This document shows positions 1 to 64,000 of a stretch of 64,000 nucleotides of DNA, piece after piece. Source of the DNA: Protonemura montana (taxonomy: Eukaryota; Arthropoda; Insecta; Plecoptera; Nemouridae); contig OX387608.1 of the NCBI GenBank assembly GCA_947568835.1, forward strand, positions 17,084,535-17,148,534, written 5' to 3'. Each line of letters begins with the position of its first letter. Position 1 is the first letter of the stretch. The notes under the pieces are model-generated. The model was given only the letters and a program-made list of their open reading frames with translations. It was not told where the DNA came from and ran no database searches. A program made the translations under genes and the position numbers.

Positions 1-1005
1 AGATCACTGCTCCCTGGAAACACATCGATGCATCTGAGAGCAGATCACTGCTGTCTGGAAACACATCGATGCATCTGAGAGCAGATCACTGCTCCCTGGA
101 AACACATCGATGCATCTGAGAGCAGATCACTGCTCCCTGGAAACACATCGATGCATCTGAGAGCAGATCACTGCTGTCTGGAAACACATCGATGCATCTG
201 AGAGCAGATCACTGCTCCCTGGAAACACATCGATGCATCTGAGAGCAGATCACTGCTGTCTGGAAACACATCGATGCATCTGAGAGCAGATCACTGCTGT
301 CTGGAAACACATCGATGCATCTGAGAGCAGATCACTGCTCCCTGGAAACACATCGATGCATCTGAGAGCAGATCACTGCTACCTGGAAACACATCGATGC
401 ATCTGAGAGCAGATCACTGCTCCCTGGAAACACATCGATGCATCTGAGAGCAGATCACTGCTCCCTGGAAACACATCGATGCATCTGAGAGCAGATCACT
501 GCTCCCTGGAAACACATCGATGCATCTGAGAGCAGATCACTGCTCCCTGGAAACACATCGATGCATCTGAGAGCAGATCACTGCTCCCTGGAAACACATC
601 GATGCATCTGAGAGCAGATCACTGCTCCCTGGAAACACATCGATGCATCTGAGAGCAGATCACTGCTGTCTGGAAACACATCGATGCATCTGAGAGCAGA
701 TCACTGCTCCCTGGAAACACATCGATGCATCTGAGAGCAGATCACTGCTCCCTGGAAACACATCAATGCATCTGAGAGCAGATCACTGCTGCCTGGAAAC
801 ACATCGATGCATCTGAGAGCAGATCACTGCTCCCTGGAAACACATCGATGCATCTGAGAGCAGATCACTGCTGTCTGGAAACACATCGATGCATCTGAGA
901 GCAGATCACTGCTGCCTGGAAACACATCGATGCATCTGAGAGCAGATCACTGCTCCCTGGAAACACATCGATGCATCTGAGAGCAGATCACTGCTACCTG
1001 GAAAC
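1..1005. repeat. 41-bp minisatellite, truncated at window start
   Basis: About 24.5 head-to-tail copies of a 41-bp unit (AGATCACTGC ... ATCGATGCAT ... GAGAGC). Copies differ mainly in one short word (TCCC, TGTC, TACC or TGCC after AGATCACTGC). The array continues beyond the left edge. Any frame through it is a repeat artefact. Confidence 0.97.
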
Positions 1006-2347
1006 TTATTTCAAAAGTTTCATCTCATAAAATGAACATAGAAAACACTTTCGATACTTTAACCTTAAAATAGATTCAACTTCCCTATGTTTTAATCCTG
1101 CTAGCTTTTGACTCTGACTTTATCTAACAAATATTCATCGACTCTGTAATACATTTAAACTCGACGATGCCGTTTTAACGGCATTTTGTTTCAAAAATCA
1201 GATCAAAACTATTGCAAATCGTAATTAAATTTGAAAACCGTACGAAATTTAGATTGATTGTTTCTAAAACACATCAAAGTTCGGCCTCGAAGTGATTTTC
1301 TACTCAAAATGTAAGACAGTTTGCAATTTATTTCCAAGTACATATAAAGTAGCGCCAACTTGTGTCGCTTTTATGTAAAACAAGATGAAAGCAAGCAGCA
1401 TTAGATTAGTAACTTGAGACAGATGGAACTGAAGATATATATATGTATGCAAGTATTCTAAGCATTGTATGCTAATTACCAGGCCCGTGATGTTACCATG
1501 GTGAAGACCCCGCCTCGAGGACCATCTTCTGCAATAGTCCCAGCTGTTCAAGAGTTTGCAAGTTCTAATGTTGAACGATATTGCTAAACTTGGCCAATAT
1601 GTGCCAAGATTTAGTTCATCTGTTTCATTCAGATTTGAATTCAGAGCAAGTGAGCGATTGTAAAAGCAATAATGAGTCGTTGTTGGGTTTCAGAGTTGAT
1701 TTAATTCTTGGAAACTTTGGGTTCTTGAAGGAGATTGTTGGGGAAATACATCTCATTCGAGACTCGGTAGAAGTTGCAGCTGCAAAAAGATGCTTTTACA
1801 TGAAAATATCAACGACATTTTTTAGCTTTTTCAGTGCACATTGGCATATTTTAATCAATAAAAACGATCACGTATACCGTAAACTACGTAAGAATCATGA
1901 AAAAGTGGGATTTTCACTTTTAAAATACTTTGCAAAAGCGTTTAGAATAAATTTAAGAAAAAATTTCAAATAGAAAAACACCGCGCTCTTTTGAAAGGCG
2001 CAAACCGCATATTTATAGCGTCAAAAAATTCTAAAAAAACCTGGTTTTGGCTTCGTATTTAGAATCTGAACTTTCATAAAAAGACTCGGAGGTAACGTTA
2101 TGACGTCATCGGTGCCGTTGTGGCGTCGTCCATGAATCATGAAGATGGGACTCAATTTTTGACGACCGAAAAAATTTATTTCCCGGCTTTTTAACGAATG
2201 AAAATTGAAATTTGTTGCGTCCACACTTGATAATTGGGCGTGGGCCCGAACTGTGATTTAAACCCAAGACCAGCGCAAGGCGAGTCAACTAGTTCACCAC
2301 AAGCATCCAGTGGCGGACACGACAAGTCATCGGGGTCAAAGATCTAA
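1006..2347. other. Unique AT-rich flank, nothing recognised
   Basis: Non-repetitive AT-rich DNA. An open frame at 1581-1973 (+, 130 codons) is Lys/Phe/Asn-rich, matches no family I recognise, and has no convincing splice or translation signals; I treat it as chance. This lies upstream of or within a 5' netrin intron. Confidence 0.6.
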
Positions 2348-2958
2348 CTCGTAGGTTACTTACATTAAAATATCGTCACGTGTTTATCAATCGTTGAGGT
2401 AAACATTGATGGAGATTTTTTTGAGCATGAAAAGTCACACACGCGAGTTAACCTACAAGAAATATCGAAATTAAATTTCATATGACAGTGGCTCCACTTA
2501 ACGTGATGTTCCGGTACTCTGCATTTTTGTCGGTAAGGTAGTCATTTGGCGGCCATCTTTCACGCAGAGACTGTAACATTGACGTTCTGTCTCTACCTAG
2601 AACCTACACTCAACGGTTTAACATTAACGTTCTGTCTCTACCTAGAACCTGCACTCAACGGTTTAACATTAACGTTCTGTCTCTACCTAGAACCTGCACA
2701 CTCAACAGTTTAACATTAACGTTCTGTCTCTACCTAGAACCTGCACACACAACGGTTTAACATTAACGTTCTGTCTCTACCTAGAACCTGCCCACTCAAC
2801 GGTTTAACATTAACGTTCTGTCTCTACCTAGAACCTGCACACACAACGGTTTAACATTAACGTTCTGTCTCTACCTAGAACCTGCACACTCAACGGTTTA
2901 ACATTAACGTTGTCTCTACCTAGAACCTGCACACTCAACGGTTTAACATTAAAATGCT
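2348..2958 (+). mobile_element. Half of a foldback element with internal 45-47-bp array
   Basis: From CTCGTAGGTTA onward this locus matches the centre and right arm of the foldback element at 24138-24756: the AAACATTGATGGAGATTTTT centre, GTGGCTCCACTTAACGTGATG and GTCATTTGGCGGCCATCTTT. Here only one arm exists. The arm ends in about eight copies of a 45-47-bp unit (2567-2953: TAACATTAACGTTCTGTCTC ... ACTCAACGGTT), whereas the right arm of the other copy has one. The element is noncoding. Confidence 0.8.
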
Positions 2959-3277
2959 ACTAAGGCCTGAAAGTAGGGAAGTTACGCCACTGAACGAGCA
3001 TCGACAAGCAATTGTAAGTTGAAATAATTCAGAGCTTCGTTCATAACTCGACTCGTACAAGATTTTAACTGAAAGTAAACAGTATAACTCATAGGAACCT
3101 GTTGCTGTCGCCGCGTGCCACGAGTTTGTTTCTTTGCTCGTTGTTTACGAGTTCACGCATGTGGCGTTGCAATACCAGACGCTAGGTGGTGCCACGATCG
3201 GTCGATGCTTCGTTAAATACGATCCATGCTGAGATCGCATGACAGAGCTTCTCAATTCTGCTATCTTATGTTACGAC
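2959..3277. other. Unique spacer
   Basis: No repeat, RNA gene or coding signal was seen between the foldback arm and the next array. Confidence 0.6.
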
Positions 3278-4206
3278 GGGTATATCATGGCCTAGCATAG
3301 GAGGTTCAATGTTAGCACGGGTATATCATGGCCTGGCATAGGAGGTTCAATGTTAGCACGGGTATATCATGACCTAGCATAGGAGGTTCAATGTTACCAC
3401 GGGTATATCATGGTCTAGCATAGGAGGTTCAATGTTAGCACGGGTATATCATGGCCTAGCATAGGAGGTTCAATGTTACCACGGGTATATCATGGCCTAG
3501 CATAGGAGGTTCAATGTTACCACGGGTATATCATGGTCTAGCATAGGAGGTTCAATGTTAGCACGGGTATATCATGGCCTAGCATAGGAGGTTCAATGTT
3601 ACCACGGGTATATCATGGCCTGGCATAGGAGGTTCAATGTTACCACGGGTATATCATGGCCTAGCATAGGAGGTTCAATGTTACCACGGGTATATCATGG
3701 CCTAGCATAGGAGGTTCAATGTTACCACGGGTATATCATGGTCTAGCATAGGAGGTTCTATGTTAGCACGGGTATATCATGGCCTGGCATAGGAGGTTCA
3801 ATGTTAGCACGGGTATATCATGGCCTGGCATAGGAGGTTCAATGTTACCACGGGTATATCATGGCCTAGCATAGGAGGTTCAATGTTAGCACGGGTATAT
3901 CATGGCCTAGCATAGGAGGTTCAATGTTAGCACGGGTATATTATGGCCTAGCATAGGAGGTTCAATGTTAGCACGGGTATATCATGGTCTAGCATAGGAG
4001 GTTCAATGTTACCACGGGTATATCATGACCTAGCATAGGAGGTTCAATGTTAGCACGGGTATATCATGGCCTAGCATAGGAGGTTCAATGTTAGCACGGG
4101 TATATCATGGCCTGGCATAGGAGGTTCAATGTTACCATGGGTATATCATGACCTAGCATAGGAGGTTCAATGTTAGCACGGGTATATCATGGACTGGCAT
4201 AGGAGA
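3278..4206. repeat. 41-bp minisatellite (GGGTATATCATGG family)
   Basis: About 22.7 tandem copies of a 41-bp unit, GGGTATATCATGG ... GCATAGGAGGTTCAATGTTA ... CAC. Binary variants (GTTAGCAC or GTTACCAC; GGCCTAGC, GGTCTAGC or GGCCTGGC) are scattered among the copies. The unit is unrelated in sequence to the other 41-bp array at 1-1005. Confidence 0.97.
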
Positions 4207-5096
4207 CTAAAGCAGTTTTGCTTTTTCAGTGCATCGTGGACTATTTTAATTAGATTCAGGTGTGACGTGGATTTACATAAGAACCACGTTTAAGCGGAAA
4301 TTCCAAAATAGTCCAAAAAATCGATAAAAAATTGCAAATTATGTGCACATATACAAAAAAAAAAAAAAATGAGTGGAATAAAATTGGTCAACTTTGGCTC
4401 CTTACAACTGGAGACGTGATGTTAGAAATGTGAACCAACAAATCACTGTCGAGACAGAATCACAGGCCTTCATCCGCTCGAACTAATTACTCATTACAAA
4501 CTCGTTGCAAGATTAATTGTCGGATCGAATATCGCAGAGAGAAATCAATTAAATCGATCGATTACCGATGCAAACCACGCAACTTGCCAGACCACTCCAC
4601 GGTGATACTCGACTTGACAAAAACAAAATGTCTGTCGGTAATTAAGACGTCAAAGATATTTATCACAAGCTGAGACGTCAATCAAGTTTGACTTCAGCTG
4701 AACGTGTATCGCGGCCCGTGAGATCGTCGAGACGGGCAATCAGCTGCTTTAAATTGCTTGACATTGATCACAGATTCAACGCTGGATTCTCTTGCTATAA
4801 GGTTCAAATTTAAGGGTGGATTCTTTCCACCCCTAAATTTGATAAGAAAGCAATTTATATATTTTTCTTGTTATTAAAGCACGATTATCATTTAAGAACA
4901 AGTCCCATTCTTTTAAGTTTATTTGTTCAAACGCTAGAGTGAATATAGTGAATGGCCGTGCGGGGCAAAAAGTAAAATATTTGGTTTTCCCATCCCCTGC
5001 TGCGAACAAACCGCTAGGCGTATGGCAAAAACATTTAAAAAGAGGTTTTCATTTCCGGTTTTCTAAATCTTCTGAAAATTTCGCCAAATTCTGAGC
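4207..5096. other. Unique spacer with a 16-bp-arm hairpin
   Basis: Mostly unrecognised AT-rich DNA with an A-run near 4357. At 4804-4842 there is an inverted repeat with arms TCAAATTTAAGGGTGG and CCACCCCTAAATTTGA (one mismatch) around a 7-nt loop. No gene was seen. Confidence 0.7.
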
Positions 5097-7207
5097 TAGT
5101 GAAGGTTTTGAGTGACGGGCACTTGATATGGAATGACCTGATAGTGAAGGTTTTGAGTGACCGGCACTTGATATGGAATGACCTGATAGTGAAGGTTTTG
5201 AGTGACGGGCACTTGATATGGAATGACCTGATAGTGAAGGTTTTGAGTGACGGGCACTTGACATGGAATGACCTGATAGTGAAGGTTTTGAGTGACCGGC
5301 ACTTGATATGGAATGACCTGATAGTGAAGGTTTTGAGTGACGGGCACTTGACATGGAATGACCTGATAGTGAAGGTTTTGAGTGACGGGCACTTGATATG
5401 GAATGACCTGATAGTGAAGGTTTTGAGTGACGGGCACTTGATATGGAATGACCTGATAGTGAAGGTTTTGAGTGACGGGCACTTGATATGGAATGACCTG
5501 ATAGTGAAGGTTTTGAGTGACGGGCACCTGATATGGAATGACCTGATAGTGAAGGTTTTGAGTGACGGGCACTTGATATGGAATGACCTGATAGTGAAGG
5601 TTTTGAGTGACGGGCACTTGATATGGAATGACCTGATAGTGAAGGTTTTGAGTGACGGGCACTTGATATGGAATGACCTGATAGTGAAGGTTTTGAGTGA
5701 CGGGCACTTGATATGGAATGACCTGATAGTGAAGGTTTTGAGTGACAGGCACTTGATATGGAATGACCTGATAGCGAAGGTTTTGAGTGACGGGCACTTG
5801 ATATGGAATGATCTGATAGTGAAGGTTTTGAGTGACGGGCACTTGATATGGAATAACCTGATAGTGAAAGTTTTGAGTGACGGGCACTTGATATGGAATG
5901 ACCTGATAGTGAAAGTTTTGAGTGACGGGCACTTGATATGAAATGACCTGATAGTGAAAGTTTTGAGTGACGGGCACTTGATATGGAATGACCTGATAGT
6001 GAAAGTTTTGAGTGACGGGCACTTAATATGGAATGACCTGATAGTGAAGGTTTTGAGTGACAGGCACTTGATATGGAATGACCTGATAGTGAAGGTTTTG
6101 AGTGACGGGCACTTGATATGGAATGACCTGATGGTGAAGGTTTTGAGTGACGGGCACTTGATATGGAATGACCTGATAGTGAAGGTTATGAGTGACGGGC
6201 ACTTGATATGGAATGACCTGATAGTGAAGGTTTTAAGTGACGGGCACTTGATATGGAATGACCTGATAGTGAAGGTTTTGAGTGACGGGCACTTGATATG
6301 GAATGACCTGATAGTGAAGGTTTTGAGTGACGGGCACTTGATATGGAATGACCTGATAGTGAAGGTTTTGAGTGACATGCACTTGATATGGAATGACCTG
6401 ATAGTGAAGGTTTTGAGTGACGGGCACTTGATATGGAATGACCTGATAGTGAAGGTTTTAAGTGACGGGCACTTGATATGGAATGACCTGATAGTGAAGG
6501 TTTTGAGTGACGGGCACTTGATATGGAATGACCTGATAGTGAAGGTTTTGAGTGACGGGCACTTGATATGGAATGACCTGATAGTGAAGGTTTTGAGTGA
6601 CGGGCACTTGATATGGAATGACCTGATAGTGAAGGTTTTGAGTGACGGGCACTTGATATGGAATGACCTGATAGTGAAGGTTTTGAGTGACGGGCACTTG
6701 ATATGGAATGACCTGATAGTGAAGGTTTTGAGTGACGGGCACTTGACATGGAATGACCTGATAGTGAAGGTTTTGATTGACGGGCACTTGATATGGAATG
6801 ACCTGATAGTGAAGGTTTTGAGTGACGGGCACTTGATATGGAATGACCTGATAGTGAAGGTTTTGAGTGACGGGCACTTGATATGGAATGACCTGATAGT
6901 GAAGGTTTTGAGTGACGGGCACTTGATATGGAATGACCTGATAGTGAAGGTTTTGAGTGACGGGCACTTGATATGGAATGACCTGATAGTGAAGGTTTTG
7001 AGTGACGGGCACTTGATATGGAATGACCTGATAGTGAAGGTTTTGAGTGACGGGCACTTGATATGGAATGACCTGATAGTGAAGGTTTTGAGTGACGGGC
7101 ACTTGATATGGAATGACCTGATAGTGAAGGTTTTGAGTGACGGGCACTTGACATGGAATGACCTGATAGTGAAGGTTTTGAGTGACGGGCACTTGATATG
7201 GAATGAC
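5097..7207. repeat. 45-bp minisatellite
   Basis: About 47 copies of a 45-bp unit (GTGAAGGTTTTGAGTGACGG ... CACTTGATATGGAATGACCT ... GATA). Because 45 is a multiple of three, several frames on both strands stay open for hundreds of codons; the longest is 726 codons on the minus strand, reading a 15-residue repeat. No start context, splice signal or non-repeat domain supports a gene. Low divergence between copies suggests recent homogenisation. Confidence 0.97.
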
Positions 7208-8636
7208 ACATACAATACAACGGTTATTTTTAAACCATGTTCAGAACCAAGATGGCGACCGTTGCTAGGATAAACAAACTCCCAGATCTCGACTGCTAGC
7301 CCACAAACTAAGCAAAGTAAATCGAGAAAGCTTTGAATAATTCAGCGAGTCGAGACCGTGAGGTCGTGGGTTCGAGGGTCTTTTGATTTAGTGCCCCACG
7401 GCGACTTGGTATATTGCTTGGGGAAGCCGCACAGGTATCCAAGTCGCCGTGGTTCGGGGCAGGTGAGTTATGTGATTGTTTTCACCTATCGATGATGGTG
7501 CCTATGAGCGGCAGTGGCGTGCGGCGCAACTACAAGCCTTGTTCTAACACCGGCAGAGCTGGGCTAAGATTTGCTAAATAAAGGCGCTAAATTTAAATAC
7601 ATTCTTCGAGGCATGCGTCGTGGCATCTGCAACTCATGCGTCAAAACGCGCCCAAAGTTTGTGAAGCCCTCGAGGGTCGCTGGTTCGAACCTCGTTATCC
7701 TCGCGCGGGTCCATGTCGCCCGGCGGCTTCCAGAGAGGAATCCTATGTCGGCCTGAGGGCTGTAAAGACGCCCACCTCTCTACCCCCTCCAACGCCCACA
7801 ATACGCATTGCGTGACGTCGCACAAGAAGCTGGGCTTTCAGGGCAAATACATCATTGATTATATTTGGATATAACTCAATTCCCAGGCATTAGATTTCAT
7901 TCAAATTTTAGCCATCTTTAGAACTGTGTACGCTTTACCTTTCGTTCAATTTTTATCTATTTCTATTCATGGAAAAAGTTTTTATGAGTATTTTTGTAAA
8001 ATTTTTCTTCAAAAAATCTAGAATCGTCGTCCCGTAAGAATCCGAGCGAATCTTCGAAGAGGTCAAAGATTCAGCTTTGTTTTTATCACAAAGAATCGTC
8101 TGAAGGAAGACCGAAAAGAAGACAAAGAAAAGCGCAGAATAATTGAAGATTTTCAAATGTAATAAAGACCAAGATTGCCAAGATGTGTCAACCTGGATAC
8201 CGGACTGATATCAAAGTTGATCGCTCGGATTCTTGTAGTGGCATTTTGTGTTCAACTTCATTTCAATTTGTTTAAACAGAAATAAAGCTCAACTAATCCG
8301 AGATGGAAGCTGAGCGATTGTTGTCCTTGTTTTACAAGCAGCCAAACAATGATGCAATGCACACAAGTACATAAAACCGCCTCTAAGTACACAGGGAAGT
8401 AATTAACACGTCTCCAAACAACGCATCAAGTTACCATGACAACATCCCACTCGGTGGAGGTGCCGGGTTACACGTCACCCCAAACCAGCGAAGTGACAAC
8501 ATTCCCCCCCCCCCCTACTACCACCCCCCTCCCCTCTCAGCTAGCATTAATATCAACGTCATCATCCAATACCAACCCTAGCAATTAACTGCCTGCTCTG
8601 AGATGCCTAAACCTCACACAGATTCCTGCCACGCAA
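7208..8636. other. Intergenic or intronic spacer with a hairpin and tRNA-like B box
   Basis: An inverted repeat has arms about 7392-7408 (GCCCCACGGCGACTTGG) and 7439-7460 (CCAAGTCGCCGTGG..CGGGGC). Near 7680, CTGGTTCGAACCTCG looks like a tRNA/SINE B box, followed by a GC-rich stretch to about 7800, perhaps a decayed SINE. A C-rich tract lies at 8500-8540. No gene was recognised. Confidence 0.5.
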
Positions 8637-9231
8637 AGTTGCTGTACTAACTTTCATCCCTCCGACCTCTCTCCCGAACAGAACTGGTCATGTGTATGAT
8701 GGTCACCCATCCAATATCTGACCCAGCGCAGTGTTGCTTAACTTTCATCCCTCCAACCTCTCACCCGAACAGAACTGGTCATGTGTATGATGGTCACCCA
8801 TCCAATACCTAACCCAGCGCAGTGTTGCTGAACTTTCATCCCTCCAACCTCTCACCCGAACAGAACTGGTCATGTGTATGATGGTCACCCATCCAATACC
8901 TGGCTCAGCGCAGTGTTGCTTAACTTTAATCTTCCAACCTCTTTCCCGAACAGAACTGGTCATGTGTATGATGGTCACCCATCCAATACCTGACTCAGCG
9001 CAGTGTTGCTTAACTTTCATCCCTCTAATCTCTCTCCCGAACAGAACTGATCATGTGCATGATGGTCAACCATCCAATACCTAACCCAGCGCAGTGTTGC
9101 TGAACTTTCATCCCTCCAACCTCTCACCCGAACAGAACTGGTCATGTGTATGATGGTCACCCATCCAATACCTGACCCAGCGCAGTGTTGCTTAACATCA
9201 GTGATCTCCAATACGCCAAACCATTCGGTAT
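8637..9231 (-). mobile_element. 5S-derived composite SINE, 91-bp module expanded
   Basis: On the minus strand the copy begins with a decayed head (CGAATGGTTTGGCG ... GATCACTGATGTTAAGCAAC). It then repeats a 91-bp module about six times and exits at GAAAGTTAGTACAGCAAC, the natural boundary to the SINE body, which is missing here. The module carries AAGTTAAGCAACACTGCGCT and GGTATTGGATGGGTGACC. These match the A box and start of the C box of the 5S rRNA internal Pol III promoter. Confidence 0.88.
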
Positions 9232-9870
9232 CCTCACAGAAACACAAACACATTTAGGTCTCTTAACAAAAGCAATAAAAAGGCCAACCCAACAAAGCTC
9301 CAAGATTTTAATAAACTAGGTAACAAATCACCCGAGCATCGGACATGTCCCACTGGAGTCCATTACAAGTACGCGGTGTCGACTTACCAATGCTCGATTC
9401 ACTCTCGATTCAGTGGGAGTCGTGGGACCCCTTGCTCTGGGAGAGGCGGGGAGGGGGACACGGGATCAAGGGATTGCAAACGATCTGGAGGAAGCAATAA
9501 CATTAGGGTTCCCAGGGGATAAGCAGCAGAGAAGAGCAGGGAAGAGCAGGGAAGAGCAGGAGGGAAGATCAGGGAAGAGGAAGTGTAAGACGGGCTAAGC
9601 AGACATTTCCTGTATCAACTATACGATCGTTGAAATGGCACTCGCAAGAAGACAGACGTGGATTTCGGAGCAATTTTAAAATTAAATTAGCATTATGAGT
9701 TTGCTAATTGGAATCAGGCTAAGTGTAGAGGGTTGTACGTAGAGGGGGGGGGGGGAGTGAAGAGAGGGGAAGTTTTGAAAGCAAGCACTCCGGTATTCAA
9801 AAAATAGATTTCTAAGCTGAATGGAAATTAAATAATAGGCAGGCAAACATATCATAACATAACATATTGA
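9232..9870. other. Spacer, purine-rich patches
   Basis: Contains a short 10-bp repeat (GAAGAGCAGG, 9531-9570) and a G-run near 9745-9757. No gene or known element was seen. Confidence 0.6.
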
Positions 9871-10385
9871 GAGGTTGGAGGGATGAAAGTTAAGCAACAC
9901 TGCGCTGAGTCAGGTATTGGATGGGTGACCATCATACACATGACCAGTTCTGTTCGGGAGAGAGGTTGGAGGGATGAAAGTTAAGTAACACTGCGCTGGG
10001 TCAGGTATTGGATGGGTGACCATCATACACATGACCAGTTCTGTTCGGGAGAGAGGTTGGAGGGATGAAAGTTAAGCAACACTGCGCTGGGTCAGGTATT
10101 GGTTAGGTGACTATTATACACATGACCAGTTCTGTTTGGGAGAGAGGCTGGAGGGATGAAAGTTAAGCAACACTGCGCTGTGTCAGGTATTGTATGGGTG
10201 ACCATCATACACATGACCAGTTCTGTTCGGGAGAGAGGTTGGAGGGATGAAAGTTAAGCAACACTGCGCTGTCATTGCGCTGTATTGGATGGGTGACCAC
10301 CGAACGGTTCGGCGTGCTGCTAACACCGGTCCTCGTGAGGTCACCCATCCAATACAAAACCCAGCACAATGTTGCTGAACTTCAC
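9871..10385 (+). mobile_element. 5S-SINE 91-bp array ending in a palindromic copy
   Basis: About four forward copies of the 91-bp 5S module. The last is truncated and joined at GGTGACC to the SINE head (ACCGAACGGTTCGGCGTGCT), which leads at 10339 into an inverted 5S module (GTCACCCATCCAATAC ... GTTGCTGAACTTC). The right end is therefore a hairpin of two opposed 5S modules around the head. It looks like a foldback or template-switch product. Confidence 0.85.
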
Positions 10386-11553
10386 AGATCAAATTATATA
10401 TCACATAAAATATCTTAGATCAAATTTTTTGTTGGTTTTTTTTGTGAAAATCTTTCGTTTATTAGCTCTGCGAATACACGATGCGCTAAAATTGACTGAA
10501 ATTCCTGGCAAGCGTGAGACCCTTTCTAAAAGTAAACCCTTGCATCGATGAATTCTTGTAATCCAGCCATCAATCTTAGAGATGAGATTGATTGGTCTGG
10601 ACCTGAAAGACAAGTTAATATCTTCACTATTTATCCCACTATATTCTTGGAAAGGTGGCAAGACTGAAGGTGTCTCACCAGCGCCTACCTAAAGAAATCG
10701 TCCATAAATCTTCACAGCTCATTGTCTATTGAAGATTATTTCTGTGCATAAATTCAGATACGTGTTCGGGTGGGCTTCAATTTTCAAACTAATTACAGTT
10801 TCATATTTTTATGTTGATTTCAAAAATGTTTGCATAATGTTATTCATTTTAATCACCGAGGTGTGTCCACAGCATTTAGTTTATGTTCTGTTTTGGACAG
10901 CCCTGAACAAAACCAAGTTTATAACTTTTCGAATCATGAAATGAGCGCTTGTTTTTTATAATTTTGTCATTGTTACCAACACAAGAAGGCTTTATCTGAA
11001 TTTAAAAAGTATAGAACAGCTGATAAAGCAGTTTTACCAACTTTGCAACTCTAAAGTTGAGCTTTTGACTGAAGAAAACATCAGAATTTCACTGTATGCT
11101 AAAAGAAGTCACTTTTGACAATTTTTTTTTACTTAAATCTAACCTTTGAGAGAAGATTTTATGTCACCGGCCTCTGAAATCTATAAGTTCTCAAGATCGT
11201 ATGGCAAAAACTGTTCAAGAAGGCTTAGAAATGGTAACTTTTCTCACTGGAGAGATAAGAAATAGATGCAAAAATAGTTCTGTCAATGAATAACAGGGAA
11301 TTGCATTAAAATGAATGTGTTTTTGATTATCAAAATCTTAGCCCGGAGTTAAACTTGGTTAGTTTTGCAGGAAATCAAGATAATCTTCGATTAAACACGA
11401 AGCAAACCTGAGATAAAATCAGACACAAATAACAACAAAGATCAGTTCGAAAACAATCGAATCAATTAATCACACGCGAGTCAGCTGAACTTACCAATCA
11501 CGAATCACGACCGAACAGTGGCGCAGTCCAACGGCAGTTTCTGAAAACACATA
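10386..11553. other. Unique AT-rich DNA, nothing recognised
   Basis: No repeats, splice-flanked coding frame or RNA gene was seen. Short open frames at 10369-10551 and 10729-10944 have AT-driven composition and no recognisable similarity. Confidence 0.6.
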
Positions 11554-12163
11554 GAAGTTAAGCAACACTGCGCTGGGTCAGGTATTGGATGGGTGACCAT
11601 CATACACATGACAAGTTCTGTTCGGGAAAGAGGTTGGAGCGATGAAAGTTAGTACAGCAACTTCACTCGCCTTGCTTATCAACCTTTCGACAGCAACTTC
11701 ACTCGCCTTGCTTATCAACCTCTCGACACCAACTTCACTCGCCTTGCTTATCAACCTCTCGACAGCAACTTCACTCGCCTTGCTTATCAACCTCTCGACA
11801 CCAACTTCACTCGCCTTGCTTATCAACCTCTCGACAATAACTTCACTCGCCTTGCTTATCAACCTCTCGACAGCAACTTCACTCGCCTTGCTTAGCAACC
11901 TCTCGACACCAACTTCACTCGCCTTGCTTATCAACCTCTCGAAAGCAACTTCACTCGCCTTGCTTATCAACCTCTCGACACCAACTTCACTCGCCTTGCT
12001 TATCAACCTCTCGACACCAACTTCACTCGTCTTGCTTATCAACCTCTCGACAGCATGGATTTGTGGAGGAATCCTGTTGTTCGCGTTGTACCGTCCTTCG
12101 GAAGGGACGTTAAGCCGGTGATCCCCTTGGTCTTCGACAGGAGTAGGCTACGTGCCGGCACCG
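11554..12163 (+). mobile_element. 5S-derived composite SINE with 36-bp expansion
   Basis: A forward copy missing its extreme head: GAAGTTAAGCAACACTGCGC, one 5S module, the junction GAAAGTTAGTACAGCAAC, then about eleven copies of a 36-bp unit (11652-12055; CAGCAACTTCACTCGCCTTG ... AACCTCTCGA), then the body GCATGGATTTGTGGAGGAAT, CCTTCGGAAGGGACGTTAAG and GGCTACGTGCCGGCACCG. The far 3' tail is absent. Here the 36-bp module is amplified and the 91-bp module is single. Confidence 0.92.
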
Positions 12164-13275
12164 TGTTCAATAATCGAAAAAACAGTAAAAAAATGGCGAG
12201 CTCATCGCCACTGTTGGCAAGTACCATTGTTAATTCTAAAATCGCTTGAGGAGGAAAACAAGATCGATCTCGCCGGCACCTCGTGCTCGGCACCTCGTGC
12301 TCGGCACCTAATTTCGTGCTTCATTTGCGCCGGCGCACTCGGCGGTCCACATTTGTTTTCAATTAATTAAAACGTGTGATTGCTCTACGCTTTGATCTCT
12401 AATATCGTCGAAACAAAGCCCGGCCCTTCGTGGATTGATTGCGAAGGAATGCAGGAGCAGGCAGCCATTTTGTAATCGCAGCTGGATTTCTCTTCAGGTA
12501 CATGACTTTCAAGTTTACATTTTTAATAATAATAATAATAATAATGAAATATATTTTATTCAAGGAACAATACATTACAAAGTAATGTTATTACTCAATA
12601 TTTCAATTAACCCGATGGCGCTTGCTGCTGTATTTTCCAAAAAACATCGGAAAAAAATAACTACAACTGAAATTATCGAAACAACATCGATTCATGTTTA
12701 TCAATCGTTGAAGTTAGCAATAATAAAGATTAATTGAGTTTAAACCAGTTTTAAATGCGAGTAATCTGCGAGAAATAACGACAAAGAAATATGTTAAAAC
12801 TGGAAGCGACGGTGTCTCCATCTTTTGGTACTAAACTTGCAGACAATTTAACACTGGCTTTGTGTCTCTTGAATGATTATAAACTCAATGTCGACTCAAT
12901 TACAATAACGCAGACCACCGCCTTGTGGAGCAAATTAAATTAGCACTTTCGATTACCGCGAGTTTCGGTTAATTGCTTTAGAGACGCGTTGCAAGGAAAC
13001 TTCGCGGCTTGAAAAATAAAACCCCAAGAAAATAACTTTCTTAATTAATTTCTTGTCAAACTTTCAGACACTGAGCGCTGCGATTTACGAGCGGACGTTT
13101 GGTGAACTAATTCAAGTCTTGTCCACCGCCGCCATTGACTCGTATTCACGTTGAATTACAGGTGGCAGTGATCACCCATCGCTTCTAAACATTCCATTAC
13201 TTTTCATTTCATCTTTTGTTTCAGAAGTTTTCGATTTTTGTAGCAAACATTTCCTTTTAAAAATAGATTGAGATT
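12164..13275. other. Unique spacer
   Basis: Contains a small GC-rich duplication (CACCTCGTGCTCGG, near 12276-12310) and an (AAT)n microsatellite near 12523-12545. No coding signal was recognised. Confidence 0.6.
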
Positions 13276-13640
13276 AACAAAAACTATTTCAACTGGGTTT
13301 TCAATGCTAAGTGAAGAACAACTGAATTTCCCAACGTTTCGTAACTTGTACCTGTTACTTTATCAAGGGTAAGAGCAGTCCTGACAATTTTCCGATAACA
13401 AAAGAACCACACAAAATTATAACAATTACCAAGTTCAAGCTTTCTAAATGCATCTAAATAAAATAATCAGAGTCAATAACTAAAAGACTAACGTATTTTG
13501 TATTTTCTGAAATAATATCCTAAACAAATTGTCAGGACTGCTCTTACCCTTGATAAAGTAACAGGTACAAGTTACGAAACGTTGGGAAATTTAGTTGTTC
13601 TTCGCTTAGCATTGAAAACCCAGTTGAAATAGTTTTTGTT
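13276..13640. mobile_element. Foldback element with ACGAAACGTT-core arms
   Basis: Inverted arms of about 115 bp (13276-13390 and 13526-13640) surround about 135 bp of spacer. Each arm contains CCCTTGATAAAGTAACAGGT, then GTTACGAAACGTTGGGAAAT, then GCATTGAAAACCCAGTTGAA. Single-arm relatives lie at 15903-16001 and 23691-23790. A GTAAC/GTTAC stem directly before GAAACGTT recalls decayed hammerhead-like motifs of Penelope-like retroelements, but the catalytic core is not intact. Noncoding. Confidence 0.7.
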
Positions 13641-13751
13641 AAAACTAGTGCTAAGTTAACATCAAGTAGACATGAGTCTAAAAACCATCATAAAGATTCA
13701 GAATGTTTTTCAAAAATTCCCGTAAAATAGCAACCAAAGCCATCTGGACGC

Positions 13752-13796
13752 GGTCATCCACCCAGTCGAGCGATCCCACACAATGTTGCTTAACCC
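13752..13796 (-). mobile_element. Decayed 5S-SINE fragment
   Basis: On the minus strand GGTTAAGCAACATTGTGTGG is followed by TGGGTGGATGACC, a diverged match to the 5S module's A- and C-box region. It is short and partial. Confidence 0.5.
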
Positions 13797-14386
13797 CGGT
13801 CCCTGCCCCGACGATCGTTGGCTCGCCCAGGCATCGCGTGTTTATGAGCGACGACAGCGCCACGGGCGGCCGCTGGTCGCAGTTAATTGGCTGAACGTCA
13901 TAATTAAACGCAAAGAAAGGCGAGGCGCGGCCCATTAGACTTTGTGCATCTTTAGTAGAGAGCCGTGGTCAGGTAGTGGCTATCTGCTTGGCCGCCATTT
14001 TATTATCTGATAATATATATTCGACGACCAACTGGCTTGTAAGTCGTGTACGGTCGCATTTTTCCCCTCACATGCGGTTTTCTTTAATAAACACGAATAA
14101 AAAGGCAAGTTTGTCAAATCCAAATTCAAAATTGACATAATAAGTAAAAATATTCCATTTCTTTAACAGCATCTCTGCTAATATCCACCATTTTGCTGTT
14201 GATTTAAACTTTCTGAATCCGCCGCACAAACTTTGACAGAAACAAGTCGGCCACTTTGCCGAGATGTCCTCTCCCTGTCCGTACAGTGCTTTCGTTGTAA
14301 TTCAATTCAAGATCTAGAGGTGTTGAAAGCTGTGGGCGCTTCCAAAGAAGAAATGCGTTGCCCACACGCATGGAGCTGGTAAAATT
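13797..14386. other. Unique spacer
   Basis: No feature was recognised. A GC-rich patch with GCGGCCGC occurs near 13865. Confidence 0.6.
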
Positions 14387-14671
14387 GCGTGTAGGGAGAT
14401 GCGTGGAGGGAGATGCGTGTAGGGAGATGCGTGTAGGGAGATGCGTGTAGGGAGATGCGTGGAGGGAGATGCGTGTAGGGAGATGCGTGTAGGGAGATGC
14501 GTGGAGGGAGATGCGTGTAGGGAGATGCGTGGAGGGAGATGCGTGGAGGGAGATGCGTGGAGGGAGATGCGTGTAGGGAGATGCGTGGAGGGAGATGCGT
14601 GGAGGGAGATGCGTGGAGGGAGATGCGTGGAGGGAGATGCGTGGAGGGAGATGCGTGGAGGGAGATGCGTG
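14387..14671. repeat. 14-bp G-rich minisatellite
   Basis: About 20 copies of a 14-bp unit GTGGAGGGAGATGC / GTGTAGGGAGATGC. The plus strand is rich in GG/GGG runs and could fold into G-quadruplexes. Open frames on both strands read the 14-residue product of three units and are artefacts. Confidence 0.95.
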
Positions 14672-15902
14672 AAGAATATTCTTGAGATGTCATCATGTGA
14701 GTTTGGGTTCATGCTTTGGTTCGGGTCACAATTCAAGTCGGTTACAACTTTATTCTTAGTCAGGTTAGGTTAGTTTTGGGCACAAAGACTGGACGATTAC
14801 AACTACAGGGGATCGCATTGCACTCAAAATACATGCTAATCTGTGCATTTAACACTTTTCTGGTCTCTGGAAAAGTGCCAAGAATATTATGATGCCCGAG
14901 CCATATAGGCACCAGCATCTTAAGACTATTCTCTGGTTCCTTGCCTTCCTTGGACTAACCTTTCTTGACGTCACTTCTTCGTAGATAAATAATTTAAAAA
15001 TAATAAATAATATTTCAAAAAAATTGCCATTTGCATTGTTTTTAAATGAGCGTGAATTGAGTAATCAAATGAAACGGTGTGAGTTTGATTTCAATTATTT
15101 CTTTAATTGGTTTAACAACAGAATTCTGACAAAATGTTGAATATTTTTGAGCATCGCATCTTCTATTTACTCGAGATGAGCGCTCCTGGTGGCAACTTTT
15201 GTCCCAATTACTGCAACCATAACCTTAAATAGTTCAACTTAAGAAATTAGTTTTAATAATAGAGTCTGAACGAAGCCGGGTAGGAATTCTGGTATAAAGA
15301 CATTAAAGAAAAAACAGAGTCACATTATTGCAAGGGTTTTTATAAATGGGGAGGAGTTTAAATTAAATATCTCGCTTAGCTCATCAATTGTTGGTCAACA
15401 TAACCCTACTTAATCCCGAGCCCCAAAACGTTTCGTTATTTCGGCTTTCGGTTACCCAAAGCAATATCCATCTTTCTTCAGGAATTAACTTTCATCCACT
15501 AATCCTGACAATTAATTTAAAGTGCATATAAAACAAAATAAACATTTACAGACCCCGGTAAACAGATCTAAAACCTACCGATGCCAAACATAGGGCAAAC
15601 CCCGTGCAACAGAGAGAGACAGGAACCGGAAGTAAACGCAGTAAACAAACTTGAGCGATCCAAGAAGCCAACTAAATCAACTATATCAGCTGTTTTATAC
15701 CCCAAACGCCGCGGACAGCGGTAGGGGTCAGTGGGTTAATGGGACCCAAGCGAGGTCGGCTTCCTGCATTCTACCAGATGTCAGATGCCAGATGCCAGAT
15801 GCCAGATGCTAAGTTGGGGTAGGCGTCCCAACTGTCCTTCAAACAAACCACAAAAGTAACCAGAAGTCGTTACTTGGTGTCAGTCCTAATTGACCACTTT
15901 AA
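14672..15902. other. Unique AT-rich spacer
   Basis: Contains a short CCAGATG repeat (about 15776-15812). No gene was recognised. Confidence 0.6.
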
Positions 15903-16001
15903 CCCTTGATAAAGTAACAGGTACAAGTTACGAAACGTTGGGAAATTCAGTTGTTCTTCACTTAGCATTGAAAACCCAGTTGAAATAGTTTTTGTTAAAA
16001 C
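15903..16001 (+). mobile_element. Single arm of the ACGAAACGTT family
   Basis: Matches the right arm of the 13276-13640 foldback (CCCTTGATAAAGTAACAGGT ... GTTACGAAACGTTGG ... AATAGTTTTTGTTAAAAC) with few differences. It is a dispersed copy without the inverted partner. Confidence 0.75.
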
Positions 16002-16392
16002 CTGAATTTCTTCAAATTTTGTCTCGTTCCCTTTTCATTCCCCAGTGAAACAAACGAACCCTCAAATATTTTGACATTTATCACATTTTCAAATATTTTT
16101 TAAATCCAAGTTTCGGTCCACCAATCCCAAATGTACAGCTACCGGTTCCTTACTAACCAATCGTTAAGAGGACTCTTAACGGACTGTCAAGTTAACGCGT
16201 TGTCTGCATCGCCAGGAGGTCCACCATGTTGTGCACAGAGCGCAAGTTTTATTGAATATAAATCAGGAATGCAACGCAACGGGAAGGATTTTAATGTTGG
16301 TTCATGAAATGCGAGCCCGTGTTATATATGCACCTGTCATTCGAATCAAGTTATAGACCAAGTTTTTATAACTAAGCAAGACTTAATGCTTT
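16002..16392. other. Unique spacer
   Basis: Nothing recognised. Confidence 0.6.
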
Positions 16393-17549
16393 ACCATCAT
16401 AGGTGACCATCATACACATTACCATCATACACATGACCATCATACACATGACCATCATACACATGACCATCATACACATGACCATCATACACATGACCAT
16501 CATACACATGACCATCATACACATGACCATCATACACATGATCATCATACACATGACCATCATACACATGACCATCATACACATGACCATCATACACATG
16601 ACCATCATACACATGACCATCATACACATGACCATCATACACATGACCATCATACACATGACCATCATACACGTGACCATCATACACATGACCATCATAC
16701 ACATGACCATCATACACATGACCATCATACACATGACCATCATACACATGACCATCATACACATGACCATCATACACATGACCATCATACACATGACCAT
16801 CATACACATGACCATCATACACATGACCATCATACACATGACCATCATACACATGACCATCATACACATGACCATCATACACATGACCATCATACACATG
16901 ACCATCATACACATGACCATCATACACATGACCATCATAGACATGACCATCATACACATGACCATCATACACATGACCATCATACACATGACCATCATAC
17001 ACATGACCATCATACACATGGCCATCATACACATGACCATCATACACATGACCATCAAACACATGACCATCATACACATGACCATCATATACATGACCAT
17101 CATACACATGACCATCATACACATGGCCATCATATACATGACCATCATACACATGACCATCATACACGTGACCATCATACACATGACCATCAGACTTATG
17201 ACCATCATACACATGACCATCATACACATGACCATCATACACATGACCATCATACACATGACCATCATACACATGACCATCATACACATGACCATCATAC
17301 ACATGACCATCATTCACATGACCATCATACACATGACCATCATACACATGACCATCATACACATGACCATCATACACATGACCATCATACACATGACCAT
17401 CATACACATGACCATCATACACATGACCATCATACACATGACCATCATACACATGACCATCATTCACATGACCATCATACACATGACCATCATACACATG
17501 ACCATCATTCACATGACCATCATACACGTGACCATCATACACATGACCA
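16393..17549. repeat. 15-bp minisatellite derived from the 5S SINE
   Basis: About 77 copies of TGACCATCATACACA. The left edge retains GGTGACCATCATACACA as in the SINE. The right edge runs directly into SINE sequence (GACCAGTTCTGTTTGGGAGA). Scattered single-base variants occur. Long open frames in several phases (up to 397 codons) are artefacts of a unit divisible by three. Confidence 0.97.
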
Positions 17550-17587
17550 GTTCTGTTTGGGAGAGAGGTTGGAGGGATGAAAGTTGA
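17550..17587 (+). mobile_element. 5S-SINE remnant flanking the 15-bp array
   Basis: TTCTGTTTGGGAGAGAGG then TTGGAGGGATGAAAGTTGA is the SINE sequence that normally follows the single TGACCATCATACACATGACCA segment. It shows that the neighbouring array expanded in place within a SINE. Confidence 0.9.
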
Positions 17588-17592
17588 CAAAA

Positions 17593-17700
17593 ACCTAACC
17601 TAACCTAACCTAACCTAACCTAACCTAACCAAACCTAACCTAACCTAACCTAACCTATTCTAACCTAACCAAACCTAACCTAACCTAACAAAACCTCACC
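17593..17700. repeat. Interstitial (CCTAA)n / (TTAGG)n telomere-like tract
   Basis: About twenty pentamers CCTAA with a few interruptions (CCAAA, CCTATT). (TTAGG)n is the common arthropod telomere repeat. The pyrimidine-rich strand lies on the sense strand just before the exon at 17757, so it could add to the polypyrimidine context of that splice acceptor. Confidence 0.85.
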
Positions 17701-17756
17701 CAATCTATCGCATATAAAGCCATGTTTCTAAGAAACATCTCCTTGTGTGTTTACAG

Positions 17757-17945
17757 CCTGCAACTGCAACATGCACGCACGCCGCTGTCGCTTCAACATG
17801 GAACTATACAAGCTGTCAGGCCGCGTCAGTGGCGGAGTCTGTCTCAAGTGCAGACACTTCACCGCCGGCCGCCACTGCCACTACTGCAAGGAGGGGTACT
17901 ACCGGGACCCGAGCAAACCAATCTCACACAAGAAGGCGTGCAAGG
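17757..17945 (+). CDS. Net: Netrin exon: laminin-type EGF repeat LE2
   Basis: Netrin is a secreted laminin-related axon guidance cue that binds DCC/Frazzled and UNC5 receptors. This 189-bp exon encodes about 63 residues with the eight cysteines of one laminin-type EGF repeat. It opens with a partial codon (xCC) followed by [20 protein letters not shown], and later has GGVCLKC, GRHCHYC and KKACK, all hallmarks of netrin LE2. The acceptor is TTTACAG at 17750-17756. The donor is G|GTAAGT at 17946. Both flanking introns are phase 1. Its last base G joins CA of the next exon to make Ala. A telomere-like (CCTAA)n tract ends about 60 nt upstream and a 10-bp array starts 85 nt downstream. Upstream exons (LamNT, LE1) are not in the window. 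Confidence 0.96.
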
Positions 17946-18030
17946 GTAAGTCTGGAGAGAGATACAAGTTTCACATGAAATATGATTATTAATTTCAATT
18001 GCAAACTAAAGACTTACGACTTCACGCGTC

Positions 18031-18357
18031 TTAGAGACGCTCTGAGATGCTCTAAGACGCTCTAAGACGCTCTGAGATGCTCTAAGATGCTCTAAGACGC
18101 TCTACGATGCTCTGAGATGCTCTGAGATGCTCTGAGATGCTCTGAGACGCTCTGAGACGCTCTAAGACGCTCTGAGATGCTCTAAGACGCTCTGAGATGC
18201 TCTGAGACGCTCTGAGATGCTCTAAGACGCTCTGAGATGCTCTGAGACGCTCTGAGATGCTCTGAGACGCTCTGAGATGCTCTGAGACGCTCTGAGATGC
18301 TCTAAGACGCTCTGAGATGCTCTGAGACGCTTTAAGACGCTCTATGACGCTCTGAGA
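18031..18357. repeat. 10-bp minisatellite
   Basis: About 33 copies of TCTGAGATGC / TCTAAGACGC / TCTGAGACGC, starting 85 nt after the donor of the LE2 exon. The variants partly alternate, hinting at a 20-bp dimer. Confidence 0.93.
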
Positions 18358-18407
18358 AAGTGTTTTTCTGATTGTTTGCATAGAATTGCATGTGTTCCTG
18401 GATACTA

Positions 18408-19528
18408 ACTTGGTTCATGTTAAAGCAGAGTCACTGTAGACTTGGTTCATGTTAAAGCAGAGTCACTGTAGACTTGGTCCATGTTAAAGCAGAGTCACTG
18501 TAGACTTGGTTCATGTTAAAGCAGAGTCACTGTAGACTTGGTTCATGTTAAAGCAGAGTCACTGTAGACTTGGTCCATGTTAAAGCAGAGTCACTGTAGA
18601 CTTGGTCCATGTTAAAGCAGAGTCACTGTAGACTTGGTTCATGTTAAAGCAGAGTCACTGTAGACTTGGTCCCTGTTAAAGCAGAGTCACTGTAGACTTG
18701 GTTCATGTTAAAGCAGAGTCACTGTAGACTTGGTTCATGTTAAAGCAGAGTCACTGTAGACTTGGTCCCTGTTAAAGCAGAGTCACTGTAGACTTGGTTC
18801 ATGTTAAAGCAGAGTCACTGTAGACTTGGTTCATGTTAAAGCAGAGTCACTGTAGACTTGGTTCATGTTAAAGCAGAGTCACTGTAGACTTGGTCCATGT
18901 TAAAGCAGAGTCACTGTAGACTTGGTTCATGTTAAAGCAGAGTCACTGTAGACTTGGTCCATGTTAAAGCAGAGTCACTGTAGACTTGGTCCATGTTAAA
19001 GCAGAGTCACTGGAGACTTGGTCCCTGTTAAAGCAGAGTCACTGTAGACTTGGTCCATGTTAAAGCAGAGTCACTGGAGACTTGGTCCATGTTAAAGCAG
19101 AGTCACTGTAGACTTGGTCCATGTTAAAGCAGAGTCACTGTAGACTTGGTCCCTGTTAAAGCAGAGTCACTGTAGACTTGGTCCATGTTAAAGCAGAGTC
19201 ACTGTAGACTTGGTCCATGTTAAAGCAGAGTCACTGTAGACTTGGTCCCTGTTAAAGCAGAGTCACTGTAGACTTGGTCCATGTTAAAGCAGAGTCACTG
19301 GAGACTTGGTCCCTGTTAAAGCAGAGTCACTGTAGACTTGGTCCCTGTTAAAGCAGAGTCACTGTAGACTTGGTCCATGTTAAAGCAGAGTCACTGGAGA
19401 CTTGGTCCATGTTAAAGCAGAGTCACTGTAGACTTGGTTCATGTTAAAGCAGAGTCACTGTAGACTTGGTCCCTGTTAAAGCAGAGTCACTGTAGACTTG
19501 GTCCATGTTAAAGCAGAGTCACTGGAGA
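18408..19528. repeat. 32-bp minisatellite
   Basis: About 35 copies of a 32-bp unit (ACTTGGTTCATGTTAAAGCA, then GAGTCACTGTAG). The variants TTCATG, TCCATG and TCCCTG are unevenly spread: TTCATG is commoner on the left, TCCATG and TCCCTG on the right. Confidence 0.96.
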
Positions 19529-19954
19529 GGTCACTAGCTTTGTTTCCATCATAGAAGCAACAAGAATAACATGATAACTGATGAATTTGCATCTATTTTT
19601 GAATATCTTAAAGAAAACATGAAGAGACTTATTTAAAACCCATTGTTGAGCCTGGTCGCAGAACAACGCCTCTGTTCCGGTGAGAGAAGCGAACATAAAC
19701 AAGGTTATCGTCTTTAGGGCGCTTTGTGGTTCCTGTCCTCGACGAGTTTTAAAGTTGCATCGTATTTTAATATTTGGTAAAAATCTGCCCCGAGTTTCAC
19801 AGCCTGTGAAATTAATTCCTGTCGTGAAATTCGAAACTTGGGGAAGAACAACTCTTGTCCCTCGAATGAGAGCCAAGCTTTTCCTTGGGGACAACTTTTG
19901 CCGAGCGAACGGCGGAGAGGGAGGGGGAGGGAAGGGGTGAAAGAATATGCTGAA
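19529..19954. other. Unique spacer in the LE2-LE3 intron
   Basis: No feature was recognised. A G-rich stretch lies at 19910-19940. Confidence 0.6.
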
Positions 19955-20167
19955 AATACCAGACCCAGCGCAGTGTTGCTTAACTTTCATCCCTCCAACC
20001 TCTCTCCCGAACAGAAGTGGTCATGTGTATGATGGTCACCCATCCAATACCTGACTCAGCGCAGTGTTGCTTAACTTTCATCCCTCCAACCTCTCTCCCG
20101 AACAGAACTGGTCATGTGTATGATGGTCACCCATACAATACCTGACCCAGCACAGTGTTGCTTAACT
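19955..20167 (-). mobile_element. 5S-SINE fragment, about two 91-bp modules
   Basis: Minus-strand modules with GTTAAGCAACAC ... GGATGGGTGACC. Both head and body are missing, and both ends cut within a module. Confidence 0.88.
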
Positions 20168-20842
20168 CGTTCCACCAACGAAGTGAAATTATTGTCGACA
20201 AAAGAATAGTGGTTTAGAGTGAGATAGACCAAAGGACGGCCACGTGGATCGGAGAAGGAGGAGGGGGGCGGAGGAGGGGGATGGGAGGGGGAGGGAGGGG
20301 GGCAGGGGTGGTGTTGATCAGTACTTCAATATTCAAGTGAGCAGAGGAATATAATTACCACGGGGTCGGGTGTACTCGACATTTAGACAGGAATTCATGA
20401 CGCGATAGTTCCTCGCCAGGTGCCACTTCAATCAAGAGGGGGGGGGGGGGGGGGGTGAAAGTTAGGGGGGGGGTAGGGTAAAGTTCACGTTGGAGAGTTG
20501 ACATGACGAGGCAGTTTGATCGGATGCCAAGTATTGATTTCTCGTGTGATATTATCCGTGTTTAAGTCTGGATTGCAACACCTTTCATTTTTGCTGCAAC
20601 ATTTTACCGTAAGATAGCGTTTTAATAGCTTAAGTCCGTTGCGCCTTGGTTTTGAACTAGAGACGTAAAGTTCAAATATTATCGACCAATTTCACCGCAA
20701 TATTGCTGTTTTTTTTTTACTGAATTTTTGGTCCTTTTTTGCATCTGTTTGTGTTTAGTGGGTTTGTTGCTAAGTTGGCAGCATTTGACATCTTGCTATA
20801 TCACTGTCAGAACAGCTGACTTTCCTCACCAATCCTAACAAA
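20168..20842. other. Spacer with G-rich tracts
   Basis: Contains G-rich runs at 20250-20300 and an unbroken G18 at 20438-20455. No gene was recognised. Confidence 0.65.
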
Positions 20843-21772
20843 ACATGGCCATAACTACACCACACTCCCATGCAAGGTTGACAGAATCCATCCAACTTAC
20901 AGCATGGGTAAAACCACACTACCATGCAAGGTTGACAGAATCCATCCAACTTACAGCATGGGTAACACCACACTCCCATGCAAGGTTGACAGAATCCATC
21001 CAACTTACAGCATGGGTGACACCACACTCCCATGCAAGGTTGACAGAATCCATCCAACTTACAGCATGGGTAACACCACACTGCCATGCAAGGTTGACAG
21101 AACCCATCCAACTTACAGCATGGGTAACACCACACTCCCATGCAAGGTTGACAGAATCCATCCAACTTACAGCATGGGTAACACCACACTCCCATGCAAG
21201 GTTGACAGAATCCATCCAACTTACAGCATGGGTAACACCACACTCCCATGCAAGGTTGACAGAATCCATCCAACTTACAGCATGGGTAACACCACACTCC
21301 CATGCAAGGTTGACAGAATCCATCCAACTTACAGCATGGGTAACACCACACTGCCATGCAAGGTTGACAGAATCCATCCAACTTCCAGCATGGGTAACAC
21401 CACACTCCCATGCAAGGTTGACAGAATCCATCCAACTTACAGCATGGGTAACACCACACTCCCATGCAAGGTTGACAGAATCCATCCAACTTACAGCATG
21501 GGTGACACCACACTCCCATGCAAGGTTGACAGAATCCATCCAACTTCCAGCATGGGTAACACCACACTCCCATGCAAGGTTGACAGAATCCATCCAACTT
21601 ACAGCATGGGTAACACCACACTCCCATGCAAGGTTGACAGAATCCATCCAACTTCCAGCATGGGTAACACCACACTCCCATGCAAGGTTGACAGAATCCA
21701 TCCAACTTACAGCATGGGTAACACCACACTCCCATGCAATGTTGACAGAATCCATCCAACTTCCAGCATGGG
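20843..21772. repeat. 54-bp minisatellite
   Basis: About 17 copies of a 54-bp unit (CCATGCAAGGTTGACAGAAT ... CAACTTACAGCATGGGTAAC ... ACACTC). Variants at ACTTACAGC/ACTTCCAGC and GGTAAC/GGTGAC. 54 is divisible by three, so open frames of about 300 codons exist on both strands. The products are 18-residue repeats with no known domain. Confidence 0.96.
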
Positions 21773-22423
21773 CCAAGTTAAGAGTAAGGAGGAAAGGTAT
21801 TCGACAGTGAAGAAACATTCATTTTTAATAGTACCTACTTAGAGAATAATATGGTCATAAAACTTGCAAATTGTCTTCAAAAACAAAATTTAATCATAGC
21901 ATTTTTTATTTCATTTGAACGCTTTTTGGTAATATTACCATTTTTAAAATTACCGGTAATTTTCCATCTCTATTTGGAAAACAAGTCGTGTCTTTTAAAC
22001 CCGTGCCCGGCATCGGACAGTTGTAATGTAATCAGGTATTTTAGAAACTCTGATAAACTTTAATTACAAGTTTTCCCTGCAGATTGCGTTGCGCATGACC
22101 AAGGGTGACGTCATGAACCCACGTGACTAATTCAGTGACTGCGATTGCTTCTGTACATTTGAGATTTCAGTAAATAATTCATGAATAGTCCGCCGCACGG
22201 CGCTGCTGTCAGCATCAGCTTTTAACAAGGGAAGCATTTATTGAAAAACAATCACTGCATTTCCCATATGGTAGGCAAAACAAAATGCGGACACAAACGT
22301 GTTCTAAAAAGTCCTGGTATTTTGTTAAAACAATTGCCACGTGGCGACTTTTATTCAATTGCATTCGAAGGAAGCAAAGCAATGAAGATAAAGTATAGAA
22401 TTGGTTTCTTTTTTTAGAAGAGA
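21773..22423. other. Unique AT-rich spacer
   Basis: Nothing recognised. Confidence 0.6.
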
Positions 22424-22807
22424 TCATATTTAAATTGCAAACGCTTGCAATGCGTGGGGTATTTTATTATTAACAACACTATAACCGTCTCAAAAATTGA
22501 TGCCTAAACGGGGACTCAAACCCCGATCTCCACCTGTCGCGGGTGTTGCTCTAACCAATTGAGCTACTTGGACCCCAATCTCCACCTGTCGCGGGTGTTG
22601 CTCTAACCAATTGAGCTACTTGAACCCCGATCTCCACCTGTCGCGGGTGTTGCTCTAACCAATTGAGCTACTTGAACCCCGATCTCCACCTGTCGCGGGT
22701 GTTGCTCTAACCAATTGAGCTACTTGAACCCCGATCTCCACCTGTCGCGGGTGTTGCTCTAACCAATTGAGCTACTTGGACACTGGCTTTTTATGACGAT
22801 TTTAGCG
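22424..22807 (-). mobile_element. tRNA-derived SINE with 52-bp tandem expansion
   Basis: On the minus strand: lead GTCTCA-poor start and CCAGTGTCCAAGTAGCTC, then five copies of a 52-bp 5'-tRNA unit, then an intact T arm (CGGGGTTTGAGTCCCCG), CATCAATTTTTGAGACGG and the 3' tail TTAATAATAAAATACC ... TTGCAAGCGTTTGCAATTTA. Internal junctions read GGGGTTCAAGTAGC or GGGGTCCAAGTAGC, so only the last copy has a complete T arm. Confidence 0.92.
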
Positions 22808-23690
22808 TATTCGATGAATCAAATTTTTGAAACCAATTTTGCCTTCAGACATTAAAAAAAAAATCCAAAATGTGGCACGCATGTAGCTCAAACTAAACAG
22901 CCCCAAAGCTAAAAGACTAAAAATGCAAAACACAACGCCCGCCATTTCTTGCCTAATAAAAGAACCCAATCTGAAAGCTCATCATCGCAGACAAAACAAA
23001 GTCCTCCTCACCAAGAGGTCAAGCAAGCCGTGATACCGCTCCTCGTTTCACGGGAGTACCCCAGGGTATCATCAGTGGGCTACCATCACGTTCAGTACTC
23101 CCTGAGGGGTGCTAGCTGCCGCGGTGTACGATCAAGATGGCGTGGGTTGGGGCGGCGGTGGGTTGTAGGGGGCGTGACTAGCGCTTATCTTCTGTACAAT
23201 GCGGTCGCTTGTAACGATGTGTTCTTGTTATTGGAAAAACAAATGAGTTCGGTGCCCGCATGGGGTGTGAGTGGGGATACTTTGCTTTTATCGCTGGCTT
23301 TTGGCGGCGAATGGATTTATTTGGCTCTGGTTTTTGCGACGCTGGTCTAAAGAGGGCGCAGCTGAAGCGAATTATAAGGGTGACAATTGTTTCCGTTTGG
23401 TTTCCTTTATGTCTGGCTCGATTTCCCTCACGAGGGATCTAAGTTTATACCCATTTGTTGTCTTTCCGTACATAGGATATATATATATATATAAGTCTTC
23501 TAATTTAAATACAGTATTAACTGAAGGAATTAGTGATTATAATAAATTGTCAAAGAAAATTAGGAATATAAAAACTGTAAATAAATGTAAGACTAAATTG
23601 TGCGAGAAATTTAAAGAGGACGAAGATGATGTACGATGATGTCATGTAAAATTGTTCTTTAAAAAGCTAAATAAAAGCATAAAAACAAAT
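22808..23690. other. Unique spacer
   Basis: Overlapping short frames at 22949-23639 show no recognisable similarity and no consistent frame. An (AT)n run lies at about 23478-23491. Confidence 0.55.
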
Positions 23691-23790
23691 ATAACAGGTC
23701 TAAGTTACGAAACGTTGGTAAATTTAGTTGTTCTTCACTTAGCATTGAAAACCCAGTTGAAATAGTTTTTGTTAAAACTGGTGCTAAGTT
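23691..23790 (+). mobile_element. Single arm of the ACGAAACGTT family
   Basis: ATAACAGGTCTAAGTTACGA onward matches the family at 13526-13640 and 15903-16001, including GCATTGAAAACCCAGTTGAA. The shared AAGTAGACATGAGTCT beyond it also occurs after 13640, so the family extends past the arm. Confidence 0.72.
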
Positions 23791-24137
23791 TAGATCAAGT
23801 AGACATGAGTCTGGAAACAAAAATGATGTTAATTTGCAGAAGACGCAATTTAACACTCGCTACTCCACTGAAATGGCCACGTTCTGTTTCTCATAAATAG
23901 CAACTTAACAGTCCCCAATTCAAGATAAAATCACATGACCTTTGTCCCCAGCTGGAAGCAACCTTGTACGGGACCCCCCCCCCCCTCTCCTTTATCACCC
24001 CCTCCCCTTGAACCGTGATAAAAACCACACAAATCTACACCCTATTTCAGAATCCTCTCACCGACTTCTCTATCTCCGATCCCCGGGCTTCCATATCTCA
24101 ATCCTTTCACTGGTCAACGCATCGCTCTGTTCTTGTC

Positions 24138-24756
24138 TAACACCGTTGAGTGCGCAGGTTCTAGGTAGAGACAGAACGTTAATGTTAAACCGTTGAGTGT
24201 GCAGGTTCTAGGTAGAGACAGAACGGTAATGTTAAACCGTTGAGTGTGCAGGCTCTAGGTAGAGACAGAACGTTAATGTTAAACCGTTGAGTGTGCAGGT
24301 TCTAGGTAGAGACAGAACGTTAATGTTAAACCGTTGAGTGTGCAGGTTCTAGGTAGAGACAGAACGTCAATGTTACAGTCTCTGAGTGAAAGATGGCCGC
24401 CAAATGACTACCTTACCGACAAAAATGCAGAGTACCGGAACATCACGTTAAGTGGAGCCACTGTCGTATGAAATTTAATTTCGATATTTCTCGTAGGTTA
24501 ACTAGCTTTTGAATATCGTTACGTGTATATCAATCGTTGAGGTAAACATTGATGGAGATTTTTTAAGCATGAAAAGTCACAAAAGCGAGTAACCTACGAG
24601 AAATATCGAAATTAAATTTCATACGACAGTGGCTCCACTTAACGTGATGTTCCGGTACTCTGCATTTTTGTCGGTAAGGTAGTCATTTGGCGGCCATCTT
24701 TTACGCAGAGACTGTTACATTGACGTTGAAACTCTACCTAGAACCTACACACAACG
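24138..24756. mobile_element. Foldback element with tandem repeats in one arm
   Basis: Arms of about 140 bp (24365-24502 and 24587-24725) are near-perfect inverted copies, including GATGGCCGCCAAATGACTAC and its complement, around about 85 bp of centre. The left arm is extended outward by about five copies of a 46-47-bp unit (ACCGTTGAGTGTGCAGGTTC ...). The right arm has a single diverged unit. The same element, as one arm plus centre, lies at 2348-2958. No coding capacity; a foldback-type MITE. Confidence 0.85.
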
Positions 24757-25218
24757 CTAGCACATTACATAGGGCATCGCTCTGTCCTTGTTCCACTCAC
24801 ACGGGTCCTTATCTCCCATCCTTCTTCGCCAGCGCTATTCAGCGCGTTATCGCGGCTCGCTCTGTCTCCTTTAATCGTACTATAATCCCATTTGTTGTCT
24901 CCCCGTGTAAAACGTGCGGCGACAAATTGCCACCGGGTTTTATGACGTCACACAATGCGTCGTTAAACGGCGACGTGAGCAAGGGGTGGACAAATCTTGG
25001 GCGGGGCTTGAGACGATCGCTTGGTTGAAGTTGCCAATTCTTGGTCTGAATTATTTATTTATTTATTATTATTTATTAGTTAAGATAAAACACAGTAACA
25101 GAATGTCACCAGGATTTAGCGGCCATATTTGATCGCATGGTAACAGGTCAATGAGAATGAAATATCGACAATAAAATCACAAATAATTATTTTTTTGTAA
25201 AATACATTTGACTTAACT
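24757..25218. other. Unique spacer
   Basis: No feature was recognised apart from an ATTT-rich stretch near 25043-25080. Confidence 0.6.
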
Positions 25219-25727
25219 CAGTGGTGTAGACGAGGGTATACGCCGTATACCCAAAAACCTTTTTGACACCGAGTTTATACCCAAAAAAAAATATACATGG
25301 TAAACTCCCAATAAATACTCTTTGCAAAGCTTTAAAATGTGTTTTGCAACGAAAATTCTTAATCTCCCTACAACCTGTACTAAAAAAACTTGAAAAGCAA
25401 AGTTTATCCCAAAAAGTGGGAAGTCTGTATATAGTAGTGGTTCGTATGATCTGGATGGGTATGCAATGGTTTTTTCCAAGCAGTCAACGTACTCATTCAA
25501 CCCACCCTAGGAAAGCGCGATTGCAGCTACCCCAACACCAAGTAGTAGTTTTAGTGTTGATAAGAATGAACTATCTATCAACTATAACTAGTGAATAGAC
25601 TAAAGGTAAAGAATTAGAAACACCCCACCACCCCTTACCTAACCTAGTGATGACCACGGCATTTGGAACTCACAGCCTGATAACCCAGCGTATACCAAAC
25701 AAAAATAACTGAATGACTACACCACTG
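25219..25727. mobile_element. hAT-like nonautonomous element (MITE), 509 bp
   Basis: Terminal inverted repeats CAGTGGTGTAGAC and the complement of GACTACACCACTG end at 25727. Flanking 8-mers ACTTAACT (25211-25218) and ACTAAACT (25728-25735) differ at one base and fit the 8-bp target duplication of hAT elements. GGTATACGC occurs subterminally at both ends. Internal frames do not resemble a transposase. Confidence 0.8.
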
Positions 25728-26365
25728 ACTAAACTCTCTTGTATTTCCAAAAAGAGACATGCAAGGTTTGCGCCATTAGGAAAAGCAAAACGCTGCTCGT
25801 ATGGAAAGATATGGAAAGATTTATGCACAAATATTGATAAGTTTTCTCTCTTTTAAACGTTAATTATTTATGAAATTATATAAAATTCCGACAACAATTG
25901 AAGACTTTCTTGTTAGGTGTTAAATCTATTTCGATTTGTTGAAGAATTTAAGCGATATTTAACAGCTTCTTGCTTGAATTCTACTCAGAAAGAGAAAGTT
26001 GAAAAGCGACCGTTAATCCGGCAGAGTTGATCGCTACAATTTGAAAGATGGAACGCTAGTGTCACCGCCTGCTAGAGTTGAACCAGCATTCTCTGAAAAC
26101 CAGAGTCGATGGACAAATATATGCACGAGTCGGCGCTTTCATCACACGACGCCGAACGGCGCCAGTAGAAAATGTTACCAGAATTTATAGAAAAAAAAAA
26201 AAAACACTCCGAATAACAAAACGTGTTGTCATTTCTATTTGTTGTCGTGGAAACCAGTTTTGTGTAAACAATTTGATCTGCGTTGAGCGATGAAATGTTC
26301 GTAATATAGTTGTAACTTTATTCAATTATCAGACTCGTGAATTGGGAAGGTAAAGTGGCTAAAAC
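25728..26365. other. Unique spacer
   Basis: Nothing recognised beyond the target duplication at its left edge and an A-run near 26190. Confidence 0.6.
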
Positions 26366-27172
26366 GTGACCATCATACACGTGACCATCATACACATGAC
26401 CATCATACACATGACCATCATAAACATGACCATCATACACACGACCATCATACACGTGACCATCATACACATGACCATCATACACATGACCATCACACAC
26501 ATGACTATCATACACATGACCATCATACACACGACCATCATACACATGACCATCATACACGTGACCATCATACACATGACCATCATACACATGACCATCA
26601 TACACATGATCATCATACACATGACCATCATACACATGACCATCATACACATGACCATCATACACATGACCATCATACACATGACCATCATACACATGAC
26701 CATCATACACATGACCATCATACACATGACCATCATACACATGACCATCATACACATGACCATCATACACATGACCATCATACACATGACCATCATACAC
26801 ATGACCATCATAAACATGACCATCATAAACATGACCATCATACACATGACCATCATACACATGACCATCATACACATGACCATCATACACATGACCATCA
26901 TACACATGACCATCATACACATGACCATCATACACATGACCATCATACACATGACCATCATACACATGACCATCATACACATGACCATCATACACATGAC
27001 CATCATACACATGACCATCATACACATGACCATCATACACATGACCATCATACACATGACCATCATACACATGACCATCATACACATGACCATCATACAC
27101 ATTACCATCATACACATGACCATCATACACATGACCATCATACACATGACTATCATACACATGACCATCATA
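26366..27172. repeat. 15-bp minisatellite, second locus, derived from the 5S SINE
   Basis: About 54 copies of TGACCATCATACACA. The right edge passes straight into the 3' part of the composite SINE (GGCTACGTGCCGGCACCGGG), so the modules normally between are deleted. Diverged copies (CACACGACC, TAAACATGACC) cluster in the left third, and the right two thirds are nearly uniform. Confidence 0.96.
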
Positions 27173-27302
27173 CGGCTACGTGCCGGCACCGGGTTTCCTC
27201 TCCTCCCTTCTAGGCTAGGTTAGATTCATCATCATCCACTCATTCACCGACGCCATTAGACCTGTGCCGCATGACCAGATGTCAAAACAGTGCTAAGTTT
27301 AA
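27173..27302 (+). mobile_element. 3' tail of the composite 5S SINE
   Basis: GGCTACGTGCCGGCACCGGG, CTAGGCTAGGTTAGATTCAT, CACTCATTCACCGACGCCAT and TGTCAAAACAGTGCTAAGTT match the tail of the copies at 56281-56980 and 58603-59251. Confidence 0.9.
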
Positions 27303-28782
27303 CTCAAGAAACTAAAAAAGGAATACTTTTATAAGCGATTTACAAATATAGATGGTTAATTTCCTTCTACAAAATCTTGAATGTTTTTGCTCTTCACTTT
27401 TGACTTAGGTAATTTATAAAATGTTTGAAGATCATGAATTGTATGTTGTTTTCTTATCCCAGCCAAACATTCTCACTGGAGTCAAGTCTATTACACAACT
27501 GTCACATGGTTCATTCCGTTCAAATCTTATAATAATTATGATGATTGTTTTGAATGCTCTGGTGTCTACTCGATGTCTAACTCAGTTGAATAAGTTTCTG
27601 TCATCTGAAAATACTTCACCAACAACCGCAATATCTACCTTCACAACCCACGGTCATAGCGAGGACATTTGTAAAATATATTAAATCTTATTTCAATTGC
27701 AAAAACTTGCAAAGTACAAAGTATTTCATTATTAAAAAACACTAATAAACTTTCAAAAATGTATAAAACTTAACTTTAAACTTGACTTGACCCATCGTCA
27801 GCTTTCTGTCAGAGTCTTCTGCCCAAAAGCATTAAAGATATCAAAGAGTTTAAATCCTTTACACAAAGGATAGGTACATGCAAAGATATCCATATGTCTT
27901 TACTTGGATATATTTATATTTATAAAAATATAGGCGTTTTAAAGCATGAGCGAATTCGACCAAAAGCAAATTCAATCTCGTGACGTTTTATGTCCAAAGC
28001 TTACTTTGATTGTTAACTTGTATGCAATTGTAATTTCTAAAAGTAAGTACACAGCATTTAATTAAGTTGACAAAGTTTAACCAAATATTAAACCTAAAAT
28101 ATTGAACTTTATCCTCGGACAATGTTTTTAAATAACTCAAGTAACGCAGATAATAAATCAAATACATAAACCTCTTCCTGAGCGACGTTGTTTCCAGACT
28201 GTCATGGTTATGTCAAGCATCTCGTTGCCACTAGCAACCAATTTGTTTGCCTTGTCAACAGCTGTTGCCAAGGAAAGAAGCTTCCCTAATTACTGGTAGT
28301 TTTAACAAATCTAGAAAGATACTAATTGGTACGATCAGCAAGATTCGGGGCTCGCGACTATTTCTGAACTGACAAACTGAACGTGATCTTTGTTTTCTCC
28401 CAAGAGACCGAGAACTGTTTCTCAGAGATTTTTAAATAACAAGAAGGCGGTGAAATTGACGGGCATTTTGTTGAAACTTCACTAATCTTACAAAGCGTTG
28501 TCTTTGTTTGTCGCTATTTCTTTGTTATCTAGATGTGTATTTTTATTTTTGACGATTCAACATTATTTAACTCTTCGAATGTAAGTAACAATAGAAAGAT
28601 TAGCGACCGACCATTTTGTCCACGTGGCCATTGAATTAACATCTCATTCCAGAGTTGCTACGATCTCGTTCATACGAGTCACCTCGGCCTCTTCCCCCCT
28701 CGTGGGAGTCCCTCATCCCAACCACAGCAATAACTGGAATATAAGTGTCCGGATAGCTCACACTCACTGCATCTCATCTCAT
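27303..28782. other. Unique AT-rich spacer with a decayed tRNA-SINE tail
   Basis: At about 27682-27790, TCTTATTTCAATTGCAAAAA ... TTTCATTATTAAAAAACACT resembles the 3' tail of the tRNA SINE on the minus strand, heavily diverged. The rest is unrecognised. Confidence 0.5.
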
Positions 28783-29614
28783 CATGTGAATTATGGTCAC
28801 CCATCCAATACCTGACCCAGCGCAGTGTTGACTAACTTTCATCCCTCCAACCTCTCTCCCGAACAGAACTGGTCATGTGTATGATGGTCACTCATCCAAT
28901 ACCTGACCCAGTGCAGTGTTGCTTAACTTTCATCCGTCCAACCTCTCTCCCGAACAGAACTGGTCATGTGTATGATGGTCACCCATCCAATACCTGACTC
29001 AGCGCAGTGTTGCTTAACTTTCATCCCTCCAACCTCTCTCCCGAACAGAACTGGTCATGTGTATGATGGTCACCCATCCAATACCTGACCCAGCGCAGTG
29101 TTGCTTAACTTTCATCACTCCAACCTCTCTCCCGAACAGAACTGGTCATGTGTATGATGGTCACTCATCCAATACCTGACCCAGCGCAGTGTTGCTTAAT
29201 TTTCATCCCTCCAACCTCTCTCCCGAACAGAACTGGTCATGTGTATGATGGTCACCCATCCAATACCTGACCCAGTGCAGTGTTGCTTAACTTTCATCCC
29301 TCCAACCTCTCTACCGAACAGAACTGGTCATGTGTATGATGGTCACCCATACAATACCTGACCCAGCGCAGTGTTGCTTAACTTTCATCCCTTCAACCTC
29401 TCTCCAGAACAGAACTGGTCATGTGTATGATGGTCACCCATACAATACCTGACCCAGTGCAGTGTTGCTTAACTTTCATCCCTCCAACCTCTCTCCCGAA
29501 CTGAACTGGTCATGTGTATGATGGTCACTTATCCAATAGTTGACCCAGCGCAGTGTTGCTTAACTTCGGTGATCTAACGAGAACCGGTGTTTCCAACACG
29601 ACAAACCGTTCGGT
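28783..29614 (-). mobile_element. 5S-SINE 91-bp array with intact head
   Basis: On the minus strand: head ACCGAACGGTTTGTCGTGTT ... CGGTTCTCGTTAGATCACCG, then about nine 91-bp 5S modules, ending inside a module at the left. It is followed on the genomic right by TTATAAATAAATAAATAAC. The SINE body is absent. Confidence 0.92.
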
Positions 29615-30381
29615 TATAAATAAATAAATAACTAACCACTTTCCCGGGCCCCGACTTTTAGGTCCCTGGCTCGATTGCCGGATGATCATTGTGCTTGTTA
29701 TGTCACTTGCCATAAATTAGACAATTTAAAAAATGGTTATTCACAAAAAAATATACTAAAGTGAAGAGAATGAGAATGCAATATGGCGCATACCTTGTCA
29801 CAGTGTAATTGCACAGTAACATTACCATCCGTTTTGTCTAAACGACCTGGAACTCAACGCTACCTGGCGTTGGGACTCAGTAACTCACACCGAGTTCTCT
29901 AATAAAAGCAACTTGAATGCACTTCTACACATAATTAAACTCACTCCTCTCGTCTCGTGACGTTAGAACCAAGCGTTAGTTCACATTTCCAGCGCCAGGC
30001 TTTGTATGTTTCTCTGCGCTCTAAAGCTTGGATTCAAACTAGAGCTGAATTCAAAACAAAAGAAAACTACTGACAATATAATTGGATGAACACTGTGGCA
30101 GTGAATCGAAAGCCATTCATCAAAAGCGAAGCCAATGTACAAAAAACAGCAGAGAAATGCACGCAATCTGATGGCAAAGTCCGGACAAAACCAGTTAGAA
30201 AATAACGAGGTGATGTTTATTTTGAAACGATGATATTGTTGCGGTGCTTTATCAAGATCGCCCGATTCGTTTGTTTCGTTTATTTTTAATCATTCCTGCG
30301 CTATATTTCCCAAGAGATCGTTAACATCTGCAAGCTTTTGTTTCAAAAAGTCGGCCATTTTTTTACCAGCTATAAAAGCTC
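29615..30381. other. Unique spacer
   Basis: Nothing recognised. Confidence 0.6.
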
Positions 30382-32010
30382 TGAGTTGGCAACAATGCTG
30401 AGATGGTCGAGTCGAGACGGGTTGAAATGTTGACACCTGACAAGATGGACATGAATCGAACAAAGACCCTCCTGATGGGAAGGGGTGGGGGTAGGTACGT
30501 GAGTTGGCAACACAGCTTAGATGGTCGAGTCGAGACGGGTTGAAATGTTGACACCTGACAAGATGGACATGAATCGAACAAAGACCCTCCTGATGGGAAG
30601 GGGTGGGGGTAGGTACGTGAGTTGGCTACACAGCTTAGATGGTCGAGTCGAGACGGGTTGCAATGTTGACACCTGACAAGATGGACATGAATCGAACAAA
30701 GACCCTCCTGATGGGAAGGGGTGGGGGTAGGTACGTGAGTTGGCAACACTGCTTAGATGGTCGAGTCGAGACGGGTTGAAATGTTGACACCTGACAAGAT
30801 GGACATGAATCGAACAAAGACCCTCCTGATGGGAAGGGGTGGGGGTAGGTACGTGAGTTGGCAACACAGCTTAGATGGTCGAGTCGAGACGGGTTGAAAT
30901 GTTGACACCTGACAAGATGGACATGAATCGAACAAAGATCCTCCTGATGGGAAGGGGTGGGGGTAGGTACGTGAGTTGGCAACACAGCTTAGATGGTCGA
31001 GTCGAGACGGGTTGAAATGTTGACACCTGACAAGATGGACATGAATCGAACAAAGACCCTCCTGATGGGAAGGGGCGAGGGTAGGTACGTGAGTTGGCAA
31101 CACAGCTTAGATGGTCGAGTCGAGACGGGTTGAAATGTTGACACCTGACAAGATGGACATGAATCAAACAAAGACCCTCCTGATGGGAAGGGGTGGGGGT
31201 AGGTACGTGAGTAGGCAACACAGCTTAGATGGTCGAGTCGAGACGGGTTGAAATGTTGACACCTGATAAGATGGACATGAATCGAACAAAGACCCTCCTG
31301 ATGGGAAGGGGTGGGGGTAGGTACGTGAGTTGGCAACACTGCTTAGATGGTCGAGTCGAGACGGGTTGAAATGTTGACACCTGACAAGATGGACATGAAT
31401 CGAACAAAGACCCTCCTGATGGGAAGGGGTGGGGGTAGGTACGTGAGTTGGCAACACAGCTTAGATGGTCGAGTCGAGACGGGTTGAAATGTTGACACCT
31501 GACAAGATGGACATGAATCGAACAAAGACCCTCCTGATGGGAAGGGGCGAGGGTAGGTACGTGAGTTGGCAACACAGCTTAGATGGTCGAGTCGAGACGG
31601 GTTGAAATGTTGACACCTGACAAGATGGACATGAATCAAACAAAGACCCTCCTGATGGGAAGGGGTGGGGGTAGGTACGTGAGTAGGCAACACAGCTTAG
31701 ATGGTCGAGTCGAGACGGGTTGAAATGTTGACACCTGATAAGATGGACATGAATCGAACAAAGACCCTCCTGATGGGAAGGGGTGGGGGTAGGTACGTGA
31801 GTTGGCAACACTGCTTAGATGGTCGAGTCGAGACGGGTTGAAATGTTGACACCTGACAAGATGGACATGAATCGAACAAAGACCCTCCTGATGGGAAGGG
31901 GTGGGGGTAGGTACGTGAGTTGGCAACACAGCTTAGATGGTCGAGTCGAGACGGGTTGAAATGTTGACACCTGATAAGATGGACATGAATCGAACAAAGA
32001 CCCTCCTGAT
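30382..32010. repeat. 118-bp satellite with 472-bp higher-order repeat
   Basis: About 13.8 copies of a 118-bp unit (GAGTTGGCAACACAGCTTAG ... GGTCGAGTCGAGACGGGTTG ... GGGAAGGGGTGGGGGTAGGT). Rare variants recur exactly 472 bp apart (four units): GGCGAGGGT near 31075 and 31547, AATCAAAC near 31163 and 31635, GAGTAGGC near 31210 and 31682. A four-unit block was therefore duplicated. Confidence 0.95.
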
Positions 32011-32283
32011 GTCGCTGCTTTAGCCTGCGACTCGATGTCTTTTAAAACGCTACCCTTCTGCTGAATGCGTTCTCAGTCTCCTTCTCAGAATGAAATGAGG
32101 TGTAGGTTTAAACAAAATGGCGACAGAATCCAGGTGACCAGCATGCTTCTCCAGTTTAACACTAGAACTAGGGATGCCTCATTAAATGCTAACTCCTTTT
32201 ATTCCCGAGCTGATTTGTGATTTTGCCCACTCCATAGAACACACTGCTGCTGGACACAAAAGGATTAAAATTTTCCAAACTAA
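32011..32283. other. Unique spacer
   Basis: Nothing recognised. Confidence 0.55.
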
Positions 32284-32465
32284 ATGAAATCTTATTTAAA
32301 TTACAAACGCTTGCAATGCGCGGGTTATTTAAATATTATCAACTCTAGAACCGTCTCAAAAAGTGATGCCCAAACGGGGACTCAAACCCCGATCTCCACC
32401 TATCGCGGGTGTTGCTCTAACTAATTCAGCTACTTGGACACTGGCTTTTTGAGACGATTTTAGTG
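32284..32465 (-). mobile_element. tRNA-derived SINE, single unit
   Basis: On the minus strand: GTCTCAAAAAGCCAGTGTCC, AAGTAGCTGAATTAGTTAGA, CGGGGTTTGAGTCCCCGTTT, GGGCATCACTTTTTGAGACG, then TTGCAAGCGTTTGTAATTTA. The acceptor stem (GTCCAAG with TTTGGGC), D arm and T arm can all pair. This copy shows the unexpanded state of the family. Confidence 0.9.
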
Positions 32466-32760
32466 TTTTTTAGTGTAGTTTAGTGTAGTTTTGTTTAGTA
32501 TTATAGTGTTCACATAATCAAACTCTATGCCTCTGCACCAAGCTTTGTTCACAAAGAGCAATGAATTCTTTTCAAACACTCAGACCCACTCTTAGAGGTT
32601 CATATCTAGTTATTCCACTGCACTTTTAGGCTCTCTAGCCAGGTTCAAGGTTCGACTTTTAGCCCCTCAGCCCGAGCCAAGATCTAGCCCCTCCCCCCTC
32701 AGCCCCGTAGTTCCTGACTCCAACTAACAGCGTGCGCGTGCGTGTGGTGTTTGTTTGCAG

Positions 32761-32910
32761 CATGTGATTGCCACCCGATTGGCGCTTCGGGCAAAACGTG
32801 CAACCAAACGACCGGCCAATGTCCGTGCAAGGACGGGGTCACTGGCACCACGTGCAACCGGTGTGCCAAGGGATATCAGCAGAGTCGATCGCACATAGCC
32901 CCGTGCATCA
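32761..32910 (+). CDS. Net: Netrin exon: laminin-type EGF repeat LE3
   Basis: This 150-bp exon encodes the third laminin EGF repeat of netrin. The frame begins with a codon completed across the intron (G|CA, Ala) and reads [20 protein letters not shown], then [21 protein letters not shown] and IAPCI, with eight cysteines. The acceptor is TTTGTTTGCAG, ending at 32760, after a GT-rich stretch. The donor is A|GTAGGT at 32911. Both introns are phase 1. The preceding intron is about 14.8 kb and filled with tandem arrays. A 112-bp direct repeat begins about 19 nt after the donor. Similarity to netrins across animals is strong enough that no other laminin-family gene is likely. Confidence 0.97.
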
Positions 32911-32928
32911 GTAGGTCATCCTTCACTG

Positions 32929-33392
32929 TCTTAGTACCTAGCTAGCATCTGTATCAGGATCCCAGCAGCAAGCAGTAGCAGGCTCTCAGAAGATTACCAT
33001 AGTATTGCATCTGTATCAGGGTCTCAGCAAAGTCCCATTATATTATTACCTAGCTAGCAATTCTATCAGGATCCCAGCAGCAAGCAGTAGCAGGCTCTCA
33101 GAAGATTACCATCTGTATTGCATCTGTATCAGGGTCTCAGCAAACTCCCATTATATTATTGCCTAGCTAGCAGTTCTATCAGGATCTCAGCTGCAAGCAG
33201 TAGCAGGATATCAGAATATTACCATCTGTATTGCATCTGTATCAGGGTCTCAGCAAACTCCCATTATATTATTACCTAGCTAGCAATTCTATCAGGATCC
33301 CAGCTGCAAGCAGTAGCAGGCTCTCAGAAGATTACCATCTGTATTGCATCTGTATCAGGATCTCAGCAAACTCCCATTATATTATTACCTAG
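32929..33392. repeat. 112-113-bp direct repeat, four copies
   Basis: Units of 112-113 bp carry AGCAGTAGCAGGCTCTCAGA, then ATTGCATCTGTATCAGG, then CTCCCATTATATTATTACCT. They begin about 19 nt after the LE3 exon donor. Copies have diverged by several percent. Confidence 0.88.
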
Positions 33393-33784
33393 CGCTACAA
33401 ATTTGGCAGCTCCTTGGATCTGTGATTACCATCAGCGATCTCAGTGCAAATTGGCCATTAAATCTGGGTTCGGTTTTTTGTCAACACGTCACATTTAAAG
33501 CCAAACACATTGAGTTGGTATCAAAGTTTTGCATGTGTGTGTGTGACAATACCGAACGGAAGCGTTATGGCCGCCTAGTCTCTCCACCCAATCACAATGT
33601 CTGTAGCTAATCAAGATGGTAGTCATTTGCAGCTAAATTTACTTCAGAACGTGGTCTCGGTCATTAAGCCCGAGCAATTTAAGTCAATAATCCAATTAGA
33701 GTCATTTTGTTGTGTAAAAATAACTGCTAGCCCAAAGCCCGGTAGTAGAACGTAAAAACGTACTAACGCGACTGTTGTTATGAT
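33393..33784. other. Unique intron sequence
   Basis: Nothing recognised. Confidence 0.55.
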
Positions 33785-33945
33785 GTTTTGCTCTGTTGGG
33801 ACGAGGTTTGCTGCCCTAGAAAGGGTCTCACGTCTCGACGTTGAACGAGGGACAGCTCGTCATCTCCTGCAGATGACAAGACGTGCTTCGTCGAAACGTC
33901 GAGACCCTTTCTAGGGCAGCAAACCTCTTCAAAGCAGAGCAAAAC
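33785..33945. mobile_element. Foldback element with CGAAACGTCGAGA core
   Basis: Arms 33785-33840 and 33897-33945 are inverted copies (GTTTTGCTCTG ... AGGTTTGCTGCCCTAGAAAG ... GGTCTC). The centre holds nested stems: ACGAG/CTCGT, CATCT/AGATG and GACG/CGTC directly before GAAACGTC. CAGATGA, stem, GAAAC resembles a hammerhead core with one base changed. I infer only a possible relation to Penelope-like elements. Confidence 0.65.
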
Positions 33946-34821
33946 CGAAGAACAAATCAAAACATGGCTCTGAAAACAACCACTCAATAGCTACTGTTTC
34001 ATCTGGTGGTTTTGCCTGTGACCTGAGACCTGATGGTAAACGCATACCCTTCGTCTGGCCCCACGTTGACCATTGCTTGCCGGGGGAAGGCGTTGATCAT
34101 CGACCGACTTCACCAGTGCGAGTCCAAAACTTGACAAGCTTGTAATGTAGAAGCACAGAATTCAGTTTAGAACAGAATACATAAAACATTCTGAATTTCT
34201 AAGAAAGTCAATTCACTGGTAATTCAATTTGAAAAATCAACATGAAAACCTCTTGTGATAGAAGTTATTTTTTAAAATATATTTTGAAAGTATCGAGTAG
34301 ATTCAAGAGCAATTTATCCTTCCCATATGCAGCCTAGATCTTGTAAAAAAAGTTTAGATTTGTAGTTTTGACCGAAATATTTGGTCCAGCCAGATCGGAG
34401 TACCCCAAGGATTGTTGATTACAAACGCCTTCCCCCGAGTCTAGTTCTGGTCGCTACGTTTGTTTCCCACCTTCTTTCTCTCTCTCTGTGTCACTTGTTC
34501 TAGCTGAATCTTGTGAGTTCTCTTTCTTTCCGTAGTTTCCCTTCTTAGCGTAGCTTTGCACTAACCCCAGATATTAGCAGTGGGACAAAAGGTGCTCCGT
34601 AGAAACCAAGCTAACAGCACGCCACTGGCAAGAACTCGAAGTTCAACGTGTTCAACGCCCTCGTATGTTGGGGCATCAAAACGACGACCAAATACCTTTA
34701 AGATATTCCATTATAATTAGAAAAAAAATATATTTCTGCCAATATTTTCGATATGTGCTCTTTTGAGTTCCAGAAATTAAGCAACACTGAATAACCTCCA
34801 ATGCTTAACCTGAATCTTCAG
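33946..34821. other. Intron sequence with an inverted pair and a decayed 5S fragment
   Basis: CGGGGGAAGGCGTTGATC near 34081 is mirrored by GATTACAAACGCCTTCCCCCG near 34418, a loose inverted pair about 340 bp apart. Near 34773, AAATTAAGCAACACTG is a short 5S-module remnant. The 3' splice site of the linker exon closes the interval. Confidence 0.5.
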
Positions 34822-34923
34822 AGATCCCGAGGATTTCGGCCATCCAAGCGACGGCCGGCGTCGATGACAACGACGCCGACGACGAGGGCGGCACCGGTGG
34901 AGGGGAGGGAGCCGCGGGGAGGG
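34822..34923 (+). CDS. Net: Netrin exon: linker between LE3 and the C345C domain
   Basis: This 102-bp exon joins in phase 1 (A|AG, Lys), so LE3's IAPCI continues as KIPRISAIQAT, the usual netrin motif after LE3. It then runs into a low-complexity acidic and Gly-rich stretch (GVDDNDADDEGGTGGGEGAAGR). Linkers between the EGF arm and the C345C domain vary widely among netrins, so the composition is not surprising. The acceptor is CTTCAG ending at 34821. The donor is G|GTAAGT at 34924, with a second in-register GTAAGT 4 nt further on that would shift the frame. The G at 34923 plus AC of the next exon makes Asp. The exon is GC-rich compared with its AT-rich introns. Confidence 0.88.
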
Positions 34924-35864
34924 GTAAGTAAGTCAACCACCCCCCAACCCCCCTAACCACCCCCCACCCCCCTACTCTAATTGAAACTAAACGTCAACAG
35001 ACTGATTCGACTCGCATGCCCAGTCCGTTACACGTTGTCTTTATAAGGGTACGTTTTAAAAATAGTCAGTTAAAAAGATAACCAGCCGTTTAAACTCATC
35101 TCCATGGCAACAGCCAATCGTTAACTTTCACTAACATTTCAATCGCGCGTGATTTTTTGAACAAAACATTGAAAGACAAGAGGGACGATTAGTTGCCGTG
35201 ACTCTCACCAGGTCGCGTTACGACTCTAGTTTTTAAAAAGCTTTCAAGTCAAAGATAAAAAAAAAACTATTGCAGGGTAATTATTTGTGTAATTGTTAAA
35301 CCACGTGATCTGATCGTCAACTTAACAACTTAACGACGCACTTTTTAACAACGCTCAGAAAATAGAAAAGTTCAGTTCGAAAAACAGCGCAGATTTTGGG
35401 GCAAAACGATTTAACGGGCCGTTAGTTTTGTTTTCAATGGAAAATAAAAATAAAAGTCCTCAAAGAACCTGACTTCAGTCCAGTCAGGTCGCTTTGTTCT
35501 CAAAGCAACCAACTAAACAAGAACTGGATTGTATTTCAAGTACATTCAGTACACAATGTACTTAAATATTTGTTTTCAAACCACATTTAGAGCTTTTCAA
35601 GTACGGAAATTTATCTTCGCTAAACAAATAATTTTACAAAATAAGTTTGAAAATTCTTTTGATAAACATTGACTACCAAATATATTGGTTCTTAAGTATT
35701 TTTTTTGAAAACAAAACAAAAATTCAGTAACTTTACAAGTATTTACCAAATTATGAGTAAGAAAAACTGCGTAATAAGAAAGAAAAAATGGCTGCCGTTT
35801 CGGCGAACTCTGATGAAGCCTTAACACGTTTCATGGCGAATTCAACAATAAGAATCGAATGCAT
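34924..35864. other. Start of the 16-kb netrin intron
   Basis: A C-rich tract lies at 34936-34975. Otherwise AT-rich and unrecognised. Confidence 0.6.
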
Positions 35865-36925
35865 CTGTTTAGAGTCTAGGTGCTGTTTAGAGTCTAGGTG
35901 CTGTTTAGAGTCTAGGTGCTGTTTAGAGTCTAGGTGCTGTTTAGAGGCTAGGTGCTGTTTAGAGGCTAGGTACTGTTTAGAGGCTAGGTGCTGTTTAGAG
36001 GCTAGGTGCTGTTTAGAGGCTAGGTGCTGTTTAGAGGCTAGGTGCTGTTTAGAGGCTAGGTGCTGTTTAGAGTCTAGGTGCTGTTTAGAGTCTAGGTGCT
36101 GTTTAGAGTCTAGGTGCTGTTTAGAGGCTAGGTGCTGTTTAGAGTCTAGGTGCTGTTTAGAGGCTAGGTGCTGTTTAGAGTCTAGGTGCTGTTTAGAGTC
36201 TCGGTGCTGTTTAGAGGCTAGGTGCTGTTTAGAGTCTAGGTGCTGTTTAGAGTCTAGGTGCTGTTTAGAGGCTAGGTGCTGTTTAGAGTCTAGGTGCTGT
36301 TTAGAGTCTCGGTGCTGTTTAGAGGCTAGGTGCTGTTTAGAGGCTAGGTGCTGTTTAGAGGCTAGGTGCTGTTTAGAGGCTAGGTGCTGTTTAGAGTCTA
36401 GGTGCTGTTTAGAGTCTAGGTGCTGTTTAGAGTCTCGGTGCTGTTTAGAGGCTAGGTGCTGTTTAGAGTCTAGGTGCTGTTTAGAGGCTAGGTGCTGTTT
36501 AGAGGCTAGGTGCTGTTAAGAGTCTAGGTGCTGTTTAGAGTCTAGGTGCTGTTTAGAGTCTAGGTGCTGTTTAGAGGCTAGGTGCTGTTAAGAGTCTAGG
36601 TGCTGTTTAGAGTCTAGGTGCTGTTTAGAGGCTAGGTGCTGTTTAGAGTCTAGGTGCTGTTTAGAGTCTAGGTGCTGTTTAGAGTCTAGGTGCTGTTTAG
36701 AGTCTAGGTGATGTTTAGAGGCTAGGTGCTGTTTAGAGGCTAGGTGCTGTTTAGAAGCTAGGTGCTGTTTAGAGTCTAGGTGCTGTTTAGAGTCTAGGTG
36801 CTGTTTAGAGGCTAGGTGCTGTTTAGAGGCTAGGTGCTGTTTAGAGGCTAGGTGCTGTTTAGAGGCTAGGTGCTGTTTAGAGTCTAGGTGCTGTTTAGAG
36901 TCTAGGTGCTGTTTAGAGGCTAGGT
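35865..36925. repeat. 18-bp minisatellite
   Basis: About 59 copies of TGCTGTTTAGAGTCTAGG or TGCTGTTTAGAGGCTAGG; the T/G site is close to a binary code along the array. Rare variants: TCTCGG, GTTAAGAG, GTGATG. Because 18 is divisible by three, a plus frame from an ATG at 35788 (context AAAAATGGCTGCC) stays open for 243 codons, reading mostly a CCLESR/CCLEAR hexapeptide. Confidence 0.96.
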
Positions 36926-37467
36926 TTAGTTTTTGGTTAAGATTTGAAAGCGAAAACAAAACGCAAGCCACGCCCACAAATGGCTTCAAAGATCGTTACA
37001 CGTGTTGGTATCTACGTGAATATGACGCGTTCAATTAGAAATAACTGGCGCACGCGTCTGAACCATACAATGCACAAATTGGGTAATTAATTATTACGTG
37101 CCGAGACGAAGGAGGGGGGGGGGGGAGGGATTTAATTAAATCCCCCTTCATCACGCGCAAGTCCCTTATAAAGAATTTATCAAAACAAGCTTCGTAAACA
37201 GCTTAGCACCGAGCAATTGCGTCGTTAAACACAGATGAGAATCGGCGAGTTTATACTCGATGATTTGCTTCATCTAATAAAGCATCTTGCAGAAATTAGA
37301 TGCTGGGAGCAAAGAATTGCAGCGCCTATGAATAATTATCTTCAAGAACAGACGAGTTTAACTTAAGGGGAGACCTCTTGAAAGATTACCTCCCACCCTT
37401 TTCCACCCTCACAATAAAGTGGCTGGAAAACATCGCCTATACGCTTTTAGATCTTCATAACGTAAGC
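36926..37467. other. Unique spacer with G12 run
   Basis: A G-run at 37114-37125. No gene was recognised. Confidence 0.6.
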
Positions 37468-38470
37468 TCATTCCTCCAACCTCTCTCCCGAATAGAACTG
37501 GTCGTGTGTATGATGGTCACCCATTTAATAACTGACCCAGCGCAGTGTTGCTTAACTTTCATCCCTCCAACCTCTCTCCCAACAGAACTGGTCATGTGTA
37601 TAATGGTCACCATCCAATACCTGACCCAGCGCAGTGTTGCTTAACTTTCATCCCTCCAACCTCTCTCCCAAACAGAACTGGTCATGTGTATGATGGTCAC
37701 CCATCCAATACGGTGACCCAGCGCAGTTTTGCTTAACTTTCATCCCACCAACCTCTCTCCCAACAGAACTGGTCATGTATATGATGGTCACCCATCCAAT
37801 ACCTGACCCAGCGCAGTGTTGCTTAACTTTCATCCCTCCAACCTCTCTCCCAAACAGAACTGGTCATGTATATGATGGTCACCCATCCAATACCTGACCC
37901 AGCGCAGTGTTGCTTAACTTTCATCCCTCCAACCTCTCTCCCGAACAGAACTGGTCATGTGTATGACGGTCACCCATCCAATACCTGACCCAGCGCAGTG
38001 TTGCTTAACTTTCATCCCTCCAACCTCTCTCCCGAACAGAACTGGTCATGTGTATGATGGTCACCCATCCAATACCTGACCCAGCGCAGTGTTGCTTAAC
38101 TTTCATCCCTCCAACCTCTCTCCCGAACAGAACTGGTCATGTGTATGATGGTCACCCATCCAATACCTGACCCAGCGCAGTGTTGCTTAACTTTCATCCC
38201 TCCAACCTCTCTCCCGAACAGAACTGGTCATGTGTATGATGGTCACCCATCCAATACCTGACCCAGCGCAGTGTTGCTTAACTTTCATCCCTCCAACCTC
38301 TCTCCCGAACAGAACTGGTCATGTGTATGATGGTCACCCATCCAATACCTGACCCAGCGCAGTGTTGCTTAACTTTCATCCCTCCAACCTCTCTCCCGAA
38401 CAGAACTGGTCATGTGTATGATGGTCACCCATCCAATACCTGACCCAGCGCAGTGTTGCTTAACTTCGGT
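37468..38470 (-). mobile_element. 5S-SINE 91-bp array, about eleven modules
   Basis: On the minus strand CACCGAAGTTAAGCAACACT (end of head) is followed by about eleven 91-bp modules. The modules nearest the head are almost identical; those at 37468-37860 are more diverged, with small deletions. This polarity suggests growth from the head side. The SINE body is absent. Confidence 0.92.
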
Positions 38471-39736
38471 GCCACCAAACGTTGAAACAGAATGCACTTA
38501 ATATCCACGGCCCCAATTAAACCACTCAAGCAAACTGCATTACTTAGCGTTGATTAATACAATGTACTTAGCTCGGATAATTGGTTTGAATTTCATCAAG
38601 CATCGTAAATGCCCCGAAGCACTAATTATGCATTTGAAATAATGCATGTACTTATTGCTCTGTAATTGCTTGTAATAGAGGAAGTAATTGCTGTACTCGA
38701 CGGGTTTAAATCGAGTGCTCTGTGCCACTAACTTTACTAGAAATGTACCACAACTCTAGTTGGGCGCAATCAGACTCAACTTTTACAACCGAATTCTGCC
38801 AAGAAGCGACCCAGAAGTAAACATGTTGATCTTATGAAGACGTTATTTGTGAGAAGGGGTGGAGGAGGGAGGGGGGTTAAACGTGGGTGGGGGTGTAAGC
38901 GAAATTCCCTGTCGCTGTCGCTAAAATTCGATCAAAATATCAAAATATTAAAAACCGTTTTTTTCCTCGGAATTGAGACGCAACGCTCCCAGATGTTTTG
39001 ATATAATCTCACGGCATTTTAATTAACTAATTATGCGTCCCCCTCCCCCTAGAGCCGGGGGGGGGGGGGGAGGGGTGGGACACGTAATTGGTTTCAACCT
39101 CGTCGAGTTTTGACAGAGAACTTTGCCGCAAAACGCAGATAAACTCCCAAGTAAAGGCCGATATTAAGAATCAGGACATGCAGACTTTTTTCTTCCTGAT
39201 TTCTGATTCCTGATTTTTAAACGCGATCCCGATTAATAATTTCTTCTTGTATGCAGAACCCGCGGCTCGGCACGGGATAATCGAATCAATTTCAAACTTT
39301 TCCCGGCTTTTCCTCGTTTTCCGACCGCATTCTAATCTGGAAAGCACACAGCGAGGATTTTCAGCCGCCGATCGGCAGCTTTTTTTGTGCGCGCTTTTTC
39401 CGAAACATGCGCCGCGATCGGAAAATCTTTTCAAAGTTATTCGTCAATTAAAAGAAAATTTCGCTCCGATATGCAACAAGCGGTTTTCCATTTTCCCGGC
39501 GGCGCAGTTTCCCTGGAAAATTCAACCCGGCCACTGTTTTCTTAGCGCCGAATTCAACGCGAGTTGCGTTCTTTTACAATAAATCAACCAAAAACTTAAC
39601 ATTTTCATACAATTTCTAGCTCAATCAAAATTTTTGTATTATAATCTTGATTGATTTATTGCCTTGTGGTGTTTAACGACGCATTGATTCAACAACGAAC
39701 CCTGTAACTCTTGTCTGACGATTACTTTTCAGTCAA
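38471..39736. other. Intron sequence, including a possible alternative exon
   Basis: A G14 run lies at 39057-39070. A GC-rich open frame preceded by a good 3' splice site starts at 39257 (separate entry). The rest is unrecognised. Confidence 0.55.
39257..39582 (+). other. Speculative alternative 3' terminal exon
   Basis: TTCTTCTTGTATGCAG ends at 39256. If joined to the linker exon (phase 1, G|AA gives Glu), the frame stays open for 108 codons to TAA at 39580-39582, which overlaps an AATAAA hexamer (39579-39584). The product would replace the C345C domain. The peptide matches nothing I recognise, so this may be chance in a GC-rich patch or an old element. Only structure, not homology, supports it. 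Confidence 0.15.
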
Positions 39737-42700
39737 AGCCAATAGACCAGTGTCACAGAGACAGTCAATAGACCAGTGTCACAGAGACAGCCAATAGACC
39801 AGTGTCACAGAGACAGCCAATAGACCAGTGTCACAGAGACAGCCAATAGACCAGTGTCACAGAGACAGTCAATAGACCAGTGTCACAGAGACAGCCAATA
39901 GACCAGTGTCACAGAGACAGCCAATAGACCAGTGTCACAGAGACAGCCAATAGACCAGTGTCACAGAGACAGCCAATAGACCAGTGTCACAGAGACAGTC
40001 AATAGACCAGTGTCACAGAGACAGCCAATAGACCAGTGTCACAGAGACAGTCAATAGACCAGTGTCACAGAGACAGCCAATAGACCAGTGTCACAGAGAC
40101 AGCCAATAGACCAGTGTCACAGAGACAGTCAATAGACCAGTGTCACAGAGACAGCCAATAGACCAGTGTCACAGAGACAGGCAATAGACCAGTGTCACAG
40201 AGACAGCCAATATACCAGTGTCACAGAGACAGTCAATAGACCAGTGTCACAGAGACAGTCAATAGACCAGTGTCACAGAGACAGCCAATAGACCAGTGTC
40301 ACAGAGACAGTTAATAGACCAGTGTCACAGAGACAGTCAATAGACCAGTGTCACAGAGACAGCCAATAGACAGTGTCACAGAGACAGCCAATAGACCAGT
40401 GTCACAGAGACAGTCAATAGACCAGTGTCACAGAGACAGCCAATAGACAGTGTCACAGAGACAGTCAATAGACCAGTGTCACAGAGACAGCCAATAGACC
40501 AGTGTCATAGAGACAGCCAATAGACCAGTGTCACAGAGACAGTCAATAGACCAGTGTCACAGAGACAGCCAATAGACCAGTGTCACAGAGACAGCCAATA
40601 GACCAGTGTCACAGAGACAGTCAATAGACCAGTGTCACAGAGACAGTCAATAGACCAGTGTCACAGAGACAGCCAATAGACCAGTGTCACAGAGACAGCC
40701 AATAGACCAGTGTCACAGAGACAGGCAATAGACCAGTGTCACAGAGACAGCCTATAGACCAGTGTCACAGAGACAGCCTATAGACCAGTGTCACAGAGAC
40801 AGTTAATAGACCAGTGTCACAGAGACAGCCAATAGACCAGTGTCACAGAGACAGTCAATAGACCAGTGTCACAGAGACAGCCAATAGACCAGTGTCACAG
40901 AGACAGTTAATAGACCAGTGTCACAGAGACAGTCAATAGACCAGTGTCACAGAGACAGCCAATAGACAGTGTCACAGAGACAGCCAATAGACCAGTGTCA
41001 CAGAGACAGTCAATAGACCAGTGTCACAGAGACAGCCAATAGACAGTGTCACAGAGACAGCCAATAGACCAGTGTCACAGAGACAGTCAATAGACCAGTG
41101 TCCCAGAGACAGCCAATAGACCAGTGTCACAGAGACAGCCAATAGACCAGTGTCACAGAGACAGCCAATAGACCAGTGTCACAGAGACAGCCAATAGACC
41201 AGTGTCACAGAGACAGCCAATAGACCATGTCACAGAGACAGCCAATAGACCAGTGTCACAGAGACAGCCAATAGACCATGTCACAGAGACAGCCAATAGA
41301 CCAGTGTCACAGAGACAGCCAATAGACCAGTGTCACAGAGACAGCCAATAGACCAGTGTCATAGAGACAGCCAATAGACCAGTGTCACAGAGACAGCCAA
41401 TAGACCAGTGTCACAGAGACAGCCAATAGACCAGTGTCACAGAGACAGCCAATAGACCAGTGTCACAGAGACAGTCAATAGACCAGTGTCACAGAGACAG
41501 TCAATAGACCAGTGTCACAGAGACAGCCAATAGACCAGTGTCACAGAGACAGTCAATAGACCAGTGTCACAGAGACAGTCAATAGACTAGTGTCACAGAG
41601 ACAGCCAATAGACCAGTGTCACAGAGACAGTCAATAGACCAGTGTCACAGAGATAGCCAATAGACCAGTGTCACAGAGACAGTCAATAGACCAGTGTCAC
41701 AGAGACAGCCAATAGACAGTGTCACAGAGACAGCCAATAGACCAGTGTCACAGAGACAGTCAATAGACCAGTGTCACAGAGACAGCCAATAGACAGTGTC
41801 ACAGAGACAGCCAATAGACCAGTGTCACAGAGACAGTCAATAGACCAGTGTCCCAGAGACAGTTAATAGACCAGTGTCACAGAGACAGCCAATAGACCAG
41901 TGTCACAGAGACAGCCAATAGACCAGTGTCACAGAGACAGCCAATAGACCAGTGTCACAGAGACAGTCAATAGACTAGTGTCACAGAGACAGCCAATAGA
42001 CCAGTGTCACAGAGACAGTCAATAGACCAGTGTCACAGAGACAGTCAATAGACCAGTGTCACAGAGACAGTCAATAGACCAGTGTCACAGAGACAGCCAA
42101 TAGACCAGTGTCACAGAGACAGCCAATAGACCAGTGTCACAGAGACAGCCAATAGACCAGTGTCACAGAGACAGTCAAGAGACCAGTGTCACAGAGACAG
42201 TTAATAGACCAGTGTCACAGAGACAGCCAATAGACCAGTGTCACAGAGACAGCCAATAGACCAGTGTCACAGAGACAGTCAATAGACCAGTGTCACAGAG
42301 ACAGCCAATAGACCAGTGTCACAGAGACAGCCTATAGACCAGTGTCACAGAGACAGCCAATAGACCAGTGTCACAGAGACAGCCAATAGACCAGTGTCAC
42401 AGAGACAGTCAATAGACCAGTGTCACAGAGACAGCCAATAGACCAGTGTCATAGAGACAGCCAATAGACCAGTGTCACAGAGACAGTCAATAGACCAGTG
42501 TCACAGAGACAGCCAATAGACCAGTGTCACAGAGACAGCCAATAGACCAGTGTCACAGAGACAGCCAATAGACCAGTGTCACAGAGACAGCCAATAGACC
42601 AGTGTCACAGAGACAGCCAATAGACCAGTGTCACAGAGACAGGCAATAGACCAGTGTCACAGAGACAGCCTATAGACCAGTGTCACAGAGACAGCCTATA

Positions 42701-44431
42701 GACCAGTGTCACAGAGACAGTTAATAGACCAGTGTCACAGAGACAGCCAATAGACCAGTGTCACAGAGACAGTCAATAGACCAGTGTCACAGAGACAGCC
42801 AATAGACCAGTGTCACAGAGACAGGCAATAGACCAGTGTCACAGAGACAGTCAATAGACCAGTGTCACAGAGACAGTCAATAGACCAGTGTCACAGAGAC
42901 AGTCAATAAACCAGTGTCACAGAGACAGTCAATAGACCAGTGTCACAGAGACAGCCAATAGACCAGTGTCACAGAGACAGTCAATAGACCAGTGTCACAG
43001 AGACAGTCAATAGACCAGTGTCACAGAGACAGCCAATAGACCAGTGTCACAGAGACAGCCAATAGACCAGTGTCACAGAGACAGCCAATAGACCAGTGTC
43101 ACAGAGACAGCCAATAGACCAGTGTCACAGAGACAGCCAATAGACCAGTGTCACAGAGACAGTCAATAGACCAGTGTCACAGAGACAGCCAATAGACCAG
43201 TGTCACAGAGACAGTCAATAGACCAGTGTCACAGAGACAGCCAATAGACCAGTGTCACAGAGACAGTCAATAGACCAGTGTCACAGAGACAGCCAATAGA
43301 CCAGTGTCACAGAGACAGTCAATAGACCAGTGTCACAGAGACAGCCAATAGACCAGTGTCACAGAGACAGTCAATAGACCAGTGTCACAGAGACAGTCAA
43401 TAGACCAGTGTCACAGAGACAGCCAATAGACCAGTGTCACAGAGACAGTCAATAGACCAGTGTCACAGAGACAGCCAATAGACCAGTGTCACAGAGACAG
43501 TCAATAGACCAGTGTCACAGAGACAGCCAATAGACCAGTGTCACAGAGACAGTCAATAGACCAGTGTCACAGAGACAGTCAATAGACCAGTGTCACAGAG
43601 ACAGTCAATAGACCAGTGTCACAGAGACAGCCAATAGACCAGTGTCACAGAGACAGCCAATAGACCAGTGTCATAGAGACAGCCAATAGACCAGTGTCAC
43701 AGGGACAGCCAATAGACCAGTGTCACAGAGACAGCCAATAGACCAGTGTCACAGAGACAGTCAATAGACCAGTGTCACAGAGACAGCCAATAGACCAGTG
43801 TCATAGAGACAGCCAATAGACCAGTGTCACAGGGACAGCCAATAGACCAGTGTCACAGAGACAGCCAATAGACCAGTGTCACAGGGACAGCCAATAGACC
43901 AGTGTCACAGAGACAGTCAATAGACCAGTGTCACAGAGACAGTCAATAGACCAGTGTCACAGAGACAGCCAATAGACCAGTGTCACAGAGACAGTCAATA
44001 GACCAGTGTCACAGAGACAGCCAATAGACCAGTGTCACAGAGACAGCCAATAGACCAGTGTCACAGAGACAGCCAATAGACCAGTGTCACAGAGACAGCC
44101 AATAGACCAGTGTCACAGAGACAGCCAATAGACCAGTGTCACAGAGACAGCCAATAGACCAGTGTCACAGAGACAGCCAATAGACCAGTGTCACAGAGAC
44201 AGCAAATAGACCAGTGTCACAGAGACAGTCAATAGACCAGTGTCACAGAGACAGTCAATAGACCAGTGTCACAGAGACAGTCAATAGACCAGTGTCACAG
44301 AGACAGTCAATAGACCAGTGTCACAGAGACAGCCAATAGACCAGTGTCACAGAGACAGCCAATAGACCAGTGTCACAGAGACAGTCAATAGACCAGTGTC
44401 ACAGAGACAGTCAATAGACCAGTGTCACAGA
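39737..44431. repeat. 26-bp minisatellite, about 180 copies
   Basis: Unit CAGTGTCACAGAGACAGCCA then ATAGAC, with C/T/G variants (AGCCAATAG, AGTCAATAG, AGGCAATAG, AGTTAATAG, AGCCTATAG) and 25-bp deletion copies (TAGACAGTG). Paired deletion copies 77 bp apart recur at 40367/40444, 40963/41040 and 41713/41790, so whole blocks have been duplicated. The plus-strand unit contains CCAAT. Confidence 0.97.
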
Positions 44432-45249
44432 ATCCGTTGTCCAAACGGAACAAACCTTATAAAACCTAACAAAACCTAACAAAATAAAACCAGCTTGATC
44501 GGTGAAACACGAGTGCCAACTTTGAATCGAATCGCCACGCCCTGTCACCGCGACAAAACGTCACTCGTTTCCTCTTGGGACTCTCGTGACGTCACGGGAC
44601 ACGGTCGTTCCTTAAATCGGCGGGAACATCACTTATAAAGCGATTGCAATCCCATCAAGACGGAACCGAAGCAAGCAGTTGGCAAGACTGACTCGCCACG
44701 TACCGTCGCTCTGAGCGGTTGGTATTCATGAGCCGGCTACGGGCATTAGGCTGACCCGACGCACGACGCCGCTGGGACGTCGGCGTCTTGGTAACGTCAT
44801 TAGTTTGCGTCGCCTTGTGCTATAAGTTGGCAGTGGAGTACCGCAGGGGTCACTTCTTGGGCCAGCTGGAGTCGTTGGTGTCCTTCACACGTGACGGGAT
44901 AACGATTAGTTATAAACTGTACCAATATTTCCTTTTGTTACTGAATTTCTAGGCTTCTTTTCACTAATAAATGAAAGTAACCTAAAACATAAATCAAGTA
45001 GGCCGTGTCCTGCCGGGACTTTTAGATACCAGACGCTTTACAGGGACACCAACCTTTTCAAAAACAGGACAATCCCAAAACACACCAACATAAGTCAACA
45101 GGTCACAGAGTGCGTTGAAAGCTCTGTCTTAAACTACCTTCCGAAGGACGATTTAGAAAGATTTAGAAGCCACCGGTTACCCTATAATTGGTGCTAAACG
45201 CTCCACTCGTTAGATTTGTTGAATCTCAAGTCCATGAGATCTCTTTTAA
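44432..45249. other. Unique spacer
   Basis: No gene was recognised. GC-rich around 44560-44830, with short ACAAAACCTAACAAAACC near 44455. Confidence 0.6.
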
Positions 45250-45468
45250 CATCCAATACCTGACTCAGCGCAGTGTTGCTTAACTTTCATCCCTTCAACC
45301 TCTCTCCCGAACAGAACTGGTCGTGTGTATGATGGTCACCCATCCAATACCTGACCCAGAGCAGTGTTGCTTAACTTTCATCCCACCAACCTCTCTCCTA
45401 AACTGATCCAGCCAGCGCATGGCGGTCACCCATCTAATACGGTAACCCAGCGCAGTGTTGCTTAACCC
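45250..45468 (-). mobile_element. 5S-SINE fragment with an older-looking module
   Basis: Two and a half minus-strand modules. The one at about 45385-45468 reads GGATG-like box then GGTGACCGCCATGCGCTGGC instead of GGTGACCATCATACACATG. GGTGACCGCC is closer to true 5S rRNA, so this module may keep an ancestral state without the 15-bp direct-repeat segment. Confidence 0.8.
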
Positions 45469-46021
45469 ACAATTTTATAAATCGCATTAAAAAAAAACTG
45501 GCGCCAGACATTTTTACGGCGTCGCGACGCCACTGGAGCCGCCAGGCGTCGCTCTTTACGTATAGTAGGGGGTGGGGGGGAAGCTGTGGCTACATTTTGG
45601 GTTCATAACTCCCTGACGCATGCGCCCTGGCGCGAGGCTTGCAGGGGATGAGTCAAAGTGAAATAAAATTACTTGCTTGGCTATTTTTTCATGCTCTTGG
45701 CAACGGCTTTAAGGCTTGGAGAGGGTGAAGGAGGGGGGTGGGGGAGGGGTGGGGGGATAAGAGGGTGGAGGAGGGGGTGATTGTTTTAGCACGTGACGTG
45801 ACCTAAGAAACAAAATAAGGCGACTCGAGTGAAATATTAAAAGAGTTTAGGGGTTGCTTTTTACGGATTTTTTTTTCGTTGGTCGTTTTATTTGGCGAGC
45901 AACTGAAGAGTCTTATGTTTCGATCTCGTTCCTCTTCGCTGCTCGGGGCCAGGAAATTGCCCTGCGTACATTCTTTCACCAGTGAAATTTTCCACGCATA
46001 ACGTTCTATGATAAGGTCGGG
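45469..46021. other. Spacer with G-rich tracts
   Basis: G-rich patches at 45566-45580 and 45730-45780. No gene was recognised. Confidence 0.6.
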
Positions 46022-46687
46022 GTGCTTGGAAGGGTGGCTTGGAAGGGTGGCTTGGAAGGGTGGCTTGGAAGGGTGGCTTGGAAGGGTGGCTTGGAAGGGT
46101 GGCTTGGAAGGCTTGGAAGGGTGGCTTGGAAGGGTGGCTTGGAAGGCTTGGAAGGGTGGCTTGGAAGGGTGGCTTGGAAGGGTGGCTTGGAAGGCTTGGA
46201 AGGGTGGCTTGGAAGGGTGGCTTGGAAGGGTGGCTTGGAAGGGTGGCTTGGAAGGGTGGCTTGGAAGGGTGCTTGGAAGGGTGGCTTGGAAGGGTGGCTT
46301 GGAAGGGTGGCTTGGAAGGCTTGGAAGGGTGGCTTGGAAGGGTTGCTTGGAAGGGTGCTTGGAAGGGTGGCTTGGAAGGGTGGCTTGGAAGGGTGGCTTG
46401 GAAGGGTGCTTGGAAGGGTGGCTTGGAAGGGTGGCTTGGAAGGGTGGCTTGGAAGGCTTGGAAGGGTGGCTTGGAAGGGTGGCTTGGAAGGGTGGCTTGG
46501 AAGGGTGGCTTGGAAGGGTTGCTTGGAAGGGTGCTTGGAAGGATGGCTTGGAAGGGTGCTTGGAAGGATGGCTTGGAAGGGTGGCTTGGAAGGGTGGCTT
46601 GGAAGGGTGGCTTGGAAGGGTGGCTTGGAAGGATGGCTTGGAAGGGTGCTAGGAAGGGTGGCTAGGAAGGGTGCTAGGAAGGGTGGC
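46022..46687. repeat. 13-bp minisatellite with 9- and 12-bp variants
   Basis: Unit GGAAGGGTGGCTT, mixed with GGAAGGCTT and GGAAGGGTGCTT forms. Length changes keep switching frame, yet several frames stay open (up to 260 codons) because no phase of the unit contains a stop. The strand is strongly purine-rich. Confidence 0.94.
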
Positions 46688-46850
46688 TCCTGCACTCGGG
46701 GAGCTAAAACTAGGCTAGTAAAAACAGATGTAAAATTACTTCGATATAAACGCCCTGCAAATGGGAATAAAAACCGATCGAGATCAGAGTTTGCATCGCA
46801 ATAATCTTGAAGAATTCATTCACTTGTTATGATTGACTTATTGTTAAACA

Positions 46851-46940
46851 CAAAGTTAGGCAAAGTTAGGCAAAGTTGGGTCAAAGTTGGGTCAAAGTTA
46901 AGCAAAGTTAGGCAAAGTTAGGCAAAGTTAGGCAAAGTTA
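46851..46940. repeat. Short 10-bp repeat
   Basis: About nine copies of CAAAGTTAGG / CAAAGTTGGGT. Confidence 0.85.
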
Positions 46941-47370
46941 AGGAAGGCAATATCTCGCTTTTCACTTCCACTTCTTAGCGCAGACGAGAAAACGAATTCA
47001 CAAATAAACACGAACTACATTTTCATGCCACGAGTTTATTTTTCCACCGTCAACAACGCATTACCATCAAAGACGCGTAAATAATCTCTCCCAATTTTCA
47101 TCCAGACGCATTGCCAACCAGTTAATAGCCGGCCCCCCTCGGAGGAATGGGTGGGGGGGGGGGGGGGGAGGGGGGGGGGGGGGGTGCCCCATGTCACACC
47201 CTTCCCAAGAACTGTGCCGCCAACCCAACGATGAACTGAGTTTAAATCTTATGACGAGTGTTAAAAACGTCGACCCCTCTAACGCCTCCAATATTAGCTT
47301 CAGCGAAAATAAAAAAAAACGGGTGTAGCTGTATCTTATTGGTACGGCCGATATTAAAGCTTGACTACGT
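46941..47370. other. Spacer with long G-runs and a flanking repeat
   Basis: G16 and G15 runs lie at 47153-47168 and 47170-47184. From 47251 (ATGACGAGTG) to about 47319 the sequence is repeated on the other side of the next array, at 50827-50896. Confidence 0.75.
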
Positions 47371-50300
47371 TCAACTACCGCGTAGCCACGTAGGTCAACT
47401 ACTGCGTAGCCACGTAGGTCAACTACTGCGTAGCCACGTAGGTCAACTACCGCGTAGCCACGTAGGTCAACTACTGCGTAGCCACGTAGGTCAACTACTG
47501 CGTAGCCACGTAGGTCAACTACTGCGTAGCCACGTAGGTCAACTACTGCGTAGCCACGTAGGTCAACTACTGCGTAGCCACGTAGGTCAACTACTGCGTA
47601 GCCACGTAGGTCAACTACCTTGTAGCCACGTAGGTCAACTACTGCGTAGCCACGTAGGTCAACTACTGCGTAGCCACGTAGGTCAACTACTGCGTAGCCA
47701 CGTAGGTCAACTACTGCGTAGCCGCGTAGGTCAACTACTGCGTAGCCACGTAGGTCAACTACTGCGTAGCCACGTAGGTCAACTACCACGCGTAGCCACG
47801 TAGGTCAACTACCTTGTAGGCACGTAGGTCAACTACCGCGTAGCCACGTAGGTCAACTACCACGCGTAGCCACGTAGGTCAACTACCGTGTAGCCACGTA
47901 GGTCAACTACTGCGCGTAGCCACGTAGGTCAACTACTGCGTAGCCACGTAGGTCAACTACTGCGTAGCCACGTAGGTCAACTACTGCGTAGCCACGTAGG
48001 TCAACTACTGCGTAGCCACGTAGGTCAACTACTGCGTAGCCACGTAGGTCAACTACTGCGTAGCCACGTAGGTCAACTACCGCATAGCCACGTAGGTCAA
48101 CTACTGCGTAGCCACGTAGGTCTACTACTGCGTAGCCACGTAGGTCTACTACTGCGTAGCCACGTAGGTCAACTACTGCGTAGCCACGTAGGTCAACTAC
48201 CGCATAGCCACGTAGGTCAACTACTGCGTAGCCACGTAGGTCTACTACTGCGTAGCCACGTAGGTCTACTACTGCGTAGCCACGTAGGTCTACTACCGCG
48301 TAGCCGCGTAGGTCAACTACCACGCGTAGCCACGTAGGTCAACTACCGTGTAGCCACGTAGGTCAACTACTGCGCGTAGCCACGTAGGTCAACTACTGCG
48401 TAGCCACGTAGGTCTACTACTGCGTAGCCACGTAGGTCAACTACTGCGTAGCCACGTAGGTCAACTACTGCGTAGCCACGTAGGTCTACTACTGCGTAGC
48501 CACGTAGGTCTACTACCACGCGTAGCCACGTAGGTCAACTACCGTGTAGCCACGTAGGTCAACTACTGCGCGTAGCCACGTAGGTCAACTACTGCGTAGC
48601 CACGTAGGTCAACTACTGCGTAGCCACGTAGGTCAACTACTGCGTAGCCACGTAGGTCAACTACTGCGTAGCCACGTAGGTCAACTACTGCGTAGCCACG
48701 TAGGTCAACTACCGCATAGCCACGTAGGTCAACTACTGCGTAGCCACGTAGGTCTACTACTGCGTAGCCACGTAGGTCTACTACTGCGTAGCCACGTAGG
48801 TCTACTACCGCGTAGCCGCGTAGGTCAACTACCACGCGTAGCCACGTAGGTCAACTACCGTGTAGCCACGTAGGTCAACTACTGCGCGTAGCCACGTAGG
48901 TCAACTACTGCGTAGCCACGTAGGTCTACTACTGCGTAGCCACGTAGGTCAACTACCTTGTAGCCACGTAGGTCAACTACTGCGTAGCCACGTAGGTCAA
49001 CTACTGCGTAGCCACGTAGGTCTACTACTGCGTAGCCACGTAGGTCAACTACCGCGTAGCCACGTAGGTCAACTACTGCGAAGCCACGTAGGTCAACTAC
49101 TGCGTAGCCACGTAGGTCAACTACTGCGTAGCCACGTAGGTCAACTACTGCGTAGCCACGTAGGTCAACTACTGCGTAGCCACGTAGGTCAACTACTGCG
49201 TAGCCACGTAGGTCAACTACTGCGTAGCCACGTAGGTCAACTACTGCGCGTAGCCACGTAGGTCAACTACTGCGTAGCCACGTAGGTCAACTACTGCGTA
49301 GCCACGTAGGTCAACTACCTTGTAGCCACGTAGGTCAACTACTGCGTAGCCACGTAGGTCAACTACTGCGTAGCCACGTAGGTCAACTACTGCGTAGCCA
49401 CGTAGGTCAACTACTGCGTAGCCGCGTAGGTCAACTACTGCGTAGCCACGTAGGTCAACTACTGCGTAGCCACGTAGGTCAACTACCACGCGTAGCCACG
49501 TAGGTCAACTACCTTGTAAGCACGTAGGTCAACTACCGCGTAGCCACGTAGGTCAACTACCACGCGTAGCCACGTAGGTCAACTACCGTGTAGCCACGTA
49601 GGTCAACTACTGCGCGTAGCCACGTAGGTCAACTACTGCGTAGCCACGTAGGTCAACTACTGCGTAGCCACGTAGGTCAACTACTGCGTAGCCACGTAGG
49701 TCAACTACTGCGTAGCCACGTAGGTCAACTACCGCATAGCCACGTAGGTCAACTACTGCGTAGCCACGTAGGTCTACTACTGCGTAGCCACGTAGGTCTA
49801 CTACTGCGTAGCCACGTAGGTCTACTACCGCGTAGCCGCGTAGGTCAACTACCACGCGTAGCCACGTAGGTCAACTACCGTGTAGCCACGTAGGTCAACT
49901 ACTGCGCGTAGCCACGTAGGTCAACTACTGCGTAGCCACGTAGGTCTACTACTGCGTAGCCACGTAGGTCAACTACTGCGTAGCCACGTAGGTCAACTAC
50001 TGCGTCGCCACGTAGGTCTACTACTGCGTAGCCACGTAGGTCTACTACCACGCGTAGCCACGTAGGTCAACTACCGTGTAGCCACGTAGGTCAACTACTG
50101 CGCGTAGCCACGTAGGTCAACTACTGCGTAGCCACGTAGGTCAACTACTGCGTAGCCACGTAGGTCAACTACTGCGTAGCCACGTAGGTCAACTACTGCG
50201 TAGCCACGTAGGTCAACTACTGCGTAGCCACGTAGGTCAACTACCGCATAGCCACGTAGGTCAACTACTGCGTAGCCACGTAGGTCTACTACTGCGTAGC

Positions 50301-50680
50301 CACGTAGGTCTACTACTGCGTAGCCACGTAGGTCTACTACCGCGTAGCCGCGTAGGTCAACTACCACGCGTAGCCACGTAGGTCAACTACCGTGTAGCCA
50401 CGTAGGTCAACTACTGCGCGTAGCCACGTAGGTCAACTACTGCGTAGCCACGTAGGTCTACTACTGCGTAGCCACGTAGGTCAACTACCTTGTAGCCACG
50501 TAGGTCAACTACTGCGTAGCCACGTAGGTCTACTACCGCGTAGCCACGTAGGTCAACTACCGCATAGCCACGTAGGTCAACTACTGCGTAGCCACGTAGG
50601 TCTACTACTGCGTAGCCACGTAGGTCTACTACTGCGTAGCCACGTAGGTCAACTACCGTGTAGCCACGTAGGTCAACTAC
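47371..50680. repeat. 24-bp minisatellite with large block duplication
   Basis: About 138 copies of GTAGGTCAACTACTGCGTAG then CCAC. Variants include GGTCTAC, TACCGCATAG, TACCTTGTAG, TACCACGCGTAG and TACTGCGCGTAG. Positions of the rare CTACCACGCG variant (47787, 47861, 48321, 48517, 48833 and 49487, 49561, 49853, 50049, 50365) form two copies of one spacing pattern. All minus-strand frames here read the 8-residue VVDLRGYA repeat and are artefacts. Confidence 0.96.
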
Positions 50681-51119
50681 AGTACTGACCAAACTTCACA
50701 TGCAAGTTTTACGTCTCTCTTTATTTGGGTTGGGTTTTCATATCTAATTTACATACTGAAGGATTTTACAGATTGGGATGGAAGTGTCATCTTGCGATAT
50801 ATATATTATTTTTTTCCATTAGTCTAATGACGAGTGCCAAAAACGCCGCCTCCTCTAACGCCTCCAATATTTAGTTTATCGAAAATTAAAAAAAAAGTAC
50901 TTTTAGAGAATTATCTGAACTATTGAATGATAATAAATTGCACTCTGTCCTTTGTTTCCTGTTGGCTGTAGGACTTGTTACACATTGGATATTTTGTAGA
51001 GCAAATCTGTTCATGCCTCCTTACATAATGCGCTTTAACACGTAGTCACGTCAAGACGACGATCCAAGTATTCGCTGTCTTATGTCCAAGATGTTCATCG
51101 TCATCTTCTTATTTTCCAG
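50681..51119. other. End of the large intron
   Basis: Contains the right-hand copy (50827-50896) of the repeat flanking the 24-bp array, then AT-rich sequence and the 3' splice site at 51119. Confidence 0.7.
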
Positions 51120-51194
51120 ACCGAGACGAATGTGGAAAGTGCAGAGCAGGAACAAGGAGACTAAACCTCAACAAATATTGCCGCCGAGACTACG
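51120..51194 (+). CDS. Net: Netrin exon: start of the C345C (NTR) domain
   Basis: This short 75-bp exon encodes DRDECGKCRAGTRRLNLNKY followed by CRRDY. It carries the first three cysteines of the six-cysteine netrin C345C/NTR module and the basic LNLNKYCRRDYA motif typical of arthropod netrins. The acceptor is TTATTTTCCAG, ending at 51119. The donor is G|GTGAGT at 51195. Phase 1 on both sides; the last G joins CG of the next exon to give Ala. The preceding intron is about 16.2 kb. A 34-bp tandem array of about 118 copies begins only about 11 nt after the splice junction. Confidence 0.94.
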
Positions 51195-51205
51195 GTGAGT
51201 TGAAC

Positions 51206-54200
51206 AACGCCTCCATGTAGCCGCAGTACAAGGTGTCTAAACGCCTCCATCTAGCCGGAGTACAAGGTGTCTAAACGCCTCCATCTAGCCGGAGTACAAG
51301 GTGTCTAAACGCCTCCATCTAGCCGGAGTACAAGGTGTCTAAACGCCTCCATCTAGCCGGAGTACAAGGTGTCTAAACGCCTCCATCTAGCCGCAATACA
51401 AGGTGTCTAAACGCCTCCATCTAGCCGCAAAACAAGGTGTCTAAACGCCTCCATCTAGCTGCAGTACAAGGTGTCTAAACGCCTCCATCTAGCCGCAATA
51501 CAAGGTGTCTAAACGCCTCCATCTAGCCGCAATACAAGGTGTCTAAACGCCTCCATCTAGCCGCAATACAAGGTGTCTAAACGCCTCCATCTAGCCGCAG
51601 TACAAGGTGTCTAAACGCCTCCATGTAGCCGCAGTACAAGGTGTCTAAACGCCTCCATCTAGCTGCAGTACAAGGTGTCTAAACGCCTCCATCTAGCCGC
51701 AATACAAGGTGTCTAAACGCCTCCATCTAGCCGCAATACAAGGTGTCTAAACGCCTCCATCTAGCCGAGGTACAAGGTGTCTAAACGCCTCCATCTAGCC
51801 GCAATACAAGGTGTCTAAACGCCTCCATCTAGCCGCAATACAAGGTGTCTAAACGCCTCCATCTAGCCGCAGTACAAGGTGTCTAAACGCCTCCATCTAG
51901 CCGAGGTACAAGGTGTCTAAACGCCTCCATCTAGCCCCAGTACAAGGTGTCTAAACGCCTCCATCTAGCCGCAATACAAGGTGTCTAAACGCCTCCATCT
52001 AGCCGCAGTACAAGGTGTCTAAACGCCTCCATCTAGCCGCGGTACAAGGTGTCTAAACGCCTCTATCTAGCCGCAATACAAGGTGTCTAAACGCCTCCAT
52101 TTAGCCGCAATACAAGGTGTCTAAACGCCTCCATCTAGCCACGGTACAAGGTGTCTAAACGCCTCCATCTAGCCGCAATACAAGGTGTCTAAACGCCTCC
52201 ATCTAGCCGCAGTACAAGGTGTCTAAACGCCTCCATCTAGCCGCAGTACAAGGTGTCTAAACGCCTCCATCTAGCCGCAGTACAAGGTGTCTAAACGCCT
52301 CCATCTAGCCCCAGTACAAGGTGTCTAAACGCCTCCATCTAGCTGCGATACAAGGTGTCTAAACGCCTCCATCTAGCCCCAGTACAAGGTGTCTAAACGC
52401 CTCCATCTAGCCGCAATACAAGGTGTCTAAACGCCTCCATGTGGTTGCGGTACAAGGTGTCTAAACGCCTCCATCTAGCCGCAGTACAAGGTGTCTAAAC
52501 GCCTCCATCAAGCCGGAGTACAAGGTGTCTAAACGCCTCCATCTAGCCCCAGTACAAGGTGTCTAAACGCCTCCATCAAGCCGGAGAACATGGTGTCTAA
52601 ACGCCTCCATCTAGCCGCAATACAAGGTGTCTAAACGCCTCCATCTAGCCGGAGTACAAGGTGTCTAAACGCCTCCATCTAGCCGCAATACAAGGTGTCT
52701 AAACGCCTCCATCTAGCCGGAGTACAAGGTGTCTAAACGCCTCCATCTAGCCGCAGTACAAGGTGTCTAAACGCCTCCATCAAGCCGCAATACAAGGTGT
52801 CTAAACGCCTCCATCTAGCCGCAATACAAGGTGTCTAAACGCCTCCATCTAGCCGGAGTACAAGGTGTCTAAACGCCTCCATCTAGCCGCGATACAAGGT
52901 GTCTTAACGCCTTCATATAGCCGCGATACAAGGTGTCTAAACGCCTCCATCTAGCCGCAATACAAGGTGTCTAAACGCCTCCATCTAGCCGCAATACAAG
53001 GTGTCCAAACGCCTCCATCTAGCCGGAGTACAAGGTGTCTAAACGCCTCCATCTAGCCGCAATACAAGGTGTCTAAACGCCTCCATCAAGCCGCAATACA
53101 AGGTGTCTAAACGCCTCCATCTAGCCGCAATACAAGGTGTCTAAACGCCTCCATCTAGCTGCAGTACAAGGTGTCTAAACGCCTCCATCTAGCCGCGATA
53201 CAAGGTGTCTAAACGCCTCCATCTAGCCGCAGTGCAAGGTGTCTAAACGCCTCCATCAAGCCGGAGTACAAGGTGTCTTAACGCCTCCATCTAGCCGCAG
53301 TACAAGGTGTCTAAACGCCTCCATCTAGCCGCGATACAAGGTGTCTAAACGCCTCCATCTAGCCGCAGTGCAAGGTGTCTAAACGCCTCCATCTAGCCGG
53401 AGTACAAGGTGTCTAAACGCCTCCATCTAGCCGGAGTACAAGGTGTCTAAACGCCTCCATCTAGCCGGAGTACAAGGTGTCTAAACGCCTCCATCTAGCC
53501 GCAGTACAAGGTGTCTAAACGCCTCCATCTAGCCGCAGTACAAGGTGTCTAAACGCCTCCATCTAGCCGCAATACAAGGTGTCTAAACGCCTCCATCTAG
53601 CCGCGGTACAAGGTGTCTAAACGCCTCCATCTAGCCGGAGTACAAGGTGTCTAAACGCCTCCATCTAGCCGAGGTACAAGGTGTCTAAACGCCTCAATCT
53701 AGCCGGAGTACAAGGTGTCTAAACGCCTCCATCTAGCCGCAATACAAGGTGTCTAAACGCCTCCATCTAGCCGCAATACAAGGTGTCTAAACGCCTCCAT
53801 CTAGCCGCGATACAAGGTGTCTAAACGCCTCCATCTAGCCTCGGTACAAGGTGTCTAAACGCCTCCATCTAGCCGCAGTACAAGGTGTCTAAACGCCTCC
53901 ATCTAGCCGGAGTACAAGGTGTCTCAACGCCTCCATCTAGCCTCGGTACAAGGTGTCTAAACGCCTCCATCTAGCCGCGGTACAAGGTGTCTAAACGCCT
54001 CCATCTAGCCTCGGTACAAGGTGTCTAAACGCCTCCATCTAGCCGCAATACATGGTGTCTAAACGCCTCCATCTAGCCGCAATACAAGGTGTCTAAACGC
54101 CTCCATCTAGCCGCGGTACAAGGTGTCTAAACGCCTCCATCTAGCCGCAGTACAAGGTGTCTAAACGCCTCCATCCAGCCGGAGTACAAGGTGTCTAAAC

Positions 54201-55214
54201 GCCTCCATCTAGCCGGAGTACAAGGTGTCTAAACGCCTCCATCTAGCCGGAGTACAAGGTGTCTAAACGCCTCCATCTAGCCGGAGTGCAAGGTGTCTAA
54301 ACGCCTCCATCTAGCCGCAGTACAAGGTGTCTAAACGCCTCCATCTAGCCGCAGTACAAGGTGTCTAAACGCCTCCATCCAGCCGGAGTACAAGGTGTCT
54401 AAACGCCTCCATCTAGCCGCAATACAAGGTGTCTAAACGCCTCCATCTAGCCGCAATACAAGGTGTCTAAACGCCTCCATCTAGCCGCAGTACAAGGTGT
54501 CTAAACGCCTCCATCCAGCCGCAGTACAAGGTGTCTAAACGCCTCCATCTAGCCGCAGTACAAGGTGTCTAAACGCCTCCATCTAGCCGGAGTACAAGGT
54601 GTCTAAACGCCTCTATCTAGCCGCAGTACAAGGTGTCTTAACGCCTCCATCTAGCCGGAGTACAAGGTGTCTAAACGCCTCCATCTAGCCGCAGTACAAG
54701 GTGTCTAAACGCCTCCATCTAGCCGCAGTACAAGGTGTCTAAACGCCTCCATCTAGCCGCAGTACAAGGTGTCTTAACGCCTCCATCTAGCCGGAGTACA
54801 AGGTGTCTAAACGCCTCCATCAAGCCGGAGTACAAGGTGTCTAAACGCCTCCATCTAGCCGCAGTACAAGGTGTCTAAACGCCTCCATCTAGCCGGAGTA
54901 CAAGGTGTCTAAACGCCTCCATCTAGCCGCAATACAAGGTGTCTAAACGCCTCCATCTAGCCGCAATACAAGGTGTCTAAACGCCTCCATCTAGCCGGAG
55001 TACAAGGTGTCCAAACGCCTCCATCTAGCCGCAGTACAAGGTGTCTAAACGCCTCCATCTAGCCGGAGTACAAGGTGTCTAAACGCCTCCATCTAGCCGC
55101 AATACAAGGTGTCTAAACGCCTCCATCTAGCCGCAATACAAGGTGTCTAAACGCCTCCATCTAGCCGGAGTACAAGGTGTCTAAACGCCTCCATCTAGCC
55201 GCAGTACAAGGTGT
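51206..55214. repeat. 34-bp minisatellite, about 118 copies
   Basis: Unit CGCCTCCATCTAGCCGCAGT then ACAAGGTGTCTAAA. The most variable site follows TAGCC (GCAGT, GGAGT, GCAAT, GCGGT, CCAGT, TCGGT, GAGGT). The array starts about 11 nt after the splice junction of the 51120-51194 exon. It ends mid-unit, abutting the tRNA-SINE array directly at GGTGT|ACCGCGACAGG. Confidence 0.97.
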
Positions 55215-55775
55215 ACCGCGACAGGTGAAGATCGGGGTCCAAGTAGCTCAATTGGTTAGAGCAACACCCGCGACAGGTGGAGATCGGGGTCCAAGTAGCT
55301 CAATTGGTTAGAGCAACACCCGCGACAGGTGGAGATCGGGGTCCAAGTAGCTAAATTGGTTAGAGCAACACACTCGACAGGTGGAGATCGGGGTCCAAGT
55401 AGCTCAATTGGTTAGAGCAACACCCGCGACAGGGGGAGATCGGGGTCCAAGTAGCTCAATTGGTTAGAGCAACACCCGCGACAGGTGGAGATCGGGGTCC
55501 AAGTAGCTCAATTGGTTAGAGCAACACCCGCGACAGGTGGAGATCGGGGTCCAAGTAGCTCAATTGGTTAGAGCAACACTCGTGACAGGTGGAGATCGGG
55601 GTCCAAGTAGCTAAATTGGTTAGAGCAACACCCGCGACAGGTGGAGATCGGGGTCCAAGTAGCTCAATGGGTCAGAGCAACACTCGTGACAGGTGGAGAT
55701 CGGGGTTCGAGTCCCCGTTTGGTCATCAATTATTGAGACGTTTATATTGTTGTTAATAATAAAATATCACAATGT
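55215..55775 (+). mobile_element. tRNA-derived SINE with 52-bp tandem expansion
   Basis: About ten copies of a 52-bp unit (GTCCAAGTAGCTCAATTGGT ... GGAGATCGGG). The last continues into an intact T arm (GGGGTTCGAGTCCCCG), TTTGGTCATCAATTATTGAG and the 3' tail TTGTTGTTAATAATAAAATA. Every unit has the Pol III A box (TAGCTCAATTGG). Only the last has the complete B box (GGTTCGAGTCC). The usual SINE lead is replaced by the end of the 34-bp array. Confidence 0.93.
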
Positions 55776-56280
55776 TCTTAAGACGCCACTCTTCTCTTGG
55801 TGAGATTTGAAGTTAAAGATGAATCCAAATCAACTTGAATGCATTCCGAGCTCGACAATCAACGTCTCGCATCTTAGTTTTGAATCTGTTTATTCTTTGT
55901 TCAGTTGGTAAAATCTTTTAACAGAGGCCAACATAAAGTATCTGACATTTCTTCGCTTTCACCCAAACAACGATGAAAGAAACAGCGACAGATAAATATT
56001 CATTATGTACACATGCGCCGTCGTGATATTTCTACTTTGTGAAAATACATAATGTGGGTAATCACATTTTATTGCGTCGTTATTGCGTCGTTATTGCGTC
56101 GTTATTGCGTCGTTATGCCGCGGGATAGAAACGTGCCCAGGCTTTTAGTTGTAAATCTTAACATGGCTAAGCATTCCATCATCGTAAATAACAGTCCGTT
56201 AAGAAGTAGAATGCTTTACTTCTGTGCATTTCTTCACTTTAGCTCTAACGTTCCAAACTTCTGACTGTCATTTTAATAAC
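55776..56280. other. Unique intron sequence with short repeat
   Basis: Four copies of ATTGCGTCGTT near 56071-56114. Nothing else recognised. Confidence 0.6.
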
Positions 56281-56980
56281 TTATTTATTTGTGGTGTTTA
56301 ACTTAGCACTGTTTTGACATCTGGCCGTGTGGCACTGGTCTAATGGCGTCAGTGAATGAGTGGATGATGATGAACCTAACCTAGCCTAGAAGGGAGGAGG
56401 GGAAACCCGGTGCCGGCACGTAGCCTACTCATGTCGAAGAGCACCAAGGTGACCACCGGCTTAACGTCCCTTCCGAAGGACGGTACAACGCGAACAACAG
56501 GATTCCTCCACAAATCCATGCTGTCGAGAGGTTGATAAGCAAGGCGAGTGAAGTTGCTGTACTAACTTTCATCCCTCCAACCTCTCTCCCGAACAGAACT
56601 GGTCATGTGTATGATGGTCACCCATCCAATACCTGACCCAGCGCAGTGTTGCTTAACTTTCATCCCTCCAACCTCTCTCCCGAACAGAACTGGTCATGTG
56701 TATGATGGTCACCCATCTAATACCTGACCCAGCGCAGTGTTGCTTAACTTTCATCCCTCCAACCTCTCTCCCGAACAGAACTGGTCATGTGTATGATGGT
56801 CACCCATCTAATACCTGACCCAGCGCAGTGTTGCTTAACTTTCATCCCTCCAACCTCTCTCCCGAACAGAACTGGTCATGTGTATGATGATCACCCATCC
56901 AAAACCTGATTCAGCACAGTGTTGCTTAACTTCGGTGATCTCATGAGAACCGTTGTTTCCAACACGCCAAACCGTTCGGT
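56281..56980 (-). mobile_element. Near-complete 5S-derived composite SINE
   Basis: Reading the minus strand: head ACCGAACGGTTTGGCGTGTT, GAGATCACCGAAGTTAAGCA, four 91-bp 5S modules, the junction GAAAGTTAGTACAGCAACTT, one 36-bp module, GCATGGATTTGTGGAGGAAT, GTCCTTCGGAAGGGACGTTA, GTGCCGGCACCGGGTTTCC, CACTCATTCACCGACGCCAT, GTCAAAACAGTGCTAAGTTA and a tail ACACCACAAATAAATA. The 5S-like part identifies a SINE3-type element; the body is unrelated to 5S. An unexpanded copy would be about 430 bp. Confidence 0.93.
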
Positions 56981-58336
56981 AATTTTAATGCAAAGCTAGA
57001 CTAAAAATAAAACATTTGAGTCAAATCTATGTAACAAAAATGCGACTCAAAAAAGCGCAGCGTCCCACAATGAGTTACATAATAATATCTTGTTTTATTT
57101 GTTAATTCACTGATCTAATATTTGATAAATTCACCAATAAAACGCGTTCACTGCGTTGATCAAAGATAGCAGGTTTTATAGGAGTACAATCATGGAATGT
57201 CATTCTCATGGGAGCAGTCAACCAACCTGCCTCGGGTCGTTTAGTTTTCAAAACATTTCCCTGTCATATTTTACCCAAGCTTTGAACCTGACTCGCTATT
57301 ACAACAGAAACAAAACAGTGCGTGTGCGTGTGGTTGACATGCGTGTAATGCGTTGGTTTGTCATTCTTTTAGAACGCACTTTGTGTAGTTTTGTGGCTAA
57401 ATAGAAGATGTCTACCCGGGGACATTGACCCCACTGAGCCAGGTAATTCAGTCAGGTCATAGTAATCACCTGTCAGAGCTTGGGTCAAATTATTCACTTC
57501 ATTTTCATTGAAAATGTCTGAAAATTGTATCTCCATAGCGCCGGGAAAAATGTTGGGGAGCAAAGATCTGTTATCATTCTTTTTATAAAATGTCAAGCTG
57601 TATTTTCTTTCTGCGGCTTGGGTGCCCGAGGGTGGGTTGGGGGGGTGGGGCGAGATAAACACTAACTTCTAATACATTGCCCACATCTTTGCTAATCTAT
57701 AATCTTCCAGTGGTTTTTAGAAAGCTTGGGTCGACTTCATCGTACCGGTCAAAAACTAGGCGACTTATCACACTTTTACCAACAGATCGGCGCTTTTCAA
57801 AATCAAAAATATTATTCAGTTTTTACAGTTTCGCGTAGTGTAAAGGAAATCAAGACGTTTTTCCAGTATTTTATAGAAAAATAAACTGAATTTTCGTAGC
57901 AGCTGTCGTTTGCAAATTTCTTCAATCTGTATACACTAGCAAACTAGACTTATAACACAAGAGCAGACCGTTTTGAAAAGCCTACCAATTTGCCAACCTC
58001 AAATAAAATAAGGAAAAATATTTTTTTTTTTCTTGGATTCCCCTGCAAATAAATGAGATGAAGGCACAAGAGTTCAAACATATTTGAGTCCTAATTAAGC
58101 CCTCAGGGCATAGGGACAAAACCCTTCATCAAGTCTTAGGGGCATCACACTTTAATTTCTAAGCATTTTCTTAGTTCCTACTCTTAGTTGTGGTCCCATT
58201 AGAGGCTTTGGAAAGGGCATCTACTAACTATCTACCCTAACTTTCAACAGCGGCTGTCAGGCAGCGGGTAATGCTAGTCCTACATAAACTCTATGTCCAT
58301 TTCATTGTGTTTAAAACATGTTTGTTCTTGTTGCAG
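56981..58336. other. Unique intron sequence
   Basis: AT-rich. Short frames at 57156-57404 (+) and 57369-57662 (-) overlap and resemble nothing known to me. GGCAGCGGGTAATGCTAG at about 58260 has an inverted near-copy at about 62347, perhaps an old dispersed repeat. Confidence 0.5.
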
Positions 58337-58511
58337 CGATTCTGGCGAAGGTCGTAGACAGGGAAACCGTCGACGAGTGGGTAAAGTTCACAATGAGCGT
58401 CCAGTCGGTGTACAAGCGGGCCAGGGAGGGGCGTTTGAAAAGAGGAAACACCTTCCTGTGGGTGAACATCAAAGATTTGGCTTGTAAATGTCCCAAAGTG
58501 AAGACAAACAA
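58337..58511 (+). CDS. Net: Netrin exon: core of the C345C (NTR) domain
   Basis: This 175-bp exon continues the NTR module: AILAKVVDRETVDEWVKFTM, then a VQSVYKR segment, a basic LKRGNTFLWV segment and IKDLACKCPKVKTN, which holds cysteines four and five. The order matches netrin C-terminal domains, which bind heparin-like glycans through clustered basic residues. The acceptor is TTGTTGCAG, ending at 58336. The donor is AA|GTGAGT at 58512, so the intron is phase 2 and Lys is completed by the A that opens the last exon. The upstream intron is about 7.1 kb and the downstream intron about 1.8 kb. Confidence 0.95.
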
Positions 58512-58602
58512 GTGAGTAAACTAACTTTAAACGAGTATCAGAGTCAACAGGCAAGTCCATTGACATTCTAAACTCTAGAGTACCGAACTAGAGTTAATAC
58601 CC

Positions 58603-59251
58603 AAGTTAAGCAACACTGCGCTGGGTCACCGTATTGGATGGGTGACCATCATACACATGACCAGTTCTGTTCGGGAGAGAGGTTGGAGGGATGAAAGTTA
58701 AGCAACAACTTCACTCGCCTTGCTTATCAACCTCTCGACAGCAACTTCACTCGCCTTGCTTATCAACCTCTCGACAGCAACTTCACTCGCCTTGCTTATC
58801 AACCTCTCGACAGCAACGTCACTCGCCTTGCTTATCAACCTCTCGACACCAACTTCACTCGCCTTGCTTATCAACCTCTCGACAGCAACTTCACTCGCCT
58901 TGCTTATCAACCTCTCGACAGCAACTTCACTCGCCTTGCTTATCAACCTCTCGACAGCAACTTCACTCGCCTTGCTTATCAACCTCTCGACAGCAACTTC
59001 ACTCGCCTTGCTTACCAACCTCTCGACAGCATAGATTTGTGGAGGAATCCTGTTGTTCCCGTTGTACCGTCCTTCGGAAGGGACGTTAAGCCGGTGGTCC
59101 CCTTGGTCTTCGACAGGAGTAGGCTACGTGCCGGCACCGGGTTTCCCCTCCTCCCTTCTAGGCTAGGTTAGGTTCATCATCATCCACTCATTCACCGACG
59201 CCATTAGACCAGTGCGGCATGGCCAGATGTCAAAACAGTGCTAAGTTAAAC
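58603..59251 (+). mobile_element. 5S-derived composite SINE with 36-bp expansion
   Basis: A forward copy in the last intron: AAGTTAAGCAACACTGCGCT, one 5S module, then GAAAGTTAAGCAAC joined to AACTTCACTCG, nine to ten 36-bp units (about 58700-59030), the body (TTCGGAAGGGACGTTAAGCC) and the full tail to CAGTGCTAAGTTAAAC. The junction GTTAAGCAACAACTTC is a hybrid of the 5S start and the AGTTAGTACAGCAACTTC boundary, evidence of recombination between these two similar segments. Confidence 0.93.
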
Positions 59252-60305
59252 GTGGATAATCAATCAATCGAGTAGTCGAATGACTCGAGTTGTAGGTTTC
59301 AAGTATGCGCGGTTATGGAAGGTCGATGCTCCTTTATCGATGCTATCAGAAACTGGACGACGGATACGTAGAGTAATTAGATGACATACCATGCGCTTGC
59401 CTAAACGTTTAATCAGTTGCATTTATATGCACACGAGGTGGTCTGGTAGTTGTAAAACACCAGAAAGTACGAGTTGACGAGTAAATATATTGCCCCAAAC
59501 GTCACTTACAACCGTTCAAACGTTGCATGGGACATTTGACTGTCGTTTCCAATGTATAATGAAAATCCGTTACAAATGGCCGCAGTCAAGAGCGCCGTGG
59601 CCACGCTCGAATGTCTAGGTCGCGAAGCAAGGACATTTGTTTTAAGTTAAGCAAATCAAATATATTCCAATTCCTTACCTCAGCTGTCTACTGCATTTCA
59701 GACGCGTCACTTTGAGCTGGATTTATAGTTAGCACTTGCACTTACACTTGCACTTGTACTTACACTTGCACTTGTACTTACACTTGCACTTGTTCGTTCC
59801 CGCGAACACACTGCACTAGAATTGCGCAACTGACGACCCTTGCTGTGGTCTGTCAAGAACCAATCAGCAAGGTTGGACGAGGTCACGTGCTACGATCACA
59901 TGATTTCAACCGTTTCCAAACGATGTCGTATGCATGTATTTTTTATTTAAATGTTCCTAATTGATGTTCCCATATATTTAATATCAGCTTGATAGCTGTA
60001 AAGGTAAATGAATTAATTCAATCATTTATTGTGTTAGTAATTGAATCGAAGCTCATTATGGGAATATATTAATTTGTTCAACTGATAATCTCGTAGAATT
60101 ACAAGGTTAGCTTTCTAGTGATAAACACATTAAAATGATAAATGTTATACTAATTAACCAATAGTAATATAAATTATTATAAATTATTATTAATTTTAAT
60201 TACTGTGTCTCCTTTAAACTATATTAAAGTAAGACCAAATAGCGAATTTGTCAACTAAAGAATGTGGCTATGCCCATACGATAACCTGTCAACCTCTCTG
60301 CTTAG
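59252..60305. other. Last intron, AT-rich
   Basis: A small repeat CACTTGCACTTGTACTTA lies near 59735-59795. Otherwise nothing recognised up to the final 3' splice site. Confidence 0.65.
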
Positions 60306-60447
60306 ATCGTACCTGATCCTGGGAAAGGAGAACGAAGGGGAGCACTCAGGGCTCACGATCAGCCGCCGCTCGATCGTGATCGAGTGGAAGGACGAGTGGC
60401 ATCGACGCATGCGGCGGTTCCAGCACCGTTCGCGGCAGTGCAAGTAG
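60306..60447 (+). CDS. Net: Netrin last coding exon: end of C345C domain and stop
   Basis: The final coding exon reads SYLILGKENEG, then SIVIEWKDEWHRRMRRFQHR and ends SRQCK followed by TAG at 60445-60447. The (K)SYLxLG motif, the IEWKDEW motif and a terminal cysteine near a basic tail are diagnostic of the netrin C terminus and complete the six cysteines of the NTR module. The acceptor is CTCTGCTTAG, ending at 60305. The phase (A completes Lys) agrees with the previous donor. The six exons give about 276 residues of the protein. Confidence 0.96.
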
Positions 60448-61110
60448 ACTTGAACACGAAGACACAAGATCTGCGAGAAAGTACGAGTGATTCCTTGCTG
60501 CCAATAGCCGAGCAGTGCGACTGGCATCGTTGAGCTAAATGTCGACATCTTGAGTTGCTTGGAAAGTTAATTAACGACTCTTATTTTCTAACAAGAAGCG
60601 GCCATAGTACCAGCTCTCTTGAGATTTTGTTTACGACGCAAACTGATTTCTCTGGCGTATTTTAGTCATTAGATTGTATCGAGCGTAAGCGATGTGTTTT
60701 GTTTGTATTAACGTTGAGGCCGTCGAATCGATTGGCGTTTTACGAGGCGAAAGACTAAAAAAGTGAAAGACTTCGGTGGGCGTGGTGGATCTAAGTTACC
60801 AGAACGAATTGAAGAAGACGTGCACGAACGATGAACTCCCCACGTGCCGATTGAACAACAATATTATATAATTAGCTTGACCAGGCTCGCTAAAACAGTT
60901 TCATTTTCATTAAACATTCGAAGATTGTCAGATTAATGTGTATATTATGTAATAGCTGCGTTACTTCGATGTAATCGTTTGTAATATTTTATTTTCTAGA
61001 ACTAATAATTTATTGTCTATGGCTGTATAGTAATCAAGTTTCTAGACGTCGATTTTAGAACTCGAAGAAGTTGGAAATATTTCAATAATAAATGTATGTT
61101 TTTGTATTAA
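60448..61110 (+). other. Probable netrin 3' UTR
   Basis: AT-rich sequence without repeats follows the stop codon. The first clear AATAAA polyadenylation hexamer is at 61087-61092, within CAATAATAAATG, and an ATTAAA lies near 60909. I infer a 3' UTR of roughly 640-660 nt. Later hexamers downstream could give longer forms, and the true cleavage site cannot be fixed from sequence alone. Confidence 0.5.
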
Positions 61111-64000
61111 AAGCAAAATATGTCAAAAGCAATTTCATGTCTGCTAGGTATTTAGGTATTTAGAATATCATGGTTGTGAGAATGTTACGATAGAAAACAC
61201 CTGGACTTCCCTTTCAATGCAGATTTCGAGGCTCTAAGAAACCGTAGCTCCATTCTAATAGTTCCTAACCGCACAATATTGCTAAGTTTTAGCTTCAATA
61301 CGTACATCTAAAGTATTCATGAACGAGCTGCTACAATCGCGAATGTTCGAGATTAAACAAATAGCTTTTGCGTATTGTCATTTCAATTTCATGTATACAA
61401 AGTTATCATTAAACGGGACATTGCTTCTATTTTAGTGGTACGTTGATAAAATATTGAAGATACCTTCAAACATCTGTCTAACCAATGAATACAGAGAACT
61501 GATGGTACGGATCTGTGCACCACATTACTTAGATTTATGTCCGATTTCAAACGGGTGGTCAATTGTAGGAGATTAACGATGAGCTGGAATAATTTTCCAT
61601 TAGGTTTTTCTTTCAAGCTTTACTTACGACATATCAGATTTGAATCGAAGTGTAACGATGGTTCTTAACGAAGGGCGTACGTGTTACGCAGCACTAATTA
61701 ACTAATAACGTATCTGTAGCTTAGAACGTAGGCAACTCTCGTGCGGGTCTCAAAACGCTATCAATCTCTCTTATTGTCTAGTATTACTACCTTTAATGAT
61801 GCATGTTAGGAGAATAATATTAATGTAACATTGTTATCAATTTATTTATTCTGTGCTACGGCGATTATGATATTAACATCGTGTAATTTATTTGTAAAAT
61901 TTGTGTAGCGAATAGATATTAATAATTGTCTGATAAGGAAGGTTAGAGTTTTCTCGTGCCCAGAATATCCCGAAGTCCTCCTGATCCACCTTCTTCCATA
62001 GGAATCGACAGAATCTTTAATCATGAAATATGTAGGATGTTTTCTGCCTATAAAAATAGGGAGACAAAATTGTTCGAAAAGGACATTAGTTGTATTAGCC
62101 TTGACTATAGCTGTGAAGTTTTGGTTGTCAAAAGTGCTCTGAATTTGACCATAGATTTGATGAAATTACACCAGCAGACAAATCAAATCATAGAGCCGTG
62201 AAGTCCATCTTTAGGAAACTGAGCAGGCAACGGAGATACTTAAAAAACATTCAGGCTGAACAAGGAGACAGGTTTGTAGTTTGAGGTTAGACCTACTACC
62301 TTTCGAATACTTCAGTATTTCTAAATACTAATTGTAATACATAACTAGCAGTACCCGCTGCCTAACGGCCGCTTAAGATTTTGAGGGAGTGGGCATTTTG
62401 GTTTAAATGAGACCACAACCAAAAGTACCATGCAATACCATACAGTACCCCATTTATTTTATTTGAATTTGCCTCTTATGTAACTCGGGGTCACTGCATT
62501 GTGGAAACTCTGTGAATTCCAAAGTGACCACTGGTCTTTGGTGACCACGATGACAATTTCGAAAACAAACGACGTTGGCTGTCAAAAGATTTCCGCGTAT
62601 GATTTCTTGAAATATTTCTTAGAGAGTGAAACTTGTGAAATACCTTTTACATATCCACCAGATCTTACTAAAAACATGTTTAATGAACGGATAAGCACTT
62701 AAAATTGAAAAATGTAAGTTAATTCGGTAAAATTAAGTTGTTTGGCATTGATTGAGAACTGTCAAAATCTTTCCTTGCCACCCAGTTTTAAATAAAATTC
62801 ATTATGAAAATCCCATCAAATCAGCGTAGAAATGTCACGTTGGGTCGTGCTCTGAAGTCATGTTAAATTCAAAATTATCTCCAGCAATGTTTGACCGATT
62901 TCTTAAAGTATTTTACGTTCTAATCCCGTTTTCTCTGGAGAATATCCTAAATTCACTGCCGCAAAGATAAGTTGAAGAATTCGTTCACCTTGCTGTGGTT
63001 AAAAAACCAAACAAATGAATGCGTCTGTCAAACTTTTTGCAAATTATTTATATTTCACGTAAAACGAACTTAAATAACAGCGTTTGCGCTCAATTTCTTC
63101 AACAACTTCCATGGGCATGCATGAACAGTATTACCGAGATGCTGCAGGTCATTTAAAGGCAAGTTTTGAATCAAATAAAAATCGAGCTGTAAGACATGGC
63201 TTTAAATCGCCTCGCCAGCCACGATGCAAACACAATTATCAATATTTTACCAAAAAAACGCTTTCAAATCGCCGCCAAAATGTCCCATTAGGAATTAAAC
63301 CTGAATTATCAACAAATATAACCCAATTGCACACGTTTTTGACCAAATTTTGCAATTTCTATAACGAAAAGGTGAAATGTTACCCCAGCTGGTCGGTCGA
63401 TCGGTCAGCTGGTCAGAGACAAACTAAAAAGTTAAACATCGCAATTTAAAGCTTTTATAAATGGTTAATTTTTATCTCTATTACCAAGACACAATTCCGT
63501 TCACTCCCACGCAACGAGAAGTCAGGAAATCCGAGCCCTCCCCCACAAAACCACACTTTTCAAACACAACCCCCGATACCTTTGTACCAAAATCCACAAT
63601 CACCTTCCTGCCCTCGTCAAAGACTCCCCAACCTGCAGCTGCTTTGACTCTTAAACTGCATATCTTCCTTCTCAACAACCACTTCTACTCCCTTCATGAA
63701 TATTAAAACCTTTCTAACAATTTGCAAAACTGTCATTAGTAGATAGGTATTTCTATTATCATTGTTATTTCTATTATATTTCACCCCTACCAATATTATA
63801 TGCCTACATCATAGTTAACCTGACGTTGCCCACACTTGGGTACTGTACTTGGCACGAACAATACAATTGCAATCATCTTAATGGCAAATGTTTGTCAGCA
63901 TTTAGGCTCACACAAATACTAGATGTAATTGTATTTTGCATTAAATAAATAAATATAACAGGGTTTTATTCAACAAAACAATGAAACTCATTTTCAGAAC
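61111..64000. other. Netrin downstream flank
   Basis: AT-rich and without tandem arrays, unlike the introns. A weak protein-like segment (61956-62284) is listed separately. Frames at 62499-62702 and 63084-63449 are unrecognised. The window ends in an ATAAATAAATA-rich stretch. Confidence 0.5.
61956..62284 (+). pseudogene. Unrecognised protein-like segment, frameshifted
   Basis: A plus frame from 61956 reads a hydrophilic peptide including IDRIFNHEICRMFSAYKNRE. Near 62110-62135 a different frame takes over: CSEFDHRFDEITPADKSNHR, then AVKSIFRKLSRQRRYLKNIQ, ending at TGA 62282-62284. Charged, balanced composition unlike its AT-rich surroundings suggests a decayed coding sequence, or an exon entered at the AAAAG before 62135. 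I do not recognise the family, and it is unlikely to belong to netrin. Confidence 0.2.

What the first reader, a model, noticed from the sequence alone, without database searches (positions are those of the whole stretch)
56281..56980. One SINE, three minisatellites: each array period equals the distance between a pair of 6-bp direct repeats in the SINE
In the composite 5S SINE, AAGTTA occurs at the 5S start (GAAGTTAAGCAAC) and again 91 bp later (GAAAGTTAGTACAGC). TGACCA occurs twice 15 bp apart (TGACCATCATACACATGACCA region). ACAGCA occurs twice 36 bp apart. The window contains arrays of exactly these periods: 91 bp (8637, 9871, 19955, 28783, 37468, 45250, 56281 and other loci), 15 bp (16393, 26366) and 36 bp (11652, 58700). 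In each the SINE flanks or edges are still attached. Direct reading supports in-place expansion by slippage or unequal recombination at short repeats. That this is a general route of minisatellite birth in this genome is inference.
Basis: partly seen in the sequence, partly recalled or inferred. Interest (0 to 1): 0.85.

Follow-up and report, generated by a model that had tools for sequence, protein, structure and literature searches.

The report
Jumping-gene minisatellites born at short repeats
One small jumping gene in this genome keeps turning parts of itself into tandem-repeat arrays at short matching words in its own sequence, but the arrays examined look about as old as the insertion itself, so they were probably made while the gene was being copied in, or inherited, rather than by later stuttering of the chromosome.

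Summary
The three repeat pairs are real. In the single-copy SINE consensus AAGTTA recurs at 91 bp, TGACCA at 15 and ACAGCA at 36, and arrays of these periods occur in the window and genome-wide: 25,920, 6,675 and 2,742 array junctions. A random segment has such a repeat with P=0.0019. Of four other pairs tested, 26 bp forms one array, 39 bp a few short ones, 69 and 90 bp none: the repeats are permissive, not sufficient. Simple in-place birth does not fit most arrays sampled. Of 50 multi-unit 91-bp copies, 10 are truncated inside the first unit and lack the left repeat; one has a 16-bp target-site duplication. Arrays of three or more units share a private change at 1 of 3,086 sites against about 2.5% unit divergence; dimers at 6 of 1,159. 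Dimers mix two old unit types, 10 of 16 discordant. The 15- and 36-bp arrays tend to sit at the truncated 5' end. Best reading: arrays form at or before insertion at short repeats, then are inherited and remodelled. One clear in-place birth exists (26 bp). A second element makes 52-bp arrays with 2 bp of homology.

The parts
56281..56980 (-). 5S-headed SINE with four 91-bp units (consensus 1-139 | 49-139 | 49-139 | 49-427); array 56563-56932
58599..59251 (+). SINE copy starting at consensus 45 with a 36-bp array (58706-59031) and tail to 412; the first junction GTTAAGCAACAACTTC looks like a fused AGCAAC junction
11554..12167 (+). SINE copy starting at consensus 48 with a 36-bp array (11654-12055), ending at 304
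16393..17585 (+). 15-bp array (16404-17549) at the 5' edge, followed by consensus ~87-144 only
26366..27319 (+). 15-bp array (26367-27173) starting at consensus 87, joined to SINE tail 283-427
8636..9229 (-). 91-bp array, six units, tail missing
9869..10345 (+). 91-bp array without tail, followed by a 92->1 SINE junction at 10298/10299
19955..20167 (-). 91-bp array fragment with no SINE flank (50-139 | 49-139 | 49-80)
28782..29614 (-). 91-bp array, about nine units, 5' head present, no tail
37468..38471 (-). 91-bp array, 11 units, neither head nor tail
45250..45466 (-). 91-bp array fragment, no SINE flank
55216..55725 (+). 52-bp array of a tRNA-like element (counter-example: 2 bp boundary identity)
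22501..22778 (-). second 52-bp tRNA-like array sharing a 61-bp 3' flank (90%) with the first

Best explanation
A family of 5S-headed SINEs repeatedly turns internal segments into minisatellites whose boundaries are 6-7 bp direct repeats in the element. Shown: the boundaries, the very unequal use of the pairs, and that most 91-bp arrays sampled are as old as the insertion or older. Inferred: the arrays are made while SINE RNA is being copied into DNA. The growing cDNA end, carrying one direct repeat, re-pairs with the other copy of that repeat on the same or another SINE RNA and copies the segment again, so the array ends up at the (often truncated) 5' end. The 91-bp form has become a heritable internal VNTR that moves with the element, and also within a larger inverted-repeat element. 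Unequal exchange or slippage in the chromosome then remodels arrays, and occasionally starts one in place (26 bp).
For: Boundaries. Insertion with the array already present: L014 starts at consensus 101 inside its first unit, carries 7-8 units and has a 16-bp TSD with one mismatch (score 14; control 99% quantile 8.65). L098 starts at 90, holds 91- and 36-bp units and has a 12-bp TSD with one mismatch (score 10, no control in that call; control 99% quantile 7). L051 and L018 score 8, below the quantile. 10 of 16 multi-unit 91-bp copies that start in 44-139 start beyond the left repeat (L068 and L050 dropped because head sequence lies upstream); 8 of these 10 reach consensus 398 or more. Timing: shared private differences 6 of 1,159 sites in 13 dimers, 0 of 692 in 8 trimers and 1 of 2,394 in 28 longer arrays, against 23, 9 and 29 expected if arrays arose uniformly after insertion (site 70 left out). 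Different source molecules: site 70 (G/A, also polymorphic in single copies, 19 G to 8 A) is discordant in 10 of 16 independent dimers, P 6e-10 at 5% divergence, 5e-7 at 10%. End-coupling: 6 of 7 15-bp arrays begin at 84-102 against 6 of 89 other copies (p 7e-6), and 16 of 30 36-bp arrays begin at 136-169 against 2 of 89 (p 6e-10).
Against: RNA folding of the consensus shows no stem that would stall reverse transcriptase at 88 or 148. TSDs are weak or missing in the second sample, rich in array-bearing copies: 2 of 25 scored 7 or more, against 24 of 48. In gibbon LAVA, cell-based de novo insertions showed no VNTR change and DNA-level remodelling was concluded (PMC4432496, passages). Stutter on a single RNA would not give mixed units, so jumps between molecules or inherited arrays are needed. 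3'-truncated arrays (19955, 37468, 45250) are not simple target-primed products. Dimers share more private changes than longer arrays (6 of 1,159), so some dimers did form later. The 36-bp loci were mostly picked through exact consensus matches, so their lack of fixed differences (0 in 25 arrays) proves little.
Confidence: 0.5

Rival explanations
1. Inherited VNTR, as in SVA/LAVA. The arrays arose rarely at the direct repeats in a few source elements by DNA-level slippage; later copies inherited multi-unit RNAs and were 5'-truncated at random. No duplication happens at insertion.
For: Explains mixed unit types, near-equal within- and between-locus unit distance (0.043 against 0.049 for 61 arrays), and TSD-flanked truncated arrays. 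Array-bearing units also move inside a larger inverted-repeat element.
Against: Does not by itself predict that 15- and 36-bp arrays sit at the 5' end of the copy, unless truncation inside long arrays is simply common. Source loci with a full head, 36-bp array and tail are rare in the sample: of 30 36-bp arrays only four begin at consensus 25 or less. All four G/A orders occur in dimers, which needs several source dimers.
Confidence: 0.3
2. In-place replication slippage or unequal exchange on single chromosomal copies (the Haber-Louis model, the first reader's view).
For: Junctions at 6-7 bp repeats. The 26-bp array L115 with a non-consensus base in all 27 junction matches. L017, whose two units share private changes. 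Slight adjacency excess.
Against: Multi-unit copies lacking the left repeat; few shared private mutations; discordant dimers.
Confidence: 0.13
3. DNA-repair capture: pieces of existing arrays or cDNA are copied into subtelomeric breaks by template switching or end joining, which gives arrays truncated at both ends without TSDs.
For: Tail-less arrays in the window. 71 of 74 mapped 36-bp arrays lie within 4 Mb of a contig end, against 37% expected (exact-match places on contigs of known length). Few TSDs.
Against: Tail-bearing copies with TSDs exist. Does not explain why the 5' end coincides with the amplified segment.
Confidence: 0.07

Closest known systems
Minisatellite birth at short flanking direct repeats (Haber and Louis 1998; Taylor and Breden 2000; Alu minisatellites of Jurka and Gentles 2006), as described in PMC6947457 and PMC3389668 (passages and one section read; the originals not read)
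   Same: A motif flanked by 5-10 bp direct repeats inside a transposable element becomes the unit.
   Different: There the duplication is placed in the chromosome. Here most 91-bp arrays sampled date from insertion or before, and 15- and 36-bp arrays tend to sit at the 5' end of the copy.
VNTR-composite retrotransposons SVA/LAVA (PMC4432496, passages)
   Same: A non-autonomous retroelement carries an internal VNTR; microhomology shapes the units.
SINE-derived satellites of squamates (PMC10702118, passages) and the limpet PcH-sat from Nin-SINE (PMC11121367, passages)
   Same: Parts of SINEs become tandem arrays.
   Different: The term 'direct repeat' occurs in neither main text; here one SINE yields several alternative units at thousands of junctions.
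Partial Alu repeated next to a full Alu: 136 human cases (PMC3389668 section 13)
   Same: Duplication of about 90 bp at the 5' end of a SINE.
   Different: Explained there by recombination at an endonuclease site; here the join is at internal repeats.

Membership tests
5S-derived SINE | 5S rRNA-like head | tested here: met
   RF00001 at 56860-56980 (55.5 bits) and 29494-29614 (46.6 bits), gathering 38; the other window copies did not reach the threshold
5S-derived SINE | Dispersed copies with target-site duplications | tested here: met
   8,689 anchor matches genome-wide; TSD score 7 or more in 24 of 48 tail-bearing copies, 10 of 48 above the control 99% quantile; only 2 of 25
5S-derived SINE | Pol III transcription and LINE partner sharing the tail | not tested
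   no LINE search made; core domain resembles Nin-DC from recall only
Direct-repeat minisatellite (Haber-Louis) | Unit bounded by a short direct repeat in the single-copy parent | tested here: met
   15, 36 and 91 bp, and 26 and 39 bp
Direct-repeat minisatellite (Haber-Louis) | First duplication occurs in the chromosome at a single-copy locus | tested here: not met
   for most arrays sampled; met for L115 and probably L017
VNTR-composite retrotransposon (SVA/LAVA-like) | Internal VNTR transmitted with the element | tested here: inconclusive
   L014 with TSD and truncation inside the array supports it; transmission against formation at insertion not separated
VNTR-composite retrotransposon (SVA/LAVA-like) | SINE-R, Alu-like and VNTR modules of hominoids (modules as recalled and named in PMC4432496) | tested here: not met
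   module is 5S head plus another core; no direct comparison with SVA sequence was run

The most novel reading that the evidence does not exclude
A reverse transcriptase makes minisatellites the way telomerase makes telomeres: it copies a short window of SINE RNA bounded by two direct repeats, re-pairs the new DNA end with the far repeat and copies again, dozens of times, at insertion sites near chromosome ends. The three windows (91, 15 and 36 nt) would be three alternative repeat-synthesis templates in one RNA.
Probability: 0.25. Interest if true: 0.8.

Novelty: new variant of a known kind. Interest (0 to 1): 0.55.

Why it matters
How a minisatellite is born is hard to see once the single-copy ancestor is lost. 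Here one known parent sequence gave thousands of array junctions, with single copies still present, so birth rates per direct-repeat pair, age at birth and link to insertion can be counted. The result separates 'where' (short direct repeats, as already published) from 'when' (mostly at insertion or inherited, not later, in the sample). If the RNA-templated version holds, retroelements write tandem repeats directly.

Tried and rejected
RNA-fold stall sites: no signal at 88 or 148 (at 49 the score was in the 85th percentile). Linkage between site 70 and tail variants, meant to separate template switching from inheritance, was uninformative because single copies show no linkage either. Phase of 15-bp array starts: one search suggested a tight cluster at 86-92; reading the edges showed one at a fetch edge (L008, dropped), one at about 96 (L084) and one with a head piece (L007), so I withdrew that claim and the p-values for it. 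A second check found four wrong starts in the comparison list: L054, L081 and L068 (chance or 92->1 pieces before the true start) and L050 (head remnant upstream); hold the corrected counts, which replace 12 of 50, 7 of 89 and 3 of 89. The window's 26-bp array at 39737-44431 is not shown to be the CAGTGC pair; its match to the SINE is weak. No paper on 5S-SINE minisatellites at direct repeats was seen in the listings (open-licence library only).

Rows dropped before counts: L001 (same as window); L002-L008 (picked by similarity) and L059-L063 (four of the five share one element) from the timing count; site 70 from the timing count; L129 (same paralogue as L128, 96.4% over 1,124 bp) from the dimers; L009 and L121 (third base at site 70) and L008, L089 and L091 (selected otherwise) from the dimers: with these five the count would be 13 of 21 discordant. 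L106 and L110 (start not reached) from the 36-bp starts. L102, also at a fetch edge, was kept, which works against the claim. Three exact 36-bp places on C14 (contig length not known to me) from the contig-end count.

Full report
What was asked. The finding says that one SINE gave three kinds of minisatellite, each with a period equal to the distance between two 6-bp direct repeats in the SINE, by in-place expansion.

Setting. The window is G000:C11:17084535-17148534 of an unnamed 258-Mb genome in 34 contigs, 1.7 Mb from the end of an 18.9-Mb contig. No species name is given by the tools. The window is packed with tandem repeats (48 TRF rows, some overlapping).

The element. Anchor CTGTTGTTCGCGTTGTACCGTCC (up to 2 mismatches) has 8,689 matches genome-wide, reversed control 0. 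I aligned nine single-copy loci and merged the result by hand with the window copy into a 429-bp consensus: 5S-like head (Rfam), a conserved core, and a CGTTAAACACCACAAATAAAT tail. TSD scores of 7 or more occur in 24 of 48 tail-bearing copies, 10 of 48 above the 99% control quantile, so this is a SINE by structure. The core looks like the Nin-DC domain from recall only.

The repeats. The consensus has 17 pairs of exact repeats of 6 bp or more within 200 bp; shuffles give 11 on average. Among them are the three named. Over 48,927 possible segments of 10-150 bp, 0.188% have 6 bp or more of boundary identity, so the match of three array classes to three pairs is not chance. AAGTTA and the pair AGCAAC (95 bp) belong to one gapped homology, AAGTTA(GTAC)AGCAAC, which may help explain why the 91-bp pair is used most (inference).

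Prediction test. I counted junctions genome-wide (up to 2 mismatches, reversed controls 0): 91 bp 25,920, 15 bp 6,675, 36 bp 2,742, and 277 array 3' edges for 36 bp at up to 3 mismatches. Four further pairs: 90 bp (TCGACAG, 7 bp) 0; 39 bp (TAGGCTA, 7 bp) 6 matches at five loci (L116 has three units); 69 bp 0; 26 bp (CAGTGC) 27 matches, all in one locus. The other ten pairs within 200 bp were not searched genome-wide. The repeats predict where arrays can start, but rates differ by orders of magnitude, and longer identity does not mean more arrays.

Flanks. A dynamic-programming alignment that allows jumps on the consensus shows that the arrays at 19955, 37468 and 45250 have no SINE flank and several others lack the tail. 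So 'still attached in each' is wrong.

Test 1, truncation. In the C1 anchor sample plus window, 10 of 50 multi-unit 91-bp elements start between 55 and 139, beyond the left AAGTTA, with no head remnant upstream (L068 and L050, first counted too, have head sequence). A single copy truncated there cannot slip between two AAGTTA. L014 (start 101, 7-8 units) has a 16-bp TSD with one mismatch; L051 and L018 score 8, below the 99% control quantile; L098 (start 90) has a 12-bp TSD with one mismatch. Later deletion could explain truncation without TSDs, not L014.

Test 2, timing. In the arrays of the C1 anchor sample and window all units share a private change at 6 of 1,159 sites in 13 dimers, 0 of 692 in 8 trimers and 1 of 2,394 in 28 longer arrays, while units differ from the consensus by 4.0, 2.7 and 2.4% and tails by 6.3, 4.1 and 4.6% (site 70 excluded). 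Uniform births after insertion would give about 23, 9 and 29. In a looser count (80% of units) 61 91-bp arrays hold 7 fixed changes, five of them at site 70. Within-array and between-locus distances are 0.043 and 0.049 for 61 91-bp arrays, and 0.020 and 0.022 for 25 36-bp arrays. Adjacent units are only slightly more alike than shuffled ones. Most of these arrays thus formed at or before insertion, then drifted, with some local growth. For 36-bp arrays the absence of fixed differences (0 in 25) is biased, because most loci were found by exact consensus matches.

Test 3, one or many source molecules. Site 70 is G or A in single copies (19 to 8) and in units. Of 16 independent dimers (two scored units) 10 are discordant, P 6e-10 if units were copies of one molecule with 5% later divergence. 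The site does not look hypermutable: the + arms of L060 and L061 (loci 95.8% identical over 4,664 bp) read AGGGGGGGGA and AGGGGGGGA, though their - arms differ. So the units of a dimer come from different molecules, or from an old mixed source.

Test 4, position. 6 of 7 15-bp arrays begin at 84-102 against 6 of 89 other copies (p 6.6e-6); 16 of 30 36-bp arrays begin at 136-169 against 2 of 89 (p 6.3e-10). For 36-bp arrays starting inside the unit, 6 of 10 start in its first nine positions (p 0.02). For 91-bp arrays, 6 of 16 truncated starts lie at 44-52 (p 0.002). The aligner can miss up to about 9 bp at an edge; searches show the edges. Chromosomal slippage gives no reason for this link with the 5' end; a process acting at the end of the growing cDNA does.

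Limits. RNA folding does not show stall sites at 88 or 148. TSDs score 7 or more in only 2 of 25 copies of the second sample. LAVA insertions in cells kept their VNTR (PMC4432496, passages). I cannot separate duplication at insertion from inheritance of multi-unit RNAs for the 91-bp class; both are 'not later in place'.

In-place births do occur. L115 (C16:304600-306100) has a 26-bp array with SINE on both sides and one non-consensus base in all 27 junction matches. L017 (two units, TSD score 11) shares two private changes apart from site 70.

Not general. Two 52-bp arrays in the window belong to a tRNA-Ser-like element (3,424 matches up to 3 mismatches to its 3' part). Of 12 loci read, several are near-palindromes with inverted flanks. 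Its array boundary has 2 bp of identity. 92->1 junctions of the SINE (L012, L024, L068, window 10298) show no usable homology; L012 has a 12-bp TSD outside it.

Spread by DNA. Five inverted pairs of array-bearing SINE on C1 (L059-L063) were fetched; four of them (L060-L063) share interior sequence at 93-96% identity. So arrays also travel inside a larger inverted-repeat element.

Known or new. Short direct repeats as seeds, also inside Alu, are in print (PMC6947457 and PMC3389668; originals not read). VNTR-bearing retroelements are in print (PMC4432496). New here is the scale of one parent with several alternative units, and the evidence on timing and position.

Noticed in passing
L059-L063 (C1:8.95, 20.98, 22.42, 26.09, 23.32 Mb): Inverted pairs of array-bearing SINE a few kb apart; L060-L063 share a common interior (93-96% identity). 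The two arms differ in unit number (about 10 and 13 in L060). No ORF of 120 aa or more in L059 or L060.
   Followed up: partly
window 22501-22778 and 55216-55725; L135-L146: tRNA-Ser-like element with inverted flanks (L138, L139 and L141 are near-palindromes) and 52-bp arrays whose junction cuts the T-arm (B-box) region; 3,424 matches to its 3' part genome-wide.
   Followed up: partly
window 2574-2952 and 24142-24375: Same 47-bp minisatellite in opposite orientation; one flank is shared (269- and 197-bp blast blocks at 92 and 97%, the second partly array), the other differs.
   Followed up: partly
window 39737-44431: 26-bp array of about 181 units, weakly like SINE 358-386, next to a SINE-tail fragment (39654-39694) in the other orientation.
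   Followed up: partly
L012, L024, L068, window 10298: SINE positions 1-92 joined 92->1 with no usable homology; L024 has six such units in tandem.
   Followed up: partly
   Followed up: no
36-bp arrays, genome-wide: 71 of 74 exact-match places lie within 4 Mb of a contig end, against 37% expected; the listing holds only the first 100 of 277 places.
   Followed up: partly
L090 3' side; window 17592-17700: A CATGG-type repeat begins where SINE CATGG ends in L090; (AACCT)22, a TTAGG-type repeat, follows the 15-bp array copy in the window.
   Followed up: no
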